From a virus: a stretch of DNA of 27,607 nt. Below, piece after piece: positions 1-27,607 of the stretch (positions within the stretch are counted from its first letter, which is position 1; each line of letters starts with the position of its first letter). The notes beneath the pieces were generated by a model, which was not told where the DNA came from, ran no database searches, and saw only the letters and a list, made by a program, of their open reading frames with translations. Both the position numbers and the translations under genes were made by a program. The stretch is from positions 1 through 27,607 of the IMG/VR virus record IMGVR_UViG_3300032271_000074, one strand, 5' to 3'.

Positions 1-2
1 AA

Positions 3-653
3 ATGAAGAAGACCCTATTGACTATTGCTGCTCTTTTTGCAGCAACATCCGCATATGCTACTGACCTTCCTAACAAGAAGAAGGCACCTTTGCCTACCCC
101 AGTCGCAGCTGCTGCTGTTACAGCAGAGAGCACCGATAGTTTGACAGCTGCTTATGGCCAGGATACGGCTGTTGGCAACTTAGGTTCCAAGACTGATGAC
201 ATCTATCAGCTAACCTATGCTCACAAGCTAGGTAATGGCTTTGCTGTCGGTGGTATGGCACAGACAACCCAGGTTCCTGGTTCTCAGCTTAACCAGAACC
301 TTGAGGCACAGGCTAGCTACACCCTTCCAGTAATGACCGGTCTCTCTGTAACTGGCAAGGTTGGTGTCGGTGAGAAGTTCACCACGGCTAACTTCCCATA
401 CGTTGCAGTCTACGGAAGCGCAGACTATAAGGTTATGGATAAGCTTACCTGGAATGCCGTCAGCTATCGCTATCGTACGGCCTTTGATACCGGTACCTAT
501 GGCTATCAGAGCAACCAGCTAGGTACCGGTGTGACCTATGAAGTCACTCCAGCCTATGCCGTCAGTGCTAAGTACTACCGAAACTTTGATACGTCATCGA
601 ACTTTAATGCTACCGGCGACCAATTTATGCTCGGTCTGACTGTCAAGTTCTAA
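3..653 (+). CDS. Outer-membrane beta-barrel (porin-like) protein with signal peptide
   Basis: The 216-residue product starts with a classical Sec signal peptide (MKKTLLTIAALFAATSAYA, cleavage about residue 19/20). The mature start, TDLPNKKKAPLPTP, resembles the proline/lysine N-terminus of rhizobial Omp25/Omp31-type proteins. The rest alternates short polar and aromatic strands with turns rich in Gly, Asn and Asp. The last residue is Phe (LTVKF), the C-terminal signal typical of BAM-inserted barrels. Length suits an 8-strand barrel. It therefore probably sits in the host outer membrane. A strong terminator follows directly. The ATG lies at the window edge, so its ribosome site is not visible. 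The barrel class is well supported; a role such as superinfection blocking, nutrient uptake or surface remodelling is inference. It could also be a recently captured host gene. Confidence 0.75.
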   Translation: MKKTLLTIAALFAATSAYATDLPNKKKAPLPTPVAAAAVTAESTDSLTAAYGQDTAVGNLGSKTDDIYQLTYAHKLGNGFAVGGMAQTTQVPGSQLNQNLEAQASYTLPVMTGLSVTGKVGVGEKFTTANFPYVAVYGSADYKVMDKLTWNAVSYRYRTAFDTGTYGYQSNQLGTGVTYEVTPAYAVSAKYYRNFDTSSNFNATGDQFMLGLTVKF

Positions 654-661
654 TACTTCTG

Positions 662-709
662 ACATAAAAAAATAGCGCTGGGATCCGTCCTGGCGCTATT
701 TTTTTATGT
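662..709 (+). terminator. Strong intrinsic terminator after the outer-membrane protein gene
   Basis: There is a perfect 17-bp inverted repeat, 662-678 against 693-709, with GCGC at its core. A run of seven A on the left arm and seven T on the right makes it able to act in either direction. The loop (679-692) may pair further through GGA/TCC. It isolates the barrel gene from the next genes. Confidence 0.9.
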
Positions 710-763
710 ACATTAATCTAAATATGGTGTACACTGAGAATATAGCCAATATGGAGATTGATC

Positions 764-982
764 ATGTGGAACGAAGAAGATATGAACCGTTACTCTGCCC
801 AGCTGGAATTGCAGGAGACTTTGGTGCTGCGTGCCATCTTGGAAGAAGGCCTTGGAGACGTTCGTGACGTAGTTACATTTGTAGCTTCTCACACCAACGA
901 CTTCGACTTGGACTACATAGAGTCTGTCTTTAATATGACTACCCAACCGGCCCGTATCCCCCTTGATACATTTGGAGTCTAA
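764..982 (+). CDS. Small acidic protein of unknown function
   Basis: This is a 72-residue product starting MWNEEDMNRYSAQLELQ. The ATG at 764 is preferred over an upstream TTG at 758 because a GGAG box (753-756) lies 7 bases before it. The sequence is acidic and likely alpha-helical, with no signal peptide, membrane segment or recognisable motif. It is followed two bases later by a gene for a small secreted protein, whose own GGAG lies inside the end of this gene, so the two are probably co-translated. I do not recognise the family. Confidence 0.6.
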   Translation: MWNEEDMNRYSAQLELQETLVLRAILEEGLGDVRDVVTFVASHTNDFDLDYIESVFNMTTQPARIPLDTFGV

Positions 983-983
983 C

Positions 984-1274
984 ATGCGTAAGCTAGCGAT
1001 CATCGCTGCCGTTGCCCTACTAGCCACACCAGCTATGGCTGATGGCTACTACCGCCATGACCACTATCACTACAATCGTGGTGGTGGAGGTGGCAACTGG
1101 GTTGCACCCTTGGTTGGCGGAATGATACTTGGTGGGATCCTCGAGGGCATGAGCCAACCTAGGTATGCACAACCATATCAGCAACAGTATTTTGATTATG
1201 AACCTGTATGTCGTCGTGCTTTAGTTGGCTACGACTTTTATGGTCGGCCAGTCTTTCGTGTATTTTGTAACTAA
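984..1274 (+). CDS. Small secreted Gly/His/Tyr-rich protein
   Basis: The 96-residue product has a Sec signal peptide (MRKLAIIAAVALLATPAMA, cut before DG). After it come a His/Tyr stretch (YYRHDHYHY), a five-glycine run and a hydrophobic Gly-rich stretch (VAPLVGGMILGGILEGM) that resembles a glycine zipper. The C-terminal part has two cysteines, one in VCRR and one at the end in RVFCN, which could form a disulphide in the periplasm. The ATG at 984 has GGAG at 974-977. Similar small secreted proteins are common in alphaproteobacterial genomes. Location in the host periplasm or outer membrane is likely; function is unknown. Confidence 0.65.
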   Translation: MRKLAIIAAVALLATPAMADGYYRHDHYHYNRGGGGGNWVAPLVGGMILGGILEGMSQPRYAQPYQQQYFDYEPVCRRALVGYDFYGRPVFRVFCN

Positions 1275-1371
1275 TGAGAGATGTACAACGTGTGTGTTCG
1301 TATATCTTCTCGAGGGAAGAGACAATACATCATAACACGTAACAATCGAGTTGTAATCATAACCAATTCGT

Positions 1372-1395
1372 TAACGGTAGCAAATAGCTACGTTA
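1372..1395. other. Hairpin between convergent genes (weak terminator candidate)
   Basis: TAACGGTAGC at 1372-1381 pairs with GCTACGTTA at 1387-1395 around a 5-base loop, with one bulged base. It lies in the 118-bp gap between the secreted-protein gene and the convergent o-spanin gene, and its right arm covers the o-spanin stop codon. No U-run follows on either strand, so terminator activity is uncertain. Nothing else was recognised in this gap. Confidence 0.35.
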
Positions 1396-1671
1396 CTTCT
1401 TCTCAACAGTCTTCTTAGCCTCCTCAAGATATTTCTTGATGGAGGTGATACTATTTTTACAGACACTGTTATTCTTGTTTAACTCAAATAATACCTTTGC
1501 TACTTGAAGATCAGTAAGTGTCTTGGGATCCGGTAGACTACTAATTGTTGGGCAGTTATACATAGACTCACTGGGTGTTATGACGACTTGCTCCTTAGTA
1601 GTCAACATCTGTACATCAGCAGTCTGGCAGCCTGAAAGAACTATTGCTACGAGTGGGATTAACTTCTTCAT
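1393..1671 (-). CDS. Outer-membrane lipoprotein spanin (o-spanin, Rz1-like)
   Basis: This 92-residue lipoprotein has a short signal peptide ending in the lipobox LSGC (lipidated Cys15). It is followed by a segment typical of phage o-spanins: a conserved YNCP, a proline-containing stretch SSLPDPKTLTD, and a helix with LFELNKNNSVCKNS. Spanins disrupt the outer membrane in the last step of lysis by linking it to the inner-membrane partner. Its start overlaps the stop of the upstream i-spanin gene by four bases (ATGA on the minus strand), which indicates translational coupling. The lipobox, motif pattern and partner together make the call firm. Confidence 0.82.
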   Translation of the reverse strand: MKKLIPLVAIVLSGCQTADVQMLTTKEQVVITPSESMYNCPTISSLPDPKTLTDLQVAKVLFELNKNNSVCKNSITSIKKYLEEAKKTVEKK

Positions 1672-2009
1672 TTCGTATTTCCCTTCATTTGGGACATAGT
1701 ATTCTTTAAGATTATAGTAGCAGGCTTCTCGAGCAGCTTTGTCTCTGCTGAGTATAAATAATCTTCGAGACTCTTCATCTTAATGCCGATCTCGTTATTT
1801 TGGGCAGTTAAGTCCTTCTCAAAGTCTTTTTGTTTGGAATTTAACTCGTCCATCTTGGCCTGAAAAGCTTGTTGATCCTTTAAGACCTGCTCCATTTGTT
1901 TCTGGTTATAGGCCATTAGAGCTTGTTTCTCTATCTGTGACTTCCAATACCCAAATGCACCAGATAGTACAACGACAATAAAGATATAAAGTTGTAGTCT
2001 TGCTAGCAT
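1668..2009 (-). CDS. Inner-membrane spanin (i-spanin, Rz-like)
   Basis: The 113-residue product has one N-terminal membrane segment (LYIFIVVVLSGAFGYW) and then a long, charged, heptad-like coiled coil through about residue 100, the usual i-spanin architecture. The start at 2009 is chosen over a longer reading frame because a GGAGG box (2016-2020, read on the minus strand) sits a few bases upstream and because the membrane segment then begins near the N-terminus. A late-promoter octamer lies just upstream. It should anchor in the host inner membrane and span the periplasm with the downstream lipoprotein. The pair sits on the strand opposite to every other gene in the window. Confidence 0.8.
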   Translation of the reverse strand: MLARLQLYIFIVVVLSGAFGYWKSQIEKQALMAYNQKQMEQVLKDQQAFQAKMDELNSKQKDFEKDLTAQNNEIGIKMKSLEDYLYSAETKLLEKPATIILKNTMSQMKGNTK

Positions 2010-2029
2010 AATGAACCTCCCATTTTTTG

Positions 2030-2037
2030 TATTTATA
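2030..2037 (-). promoter_or_regulatory. T4-type late promoter for the spanin pair
   Basis: Read on the minus strand this is exactly TATAAATA, the T4 late-promoter consensus recognised by the gp55/gp33 system with the sliding clamp. It lies 20 bases upstream of the i-spanin start codon with GGAGG between. It overlaps the leader of the divergent plus-strand gene. Confidence 0.75.
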
Positions 2038-2047
2038 GGATATCGAA

Positions 2048-2770
2048 ATGAAAGTATATCTTGGACCCTACGTTCCTCATTGGTCGACACACGAATTTGA
2101 AAAATCATACTTAGCCATGATGCACAGGGTTGAGTACGGCTGGCAAGTCGAAGAGGAAGAGTACACTAAGCTGGATAAGGCTGTTATCTGGTTGATCGAT
2201 AAGTGGCAAGATGTATTAAATATCACAATCAATAAGTTCTTTGCATGGAAGAACCGTAAGATCAAGGTTCGTATTGATGACTATGATGTATGGTCTGTGG
2301 ATCACACTCTAGCCCATATAATTCATCCAATTCTTATTAAGTTAAAAGAGAACAAGCATGGATCGCCATGGATAGATGATGAAGATGTTCCTGATCATTT
2401 AAAGTCTACTGCTGCACCTCCAAAAGAGAATGAGTACGATACAGACGATAACCACTACGATCGTTGGGGCTGGGTTCTCGACGAGATGATCTGGGCATTC
2501 TCTCAGATACTCGACGATAATGCCGACACTCAGTTCCACACTGGTAAGTCTGATATTAAGTGGGAACAGACTGAGATCAACGGTAAGAAGATGTATGAGA
2601 TGGTGCGTGGTCCAGAAGACACGCGTGTGTTTGACAGAGAAGGATACGATAAGTGGAATGCTCGTATCTCTAATGGACTTATCCTTTTTGGTAATACTAT
2701 AGAGCGTTATGGGACTAAAAATAATAATAACAAGGAGTTCCAATGGACACAGTCTATGGATTACGAATAA
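2048..2770 (+). CDS. Conserved phage protein of unknown function, 240 aa
   Basis: The sequence is rich in Trp, Tyr, Asp and His and looks soluble, with segments such as WSVDHTLAHIIHPILIKLKE, HGSPWIDDEDVP and WGWVLDEMIWAFSQILDD. The overall look matches conserved uncharacterised proteins I associate with T4-like marine phages, but I cannot assign a named family. The His/Asp-rich helices could bind metal, which is speculation. It lies divergent to the spanin pair; only 38 bases separate the start codons and they contain the opposing late promoter. The leader has only a weak AGGA. Its 3' end overlaps the next gene by 28 bases. Confidence 0.6.
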   Translation: MKVYLGPYVPHWSTHEFEKSYLAMMHRVEYGWQVEEEEYTKLDKAVIWLIDKWQDVLNITINKFFAWKNRKIKVRIDDYDVWSVDHTLAHIIHPILIKLKENKHGSPWIDDEDVPDHLKSTAAPPKENEYDTDDNHYDRWGWVLDEMIWAFSQILDDNADTQFHTGKSDIKWEQTEINGKKMYEMVRGPEDTRVFDREGYDKWNARISNGLILFGNTIERYGTKNNNNKEFQWTQSMDYE

Positions 2771-2976
2771 GTAACTTAAGAGTCATGCCTGAGGAGATGG
2801 TCATAAAGGCCGCCCAGGATATGGAGAAAGAAGACCCCGAGAATAACTTTGTTATGCTTCTTAAAGGTGCTCAGAGCTTCAGGATGGTTGGTCTGACACC
2901 AATATTCTTATGTGATATAAACATGCAGAATTTAATGGTTACTACTGAAGAAAAACTACGAAAAAAATATCACTAG
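2743..2976 (+). CDS. Small protein of unknown function, 77 aa
   Basis: The ATG at 2743 follows AAGGAG (2731-2736) at good spacing, inside the end of the previous gene, so expression is probably coupled. The product is soluble and mixed in charge, starting MDTVYGLRISNLRVMPEEMV and ending in a basic EKLRKKYH. It terminates in TAG. No motif was recognised. Confidence 0.6.
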   Translation: MDTVYGLRISNLRVMPEEMVIKAAQDMEKEDPENNFVMLLKGAQSFRMVGLTPIFLCDINMQNLMVTTEEKLRKKYH

Positions 2977-2980
2977 GGGG

Positions 2981-3011
2981 TTACAAAACTCACTCCGGAT
3001 ACATATATAAT
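2981..3011 (+). promoter_or_regulatory. Probable sigma70-type promoter for hsp20
   Basis: TTACAA at 2981-2986 is followed after 17 bases by TATATA (3004-3009), overlapping TATAAT at 3006-3011. It lies in the 94-bp gap between a small gene and hsp20. The gap also holds a short imperfect hairpin with a C(TTCG)G loop at about 3017-3037 and a strong AGGAGG ribosome site at 3060-3065. The motif resembles the better promoter at 22232-22259. Confidence 0.5.
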
Positions 3012-3070
3012 ATATGACGGTTCGCTTCGGGTTCCGTTGTATTATCAACCTTGCCTAACAGGAGGTCTAC

Positions 3071-3562
3071 ATGACTAAATTTCTATTCGATCACACTTTC
3101 GCAGAACTCGATAAGTTCAATAAGTTCTTTGTCGGCGCAGATAAGTTTGCCGACCGTCTCACAGAGACAGCGAATTACCTAGCTAACTCAGCAGGTGTGA
3201 CATATCCCCCTTTCAACCTAAAGAAGACAGATGATAACGTCTATGTTATCGAGATGGCTGTTGCCGGCTTTGGTAAGCAAGACCTTGAGATGACTCTTGA
3301 GGATAATAAGCTTATCGTCAAGGGATCAACAACTGTCGATACATTAGTAGAAGACGGTATCAATCAATCCTTCCTACACAAGGGCATCTCGGATCGCCCA
3401 TTCACCCGCTCGTTTACACTAGCCGATAATGTTGTTGTTAATAATGCTGCCTTAGTTAATGGTCTATTGAAGATTTGGCTTGAGCACATCATTCCAGAAG
3501 ACAAGAAACCTAAGAAGATCGACATCACAGAAGTCACTTCTACAGATAAAATTAAGGACTAA
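3071..3562 (+). CDS. hsp20: Small heat-shock protein, Hsp20/alpha-crystallin family
   Basis: The 163-residue product has the Hsp20 layout: a variable helical N-terminus, an alpha-crystallin domain from about residue 45 (YPPFNL, then YVIEMAVAGFGKQDLEM and NKLIVKG), the conserved FTLADNVVV segment, and the NGLLKIWLE signature (A-x-x-x-NGLL type) at 130-138, followed by a PEDKKPKKI tail. Hsp20 proteins are ATP-independent holdases, and T4-like marine phages often carry one. It has its own promoter-like region and a strong ribosome site, so it is probably expressed well, perhaps to help folding of structural proteins. Confidence 0.93.
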   Translation: MTKFLFDHTFAELDKFNKFFVGADKFADRLTETANYLANSAGVTYPPFNLKKTDDNVYVIEMAVAGFGKQDLEMTLEDNKLIVKGSTTVDTLVEDGINQSFLHKGISDRPFTRSFTLADNVVVNNAALVNGLLKIWLEHIIPEDKKPKKIDITEVTSTDKIKD

Positions 3563-3564
3563 AA

Positions 3565-3732
3565 ATGACACAGATATTAGACAAGATAAACTCCTGGCTT
3601 AAGCGCGAGGAGAGAGCAAGACGCACGCGCGTAGAACTCAGCCAATTAACAGACAGAGATCTTGCAGACATTGGTATTAACCGTTGTGATATTCATAGAA
3701 TTTCTTATGAGGCTGTCAATGTGGCCCTATAA
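3565..3732 (+). CDS. DUF1127 (YjiS-like) micro-protein, 55 aa
   Basis: This short gene begins two bases after the hsp20 stop, with AAGGA upstream. Its product runs MTQILDKINSWLKREERARR, then ELSQLTDRDLADIGINRCDI, ending SYEAVNVAL. The L-x-x-L-[ST]-D-R-x-L-x-D-I-G-[IL]-x-R-x-[DE]-I pattern is the signature of DUF1127 domains, small arginine-rich proteins abundant in alphaproteobacteria. Some of these bind RNA and influence stress or metabolic regulation. Being co-transcribed with hsp20 suggests a stress-related or RNA-level role. A host origin is likely. The stop is followed by a terminator hairpin. Confidence 0.82.
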   Translation: MTQILDKINSWLKREERARRTRVELSQLTDRDLADIGINRCDIHRISYEAVNVAL

Positions 3733-3775
3733 TGAAGATGAACTCGTAATCATCAATGAGGGATGCAAGTAATAA

Positions 3776-3807
3776 ATAATGGGGCGCAATGCCCCATTAT
3801 CATTTTT
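3776..3807 (+). terminator. Intrinsic terminator after the hsp20-DUF1127 unit
   Basis: A perfect 10-bp stem (ATAATGGGGC at 3776-3785, GCCCCATTAT at 3791-3800) encloses a 5-base loop and is followed by a T run at 3803-3807. An AATAAATA octamer (3771-3778), one mismatch from the late-promoter consensus, overlaps the left arm and might drive the endolysin gene. Confidence 0.75.
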
Positions 3808-3818
3808 GGAGAATTATT

Positions 3819-4430
3819 ATGATTACAAAAGAGCATCTAGAGTCCTTCTTTGAGGACACAAAAGAATCTATTATAGATTCATTCGTTGAGCCACTTAACA
3901 AGGCGTGTGATAAATTTGAAATTAATACACCACAAAGAATTGCTATGTTTCTTGCACAAGTTGGCCATGAGTCTGGTGGACTTAGTCACACACAAGAGAA
4001 TTTAAATTATAAATCTGAAGGATTGACTAGAATATTTCCAAAATACTTTCATGATGTAGATCCTGATGATTATGCCCATAATCCGGAGAAAATAGCCAAT
4101 CGTGTCTATGCAAATCGCATGGGAAATAGTGATGAGGATTCTGGAGATGGATATAAATTTAGAGGTAGAGGTCTTATACAACTTACAGGAAGAGCAAATT
4201 ATTCTCATTTTGCAAAAGACATGGGAATGGTTCCTGATGACGCTGTAGAGTATCTAGAAACACAAGAAGGAGCAGCTATGTCTGCGGGTTGGTTTTGGAG
4301 TGTAAATAATTTAAATGAATTAGCTGACTCGGGTGATATTATTCATTGTACAAAACGTATCAATGGTGGTACTATAGGACTTGAAGAGCGCACTGCTCTA
4401 TACGAAGAGGCACTTAAACTCTTCAGTTGA
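3819..4430 (+). CDS. Endolysin, glycoside hydrolase family 19 (chitinase-like muramidase)
   Basis: The 203-residue product has the GH19 hallmarks: QVGHESGGL with the likely catalytic acid Glu51, a second Glu (Glu60) in TQENLNY, the family signature FRGRGLIQLTGRANY at 114-128, and a closing INGGTIGLEER. Phage GH19 enzymes cut peptidoglycan glycan strands. There is no signal peptide, so a holin or other export route is needed. The ATG at 3819 is chosen because GGAG (3808-3811) precedes it; an earlier ATG at 3789 lies inside the terminator stem. The gene is distinctly more AT-rich than the polymerase gene that follows, a sign of separate acquisition. It stands on the plus strand about 1.8 kb from the minus-strand spanins. 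Confidence 0.92.
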   Translation: MITKEHLESFFEDTKESIIDSFVEPLNKACDKFEINTPQRIAMFLAQVGHESGGLSHTQENLNYKSEGLTRIFPKYFHDVDPDDYAHNPEKIANRVYANRMGNSDEDSGDGYKFRGRGLIQLTGRANYSHFAKDMGMVPDDAVEYLETQEGAAMSAGWFWSVNNLNELADSGDIIHCTKRINGGTIGLEERTALYEEALKLFS

Positions 4431-4445
4431 TTAATTGGAGTTGTT

Positions 4446-6947
4446 ATGAAGTTTTACACAGACGTATTCATCCGCGGTGGTAAAGTATACTGCCGCGGGT
4501 ACGACATGGGTATCCGTACAAAAGAGGCTATAAACTATAAGCCTTATCTCTTTGTTCCCCAACTTGGCGGAAACTATAAGACCCTAGATGGTACTCCAGT
4601 AGCTAAGAAGTATTTTGATAATATATACAAAGCTAAAGAATATGTTAATTCAAAGAGTGACGTAGTCAATTCAAACTTCTACGGACTCACTAACTATCAG
4701 TATCTCTATATCTATGACACTTATAAGGGTGAGATACAATATGATCCTGCAATAATCAATATCGTGTCTATCGATATCGAGTGTGCATCTGATGATGGTT
4801 TTCCTAATATTCAAGTAGCCGACAAGGCTATCACTGCTATCACCCTTCGCAGTAAGGGTCAGTCAGCCGTGTTCGGCTGTGGCGACTTCTACACCAATGA
4901 CTCTAAGATCTCTTATCTCAAGTGTGAGGACGAGTATGATCTCTTGCAGAAGTTCCTGCAAGTGTGGCAGTCTGACGCGTGGATGCCAGACATCTTGACT
5001 GGTTGGAACACTGAGTTCTTTGATATTCCATATCTAGTTAATCGCATCCGTCGTCTACTGGGTGAAAAGGATGTTAACAGGCTATCACCATGGGGATTTG
5101 TTCAGGAGCGTGAGATTACACGCGGTCAGTCGGTCGCTAATGGATCTGGTAAAAAGGATATTGTGTATGATATTGCTGGTATCGCATCACTTGATTATCT
5201 AGAACTATATAAGAAGTTTTCATTCTCAAATCAAGAGTCATATAAGCTTGACTATATCGCACAGGTAGAACTCGGTGAAAAGAAGATAGACTACTCTGAG
5301 CATGGGTCGCTGCTCGAGCTATATAAGAAAGACTTTCAAAAGTTCATCGAGTATAATATACACGACTGCGTACTCGTAGACAAACTAGAAGACAAACTTA
5401 AACTTATCGAGCAAGTTATGGCTCTTGCTTATGATGCTAAGGTCAACTACAACGACACTATGGCGACTGTTAAGCCGTGGGATATTATCATACACAACTA
5501 TCTGCTAGATCAGAATATTGTTATCCCTCAATCAACAAAACATGCTATGCCTATGGCTTTAGTCGGTGGTCACGTTAAGGATCCTAAGGTCGGTCTTAGC
5601 AAGTGGGTCGTGTCATTCGACTTAAACTCACTATATCCTCATCTTATCATGCAGTACAATATTAGTCCCGAGACACTATATGCTCGCGCTGGCTCATTCC
5701 CATCTATCGATCAACTCTTGTCTGGTGAGTATAACTACACAGAAGGTGATGGTGAGGGTTTCTCATGGACTGCTAATGGCTGTGCATACAAGAGAGACAA
5801 ACAAGGGTTCCTTCCTGCACTAATGGAGAAGATGTATAATGACCGTTCGATGTATAAGAAAAAGATGCTTGAGGCAAAAAAGAAATACGAAAAAACCAAG
5901 TCTAGTGAAGATGCCAAGCTCGTCGCGCGTTACCACAATATGCAACTTGCAAAAAAGATTCAGCTCAACTCTGCTTATGGTGCACTGGGGAATGAATACT
6001 TCAGGTGGTTTAGCTTCAACAACGCGGAGGCCATAACTACATCTGGCCAGCTGTCTATTCGCTGGATTGAGAAGAAGATGAATGAGTTCTTAAACAAGAT
6101 GCTCAAGACTAATAAGGACTACATCATCGCCTCTGACACTGACTCCATATATATAGAGCTTGACGGTCTTGTAGGCTGGGCTGGTGAGACTGATGAGCTA
6201 AAGATCGTTCAGATGCTAGATGAGTTCATCGAGGCTCGCATTCAGCCTTACATGAACGAGTGCTATCAGCAGCTCGCTGACATGATGAATGCTCGTCAGC
6301 AGAAGATGCAGATGAAGCGTGAGACGATCGCCAGCAAGGGTATATGGATTGCCAAGAAGATGTACATGCTCAATGCATGGAACATCGAGGGTGTACAGTA
6401 CGATGAGCCTAAGCTAAAGATTTCGGGGCTATCGGCTGTGCGGTCTTCTACTCCTTACTCTTGCCGTGAGAACATTAAGAAGGCACTCACTATCATCATG
6501 AATAAGTCTGAAGACGATCTTCAGCTGTTCATTGAGGATTTCCGTGCTAAGTTTATGGAGTTGCCATTCGAGCAGGTAGCATTCCCTCGTGGCATCAAGG
6601 GTATGGAGAAGTATCGCAACTCCAGGACTATCTACGAGAAGGGTACACCTATTCAAGTCAAAGGTGCACTACTGTTTAACCATGCTATACAACGCAATCA
6701 GGTTAAGAATGTCGCTCCTATCAAGAACGGCGACAAGATTAAATTTGCGTATCTTAAGTTCCCTAATCCTATTGGAGATAGCGTGATCTCTGCACCTGAC
6801 ACTCTTCCACCTGAGTTAAATATTGATAAGTACATTGATCGTAACATGCAGTTCGAGAAGGCCTTCCTCGACCCGCTCAAGTCTATCACTAACATCATCG
6901 GTTGGCAGACCGAGAAGGTCGCAAACTTGGAGAGCTTCTTTGGCTAA
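4446..6947 (+). CDS. 43: DNA polymerase, family B, T4 gp43 type
   Basis: This 833-residue replicative polymerase has all catalytic motifs. Exo I is SIDIECAS (Asp110, Glu112), Exo II TGWNTEFFDIP (Asp193), and Exo III YNIHDCVLVD (Tyr303, Asp307). Pol motif A is FDLNSLYPHLI (Asp392), motif B KKIQLNSAYGALG (about 503-515), and motif C ASDTDSIYIE (Asp564, Asp566). The end, NLESFFG, resembles the C-terminal clamp-binding tail of T4 gp43. Length is slightly below T4 gp43 (898), and nothing appears missing. A GGAG box (4436-4439) sets the start. It polymerises and proofreads phage DNA with the clamp, helicase and primase; gp41 and gp61 are also in this window. Confidence 0.98.
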   Translation: MKFYTDVFIRGGKVYCRGYDMGIRTKEAINYKPYLFVPQLGGNYKTLDGTPVAKKYFDNIYKAKEYVNSKSDVVNSNFYGLTNYQYLYIYDTYKGEIQYDPAIINIVSIDIECASDDGFPNIQVADKAITAITLRSKGQSAVFGCGDFYTNDSKISYLKCEDEYDLLQKFLQVWQSDAWMPDILTGWNTEFFDIPYLVNRIRRLLGEKDVNRLSPWGFVQEREITRGQSVANGSGKKDIVYDIAGIASLDYLELYKKFSFSNQESYKLDYIAQVELGEKKIDYSEHGSLLELYKKDFQKFIEYNIHDCVLVDKLEDKLKLIEQVMALAYDAKVNYNDTMATVKPWDIIIHNYLLDQNIVIPQSTKHAMPMALVGGHVKDPKVGLSKWVVSFDLNSLYPHLIMQYNISPETLYARAGSFPSIDQLLSGEYNYTEGDGEGFSWTANGCAYKRDKQGFLPALMEKMYNDRSMYKKKMLEAKKKYEKTKSSEDAKLVARYHNMQLAKKIQLNSAYGALGNEYFRWFSFNNAEAITTSGQLSIRWIEKKMNEFLNKMLKTNKDYIIASDTDSIYIELDGLVGWAGETDELKIVQMLDEFIEARIQPYMNECYQQLADMMNARQQKMQMKRETIASKGIWIAKKMYMLNAWNIEGVQYDEPKLKISGLSAVRSSTPYSCRENIKKALTIIMNKSEDDLQLFIEDFRAKFMELPFEQVAFPRGIKGMEKYRNSRTIYEKGTPIQVKGALLFNHAIQRNQVKNVAPIKNGDKIKFAYLKFPNPIGDSVISAPDTLPPELNIDKYIDRNMQFEKAFLDPLKSITNIIGWQTEKVANLESFFG

Positions 6948-6960
6948 GAAAGGTAACACA

Positions 6961-7236
6961 ATGAGTGAAGATGATTTTGGTTTTAGTTTAGTATCAGAGC
7001 AAGAGCTTCGAGCACACGAGGAAATGCTTAAAAAGAAAGTTGAGGAGCAGTCTAAGGTAGTAATACAGACTACATCAGACTTAACAGACAAACTACATGG
7101 CTTACGCGATATGATAATGCCGCTGCTTAATAATCTCTCAAAAGATCCAGATAAGACATATATTCTGTGGCCTGATAGATCTGAAAAAATAAAGGCATTC
7201 ATTAAGAAAGTAAACGACTACGTAGACAATGATTAA
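6961..7236 (+). CDS. Small conserved phage protein of unknown function
   Basis: This is a 91-residue protein between gp43 and a membrane protein. It starts at ATG 6961 behind AAAGG. An acidic N-terminus (MSEDDFGFSLVSEQE) leads into a helical, coiled-coil-like middle and then a conserved-looking block SKDPDKTYILWPDRSEKIKA. That last block recalls small uncharacterised proteins of T4-like cyanophages, a resemblance from memory only. Its stop overlaps the next gene by 8 bases, so both belong to the replication operon. Confidence 0.65.
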   Translation: MSEDDFGFSLVSEQELRAHEEMLKKKVEEQSKVVIQTTSDLTDKLHGLRDMIMPLLNNLSKDPDKTYILWPDRSEKIKAFIKKVNDYVDND

Positions 7237-8146
7237 TATCGTAGCATTGCTGGTATCATTCTGCATATCAGGAGTATCAGCATACTTTAGCATCATAGGA
7301 CTAACTGCTATTTTCTCTGCATCCTACTATCCAGTGATAGTAATGGGTACAGCTTTAGAGGTTGGTAAACTTATAGGATCAACATGGCTATTCCATAATT
7401 GGAAGCAATGCCCTTTATTATTAAAGATATATCTTATATTAGCTGTTATAGTCTTGATGCTTATAACTAGCATGGGTACTTTTGGCTTCTTGTCTAAAGC
7501 ACATATAGAGCAGAATATAAACATAACTACTGGTAATGCAGATGATGCTCAGATAGTACAGACTAAGATAGATGTAGAGCAAGCGACTATTGACGACTTA
7601 AATAAACAAATATCTCAGATTGATGCTGCAGTTACAAAAATGACTGATAAAGGTCAAGCCGCTAGTTCTCTTCAGGCTGCTGAAAAACAAAGAAAGATCC
7701 GTGATGACCTTACAAAACAAAAGAATCAACATACAGAGATTATTGCAAATCTCAAGTCACAAAAAGTTAAACTTGACTCGGGCATTAAGAAACTCGAGGC
7801 AGAAGTTGGACCGATTAAATATATCGCAGCGGCATTATATGGAACCTCTGGACCTGAAAATCTTGAATTGGCTGTTAGGTGGGTTATTATTCTCCTTGTT
7901 ATTGTTTTTGATCCGCTTGCTGTGGTTCTTTTATTGGCAGCCAATCATGGATTAACACAAATAAAAAGGTTTACAAATATAGATGAAAATGGTATATTGA
8001 ATATTGACAGTAATGTATTTGGAGATATAAATGTTACTACGAGACAAGTTAATAAAGAACTCGACGATCGACATGACGTCGACTCTGACAGACAGCAAGA
8101 TATTCACAAAGAAAGATATCATCTCGACACCAGTCCCTATGATTAA
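7229..8146 (+). CDS. Membrane protein with central coiled coil
   Basis: The 305-residue product is membrane-bound. Two hydrophobic segments lie in about residues 1-55, a third at about 67-88 (LILAVIVLMLITSMGTFGF), and the last at about 213-238 (WVIILLVIVFDPLAVVLLL). Between them, about residues 100-195 form a heptad-rich Lys/Gln/Asp coiled coil. The C-terminal tail is hydrophilic and Asp/Arg-rich, and its last 39 codons overlap the start of uvsX in another frame. A role in tethering replication or altering the host membrane would fit its position between polymerase and recombinase, but this is inference. The gene is AT-rich compared with gp43 and uvsX. Confidence 0.7.
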   Translation: MINIVALLVSFCISGVSAYFSIIGLTAIFSASYYPVIVMGTALEVGKLIGSTWLFHNWKQCPLLLKIYLILAVIVLMLITSMGTFGFLSKAHIEQNINITTGNADDAQIVQTKIDVEQATIDDLNKQISQIDAAVTKMTDKGQAASSLQAAEKQRKIRDDLTKQKNQHTEIIANLKSQKVKLDSGIKKLEAEVGPIKYIAAALYGTSGPENLELAVRWVIILLVIVFDPLAVVLLLAANHGLTQIKRFTNIDENGILNIDSNVFGDINVTTRQVNKELDDRHDVDSDRQQDIHKERYHLDTSPYD

Positions 8147-9080
8147 CGTGGCACTGTCTGGATCAGTCGATGGTGGATTGACACCAGGTCTAACGATGTT
8201 GGCAGGTCCATCGAAGCACTTTAAGACAGGCTTTGCTCTCTTGATGGCGTCTGCATTCTTGAAGAAGTATAAAGACGGTATCGTACTGTTCTACGACTCT
8301 GAGTTCGGCACACCTCAAGCATACTTCAATACCTTTAATATTCCATTCGACTCGGTGGTGCACACGCCTATCACGGATATCGAAGAGTTAAAGTTTGATA
8401 TCATGCAGCAGATGAAAGAGTTGACACGCGATGAGCATGTCATGATCGTTATCGACTCTATCGGCAATCTTGCTTCTAAGAAAGAAGTCGATGATGCCAT
8501 GGACGGTAAGTCAGTTGCAGACATGTCACGCGCTAAGCAGCTTAAGTCATTGTTCCGCATGATCACACCTCACTTGACTCTCAAGGATATTCCTATGGTA
8601 GTCATCAACCACACCTATAAGACTATCGAGATGTACTCGAAGGATGTTGTTGGTGGCGGTACAGGTTCTTATTATGGATCTGATAACATCTGGATCCTTG
8701 GCCGTCAGCAAGACAAGGACGACAAGGAGATCAAGGGCTATCACTTCGTCATCAATGTGGAGAAGTCTCGCTATGTTAAAGAAAAGTCTAAGATTCCAAT
8801 TACTATCTCTTATGAGGGCGGTATCAATCGATGGTCTGGCCTTCTTGACATCGCTGTTGATGGTGGGTATATTATTAAGCCAAAAGTTGGCTGGTATGCT
8901 ACAGTAGACAAAGAGACTGGCGAGGTACACACGCCTAGTATGCGTGCTGGTGATATTGTCGATAATAAAGAGTTTTGGATGAAGCTCTTTAAGGACACTG
9001 ACTTTGCTAAGTATATTGAGAACCGCTACATGATGGGTTCAGGAGGAGCAATCTTAGGAGATGACGATGAAGATAACTGA
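8031..9080 (+). CDS. uvsX: RecA-like recombinase UvsX
   Basis: The 349-residue product is a T4 UvsX homologue with Walker A GPSKHFKT (59-66), Walker B IVIDSIGNLASKKE, and the conserved segments VGGGTGSYYGSD and NVEKSRYVKEKSK. The ATG at 8031 is favoured by GGAG at 8021-8024 and because the resulting N-terminus (LRDKLIKNSTIDMTSTLTDS) aligns with the T4 N-terminus. It therefore begins 116 bases inside the preceding membrane-protein gene. The acidic end (GDDDEDN) matches the acidic C-termini of recombinases. It catalyses strand exchange for recombination-dependent replication and repair. It is shorter than T4 UvsX (about 390). Confidence 0.96.
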   Translation: MLLRDKLIKNSTIDMTSTLTDSKIFTKKDIISTPVPMINVALSGSVDGGLTPGLTMLAGPSKHFKTGFALLMASAFLKKYKDGIVLFYDSEFGTPQAYFNTFNIPFDSVVHTPITDIEELKFDIMQQMKELTRDEHVMIVIDSIGNLASKKEVDDAMDGKSVADMSRAKQLKSLFRMITPHLTLKDIPMVVINHTYKTIEMYSKDVVGGGTGSYYGSDNIWILGRQQDKDDKEIKGYHFVINVEKSRYVKEKSKIPITISYEGGINRWSGLLDIAVDGGYIIKPKVGWYATVDKETGEVHTPSMRAGDIVDNKEFWMKLFKDTDFAKYIENRYMMGSGGAILGDDDEDN

Positions 9081-9276
9081 GTACACAAATAGTGATAAGA
9101 CACGAGTAGCCAAGATACACCTAAACAAAGAAACACTATCTATTGAGTTCATTGATAACGATGTAAATATTGGTGACATCGAGTATCCTGACAAGAGTAT
9201 GCACTACGTAGAGAGTGCTGCTCGCAACTTTACAGATGGCGTGTTTAAGGTAGAAGATGTCAGACAGCATCTGTAA
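9067..9276 (+). CDS. Small conserved protein downstream of uvsX
   Basis: This 69-residue protein starts at ATG 9067, six bases after GGAG (9057-9060); an earlier ATG at 9061 directly abuts that box and is less likely. It begins inside the last codons of uvsX. The sequence (MKITEYTNSDKTRVAKIHLN, later DKSMHYVESAARNFTDGVF) suggests a compact alpha/beta fold without catalytic motifs. I cannot name the family. It is translated with uvsX and gp41. Confidence 0.65.
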   Translation: MKITEYTNSDKTRVAKIHLNKETLSIEFIDNDVNIGDIEYPDKSMHYVESAARNFTDGVFKVEDVRQHL

Positions 9277-9493
9277 GGGTTCTTGTTGTTTTAGAATGAA
9301 TGACTATGTCTGCAGCTCTTGTGGTAGATCATCACAGGAGGCTGCAGACTAGTACACTGCTAATGCAGAGCAGAAGAGAGAGATTAAAGAGCGGGCCGCA
9401 GGGAGATTAGATGAGCATCGAAAAGTTAATATTCAGCAACCTGATATTAAACCAGGATTACGGCCGCAAGGTAATACCGTTTCTGAAGGATGA
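9257..9493 (+). pseudogene. DUF1289-like zinc protein gene interrupted by an in-frame TAG
   Basis: From ATG 9257 the frame encodes MSDSICKGSCCFRMNDYVC, then SSCGRSSQEAAD, and stops at TAG 9350-9352 (31 residues). Read past the TAG, the same frame continues YTANAEQKREIKERAAGRLD and ends at TGA 9491-9493. Established DUF1289 proteins have a four-cysteine knuckle followed by CGRT-x-x-E-I-x-x-W and then a helix like S-D-x-x-R-R-x-I. Here the amber codon falls exactly where the conserved Trp (TGG) would be, and the downstream helix is still readable. So this is either a fresh nonsense mutation, a sequencing error, or a gene with readthrough. The short cysteine-rich form could still bind zinc. The 3' part overlaps the gp41 start. 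Confidence 0.6.
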
Positions 9494-10796
9494 GTACTTC
9501 TCTGACTTCACAGACAAGAATGTATTTAAACTCATTAACACGTATGTCGACAAGTACAACTCCTTTCCTACTAAGGAGGCTCTACTCGTAGACCTTCGTA
9601 ATCAAGATAATATCAGCCAAGAGACGTACGATAAGTCTAAGGAGTTAGTCGATGGCTTATCGACAGATGATAAAACGAAGATCGACTGGCTACTCGACCA
9701 GACAGAAAAGTTCTGTCAAGAGAAAGCCGTATACAACGCGATCATGTCCTCGATCCAGATCTTGGATGACAAGACAGGAGCTAAGTCGAAGGGTTCTATT
9801 CCCCAAATTCTCTCAGATTCCTTGGCTGTATCATTTGACACTCACATCGGGCATGACTTCCTTGAAGATGCGGATGGCCGTTTTGAGTTTTACCACTCAA
9901 AGGAAGTCCGCATACCGTTCGACCTCGACTACTTTAATAAGATTACGCAGGGCGGTCTTCCACGAAAGACACTCAACATCGCTCTCGCCGGTACAGGCGT
10001 CGGTAAATCGCTCTTCATGTGTCATTGCGCATCGGCTAACCTCATGGCTGGTCTCAATGTTCTATACATCACTCTAGAGATGTCAGAAGAGAAGATTGCA
10101 GAGCGTATCGACGCTAACTTACTTGACATCGATATCGCACAGCTTAAAGACATGCCTAAGGATATGTACGATCGTAAGGTAGTTAAGCTTCGTGATAAGA
10201 CTAAGGGTAAGCTTATCATCAAGGAATATCCTACAGCGTGTGCCGGCTCTGGTAACTTTAGGCACTTACTCAATGAGCTAAAGATCAAGCGCAACTTTAT
10301 TCCAGATGTTATATATGTCGATTATCTAAATATATGCATGTCGTCACGCTTGAAGGCCGGTGCTAACGTTAACTCATACACATATGTCAAGGCTATCGCC
10401 GAGGAGCTTCGTGGATTAGCAGTTGAGTTTAACGTTCCACTTATATCAGCCACGCAGACCACCAGGTCTGGCTACTCTAACAGTGATGTTGGACTCGAGG
10501 ACACCTCAGAGTCGTTTGGTCTTCCTGCTACCGCAGATCTGATGTTTGCACTCATCTCTACCGATGAGTTGGCAGAGTCAAGTCAGATCATGGTCAAGCA
10601 GCTGAAGAATCGTTATGCTGATCCTAACAGCATAAAGAAGTTTGTGTTAGGAGTTGACAGGAGTAAGATGAGATTATTTGATACAGACGAAGCAGATATT
10701 GACGCGCCTATCATGGATACGACTAAATTCGGCCATGAAGACAATGAGAGATCTAAACCTAAGTTCGATAAATCAAAGTTTGCGGGGTTCAAATGA
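9411..10796 (+). CDS. 41: Replicative DNA helicase, T4 gp41 (DnaB-like)
   Basis: The 461-residue product shows the DnaB-family helicase core: Walker A ALAGTGVGKSLFMCH (GTGVGKS at 194-200), the catalytic-Glu block YITLEMSEEKIAERIDA, Walker B VIYVDYLNICM (about 301-310), and the sensor region SATQTTRSG followed by EDTSESFGLPATADLMF. Length is close to T4 gp41 (475). A helical N-terminal domain (1-140) would carry the hexamer collar and primase contacts. It unwinds the replication fork on the lagging strand together with gp61 primase, encoded at 22283. Its stop overlaps the next small gene by four bases. Confidence 0.96.
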   Translation: MSIEKLIFSNLILNQDYGRKVIPFLKDEYFSDFTDKNVFKLINTYVDKYNSFPTKEALLVDLRNQDNISQETYDKSKELVDGLSTDDKTKIDWLLDQTEKFCQEKAVYNAIMSSIQILDDKTGAKSKGSIPQILSDSLAVSFDTHIGHDFLEDADGRFEFYHSKEVRIPFDLDYFNKITQGGLPRKTLNIALAGTGVGKSLFMCHCASANLMAGLNVLYITLEMSEEKIAERIDANLLDIDIAQLKDMPKDMYDRKVVKLRDKTKGKLIIKEYPTACAGSGNFRHLLNELKIKRNFIPDVIYVDYLNICMSSRLKAGANVNSYTYVKAIAEELRGLAVEFNVPLISATQTTRSGYSNSDVGLEDTSESFGLPATADLMFALISTDELAESSQIMVKQLKNRYADPNSIKKFVLGVDRSKMRLFDTDEADIDAPIMDTTKFGHEDNERSKPKFDKSKFAGFK

Positions 10797-11005
10797 CATC
10801 CTATAAAGTAAAGAAGTTCGATTCGTTGTACGGTGTAGTCGAGAGTGCGACTAACCATATCATCTTTGAGAGCAATGACGAGCACAAAGCTAAGACCATG
10901 TCTCGTAAGCTAAACTTCGGGGCAGCATTTGATGGCTGGACACCTAACTTTTTTACAAAAAAAGCGAATGTGGACCAGATTTTTGCTAGGGTTTCTGATA
11001 AATAA
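10793..11005 (+). CDS. Small conserved protein downstream of gp41
   Basis: This 70-residue protein has an ATG inside the gp41 stop (ATGA), so it is translationally coupled. The sequence is compact: KFDSLYGVVESATNHIIFES, then KAKTMSRKLNFGAAFDGWTP. The RKLN-x-G-x-x-F-x-G-x-TP-x-FF block looks like a conserved family of small phage proteins, but I have no function for it. It is the last gene of the replication block. Confidence 0.65.
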   Translation: MTSYKVKKFDSLYGVVESATNHIIFESNDEHKAKTMSRKLNFGAAFDGWTPNFFTKKANVDQIFARVSDK

Positions 11006-11014
11006 CTCCAAAGA

Positions 11015-11107
11015 ATGGTATGTTTTGCTTGTGCACAGCAAAGAGGCAAGTCGTAAAATCGAGGAAAAGCTGGGAGAAAACGGTGGGGTTCCGCCCGGCC
11101 ATACTAT
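11015..11107 (+). ncRNA. Candidate structured RNA in a 180-bp non-coding gap
   Basis: Hand folding gives a closed, branched shape. P1 pairs ATGGTATG (11015-11022) with CATACTAT (11100-11107), with one G-U pair. P2 is a hairpin TTTGC/GCAAA (11024-11028, 11038-11042). P3 pairs GCTGGG (11069-11074) with CCCGGC (11094-11099), with an inner CGG/CCG (11081-11083, 11091-11093). P3 abuts P1, and P1 is followed by five T. No tRNA features and no convincing gene occupy the stretch 11006-11187. It matches no RNA family I know. It may be a complex terminator, a 3' UTR or a small RNA. Confidence 0.35.
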
Positions 11108-11123
11108 TTTTAGAACATTGAGT

Positions 11124-11155
11124 AAGGGGTGGATCCATAGGGTCCACCCCTTTTT
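11124..11155 (+). terminator. Strong intrinsic terminator at the end of the replication block
   Basis: An 11-bp stem (11126-11136 with 11140-11150; GGGGTGGA against TCCACCCC, one G-U pair) closes a three-base loop and is followed by five T (11151-11155). A late promoter begins four bases later, so this is a sharp boundary between the replication and late units. Confidence 0.92.
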
Positions 11156-11158
11156 CAT

Positions 11159-11166
11159 TATAAATA
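11159..11166 (+). promoter_or_regulatory. T4-type late promoter opening the late block
   Basis: This is an exact TATAAATA octamer, immediately downstream of the terminator and 22 bases upstream of the start codon at 11188. Terminator followed by late promoter is the arrangement expected at an early/late boundary in T4-like phages. Confidence 0.82.
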
Positions 11167-11187
11167 TAGTAAAACATGGAGATTATT

Positions 11188-11958
11188 ATGTCAGAAACCT
11201 CAGACCAATATGAGCGTGATGTCGCTAATCATATTAATGGAACTATAAAGGGTCTTATGGCTGAAAGACCTAAAGTTAGTACATCTTTTCCTGACGTGCG
11301 AATGAAGTATAAGAATTTAAACGAGATATGGTTAGAAGTTAAGATGAACCACACAGACAACATGATGAATCCTAGATTCTCATATGTAGATGGTAAGTGG
11401 ATTACTCCTGAATCATACAAATCTCCTGGCACAGATAAATTATGTGAATATTGGAATGCTAGCCAAGAAGCTAAAACATGGATAGACAATTTAAAAATAC
11501 ATTTATTAAAGAATAATTTTAAAGGTGATGTTAGTAAAATTAGTCTATACTCGTCGAAGACTGAGAGAAAGAAAGACTCTAATAGTATCTATGTTGATGA
11601 GATGAAGGGTTATCTTGAAACTCTTACAAATAAAAATATTTGTAAAGTATCTAATGTTAATGTAGGCGAGCTCGCTACTCTTCATTATCTAAAAGGCAAA
11701 GCTGCAATTGCATATTATCTTAGTTCAGGTGATGACTTTTACCAGTTTGGGACTGATAATCCATTTAGAATACCATATGTACCAGTATTTGCCACATCGG
11801 CCGGAACAAATGATATAGTTCTTCGCGTAGGTGATAGGTCATCTAACTTTGAAATTCAAGCAGAAGTTAAAGCTAGATTTTTACAAAAAAGCACATATAG
11901 CGTAAAGCCTGGTTCAGCTAAGTTAAATCCATTTAGATTTATAGATCCTAAACTTTAA
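11188..11958 (+). CDS. Putative PD-(D/E)XK-type nuclease
   Basis: This is a 256-residue soluble protein. The ATG at 11188 is preferred over 11176 because GGAG (11178-11181) then has proper spacing. Near the N-terminus, SFPDVRMKY followed by EIWLEVKMN gives Asp36-x13-Glu50-Val-Lys52, the core pattern of PD-(D/E)XK nucleases, preceded by a helix with Glu9. The rest is mixed alpha/beta with no other recognised motif. A DNA-cutting role, for instance on host DNA or branched phage DNA, is a hypothesis; the motif alone could arise by chance. It is AT-rich and the first gene under the late promoter, so it may be made late and perhaps packaged. Confidence 0.6.
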   Translation: MSETSDQYERDVANHINGTIKGLMAERPKVSTSFPDVRMKYKNLNEIWLEVKMNHTDNMMNPRFSYVDGKWITPESYKSPGTDKLCEYWNASQEAKTWIDNLKIHLLKNNFKGDVSKISLYSSKTERKKDSNSIYVDEMKGYLETLTNKNICKVSNVNVGELATLHYLKGKAAIAYYLSSGDDFYQFGTDNPFRIPYVPVFATSAGTNDIVLRVGDRSSNFEIQAEVKARFLQKSTYSVKPGSAKLNPFRFIDPKL

Positions 11959-11970
11959 GAAGAACATATA

Positions 11971-14007
11971 ATGATTACATTTAAAACATTCTTAGCAGAA
12001 TCTGCATTAGAGGTTAATAAACTTAAGCACCTCGAGCACGCAGAGGACCACATTATTAATGCTGGCCATGAAGGTGTAGGACACGCTGCAGACACCCTCG
12101 ACGATATTGATAACTTCCTTAAGACAGGTGCTGGTGGATCTACGATCACCACAAAGTATGATGGATCACCGTCGATTGTGTTCGGTGTTAATCCAGAGAA
12201 TGGTAAATTCTTTGTCGGCTCTAAGTCTGTCTTTAACAAAGAGCCAAAGATTAACTATACGGTTCAGGACATTGAGAACAATCACGGTCATGCTCCTGGA
12301 TTAGTAGCAAAGCTTAAATCTGCTCTTCAGAATCTGCCTAAGATCATGCCTAAGAATGAGAAGGGTAAACCTGAAGGAGTCTATCAAGGCGACTTTATGT
12401 ACGACAAGAGTGATCTATCAGGTGATGAGAACTCTAGTGACTATAGCTTTACACCTAATACAATCACATACTCTGTCGCTAAGAGCGGTCCTGAAGGCCG
12501 TAAGATCAATAAGTCCGAGATGGGATTTGTCGTACACACAAAGTATGAGGGTGACAATCTAAATGACATGAAGGCTGGATTTGATGTTGACCAAGATGCT
12601 TTTCAGAAAGATCCTGATGTAAACATAATTAATCCACAGATTGACCAGTCTAAAACACGATATAGCTCTTCTATGCAGAAAGAGTTTGAGAGGCACAAGG
12701 AAGAAGCTGCAAAGGTATATTCAGAGATGGATCCTGCAACTCTCGATAGTCTCGAGAAGCACGACATCACTATGAAGACGTATATTAACTCTACAGTTCG
12801 TGACGACACGATACCTTCTATTGGCGGATACCTGCAGTTCCTTGAGGCCAAGAAGAAGAAAGATATGGATAAAGCTAAGTCTGACAAGGGTAAACAGAAG
12901 ATAGCTGATAGTGCAGATGAAGTCATAAGCCACGCTAATGAGATGAAGGATGAGTTTAAGAAACTCTTTGAGATGCATCGCCATCTACAAAGAGCTAAAG
13001 ATGTTCTCGTTAAGGCAATGGGAAACCCTACACCATATAAGCATACTGTTGGCGGTAAAGAAGTTAAGCCTGAGGGGTTTGTCGCTACTCGTGACGGTAA
13101 GCCAACAAAGCTTGTCGATCGTGCAGAGTTTAGTAAGAATAACTTTGGTAATAATCGTGGTAAAGGTGATCCTGATGCTACATCACCTGAAGAGTCTGAC
13201 ACCAAGAATCCACACGTTATGGCATTTGGTCGCATGAATCCACCTACTGCTGGGCATAAGGTGCTCACTGATAAAGTACTGGAGATGGCAAAGGGAAGAG
13301 GTTCTGGTCATACGGTCGTATTGTCTGGCACGCAAGATCCTGAGAAGAATCCATTGTCTGGTGAGCAGAAGGTCAAGCATGCTAAGAGAATGTTCCCAGG
13401 TGTCAATGTCGAGGCTGCAGGCAAAGACGCTCCTACGGTTATAGAGCAGGCAAAGAAGCTCGCTGCTAAGGGTATCGACCATCTTATCTTTGTTGCTGGA
13501 TCAGACCGTGTTGACGAGTTTAAGAGATTACTTGACTCTTATAACGGTAAAGAGTATAACTTTAAGAGAATTGACGTCGTGTCTGCTGGAACAAGAGATC
13601 CTGATGCAGATGCTGAGGATCCATCGAGTGTGTCAGCAACTCGCCAGAGACAACACGCTATTAACAATAAGTTTAGTGAGTTTAAGAAGGGTATTCCTAA
13701 AGATATGAAAGATGAACATGCTAAAGAATTGTTTAACGATGTTAAGAAAGGCATGGACATTAAGATCGATCAAGACACTAGTGGAATATCTTTGGCTAGA
13801 TACGCTAAGAGAGATGACGTCATCGGTGTAAAGGCTAGAAAAGAGCAGCAGCGCAGGGAGATCATGAAAGAGATGGAAAAGAAAGTCAAGAAGCCAAAAG
13901 GAACGCCTGCTGCGACAAAGCCTGCTGCGCCGGCGCAAAAGACTGCACCCGCACAAAAGCCAATGGCAACTAAGAAACCACCTAAACCAAAGCGTACTAA
14001 AATATAA
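11971..14007 (+). CDS. Ligase-like / nucleotidyltransferase fusion protein, probably virion-associated
   Basis: The 678-residue product has two enzymatic parts. Residues about 55-395 carry motifs of covalent nucleotidyltransferases (RNA/DNA ligase type): TTKYDGSPSIVFG with Lys62, VYQGDFMYD (about 137-145), PEGFVATRDG (367-376) and KLVDRAEFSKNNF with Lys380. Residues about 415-565 form an adenylyl/cytidylyltransferase fold: AFGRMNPPTAGH (418-429) and SATRQRQ (555-561). Such C-terminal halves are often called cytidyltransferase in cyanophages, and the whole resembles DUF6267-type proteins. The N-terminus MITFKTFLAES resembles the T4 capsid-targeting peptide. The last 40 residues are Lys/Pro/Ala-rich. 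Fold assignments rest on motifs only; substrate is unknown. Confidence 0.75.
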   Translation: MITFKTFLAESALEVNKLKHLEHAEDHIINAGHEGVGHAADTLDDIDNFLKTGAGGSTITTKYDGSPSIVFGVNPENGKFFVGSKSVFNKEPKINYTVQDIENNHGHAPGLVAKLKSALQNLPKIMPKNEKGKPEGVYQGDFMYDKSDLSGDENSSDYSFTPNTITYSVAKSGPEGRKINKSEMGFVVHTKYEGDNLNDMKAGFDVDQDAFQKDPDVNIINPQIDQSKTRYSSSMQKEFERHKEEAAKVYSEMDPATLDSLEKHDITMKTYINSTVRDDTIPSIGGYLQFLEAKKKKDMDKAKSDKGKQKIADSADEVISHANEMKDEFKKLFEMHRHLQRAKDVLVKAMGNPTPYKHTVGGKEVKPEGFVATRDGKPTKLVDRAEFSKNNFGNNRGKGDPDATSPEESDTKNPHVMAFGRMNPPTAGHKVLTDKVLEMAKGRGSGHTVVLSGTQDPEKNPLSGEQKVKHAKRMFPGVNVEAAGKDAPTVIEQAKKLAAKGIDHLIFVAGSDRVDEFKRLLDSYNGKEYNFKRIDVVSAGTRDPDADAEDPSSVSATRQRQHAINNKFSEFKKGIPKDMKDEHAKELFNDVKKGMDIKIDQDTSGISLARYAKRDDVIGVKARKEQQRREIMKEMEKKVKKPKGTPAATKPAAPAQKTAPAQKPMATKKPPKPKRTKI

Positions 14008-14010
14008 ATA
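14003..14010 (+). promoter_or_regulatory. T4-type late promoter overlapping the fusion-gene stop codon
   Basis: An exact TATAAATA octamer includes the TAA stop of the upstream gene (14005-14007). It lies 66 bases before the next start codon (14076), in a 68-bp gap with no gene. It probably adds transcription for the genes from 14076 onward. Confidence 0.7.
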
Positions 14011-14075
14011 CAAATGCTGCAGAAAGCTACGGCAATCCTGCGTTGTTGTTTGGTTTAAGCCTAAGGGAAACACCA

Positions 14076-14741
14076 ATGTCGAAAGAAATAAGTCTCCAAT
14101 CTAGTCCTCAGCTAGTTTTCGTAGAGCAACAAGGGGTTGCCGTAGCCCCTTCGCATAAGCAAATAATCTCCCTATACAAGAAGTCAGAGCAGAGTGGCAT
14201 TCCTTTTGACACCATCTTAGAGGTGTACAAGAGAGGCTTTGCCGCGTCTCTAGACGAGCAGTCTGCATTTAATAGGGTTAACTCATTCATAGCCGGTGGA
14301 GCTGCAACAAACATGGATAAAGATCTATTAGAGAAGCGTGGTCTCTGGGATAACATTCACGCTAAGAGAGAAAGAATCAAGCACGGATCTGGTGAGCATA
14401 TGCGCAAGCCAGGGTCAAAGGGAGCTCCATCAAAGCAGGACTTTGTTGATTCTCAGTCTAAAAAAGAAGAGTATACCGGTGCCGAGAAGGTATCACGTAA
14501 TTCGGACGAACCGTCCAGCAGATTTATGGGCACAACTGCCCTAACAGATGTGTACAAAAGCGAAACTCCAGGTTATAGTAAGACCCTATCGACAATCAAG
14601 AGAGTCGTCAAGGAGATGTATGTTAGAGACGCTTCAGGCAAAAAGATTCCTGTTGAAAAGAAAAAGTTCAGAGGCTCTGACATGAAGATGCACTCCGCTT
14701 ATCCAGGTAAGAGTTCAAGCTCGGGTGACGGTGGTGAATGA
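14076..14741 (+). CDS. Conserved phage protein, probably virion-associated
   Basis: This 221-residue protein starts at ATG 14076 behind AGGGA. The N-terminal third is predicted helical (PSHKQIISLYKKSEQSGIPF, GFAASLDEQSAFNRVNSFIA). The centre has the block LWDNIHAKRERIKHGSGEHM with MRKPGSKGAP (about 90-118), a recurrent linear motif in many tailed-phage proteins of unknown function. The C-terminal third is Lys/Ser/Gly-rich and likely disordered. Placement among virion-associated late genes suggests a structural or packaged protein. Its stop overlaps the next start (ATGA). Confidence 0.65.
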   Translation: MSKEISLQSSPQLVFVEQQGVAVAPSHKQIISLYKKSEQSGIPFDTILEVYKRGFAASLDEQSAFNRVNSFIAGGAATNMDKDLLEKRGLWDNIHAKRERIKHGSGEHMRKPGSKGAPSKQDFVDSQSKKEEYTGAEKVSRNSDEPSSRFMGTTALTDVYKSETPGYSKTLSTIKRVVKEMYVRDASGKKIPVEKKKFRGSDMKMHSAYPGKSSSSGDGGE

Positions 14742-15073
14742 AGAGTTTTATAGAGTTCTCAAACTTATTTGAGTGTAACGGTAACTGCACTTGCGGTAAA
14801 CATCTTGAAGAGTTAAACAAGAAGGATCAGAATCCTTCTGGCGGTATGTCTAAGGCTGGTGTTGACAGATACAATAGAGAGAATCCAGGGCATCATCTTA
14901 AGACTGCAGTCACTGCAGAACCTTCTGAGTTAAAGGCTGGTAGTAAGGCTGCAAATCGTCGTAAGTCATTCTGTGCAAGAATGGGTGGAATGAAGAAGAG
15001 ACTAACGGGATCTAAGACTGCTCATGATCCCGATTCACGCATCAATAAGGCACTTAGAAAGTGGCATTGCTGA
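14738..15073 (+). CDS. DUF6321-like basic protein
   Basis: The 111-residue product begins MKSFIEFSNLFECNGNCTCG. The first part resembles a capsid-targeting tail with a cysteine cluster (Cys13, Cys17, Cys19). The rest matches the phage DUF6321 pattern: a GGMSKAGVDRYNRENPGHHL block, RRKSFCARMGGMKKR, and DPDSRINKALRKWHC at the end. It is rich in Lys and Arg and could bind nucleic acid; the cysteines could bind zinc. The family has no known function that I can cite. It is coupled to the previous gene and followed one base later by the HAD gene. Confidence 0.72.
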   Translation: MKSFIEFSNLFECNGNCTCGKHLEELNKKDQNPSGGMSKAGVDRYNRENPGHHLKTAVTAEPSELKAGSKAANRRKSFCARMGGMKKRLTGSKTAHDPDSRINKALRKWHC

Positions 15074-15074
15074 C

Positions 15075-15701
15075 ATGATTAGATTTACACAATTCTTAGA
15101 TGAAGAGAAGAAACCAGCGTTGCATGTATTTGACATAGATGACACGATGTTTCACACTACAGCTAAAGTACGTGTTAGAAATAGTAGTGGTAAGATAGTT
15201 AAGTATCTCAGTAACTCTCAGTTTAATGACTATAAATTAAAACCAGGTGAAAAGTATGACTTTAAAGAGTTTAAGTCTGCAAAAAAGTTTCATGATGAGT
15301 CACATCCTATACACAAGATGATAAGCAAAGTTAAGAGAATACATGGTACAGTGAAGAAGAATCCACACAGCAAAGTAATTATAAATACTGCAAGATCTGA
15401 CTTTGATGATAAAGATAAGTTCTTAAAGACATTTAAGAATCAAGGAATTGATATTGATGACATTCATGTCCATCGCGCCGGTAACATTCAAAAATCTAAT
15501 GAGTCACCGGCAGTAGCAAAGACAAGAATAATTAAAGACTACATACAGAAACATGGATATAAAAAAGTGATGATGTATGACGATAGTAAGACTAACTTAA
15601 GAGCCTTGCTAGCAATGAAGAAGGAACACCCTGGTGTTAAGTTTGTGGCATATCATGCCCAACCAGATGGTTCTATTAAAATATTTAAAGATGGAGATTG
15701 A
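15075..15701 (+). CDS. HAD-superfamily phosphatase (polynucleotide 3'-phosphatase-like)
   Basis: The 208-residue product has the HAD motifs: motif I HVFDIDDTMF (nucleophile Asp20, acid Asp22), motif II IINTARSDF (Thr105), a candidate motif III Lys (Lys149 in AVAKTR) and motif IV VMMYDDSKTNL (Asp169-Asp170). HAD enzymes of this size with DxDDT include the phosphatase half of polynucleotide kinases and HAD_SAK-type RNA-repair domains. The N-terminus MIRFTQFLDEE resembles the capsid-targeting peptide also seen in the ligase-like fusion upstream. The start at 15075 is chosen for this and because it follows the previous stop directly. Its real substrate (nucleic-acid end, nucleotide or other) cannot be read from the sequence. 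Confidence 0.8.
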   Translation: MIRFTQFLDEEKKPALHVFDIDDTMFHTTAKVRVRNSSGKIVKYLSNSQFNDYKLKPGEKYDFKEFKSAKKFHDESHPIHKMISKVKRIHGTVKKNPHSKVIINTARSDFDDKDKFLKTFKNQGIDIDDIHVHRAGNIQKSNESPAVAKTRIIKDYIQKHGYKKVMMYDDSKTNLRALLAMKKEHPGVKFVAYHAQPDGSIKIFKDGD

Positions 15702-15702
15702 A

Positions 15703-15954
15703 ATGAACGAGAACATTGAATTACTGTTAGTTATAGCATTTATAATACTAATTGGATGGGGTCTTACCAAACTAATGAGTGCTAAAGAGATAGTTAAGTC
15801 AGAGCCAGAGCAACCAAAGGAACCTGAAGTTGCACCTGCATCTGAAGTTGTTGAAGAGCCTGTTAAGCCTAAAAGAGGCAGAAAGAAAGCTATACCAGCT
15901 TCTCCTGCTCCTGTTAAGCCTAAGAGAGTTACGAAGAAGAAGGTAACAAAGTAA
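15703..15954 (+). CDS. Membrane-anchored Lys/Pro-rich protein with AT-hook-like motif
   Basis: This 83-residue protein has GGAG (15693-15696) before ATG 15703. One N-terminal membrane helix (IELLLVIAFIILIGWGLTKL) is followed by an acidic proline-rich linker (EPEQPKEPEVAPASEVVEEP). The basic tail contains KPKRGRKKAIP, close to the AT-hook core P-x-R-G-R-P, and then KPKRVTKKKVTK. Such a layout could tether DNA to a membrane, but an ordinary signal-anchor protein with a disordered tail is equally possible. Its stop overlaps the Dps-like start (TAATG). Confidence 0.65.
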   Translation: MNENIELLLVIAFIILIGWGLTKLMSAKEIVKSEPEQPKEPEVAPASEVVEEPVKPKRGRKKAIPASPAPVKPKRVTKKKVTK

Positions 15955-16394
15955 TGGATGAACTGATTGAACAGATGAAAGTTTGCTTGGCCAGCGTTTT
16001 CGCGCTGTACCTAAAGACACACTATTTCCATTGGAATGTGGAGGGTCCAAACTTTTATAGCAATCATAAGTTCCTTCAAAAGATGTATGAAGATCTCTTT
16101 GAGTCTGTTGATAGGCATGCCGAAGAGATTAGAACATCAAATGGATATGCTCCTGGATCTTTTATTAGATTCAGTGAGCTATCTATCGTTAAGGATGAGA
16201 CTAATATCCCGCCTCCTCTGTCGATGATGACAAAGTTGATGGACGACAACCTTAATGTTATTAAGTTATTAAAAGATACAAAAGATCTTGCAGAGAAGCA
16301 AAACTCTGTAGGCTATTCTAACTTTCTACAAGATAGAATAGATGTACACTATAAGCATCATTGGATGCTAAGATCCATAACAAAGGTTGTCTAA
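15954..16394 (+). CDS. Dps-like ferritin
   Basis: The 146-residue product matches the Dps family. KTHYFHWNVEGPNFYSNH provides the conserved HWN-x-x-G-x-x-F-x-x-x-H pattern, and ESVDRHAEEIR the second half of the ferroxidase site. Aligned by eye with E. coli Dps, His26, His38, Asp53 and Glu57 match His51, His63, Asp78 and Glu82, but the Asp67 position is Gln42. Dps dodecamers store iron, detoxify peroxide and often bind DNA. Dps-like genes occur in other T4-like phages. The short N-terminus lacks the Lys-rich DNA-binding tail of E. coli Dps. It may protect DNA in the infected cell or in the virion. Confidence 0.85.
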   Translation: MDELIEQMKVCLASVFALYLKTHYFHWNVEGPNFYSNHKFLQKMYEDLFESVDRHAEEIRTSNGYAPGSFIRFSELSIVKDETNIPPPLSMMTKLMDDNLNVIKLLKDTKDLAEKQNSVGYSNFLQDRIDVHYKHHWMLRSITKVV

Positions 16395-16395
16395 G

Positions 16396-17262
16396 ATGGA
16401 AAACAAGTTTAAGTCTCTAGAGTCCGTCATCAGAGAGATGGCCATGAATCGCAACTCGAAGATCCGCATGAAGGATGTCGAGAATGTTGATCGCGAGACA
16501 TTTAATAAGCGTAATCCAAAGCACATGGATGACAATGTTATGTCTCCTAAGTCAGAGCTAGCAAAGCAAGGCGAGATTAAGACTAAGATTATCGATGAGA
16601 AGAAAAAGGTCGAGAAAGAGGACGTTATGTTTGGTAAGGGCCCTCCTGACAATATGTCATCGCCTTCTAATTCTCAGACTCCAGTAACTACAACTACAGA
16701 CAGTACTCCAAAGATGCCTAATGTTTGGAATAATACTCCTAGTATGTTCCAACCTAAAATGCCTAAGATCACAGAGGCAAAAGATAAGAACTTTGATGAT
16801 GTAGAGGTCACCGACAAGAAGAATTCAACATCTCCTAGCTCAAAGAAGACAAAGCCCGCTGACAGTGAAGATCATGATCTTGATGATGCCAAGAAGGTCA
16901 AAGGTGGAACTACTGAGGTCGAGCTTAATCCAAAGACAGATGACAAGGTTAACTCAGAGACAGATGAGGACGACTCTGCTAAGAAGGGTCGTAAGAAGGC
17001 CAATAAAGAGATCGGACAGAAAGGTGCACCTATGAAGGAAGAGGTTATCTTTGAGGGTTATCACGTTAAGGATCATCCTGTATTTGGTAAGGTACTTGCT
17101 AAAGATGGAAATACACATCTAGTCAACTACGATACAGCAGATAAGATCTCTGATAAGCATAAAGGTTCGTCTGTCATAAAAACAATGGATAGAAAAAAAT
17201 ACATCGTCAAGATGCCTGAGCACATGAAACACGGTCAACAAGTAGAAGTAGAAGGATACTAA
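16396..17262 (+). CDS. Hydrophilic, probably packaged protein with prohead-protease-like sites
   Basis: The 288-residue product is mostly disordered and rich in Lys, Asp, Ser, Thr and Pro. The start at 16396 directly follows the Dps-like stop, with AAAGG upstream. The N-terminus is a basic helix (KFKSLESVIREMAMNRNSKI). The only ordered-looking part is the C-terminal 70 residues (YHVKDHPVFGKVLAKDGN, then SSVIKTMDRKKYIVKMP), a small beta-rich block. Two sites fit the T4 prohead-protease consensus: ITE|A (125-128) and IFE|G (218-221), the second exactly at the start of the ordered block. This suggests maturation by cutting; no cleavage is demonstrated. Similar hydrophilic proteins occur in cyanophage late regions. 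Confidence 0.65.
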   Translation: MENKFKSLESVIREMAMNRNSKIRMKDVENVDRETFNKRNPKHMDDNVMSPKSELAKQGEIKTKIIDEKKKVEKEDVMFGKGPPDNMSSPSNSQTPVTTTTDSTPKMPNVWNNTPSMFQPKMPKITEAKDKNFDDVEVTDKKNSTSPSSKKTKPADSEDHDLDDAKKVKGGTTEVELNPKTDDKVNSETDEDDSAKKGRKKANKEIGQKGAPMKEEVIFEGYHVKDHPVFGKVLAKDGNTHLVNYDTADKISDKHKGSSVIKTMDRKKYIVKMPEHMKHGQQVEVEGY

Positions 17263-17263
17263 C

Positions 17264-18286
17264 ATGCTAAAATCAAATCGAAACTTAGGTCTATCGGAAG
17301 CTATGATTGCGGCTGCTAGAGAGATCCTCGAGAAGAAACTAACCCCTGCACAAGAGAAGAATATTGATAAGAACCATAATGGTAAGATCGATAAGGGAGA
17401 CTTTGAAATTCTTCATAAAAAGAAGAAGATGATGGAAGCTAAGTGCCCATCATGTGGTAAGTCACCTTGCATGTGTGAGAGTGTAAAGAAAGAAGAAGTT
17501 AAACTTGATGAGGCTAGACTATCTTATGTGGTAGATGACGGACGCTCGCCGGTCCAGCACGATCAACAGATGGATGCTGGTAAGATCATCCATAAGAAGA
17601 CAGGCCGTAAAGTCTACTTCGATGGATCTGACATGGTTGACCATAAGACCAATAAGACAATTACAAGAAATGCGCTTGGTAAGCATCCTATACATGCTCT
17701 AGTAAAGCACGCTTCTGAGTTTAATGAAGAGTACGAGCTCGACGAAGGTATGGTGGATAATGGACGGCCAATCCGTGAACCAGATCGGGAAACCGCAAGG
17801 CACATCAGCAAGAAGTCTGGTGTTCCGGTCCATTTCGCTCCAGCACTACATCAGCATCAAAACAAAAATGGTGACGCTTTCCACATGCTTCACAACAAAA
17901 CCGGAGAGATTATTGCTCACCACGCCGGTGATAAAACCATCGGCCAGCTGATAAAGCACGCTTCAAATCATGCTAGTAGTGGCGTTAAGGAAGAGTACGA
18001 GCTCGATGAAGCTAATGTGGTAGATGACGGACGCTCGCCGGTCCAATACGATCAACAAATACATGCCGGTAAGATCATCCATAAGAAAACCGGGCGTAAA
18101 GTCTACTTTGATGGGTCTGACATGGTTGATCACAAGACCAGTAAGACAATCACGCATGGAGCTCTTGGTAAGCATCCTATACATACTCTAGTTAAGCACG
18201 CTGCTGAGTTCAAAGAAGAAGTCGAGTTCTCTGATGCTGAGTTAGAGATGATTGCATCAATTGCACAACAGCATGAAGTAGAATAA
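17264..18286 (+). CDS. Tandem-repeat protein with EF-hand loop and zinc knuckle
   Basis: The 340-residue product is modular. Residues 35-46 form a canonical EF-hand loop (DKNHNGKIDKGD). Residues 61-71 have four cysteines (CPSCGKSPCMC), a probable zinc knuckle. Then come three related units of about 75-90 residues. Units 1 and 3 share VVDDGRSPVQ, AGKIIHKKTGRKVYFDGSDM and LGKHPIH; unit 2 is diverged but keeps the D-N/D-GR start, HISKKSGVPVHF, LHNKTGEII and LIKHAS. Each unit is preceded by LDE|A or LDE|G (after Glu83, Glu161 and Glu249), which fits the T4 prohead-protease consensus. The C-terminus (FSDAELEMIASIAQQ) is helical. The family is unknown; a packaged polyprotein is my inference. Confidence 0.7.
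   Translation: MLKSNRNLGLSEAMIAAAREILEKKLTPAQEKNIDKNHNGKIDKGDFEILHKKKKMMEAKCPSCGKSPCMCESVKKEEVKLDEARLSYVVDDGRSPVQHDQQMDAGKIIHKKTGRKVYFDGSDMVDHKTNKTITRNALGKHPIHALVKHASEFNEEYELDEGMVDNGRPIREPDRETARHISKKSGVPVHFAPALHQHQNKNGDAFHMLHNKTGEIIAHHAGDKTIGQLIKHASNHASSGVKEEYELDEANVVDDGRSPVQYDQQIHAGKIIHKKTGRKVYFDGSDMVDHKTSKTITHGALGKHPIHTLVKHAAEFKEEVEFSDAELEMIASIAQQHEVE
17528..17722 (+). repeat. Direct repeat, copy 1 (repeat unit 1)
   Basis: This 195-bp unit matches copy 2 at 18017-18211 at about 86% identity by hand count, with the first 29 bases identical. Differences are mainly at third codon positions except in one short segment, so the duplication is old enough to be under protein selection. Confidence 0.9.
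18017..18211 (+). repeat. Direct repeat, copy 2 (repeat unit 3)
   Basis: Partner of 17528-17722 in the same frame. The intervening unit at about 17747-18010 is related at protein level only, so units 1 and 3 share a more recent duplication or have been homogenised by recombination. Confidence 0.9.
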
Positions 18287-19428
18287 TGAATATATTTGAA
18301 AAAGTCATGGGCAAAAAGAAGAGAGAGCCCATGGACAAGCCTACAGTCGGTAACGGTACTGGTCGCCAAAACGGTGACCAGTCCGGTTACAATGACAAGG
18401 GTAACGTTACTGACTATACGATCAGTGACGAGTACATCGCTGAGTTGTCTCCGGAGCTTGTAGGTAGAGTTAATAGAAGAAGAGCACTAGGTGATCTTAA
18501 GACAGGAACACCTCCTGTTCCACATAAAACCGAGGCAGGATATCGCACACTAAAGCGAGCGGTAGACAAGGCAGCCGGTGTTAAGAAGCCTGGGCCATAT
18601 CAGCTTCCTAAAGTCACAGAGGGTGTTAATGCAGCGACTAGTTCTGGTGGTAAGCAGGTCACACAAAAAGCTCCTGTTGGCTCTATAGCAAGAAATGCTC
18701 CTGCTAGTGCTAGAGCATTGCAGACTGCAGCTAATGCTAGAGTTTCTAACAAAGAAGTTAATGCTGACAAGCAAAAAGATACACAGCATAGCGATATGCA
18801 AAAAGAGATTCAAAAAAGACAACAAGCATCTAAAAATACATTGGAGAAAGACATGGGCTCGATAAGCAAAGAAGAGATCGATCACGTTAACGCGGTGTTC
18901 GCTAAGAATCTAGAAGAGGGTTATCTTCGTCTAGACGAGAAGAAGTGGATCGCTAATGCTATCAAGAAGCCAGGTGCTATGACGGCAGCTGCTAAGCGTG
19001 AGGGTATGTCTAACTCCGAGTACGAGAAAAAGCACGAGCACGATAGCGGTAAAGCTGGTAAGCGCGCTCGTCTTGCTATGACTCTTAAAAAGATGCACGA
19101 GGAAAAGACCGATAAAGCTGATGGGGCAAAGCTCGGGCGTCCTTCCACTCAGGATGATCATCCAATTGCACAAGCACGTAAAGTTATCTCTATGCGCGGT
19201 CAGCATAAGTTTACTCACAAGAGTGGTGAGAAGCACATGATGGATCCTAAGGTTGCACACCAAATCCTTCACAAGCACGACAACATGAAGACGTCTGCCG
19301 AGAAGGATGAGTTTGCACAGCGCGTACATCACAGCAAGAAGTCGATGGAAGACGCTCTAGCAGGTAAGCCAGCTGAGAAGAAGCATAAAGTTAGTCTCGC
19401 TGGTAAGATCACAGGAACTCAGAAATAA
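18286..19428 (+). CDS. Large hydrophilic phage protein, probably virion-associated
   Basis: The 380-residue product starts within the previous stop (TAATG). The N-terminal half is Lys/Ala/Gln-rich and largely disordered. The middle has KKWIANAIKKPGAMTAAAKR and later GKAGKRARLAMTLKKM, a 'KPGA...RARLA.TL' block that recurs in many marine phage proteins. The C-terminal part (ARKVISMRGQHKFTHKSGEK, VAHQILHKHDNMKTSAEKDE) is a compact helical block, also recurrent. LEE|G at 209-212 fits the prohead-protease consensus and lies just before the KPGA block. The product is basic. A structural or packaged role is likely from context; there is no enzymatic motif. Confidence 0.65.
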   Translation: MNIFEKVMGKKKREPMDKPTVGNGTGRQNGDQSGYNDKGNVTDYTISDEYIAELSPELVGRVNRRRALGDLKTGTPPVPHKTEAGYRTLKRAVDKAAGVKKPGPYQLPKVTEGVNAATSSGGKQVTQKAPVGSIARNAPASARALQTAANARVSNKEVNADKQKDTQHSDMQKEIQKRQQASKNTLEKDMGSISKEEIDHVNAVFAKNLEEGYLRLDEKKWIANAIKKPGAMTAAAKREGMSNSEYEKKHEHDSGKAGKRARLAMTLKKMHEEKTDKADGAKLGRPSTQDDHPIAQARKVISMRGQHKFTHKSGEKHMMDPKVAHQILHKHDNMKTSAEKDEFAQRVHHSKKSMEDALAGKPAEKKHKVSLAGKITGTQK

Positions 19429-19658
19429 TGGCACTTAACGCTAACAACATAGTTAAAGCACCTAAGGTGGAGAAGCCTGCTAAAGCAGCAGCTCCACCTA
19501 AAGATAAGAAAGGCTTGAATGCTGGTGCTATAGTTGTAAAGAATAAGAATCCAGTGAAGCCGAAGTACGTTACTCCAGAAGAAGGAGCATTAATGCCTAT
19601 TAAAAAGACATTAAATCGTAGACCATCAAAGTATATGATAGACATGACTGGTGCCTAA
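19428..19658 (+). CDS. Small basic Ala/Lys/Pro-rich protein
   Basis: This 76-residue protein starts in the stop of the previous gene (TAATG). It is rich in Lys, Ala and Pro (KAPKVEKPAKAAAPPKDKKG) with a more ordered end (PIKKTLNRRPSKYMIDMTGA). It is likely disordered and may contact DNA or a structural partner. It is the last gene before a probable late promoter. No family is recognised. Confidence 0.6.
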   Translation: MALNANNIVKAPKVEKPAKAAAPPKDKKGLNAGAIVVKNKNPVKPKYVTPEEGALMPIKKTLNRRPSKYMIDMTGA

Positions 19659-19669
19659 TCTTTAAGAAC

Positions 19670-19677
19670 AATAAATA
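19670..19677 (+). promoter_or_regulatory. Probable variant late promoter
   Basis: AATAAATA is one mismatch from the late consensus. It lies in the 51-bp gap between two late genes, 32 bases before the start at 19710, and the next gene has a strong AGGAGG ribosome site (19695-19700). Context supports it; sequence alone is weak. Confidence 0.45.
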
Positions 19678-19709
19678 ATAAAAACCAATTCTCTAGGAGG
19701 ACTAATACA

Positions 19710-20663
19710 ATGGCACAATGGGGTAGAAACGATCAGGCTGTTACTGCCAACAGTACTACTACAAAAGAAACATCTAATGGCGCACCTATCGGAACCTATA
19801 CCCGTGTCAAGGGTGATCAGGTCAACCGCGTAGACGGCGCTAATGCCCACTTCGGTAACACGTCAGTAGGTTCTCGCGCTTATACCGACGTTAACATGTT
19901 CGGTAACACGACAGTCGGTGCTTTCCAACCTAATAAGGCTGTAGGCGTATTTGCTGTTAACACAGCTCAACTACAAGTATCTGGAGGTAACGTAGTTATC
20001 TCTCGCATCACGTCTGGTGGTTCTGGATATAGTGCAAACGCAACGGTAACATTTACTGCAACAAACGGTGGTTCTGGCGCTTCTGCAAATGCTGCAGTTG
20101 TCGGTGGTCGAGTCACTGCTATTAATATCACGGCTGGTGGTAATAGCTATATTACCGCACCTACGGTTGCAATCAGCGCGCCTACAGTTATTGCTGTTAA
20201 TGGTAATACAGCGATCAGCAACGATACCATCACGATGACGACAGCAAATAGCTTCTTCCTCGTCGATGATCAAGTAACGGTTGGTGGTAACGCAACATCT
20301 GCTCCAGCTGGACAGTTTATCAATAATGCACTATATTATGTCGTTCTTGCAAATACAACCGCCCTTAAAATATCATTTAATCAGGGCGGCACGCCTATCA
20401 CCATGGTAAAGGCTAGTGGAAATAGCACAACGGGCGGCGGTCTAGGATTTACTGGTACGACTGCTACCGGATATGTAGACACTAACAGTGTTCTTCCACA
20501 AGTAGCTCATGCTGGTTGGGTTCTACGCACAGAGGGAACCGGTGGTCGTGCAGGTCGTGTACAATATGAGACACTAGTTGCTATGGGATCTCTCGGCGAG
20601 ACCGATGGTAAGTATGGTACTGCTGCTTCTATATCTTCAAACACCGTTGACCAATACGTCTAA
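19710..20663 (+). CDS. Conserved virion structural protein, Gly/Ala/Asn/Thr-rich
   Basis: The 317-residue product begins MAQWGRNDQAVTANSTTTKE and ends with HAGWVLRTEGTGGRAGRVQY and ETLVAMGSLGE. Both ends closely resemble a family of structural proteins common in T4-like cyanophages (MAQWG...; GRAGRV.YETLVAMGS). Between them is a beta-rich, low-complexity region (about 90-265) with repeated Gly/Asn/Thr segments such as RITSGGSGYSANATVTF, typical of surface or fibre-like beta domains. The strong ribosome site suggests high expression. The exact place in the virion is not visible. It shares the late region with the short beta-rich gene downstream. Confidence 0.75.
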   Translation: MAQWGRNDQAVTANSTTTKETSNGAPIGTYTRVKGDQVNRVDGANAHFGNTSVGSRAYTDVNMFGNTTVGAFQPNKAVGVFAVNTAQLQVSGGNVVISRITSGGSGYSANATVTFTATNGGSGASANAAVVGGRVTAINITAGGNSYITAPTVAISAPTVIAVNGNTAISNDTITMTTANSFFLVDDQVTVGGNATSAPAGQFINNALYYVVLANTTALKISFNQGGTPITMVKASGNSTTGGGLGFTGTTATGYVDTNSVLPQVAHAGWVLRTEGTGGRAGRVQYETLVAMGSLGETDGKYGTAASISSNTVDQYV

Positions 20664-20679
20664 GATTGGATTATAGATA

Positions 20680-21060
20680 ATGGCGAATAACTCAAAAAGA
20701 ATATCTGAGCTCGGTGTACCTACTACTCTGACGTCAAATGACAGAGTAGTGGTCCTCACCGGGCCAGGTACACCAATCGCAAATGTGCAGTCAATATTGC
20801 TTCCAAATCTTGGTTTAGCTTTATCTCAAAATAACTTTCCAATAGCTAATACTACTCATCTTGGAATAGTCAGGATAGGTGATAGTATTAATATTGATGC
20901 TAATACTGCTGCAATTAGTGTTTCTGTGTCTGCAGATAGTGTTCCGATTACTAGTATATCACTAGGGTCAGTTGGCCAAATAAAACATGATCTAAATTAT
21001 CTTTATGTTTGTGTCTCACAAAATGTATGGAAGAGAGTTCCACTCGACGCAGCATTCTAA
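20680..21060 (+). CDS. Short beta-rich virion protein
   Basis: The 126-residue product has the look of cyanophage structural proteins. It starts KRISELGVPTTLTSNDRVVV, has a central TTHLGIVRIGDSINID segment as in fibre repeat units (G-I-V-[RK]-[IV]-G), and ends with NYLYVCVSQNVWKRVPLDAA. The 'YLY.CV....W.R..LD..F' end is common in phage tail and head fibre proteins. It follows the structural protein by 16 bases with a weak ribosome site. A decoration or fibre-tip role is inferred. Confidence 0.65.
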   Translation: MANNSKRISELGVPTTLTSNDRVVVLTGPGTPIANVQSILLPNLGLALSQNNFPIANTTHLGIVRIGDSINIDANTAAISVSVSADSVPITSISLGSVGQIKHDLNYLYVCVSQNVWKRVPLDAAF

Positions 21061-21073
21061 TTATGGTACAGTG

Positions 21074-21466
21074 ATGAATTATGAGAGACTAACTGATGAT
21101 AACTTTTTAATCTACTGCGCCAGACATTATGATAATCCACAATGCTACTCTACCGAGGAGTTCATCGAGGATCTAAAGCGAATTAGATATATCAAGAAAT
21201 TGTTGACAAGATACATAGAGAATGGTGACTTGAAGGAGAGGTTGATACTCAATCACGTCATCGTTCTCTGTAATGTTTTTACGGCTGAGCACCTCTGTCG
21301 TATACTATATCTTAAGATGAAGTTACAGTTTAAGTACGTTAAGCCTTTTCTGATCTTGTTAAATATTATGCCGGATCGAATTTATAACATTAAAGATGAA
21401 GAGAATATAGACTTAAACATGATACCGATGGATGAACGAATAATCGAGTCGCTAAGGAAGCTATAA
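21074..21466 (+). CDS. Conserved T4-like phage protein (DUF7207-like)
   Basis: This 130-residue helical protein starts at ATG 21074; a GTG at 21071 is a less likely start. The sequence NYERLTDDNFLIYCARHYDN, then STEEFIEDLKRIRYIKKLLT and GDLKERLILNHVIVLCNVF, looks like a strongly conserved family in T4-like marine phages that I associate with DUF7207. Its end is PMDERIIESLRKL. It has no catalytic motif. Position among structural genes suggests a role in assembly. The stop overlaps the next start (TAATG). Confidence 0.7.
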   Translation: MNYERLTDDNFLIYCARHYDNPQCYSTEEFIEDLKRIRYIKKLLTRYIENGDLKERLILNHVIVLCNVFTAEHLCRILYLKMKLQFKYVKPFLILLNIMPDRIYNIKDEENIDLNMIPMDERIIESLRKL

Positions 21467-21621
21467 TGACTGAATCTGCGTTACCAGCAAATGCTATGGG
21501 TCCATCGAGCTCGACATCAGGGCCGATACAGACCGTTGACCCTATTCTTCAGGCAAAGAAGAAAAAGCTTCGTGATATAGCCCCAACACCTATGGTCAAG
21601 AGGCTTGCTCCAAATGGCTGA
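21466..21621 (+). CDS. Small Ser/Lys/Pro protein, 51 aa
   Basis: The ATG lies inside the previous stop codon (TAATG). The product begins MTESALPANAMGPSSSTSGP, continues TVDPILQAKKKKLRDIAP and ends MVKRLAPNG. It is disordered with a basic centre. The gene is supported by perfect stop/start coupling on both sides: its end overlaps the next gene by 8 bases. I recall similar small proteins in cyanophage structural operons, but cannot name a function. Confidence 0.6.
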   Translation: MTESALPANAMGPSSSTSGPIQTVDPILQAKKKKLRDIAPTPMVKRLAPNG

Positions 21622-22018
21622 AGATAGCGCATGGATCAATAACCGATTCGATAAGATCGATAGCTGGATGCAAAGGTTGACTGAGGTGTCAGTAGACTTA
21701 AAGAGTATGCTCGCTGTTCATGAGCAGAGACTCACGCAAGTAGATAAGCAGAACGACTATATAGAAGAGATAGTTGAGAAGAGACGTATCGAGTTGGATC
21801 ACAAAGTAGATGACATTTACAACACTATGAGAGATCAAGATAACAAGATCCTTGAGGAGTTAAAGTCTCTGAGAGAAGACACAACCGAGCAGCACCAGGC
21901 GATGACTGCCAAGATAACCAAGATGGAGCAATTCATGTGGATGGCCATCGGCGGTGGTATGGTCTGTGTTTGGTTATTATCATATGTAGCAAATTACTTC
22001 AAGATATTAGGGCATTAA
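21614..22018 (+). CDS. Coiled-coil protein with C-terminal membrane anchor (XhlA-like layout)
   Basis: The 134-residue product has a long heptad-type coiled coil from about residue 10 to 105 (WINNRFDKIDSWMQRLTEVS and onward), then a single hydrophobic segment near the C-terminus (FMWMAIGGGMVCVWLLSYVA, about 108-127) and a short tail. This layout resembles haemolysin XhlA-type proteins, which in some phages assist holins. It could equally be a tail or baseplate component that inserts into the membrane. No holin was otherwise identified in the window. The start at 21614 is inside the previous gene. Confidence 0.6.
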   Translation: MAEDSAWINNRFDKIDSWMQRLTEVSVDLKSMLAVHEQRLTQVDKQNDYIEEIVEKRRIELDHKVDDIYNTMRDQDNKILEELKSLREDTTEQHQAMTAKITKMEQFMWMAIGGGMVCVWLLSYVANYFKILGH

Positions 22019-22019
22019 T

Positions 22020-22223
22020 ATGGAAAAGCTAGCACACCTTATTGGTAAGACATTTGCAGAGTCATCAGCCGAGATCGATGCATTCTCGACATCAGCAGGT
22101 TGCCAGACACTACCGTGGCCAGAGGGAATTGGTCTGGTCAGTGAGGATCCAGGCACGATCATTGTGTACATAAACAATGACATCGATGATATTATTACCG
22201 GATTTAAGTTCGTCGCCCTATAA
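22020..22223 (+). CDS. Small protein of unknown function, 67 aa
   Basis: The ATG follows the previous stop by one base. The sequence (MEKLAHLIGKTFAESSAEID, PWPEGIGLVSEDPGTIIVYI, ending GFKFVAL) is compact, acidic and soluble with one Cys. It is the last gene of the late block; a sigma70-type promoter follows. No motif is recognised. Confidence 0.55.
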   Translation: MEKLAHLIGKTFAESSAEIDAFSTSAGCQTLPWPEGIGLVSEDPGTIIVYINNDIDDIITGFKFVAL

Positions 22224-22231
22224 AATAACTG

Positions 22232-22259
22232 TTTACAAATCTACCAATTAGTGTATAAT
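22232..22259 (+). promoter_or_regulatory. Sigma70-type promoter for the primase-thyX-nrd operon
   Basis: TTTACA (22232-22237) and a perfect TATAAT (22254-22259) are separated by 16 bases. They sit in the 59-bp gap before the gp61 gene, followed by a GGAG box (22271-22274). This is the clearest host-type promoter in the window and suggests early expression of the downstream operon. Confidence 0.85.
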
Positions 22260-22282
22260 AAGACTATATTGGAGTAAACACT

Positions 22283-23305
22283 ATGAACTGGTTAGACCAG
22301 AAATACGTCGGTCTGTTGTCACACCGACTAGACAGATTCACAAGAAAATCATCAGGTAAGTTCAACTTCCGCTGCCCAGTCTGCGGGGACTCACAGTCCA
22401 GTAAGTATAAGGCCAGAGGCTGGATCTATGACAAGCAGGGTCATGGTGTATTCCACTGCTTCAACTGCGAAGTTTCGATGGGCGTGCCTAAGTTTATTAG
22501 GATGCTGGATCAGACGTTATACAACGAGTATAACATGGAAAAGATCAGCCAGAACAAGACGCCAGAGCAGGTAGACTTAGAGAACTTTGTCAATAAGATG
22601 AAGCCTCCTGTATTTCGCAAAGAGGGAATACTCAAGGGACTCAAGAAGATTAGTCAGCTGTCTCCTGATGATCCGCTCAAGAAGTATGTGGCCAATCGAC
22701 TGATACCTAATCCGTATCATGCTAAGATGTTTAAGTGTCCTAACTTCTTTGCGTTTGTCAATGACTTAGTTCCTGATAAGTTCTCTAAAGAGTCACTAAA
22801 TCATGACGAGACGCGCTTGCTTATTCCGTTTATAAACAAGGAAGGCAAGGTCCATGCTATTCAGGGTAGATCACTGAAGAGCACTGGTGTAAAATACATA
22901 ACTATAGTGTTAGACGAGAGTGTGGAGAAACTATATGGTCTGGATACCGTTGACTTTACTAGCAGCTATTATGTTCTGGAAGGACCCATTGACAGTATGT
23001 TTATTCCTAATTCTATCGCTACTGCTGGTGGTGATATTGTTTCCGCACTACCTAGTGTTCACAAATCAAATGCCGTCGTTGTGTACGACAATGAGCCAAG
23101 ATCAAAAGACACCATAAAGAAGATAGACAAAGCTATCATGCAGGGTTTTAAGGTCTGCATTTGGCCTGAAAATTTAGAGCATAAAGATGTTAACGATATG
23201 GTAAAATCAGGTCTCAGCGCAGAGTTTATCAGATATATAATAGACCAAAATACATATAAAGACCTAGCAGCTAAGATGGCTCTCACTAAATGGAGTAAGA
23301 GATGA
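22283..23305 (+). CDS. 61: DNA primase, T4 gp61 type
   Basis: The 340-residue product, nearly the same length as T4 gp61 (342), has an N-terminal zinc ribbon, FRCPVCGDSQSSK then FHCFNCEVS (Cys31, Cys34, Cys59, Cys62). It also has a TOPRIM-type catalytic core: VLEGPIDSMF (Glu233), AVVVYDNEPRSKDT (Asp269) and KDVNDMVKSG (301-310). It makes RNA primers for Okazaki fragments with the gp41 helicase encoded at 9411. It is the first gene after the TTTACA/TATAAT promoter, and its stop overlaps the thyX start by four bases. Confidence 0.96.
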   Translation: MNWLDQKYVGLLSHRLDRFTRKSSGKFNFRCPVCGDSQSSKYKARGWIYDKQGHGVFHCFNCEVSMGVPKFIRMLDQTLYNEYNMEKISQNKTPEQVDLENFVNKMKPPVFRKEGILKGLKKISQLSPDDPLKKYVANRLIPNPYHAKMFKCPNFFAFVNDLVPDKFSKESLNHDETRLLIPFINKEGKVHAIQGRSLKSTGVKYITIVLDESVEKLYGLDTVDFTSSYYVLEGPIDSMFIPNSIATAGGDIVSALPSVHKSNAVVVYDNEPRSKDTIKKIDKAIMQGFKVCIWPENLEHKDVNDMVKSGLSAEFIRYIIDQNTYKDLAAKMALTKWSKR

Positions 23306-23958
23306 ATACAGCGAATATTATAGGTGTGACGAGACCGACAAGCGGATTGGGTGTAGATGAGTTCATATCGTATGTCGCGCGTGTGTCTAATCCATCTAAT
23401 CAAAACAACAAAGAGACATCTCAGAAACTGCTGAAGTATCTTATCAAGAATAAGCACTGGTCACCATTTGAGATGGTGCACATAGTCATGGAGATTAATA
23501 CAACTCGTGATATCGCTCGTCAAATCCTTCGGCATCGCTCTTTCTCCTTTCAGGAGTTCAGCCAGCGGTATGCAGACCCCACGGCCGACATGGGTTTCCA
23601 GACTCGTGAGGCGCGTCTACAAGATACTAAGAACAGACAAAACTCTATAGAGACAGACGATGAGCGGCTTGAAGTTGAATGGCAGTTTAAACAATCACAA
23701 CTCATATTACAGGCTAAGCACGCGTATGCTTGGGCGATTGATAATGGCATTGCAAAAGAACAAGCTCGTGCAGTATTGCCAGAAGGCCTTACTTCTTCTC
23801 GTCTTTATATGTCTGGTTCTCTTCGAAGTTGGATACACTATTGTGAGCTACGCATGGGTAATGGCACGCAGAAAGAACATAGAGAGATAGCTAGGGATGC
23901 TTGGTATCAGATAACTGCTGAGTTCCCATCGCTAAAAGATACACTAGAGGTCGTATAG
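23302..23958 (+). CDS. thyX: Flavin-dependent thymidylate synthase ThyX
   Basis: The 218-residue product contains the ThyX signature RHRSFSFQEFSQRY (77-90; consensus RHR-x-x-S-x-N/Q-E-x-S-x-R-Y), a preceding KHWSPFEMVHIVMEI block and the C-terminal EGLTSSRLYMSGSLRSWIHY segment that binds substrate. It makes dTMP from dUMP using methylenetetrahydrofolate, FAD and NADPH. It lies between primase and nrdA, an arrangement that links dTMP and dNTP supply with replication. The stop is TAG, which shows that amber is used as a normal stop in this phage. Confidence 0.97.
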   Translation: MNTANIIGVTRPTSGLGVDEFISYVARVSNPSNQNNKETSQKLLKYLIKNKHWSPFEMVHIVMEINTTRDIARQILRHRSFSFQEFSQRYADPTADMGFQTREARLQDTKNRQNSIETDDERLEVEWQFKQSQLILQAKHAYAWAIDNGIAKEQARAVLPEGLTSSRLYMSGSLRSWIHYCELRMGNGTQKEHREIARDAWYQITAEFPSLKDTLEVV

Positions 23959-23966
23959 GAGATAAG

Positions 23967-26243
23967 ATGATATCGGTATTAAAGAGAAACGGAACTAAAG
24001 AACCATTAGACCTCAATAAGTTTCATAAGGTAGTAGAGTGGGCGTGCGAGGGCGTAACGGGCGTATCAGAGAGTGAGATCGAGATTAAGTCTCAGATCCA
24101 GTTCTATAACGGTATGAAGACGACTGACATTCAAGAGACACTCATCAAGGCAGCAGCAGATCTTATTACAGAGGATGCTCCTAACTACCAGTATGTAGCA
24201 GGCAATCTAATCAACTATAATCTAAGGAAAGAAGTGTATGGAGATTTCAATCCAATTGATCTTGCTACTCATATTAGACGCGTTGTTGATGCAGGATATT
24301 ACGACCCTGAGATCTTATCATGGTACGGACCAGGAGACTTTGGACTACTTAATGGTTATATTGACCATAAGCGAGATTTCGCTCTTACGTATGCTGGCAT
24401 GGAGCAGTTTAGGGGTAAGTATCTGGTAAAGAACCGTGTTACTGGTAAATACTACGAGACACCTCAGATGACTTTCATGCTCATCGCAATGGTGCTCTTT
24501 AGAGACTATAAAGAAGACCGCTTAAAATGGATCAAGGAACTCTATGACTCAGTTTCTAATTTCGAGATTTCACTCCCTACGCCAATCATGGCTGGACTAC
24601 GCACACCACAAAAGCAATTCAGTTCCTGTGTTCTTATCGAGACAGACGACAGCCTTGACTCTATTAATGCCACGAGTTCTTCGATCGTTAAGTACGTTTC
24701 TCAAAAAGCTGGTATTGGTATTGGCGCAGGTCGCATTCGCGCTGTTGGTAGTCCTATTCGTAGTGGTGACGCGTCTCACACTGGCGTTATTCCGTTCTAT
24801 AAACATTTTCAGTCAGCAGTTAAGTCTTGCAGCCAAGGAGGCGTACGAGGCGGTGCAGCTACTCTTTACTATCCTGCCTGGCATCTGGAAGTCGAAGATA
24901 TATTAGTATTAAAAAACAACAAAGGAACGGAGGATAATCGTGTTAGACACCTTGATTACGGAGTACAATTTAACCGAGTTCTATATGAACGTCTGCTTAC
25001 AGGCGGCAATATTACTCTATTCAGTCCTTCTGATGTTCCAGATCTATACGATGCGTTCTTTACTGACGTGGACAAGTTTAAAGAACTCTATGAGAAGTAC
25101 GAGAGATCTACAAAGATCCGTAAGAAAGTAGTATCGGCTATCGACCTATTCTCTGCGTTCATGCAAGAGCGTAAGGATACAGGTCGCATCTACCTACAAA
25201 ACGTAGATCATGCGAATGATCACGGTTCCTTCATCATGGAGTTAGCACCTATTCGCATGAGCAACCTGTGCTCAGAGATCGACTTGCCTACTAAGCCACT
25301 CAACGATCTTAATGATCCTGATGGTGAGATCTCACTGTGCACACTCGCAGCAATTAACTGGGGAAAGATTAAAGATCCAAATGATTTTGAGCGTCCTTGT
25401 ACTCTTATTGTCCGTGCTCTCGATGAGCTACTTAGTTATCAAGACTATCCTGTCCTTGCAGCCAGAAACTCAACTATGGCACGAAGACCCCTTGGTGTGG
25501 GCATTATTAATCTCGCTTATTGGTTGGCTCGCAATGATCTCACTTATCAGCATATCGACTCTGAAGGTTTAAAGAAGATACATGAGTACGCCGAAGCTTG
25601 GTCTTATTATCTCATTAAAGCCTCGATTGATCTCGCAGCTGAAAAGGGAGCTCCTTCCAAGTCTAACGAGACCAAGTACTCCCAAGGCATCATGCCTATC
25701 GACACCTACAAGAGAGAAGTAGATGAACTTGTAACTCCTGATTACAAGTTGGATTGGAATATACTACGTGAAAGGGCTAAACAATATGGCATTCGTAACT
25801 CCACCCTCATGGCACTCATGCCAGCGGAGACCTCTGCTCAGATTTCAAACTCGACGAACGGTATCGAGCCGGTTAGGTCTCTCATCACTGTTAAGCAAAG
25901 CAAAGACGGTGTTCTCAAGCAAGTCGTACCAGAAATTAGACGTCTTAAGAGAAAGTACGATCTGCTTTGGGAGCAAGTTTCCCCGGAAGGCTATATTAAG
26001 ATCGCTAGCGTGCTGCAAAAGTTTATCGATCAGGGAATATCAGTAAACACATCATATAATCCTAAGTTCTATGATGAAGAGCAGATACCTATGTCGACAA
26101 TGCTGCAGCACATGCTGATGTTCTATAAGTATGGTGGAAAGCAACTCTACTACTTTAACACAAACGATCAGGCAGGCGAGATTGATCTAGGGTCTCCACT
26201 CGGTGAGCTTGACGACGAGGACTGTGAGGCCTGTAAGATATGA
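23967..26243 (+). CDS. nrdA: Ribonucleotide reductase class Ia, large subunit NrdA
   Basis: The 758-residue product is nearly the same length as E. coli NrdA (761). An ATP-cone (about 1-90) is followed by the catalytic barrel: Cys221 in FSSCVLIE, GAGRIRAVGSPIR, Cys435 and Glu437 in MSNLCSEIDL, and Cys458 in SLCTLAAIN, the counterparts of E. coli Cys225, Cys439, Glu441 and Cys462. The end CEACKI supplies the C-terminal cysteine pair that is reduced by thioredoxin or glutaredoxin. TAGGAG lies just upstream of the start. With NrdB it reduces ribonucleoside diphosphates for phage DNA synthesis. The retained ATP-cone suggests dATP/ATP control is possible. No intron or split is seen. Confidence 0.98.
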   Translation: MISVLKRNGTKEPLDLNKFHKVVEWACEGVTGVSESEIEIKSQIQFYNGMKTTDIQETLIKAAADLITEDAPNYQYVAGNLINYNLRKEVYGDFNPIDLATHIRRVVDAGYYDPEILSWYGPGDFGLLNGYIDHKRDFALTYAGMEQFRGKYLVKNRVTGKYYETPQMTFMLIAMVLFRDYKEDRLKWIKELYDSVSNFEISLPTPIMAGLRTPQKQFSSCVLIETDDSLDSINATSSSIVKYVSQKAGIGIGAGRIRAVGSPIRSGDASHTGVIPFYKHFQSAVKSCSQGGVRGGAATLYYPAWHLEVEDILVLKNNKGTEDNRVRHLDYGVQFNRVLYERLLTGGNITLFSPSDVPDLYDAFFTDVDKFKELYEKYERSTKIRKKVVSAIDLFSAFMQERKDTGRIYLQNVDHANDHGSFIMELAPIRMSNLCSEIDLPTKPLNDLNDPDGEISLCTLAAINWGKIKDPNDFERPCTLIVRALDELLSYQDYPVLAARNSTMARRPLGVGIINLAYWLARNDLTYQHIDSEGLKKIHEYAEAWSYYLIKASIDLAAEKGAPSKSNETKYSQGIMPIDTYKREVDELVTPDYKLDWNILRERAKQYGIRNSTLMALMPAETSAQISNSTNGIEPVRSLITVKQSKDGVLKQVVPEIRRLKRKYDLLWEQVSPEGYIKIASVLQKFIDQGISVNTSYNPKFYDEEQIPMSTMLQHMLMFYKYGGKQLYYFNTNDQAGEIDLGSPLGELDDEDCEACKI

Positions 26244-26611
26244 CACTAAAGGTTAGAACATACTTAGCTGAAGTAAATGGTCGCGGTATTAGTCTCTTTG
26301 CAGACCAAGATATTAAGGAAGGTACACTCGTATGGGTGCACGATCCTATCATTGATGGTTGGTTACCTGATCCTGAAGACTATCCATATGATGATATTAC
26401 CAGAGAGACATTTATATGGATGTACTGCTATGACAAGAATCTTAAAAAGTTTATCATGTTTGCAGACAATGTTAGGTTTATAAATCATAGTGAAAATCCT
26501 AACCTCGACTGTCCTACTAAATATATACACTATGCAGCTAGAGACATCATGGCTGGTGAGGAGATAACCTGTAACTATAACGTTGTCTGCGATAACGGAT
26601 TAGGATTCTAA
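26240..26611 (+). CDS. SET-domain protein (putative protein-lysine methyltransferase)
   Basis: The 123-residue product is essentially one SET domain. It has GRGISLFADQDIKEGTLVW (14-32), the signature RFINHSENPNLDC (79-91; NHS-x-x-P-N) and AARDIMAGEEITCNYN (99-114), where Tyr113 is the likely catalytic tyrosine. These bind S-adenosylmethionine and the target lysine. No pre- or post-SET cysteine clusters are present. Its start overlaps the nrdA stop (ATGA), so it is made with the reductase. Targets could be a host or phage protein; none can be inferred. A catalytically inactive binding version is possible but the key residues are kept. Confidence 0.83.
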   Translation: MTLKVRTYLAEVNGRGISLFADQDIKEGTLVWVHDPIIDGWLPDPEDYPYDDITRETFIWMYCYDKNLKKFIMFADNVRFINHSENPNLDCPTKYIHYAARDIMAGEEITCNYNVVCDNGLGF

Positions 26612-26612
26612 A

Positions 26613-26834
26613 ATGAAACAACTGGATGTACCCTTGTGTTTTTGGACACCAAAGGGAAAAGCGTGGGCTCACTTTGTCATCGACTATGGCATGGAGCATG
26701 ATCTACTCTGGGTATGTTTTCAGAATGATACAGGTGAGTGCTGGACCTGGAGTAACAAAGACGTGAGACTCGATCAAAACTTTACTTATGGAAGAAAATA
26801 TGAAAAACCAATTCTCGATGACAAAACTGTTTGA
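26613..26834 (+). CDS. Small conserved protein, 73 aa
   Basis: It starts one base after the SET gene stop. The sequence CFWTPKGKAWAHFVIDYGME then HDLLWVCFQNDTGECWTWSN is rich in Trp and beta-strand-like, ending near RLDQNFTYGRKYE. I have seen similar small proteins in T4-like phages without a function. Its end overlaps the next gene. Confidence 0.65.
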   Translation: MKQLDVPLCFWTPKGKAWAHFVIDYGMEHDLLWVCFQNDTGECWTWSNKDVRLDQNFTYGRKYEKPILDDKTV

Positions 26835-27006
26835 CTATCTAAAAAACTCTGACATCATTATCACTATTCTGCTAAATCCATCTAGATGGTCATTTTATTT
26901 TGACTATAGTACACACAGCGATCAAGATCCTGGATTAGTACTCGACTTAATTGTGAAGTTAGGTTTTATTAAGTTTTATATGTTTATAGATGATGGTAGA
27001 TGGTAA
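26800..27006 (+). CDS. Small protein of unknown function, 68 aa
   Basis: The start is ambiguous. ATG 26800 has GGAAG (26790-26794) upstream, while the in-frame ATG 26788 has no ribosome site, so 26800 is preferred. The sequence MKNQFSMTKLFDYLKNSDII, then WSFYFDYSTHSDQDPGLVLD, is mildly hydrophobic and aromatic but lacks a clear membrane helix. Its TAA overlaps the nrdB start (TAATG). No family is recognised. Confidence 0.5.
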   Translation: MKNQFSMTKLFDYLKNSDIIITILLNPSRWSFYFDYSTHSDQDPGLVLDLIVKLGFIKFYMFIDDGRW

Positions 27007-27607
27007 TGTCAGTATTCGATGCGACTAATCACAAAGATCCAACTAAAGTCAAGGCGTTCTTTGACGACCCTGTAACTATCGCGCGCTATGATAAGCAGAA
27101 GTATCCATTCCTTGAGAAGCTTACACAGTCACAACTTGGCTTCTTTTGGAGACCAGAAGAGATCGACGTGTTTCGTGACGCTAAAGACTTTAAGGCATTG
27201 ACAAAGCATGAGCAGCACATCTTTACCTCCAATCTTAAGAGACAAATCCTTCTCGACTCCGTACAAGGGCGTGCACCAACAGCAGCATTCAGTCCTATCT
27301 GCTCACTTCCTGAGCTCGAGAATTGGATCCTTACATGGGCATTCAGCGAATCTATCCACTCACGTAGTTACACTCACATCATTCGGAACGTATATGCTGA
27401 CCCGTCGGTTATATTTGACGGAATGATGGATATGAAAGAGATTGTAGACTGTGCTGGTGACATCAGCAAGTACTACGACGATCTTATTGAGATGAATAAT
27501 GAGGCTTGGGCTCTTGGTAATCAAGATAGATATAAACACAAGAAAGTTCTCTGGCTTACACTCATGTCAGTCAATATCCTAGAGGGTGTTCGCTTCTATG
27601 TCAGCTT
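27006..27607 (+). CDS. nrdB: Ribonucleotide reductase class Ia, small subunit NrdB (3' end outside window)
   Basis: The first 200 residues are present; the frame runs off the window end. Residue numbering coincides with E. coli NrdB: Asp84 in ILLDSVQGR, Glu115 and His118 in AFSESIHSRS, and the radical-bearing Tyr122 in SYTHIIRN, so the di-iron site and tyrosyl radical are kept. KQKYPFLEKLTQSQLGFFWR near the start is also typical. It generates the radical needed by NrdA. The start is at 27006 inside the previous stop (TAATG). Confidence 0.96.
   Translation, partial: MSVFDATNHKDPTKVKAFFDDPVTIARYDKQKYPFLEKLTQSQLGFFWRPEEIDVFRDAKDFKALTKHEQHIFTSNLKRQILLDSVQGRAPTAAFSPICSLPELENWILTWAFSESIHSRSYTHIIRNVYADPSVIFDGMMDMKEIVDCAGDISKYYDDLIEMNNEAWALGNQDRYKHKKVLWLTLMSVNILEGVRFYVS

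Follow-up and report, generated by a model that had tools for sequence, protein, structure and literature searches.

Putative packaged nucleotidyl-transfer fusion protein and HAD phosphatase with capsid-targeting-like N-termini in a T4-like phage

In this study, we propose that a T4-like phage carries two internal (cargo) proteins, a 678-residue fusion protein and a HAD-family protein encoded nearby, as a packaged and injected nucleotidyl-transfer enzyme with an optional phosphatase, and we give this reading a probability of roughly 0.6. The first ten residues of each would act as a capsid-targeting sequence (CTS) bringing the protein into the prohead core, where a gp21-type prohead protease would cleave after Glu10, and the freed enzymes would be ejected into the host together with the DNA. 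Once inside, the DUF6267 domain of the fusion may transfer nucleotides covalently, in the manner of ligases and capping enzymes, with the nucleotide carried on Lys62; within the same chain it is joined to a HIGH-type adenylyl/cytidylyltransferase. The HAD protein, where present, would trim terminal phosphates. Most likely, the proteins would mend or modify the ends of nucleic acids, or else nucleotide cofactors, ahead of phage gene expression. Packaging into the capsid is highly probable. Cleavage and injection of the fusion would follow by analogy, the virion mass spectrometry being from homologues; nucleic-acid ends are only tentatively suggested as the substrate, and end repair would be a plausible purpose. 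The preliminary description had placed these proteins early in infection, and their capsid-targeting N-termini strengthen this to delivery with the DNA.

The window, by which we mean the whole stretch of DNA analysed, is a 27.6-kb fragment. The fusion and HAD genes sit in it among replication genes (the helicase-primase-nrdA region), and the locus has the following parts:

11971 to 14007, plus strand: fusion of DUF6267 and a HIGH-type nucleotidyltransferase, 678 aa (ORF translation, Pfam, AF2 model)
11971 to 12000, plus strand: CTS-like N-terminus MITFKTFLAE of the fusion, predicted cut after E10 (exact CTS pattern search)
12025 to 13152, plus strand: DUF6267 domain, residues 19-394, with ligase-like motifs (Pfam PF19782, E 6.4e-95)
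12154 to 12165, plus strand: motif I, K62-Y-D64-G65, candidate nucleotidylated lysine (K, D and G in 51/51)
13072 to 13110, plus strand: motifs IV (E368-G369) and V (K380), 51/51 each
13204 to 13761, plus strand: HIGH-superfamily nucleotidyltransferase domain, residues 412-597, CoaD/NMNAT-like (VIA-align, conserved residues)
13903 to 14004, plus strand: Lys/Pro-rich disordered C-terminal tail of the fusion, residues 645-678 (sequence; pLDDT <50)
14076 to 14741, plus strand: neighbour gene, no function assigned (the gene at the equivalent position in genome G002 has a DUF6321 domain)
14738 to 15073, plus strand: DUF6321 protein with CTS-like start MKSFIEFSNLFE (Pfam E 1.3e-18)
15075 to 15701, plus strand: HAD phosphatase, polynucleotide-3'-phosphatase-like (model pLDDT 89; VIA Z 13.1 against the T4 Pnkp phosphatase)
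15075 to 15104, plus strand: CTS-like N-terminus MIRFTQFLDE of the HAD protein (pattern search, homologue alignment)

The N-termini of the fusion and of the HAD protein share the form of the T4 IPIII CTS, MKTYQEFIAE, and both have the expected residues at positions 4 and 7 and at positions 8 and 10, which T4 mutagenesis assigns to targeting and to processing, respectively, in the available text of that report (PMC9026906). In T4, internal proteins destined for injection are packed by means of this sequence, with cleavage behind residue 10. The exact signal, M..[FY]..[FY][LI].E at any ATG within the first 45 codons of an ORF, was present in 150 kb of T4 (233 ORFs) on ipII and ipIII only, in a 164-kb relative (G001) on one of 200 ORFs, the DUF6267 fusion, and in G002 on three of 221, namely the fusion, its upstream neighbour and a pol-beta-type nucleotidyltransferase. 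Two of the 39 ORFs of the window bear it, the fusion and the HAD gene, and at internal ATGs, taken as a control, it occurred once in 3,427. Of the 1,660 ORFs at 158 loci, 217 start with a looser form, against 5/1,814 in the internal control; the loci had been collected with DUF6267 and HAD as queries, these two account for 163 of the 217 ORFs, and some contigs are in both sets. By BLAST after residue 14 the ORFs with the looser signal form 11 clusters, three being single sequences. The start codons of the IMG/VR loci were chosen nearest to the query start, which leans towards the signal; annotated starts and the whole-genome counts are independent of this choice.

Conservation of the signal was followed in two alignments, to each of which the window was added: A1, with 44 of the 47 locus sequences of the fusion or DUF6267 that de-duplication had left (the incomplete or split L031, L025 and L014 were excluded), and A3, with 31 of the 33 HAD rows left in the same way (one window-identical row and one 607-aa fusion were excluded). 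Alignment A2 held 34 of 39 rows that were standalone nucleotidyltransferases or cut at the 5' end, and A4 held 39 of the 45 A1 rows and four phage proteins. Glu10 is invariant in all 45 fusion/DUF6267 sequences; the exact spacing is kept in 24/45 DUF6267 and 24/32 HAD sequences, and a relaxed form in 32/45 and 27/32. Among rows intact at the 5' end, another regular expression found the signal in 54 of the 77 for DUF6267 and in 17 of the 60 for standalone nucleotidyltransferases. The idea of exactly one signal-bearing partner in each DUF6267/nucleotidyltransferase pair failed, since at some loci both partners have the signal, at least loosely. When the whole DUF6267 and HAD profiles are compared, they align at their N-termini only (residues 1-30, E 0.0017, probability 15%). 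In the DUF6321 protein, F4 and F7 are present and the Glu is at position 12, not 10; its homologue in locus L005 begins MMGFKEFISE. Moreover, a gp21-type prohead protease (PF03420) was found in all five records of relatives over 150 kb and in neither of the two shorter ones.

Virion proteomics of cyanophage homologues also bears on packaging. According to the available text of the published studies, homologous nucleotidyltransferases with the signal were detected by mass spectrometry in virions of S-SM1, S-SCSM1 and S-CREM2, and the S-PM2 fusion, which is without it, was reported as not detected. The DUF6267 proteins of S-SCSM1 and S-CREM2, also without the signal, are missing from the virion tags or list; signal and published virion presence agree in all six homologue cases in that text, three with it and found, three without it and not found. 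The absence of the S-PM2 protein may reflect lower sensitivity. At annotated starts in S-CREM2, the looser signal is on 3 of 52 virion proteins versus 0 of 167 others (one-sided Fisher p 0.013), and most of the 52 are without it, so that the signal is unnecessary for virion presence. A possible counter-case is S-CREM1, the nucleotidyltransferase of which bears the exact signal and is not named in the available text on its shallow proteome of 14 virion proteins. DUF6267 is without the signal in all five cyanophages S-PM2, P-RSM6, S-SM1, S-CREM2 and S-SCSM1, and likewise in S-CREM1; therefore the family as such need not be injected. In Stenotrophomonas phage DLP6, DUF6267 does bear it.

With regard to the DUF6267 domain, K62 in TKYDGSP, PEGFV at 367-371 and K380 in TKLVD were all found as the preliminary description had given them. 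Conservation of Lys62, Glu368 and Lys380, named beforehand as decisive, was complete, and because K62, D64, G65, E368, G369 and K380 are invariant in 51/51 aligned homologues, the ligase-like motifs exceed chance. They stand in the order of the ligase superfamily, KxDG (I), EG (IV) and Lys (V). The ordered pattern is weaker evidence by itself: among 244 phage proteins with at least 250 aa, nine show it (three DUF6267 members, T4 DNA ligase, T4 Rnl1 and four others). In the AF2 model, K62 ends a strand (58-62) ahead of another (68-73), and helices lie between residues 233 and 350. Motif V of covalent nucleotidyltransferases is KxK, with two lysines, and the second is also missing from some members of the superfamily; in DUF6267 it is absent, position 382 being V in 47/51 homologues and K in none.

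Profile searches of DUF6267 against the PDB gave no significant similarity to ligases, with unrelated helical or chance matches only; hhalign against T4 Rnl1 aligned motifs IV-V alone (E 0.07, probability 0.8%), and nothing meaningful was aligned with T4 Rnl2. For these reasons DUF6267 is not classed as an RNA ligase, and that label was dropped; RNA_lig_T4_1 matched one of 45 members (E 0.015). The fold search used the full-length fusion model and the matches listed covered residues 412-597, so it is uninformative on the DUF6267 fold. The motifs of the proposed ligase-like domain stood, whereas its kinship to any ligase found no significant profile match. Judging from these motifs, ligase-type chemistry is probable. 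Among phage records, 533 match the fusion, with at least 80% of it covered at one place in 332, and 15 genome contigs, mostly MAG contigs and possibly phage, carry DUF6267. The name DUF6267 was not found in a literature search, and the analysis suggests a biochemical class for the domain.

The second half of the fusion is more readily assigned. It carries AFGRMNPPTAGH (418-429) and SATRQRQ, as had been described, and Pfam places CTP_transf_like at residues 418-557 (E 2.2e-4, 21.9 bits against a cut-off of 21). In the AF2 model of the fusion (mean pLDDT 87.5; <50 for residues 1-13), residues 412-597 match PPAT (CoaD) best, at VIA-align Z 14.7, above NMNAT at Z 13.4, which bears out the adenylyl/cytidylyltransferase fold proposed earlier. 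HIGH-superfamily nucleotidyltransferases have the motifs (H/T)xGH and SxTxxR, and both are present here on a Rossmann-type fold. R421, H429, K459 and S555 are invariant in 43/43 sequences, with T426 in 39/43 and R560 in 42/43. The labels NadM and NadR were discarded, Pfam finding no Nudix or kinase domain in the fusion. Where the BFVD matches are named, most are further phage proteins, either uncharacterised or called 'cytidyltransferase'.

The HAD protein likely starts at 15075 rather than 15024, because its homologues start there. It contains FDIDDT, INTARSDF and MMYDDSKTNL, and it is the third gene downstream of the fusion, not two genes on as first stated, since the genes at 14076-14741 and 14738-15073 intervene. 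D20/D22/T24, T105, K149 and D169/D170 are invariant in 32/32 homologues, and therefore the HAD motifs exceed chance; they supply the DxDxT, motif II T, motif III K and motif IV DD of Pnkp-type phosphatases. The suggested likeness to polynucleotide phosphatases was upheld by VIA, in which the T4 Pnkp phosphatase is the best match (Z 13.1), with Pnkp1/Rnl/Hen1 at Z 12.2 and other HADs following from Z 11.3, tied with the 12.2 rows. Foldseek placed AphA first and T4 Pnkp fifth. HAD_SAK_2, the 'Swiss army knife' RNA repair HAD, matched one of 32 members only, and PADLOC gave no family for the four proteins scanned. The fusion and the HAD protein can only tentatively be placed in one pathway, their linkage being loose: at 17 of the 79 loci the HAD gene lies within the 6 kb flanking DUF6267, and it was not found in the 164-kb close relative.

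It is possible, albeit rather unlikely, that the injected function is instead support of NAD+ or another dinucleotide cofactor, the HIGH-type domain being an NMN adenylyltransferase that refills NAD+ depleted by host defences and DUF6267 being accessory, or using NAD+ and freeing NMN for recycling by the fused domain. Such a fusion of ligase-like and NMNAT-like domains would suit NMN recycling, and the fold does match NMNAT/NadD. However, CoaD fits slightly better, the TxGH motif of the domain is CoaD-like, no Nudix or kinase partner accompanies the domain as in NadM/NadR, and the phosphatase is left unexplained. As far as the available text of the sources goes, cyanophage papers label the homologue an NMNAT and suggest control of NAD as the phage enters (PMC9602691, PMC10665884), and NAD+ salvage enzymes are known from phages (PMC9503650).

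That these are ordinary intracellular auxiliary enzymes, the N-terminal similarity being a general amphipathic start and virion detection a contamination, we regard as decidedly unlikely. The genes do lie between replication genes, the cyanophage DUF6267 proteins are without the signal, and the S-CREM1 nucleotidyltransferase is a signal bearer that the text does not name as a virion protein; the cyanophage papers report enzymes in virions and leave their contaminant status open, their authors admitting in the available text that carry-over through CsCl purification is possible (PMC9602691, PMC10665884). Against this, the signal is rare elsewhere (0/167 non-virion S-CREM2 proteins, 1/3,427 internal ATGs), recurs on unrelated proteins and matches virion presence across the six cases given in the published text. 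Packaging for a structural or DNA-condensing role, with the catalytic folds serving only DNA binding in the head, is highly unlikely. The basic, disordered and lysine-rich C-terminal tail and the adjoining DUF6321 protein would fit such packing, and the available text of one report has lysines in the T4 internal proteins making contact with the phosphates of DNA (PMC3012670); yet in all three domains the candidate catalytic residues are invariant or almost so, and binding alone needs no such conservation.

Within the preferred reading of an injected nucleotidyl-transfer enzyme, a more specific and unlikely version is an end-healing and sealing kit, in which DUF6267 would be a new covalent-nucleotidyltransferase family, the fused adenylyltransferase might recycle its cofactor (e.g., NMN to NAD+), and the optional packaged HAD protein would be a 3'-phosphatase. 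If this were true, RNA or DNA cut by host defences would be mended before any phage gene is expressed; T4 produces its repair enzymes only post-infection. More generally, the sequence rule could explain and predict which non-structural enzymes are packed and injected by marine and freshwater T4-like phages.

Compared with known systems, the fusion and HAD N-termini resemble those of T4 IPI, IPII, IPIII and Alt in being ten residues long, with an aromatic residue at 4, F at 7, L/I at 8 and E at 10 as in IPII/IPIII. As with the T4 internal proteins, the signal is on otherwise unrelated proteins, long relatives have a T4-type prohead protease, and homologues are packaged according to mass spectrometry; here, however, the cargo is a 678-aa fusion and a HAD protein, not a small inhibitor or an ADP-ribosyltransferase. 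DUF6267 shares KxDG, EG and K in the same order with T4 RNA ligase 1 and the covalent nucleotidyltransferase superfamily (PEGFVATRDGKPTKL resembles IEGYVAVMKDGSHFKI of T4 Rnl1), but it is without significant profile similarity and without the second motif V lysine, and has helices at 233-350. Residues 412-597 have the fold of CoaD and the NMN/NaMN adenylyltransferases, at 10-18% identity among the matches listed. The HAD protein shares its fold with the phosphatase domain of T4 Pnkp (2.9 A over 134 residues), but at 13% identity, without a kinase domain and with a CTS-like N-terminus. Lastly, the cyanophage cytidylyltransferase or 'NMNAT' (T4-GC190; S-SM1, S-SCSM1, S-CREM2) has a homologous domain, a matching N-terminal signal and, in S-SM1 and S-SCSM1, an equivalent position between gp41 and primase/nrdA; in those phages DUF6267 is a separate gene without the signal, whereas here both domains form one chain that bears it.

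The chief new result of this study is a capsid-targeting signal and its accord with virion proteomics. The record behind the window (27,607 bases) is part of a T4-like phage genome, with genes for DNA polymerase, UvsX, a DnaB-like helicase, primase, thymidylate synthase and NrdA, and it encodes a fusion protein with DUF6267 at residues 19-394 (Pfam, E 6.4e-95) and CTP_transf_like at residues 418-557 (E 2.2e-4):

11971-14007, + strand: ORF of the fusion, 678 aa

The N-termini of the fusion (MITFKTFLAE) and of the HAD phosphatase-like protein (MIRFTQFLDE), whose likely start is the internal ATG at 15075 where homologues begin, match at each position the T4 capsid-targeting sequence (CTS). MKTYQEFIAE is the N-terminus of both T4 ipII and ipIII, and IPIII is annotated with a ten-residue leader in a T4 record. 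Targeting by the T4 CTS depends on residues 4 and 7 and processing on residues 8 and 10; with Asp at position 10, targeting is retained and processing is inhibited (PMC9026906). E10 is invariant in DUF6267 (45/45 sequences); among the 32 HAD sequences its conservation is 90% or more. Alignment of the two profiles was limited to residues 1-30 (E 0.0017, probability 15%) and the families are unrelated apart from their N-termini. The T4 internal proteins are described as diverse defence proteins with the CTS alone in common (PMC3012670).

The cyanophage cytidylyltransferase T4-GC190 has been detected in virions of S-SM1 (PMC3037559), and its homologues in those of S-SCSM1, under the name 'NMNAT' (PMC9602691), and S-CREM2, as ORF154 (PMC10665884). 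All three bear the signal (MKKFSAFLNE, MKSFLQFLKE and MKNFSSFLTE, respectively). The S-PM2 protein is given among those not detected (PMC3037559); this DUF6267-nucleotidyltransferase fusion (LN828717) begins MATQNKHLEHLED and lacks the signal, as do the DUF6267 proteins S-CREM2 gp87 and S-SCSM1 gp257, which are not among the listed or tagged virion proteins. Because the three detected proteins bear the signal and the undetected ones of S-PM2, S-CREM2 and S-SCSM1 do not, signal and virion presence agree in the six cases with a visible outcome, with the caveat that proteomic sensitivity differs between studies and that carry-over is possible, as their authors say. The S-PM2 stretch is annotated as two genes in the older NC_006820 and as one 591-aa ORF in the later LN828717. 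The S-CREM1 nucleotidyltransferase starts MKRYTNFLSE; text passages of the S-CREM1 report, as distinct from its table and figure, describe 14 virion proteins and leave it unnamed (PMC9964418), a possible exception to the agreement. Within the corresponding gp41-to-primase interval of S-SCSM1, seven of the ten genes from 89 to 98 are tagged as virion proteins. A link between the CTS and cyanophages seems unstated in the literature searched, since the sole co-mention is in a history of T4, where cyanophage occurs in a reference title alone.

The exact form of the signal, M..[FY]..[FY][LI].E, was sought in ORF start regions. It was found in 2/233 ORFs of T4 (1-150 kb), namely ipII and ipIII; in 1/200 of the 164-kb relative G001, the fusion; in 3/221 of a second relative, G002, namely the fusion, its upstream neighbour and a pol-beta-type nucleotidyltransferase; in 2/198 of S-CREM2; and in 2/39 of the window, against 1/3,427 internal ATGs. 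In S-SCSM1 (228,827 bp) the nucleotidyltransferase is the single annotated gene that starts with it, and it occurs once more inside a gene. At annotated S-CREM2 starts, a slightly looser expression picked out 3/52 virion proteins (a SAM hydrolase, an APH-like kinase and the cytidylyltransferase) and 0/167 others (one-sided p 0.013); with further relaxation the counts were 5/52 and 4/167 (p 0.037). From these virion and non-virion counts, the signal marks packaged enzymes, though most S-CREM2 virion proteins are without it. The looser form also starts 217/1,660 ORFs in 11 BLAST clusters from 158 IMG/VR loci (internal-ATG control, 5/1,814); these loci partly overlap and were chosen for DUF6267 and HAD, whose clusters supply 91 and 72 of the 217.

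Individual starts are also recorded here. The MS-detected S-CREM2 SAM hydrolase (L084, 3837-5081, - strand) and APH-like kinase (10579-12846, - strand) begin with the signals MKDFDSFLEE and MKRFDAFLTE. The Cas9-like virion protein gp12 of S-CREM2 reads RFASFMAEAA from residue 18, with ATG, GTG and TTG absent just before. The G002 pol-beta-type protein (L264:5568-6290; G002 165568-166293) starts MQSFTEYLTE, scores at or below the cut-off for Pfam NTP_transf_2 and is 46% identical to S-CREM2 gp156, which is on the virion list by MS, yet lacks the exact signal. In S-CREM1 (L285), small hypothetical proteins by the terminase genes, at 37282-37611 and 38886-39161, carry it exactly (MKSYKQFLSE and MKTYNDFITE).

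The preliminary description had proposed that a ligase-like domain, a nucleotidyltransferase and a HAD phosphatase could repair, cap or modify RNA or DNA ends. Every motif it quoted is found at its stated residue, and the HAD gene, which it put two genes on from the fusion, is actually the third downstream. The AlphaFold2 model of the fusion (mean pLDDT 87.5, pTM 0.60) falls below pLDDT 50 at residues 1-13, 397-409 and 645-678, values in keeping with leader, linker and basic-tail segments. Predicted residues 412-597 match PPAT (CoaD; Z 14.7, 2.7 A, 148 aligned) and NMN adenylyltransferase (Z 13.4). In all 51 DUF6267 homologues, including S-PM2, P-RSM6, HTVC008M, DLP6, S-SM1 and S-CREM2, K62, D64, G65, K85, D141, K343, E368, G369 and K380 are invariant. 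In the model K62 closes strand 58-62, followed by strand 68-73, and the E368-K380 stretch borders strands 369-374 and 377-381, a layout expected for ligase motifs I, IV and V. No profile method used gave a significant DUF6267-ligase link, the fold being searched in the full-length fusion alone. DUF6267 also occurs on a 188-kb contig (L274) from the genome of the isolate Nonlabens xiamenensis 1Q3. For the HAD model (pLDDT 89), the best VIA-align match is the T4 Pnkp 3'-phosphatase (Z 13.1), followed by Pnkp1 of the Pnkp1/Rnl/Hen1 RNA-repair complex (Z 12.2) and by other HADs from Z 11.3 downward, the gap between 12.2 and 11.3 lying within a tie; Foldseek ranks AphA acid phosphatases first. Thus the observation is confirmed and the interpretation is partly supported: the HIGH-type nucleotidyltransferase and Pnkp-like HAD folds match and the DUF6267 motifs are invariant, but DUF6267 lacks a significant profile link to ligases.

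Given the T4 analogy and the agreement of signal and virion presence, the cargo would be targeted to the capsid, cleaved and ejected. Inside the host, DUF6267 may carry out lysine-linked nucleotide transfer, the fused domain may make a cofactor or substrate, and HAD may trim phosphates. Such roles would fit what surveys of jumbo phages and of NAD describe, namely that phages counter defences with RNA ligases accompanied by HAD phosphatases and by salvaging NAD (PMC7824862, PMC9503650).

Of 79 DUF6267 loci, 74 contain a nucleotidyltransferase and 17 contain HAD; DUF6267 occurs in 31/80 HAD loci, and HAD in 5/7 relatives' records. G001, whose fusion is 91% identical to that of the window, has no HAD gene between DUF6321 and the gene that follows it, and the G001 gene directly upstream of the fusion (356 aa) has no similarity to the window's 11176-11958 gene; the G002 gene in that place encodes 422 aa with the signal. 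Neighbouring window genes encode a DUF6321 protein (14738-15073) with a CTS-like start and C-terminal cysteines (SFCARM, KWHC), matching several PHROG families in their C-terminal region; a Dps/ferritin-like protein of the same cluster (15954-16394; Pfam E 1e-21), with no signal seen at its start; and a protein with weak EF-hand/dockerin-like matches towards its N-terminus (17264-18286), whose G001 counterpart by position has a similar start and reads KNIDKNHNGKID. It is possible that 11176-11958, upstream of the fusion, is a variable cargo slot. The loose linkage of HAD and the differing upstream genes look as variable cargo would, and the T4 internal proteins are also poorly conserved (PMC9026906).
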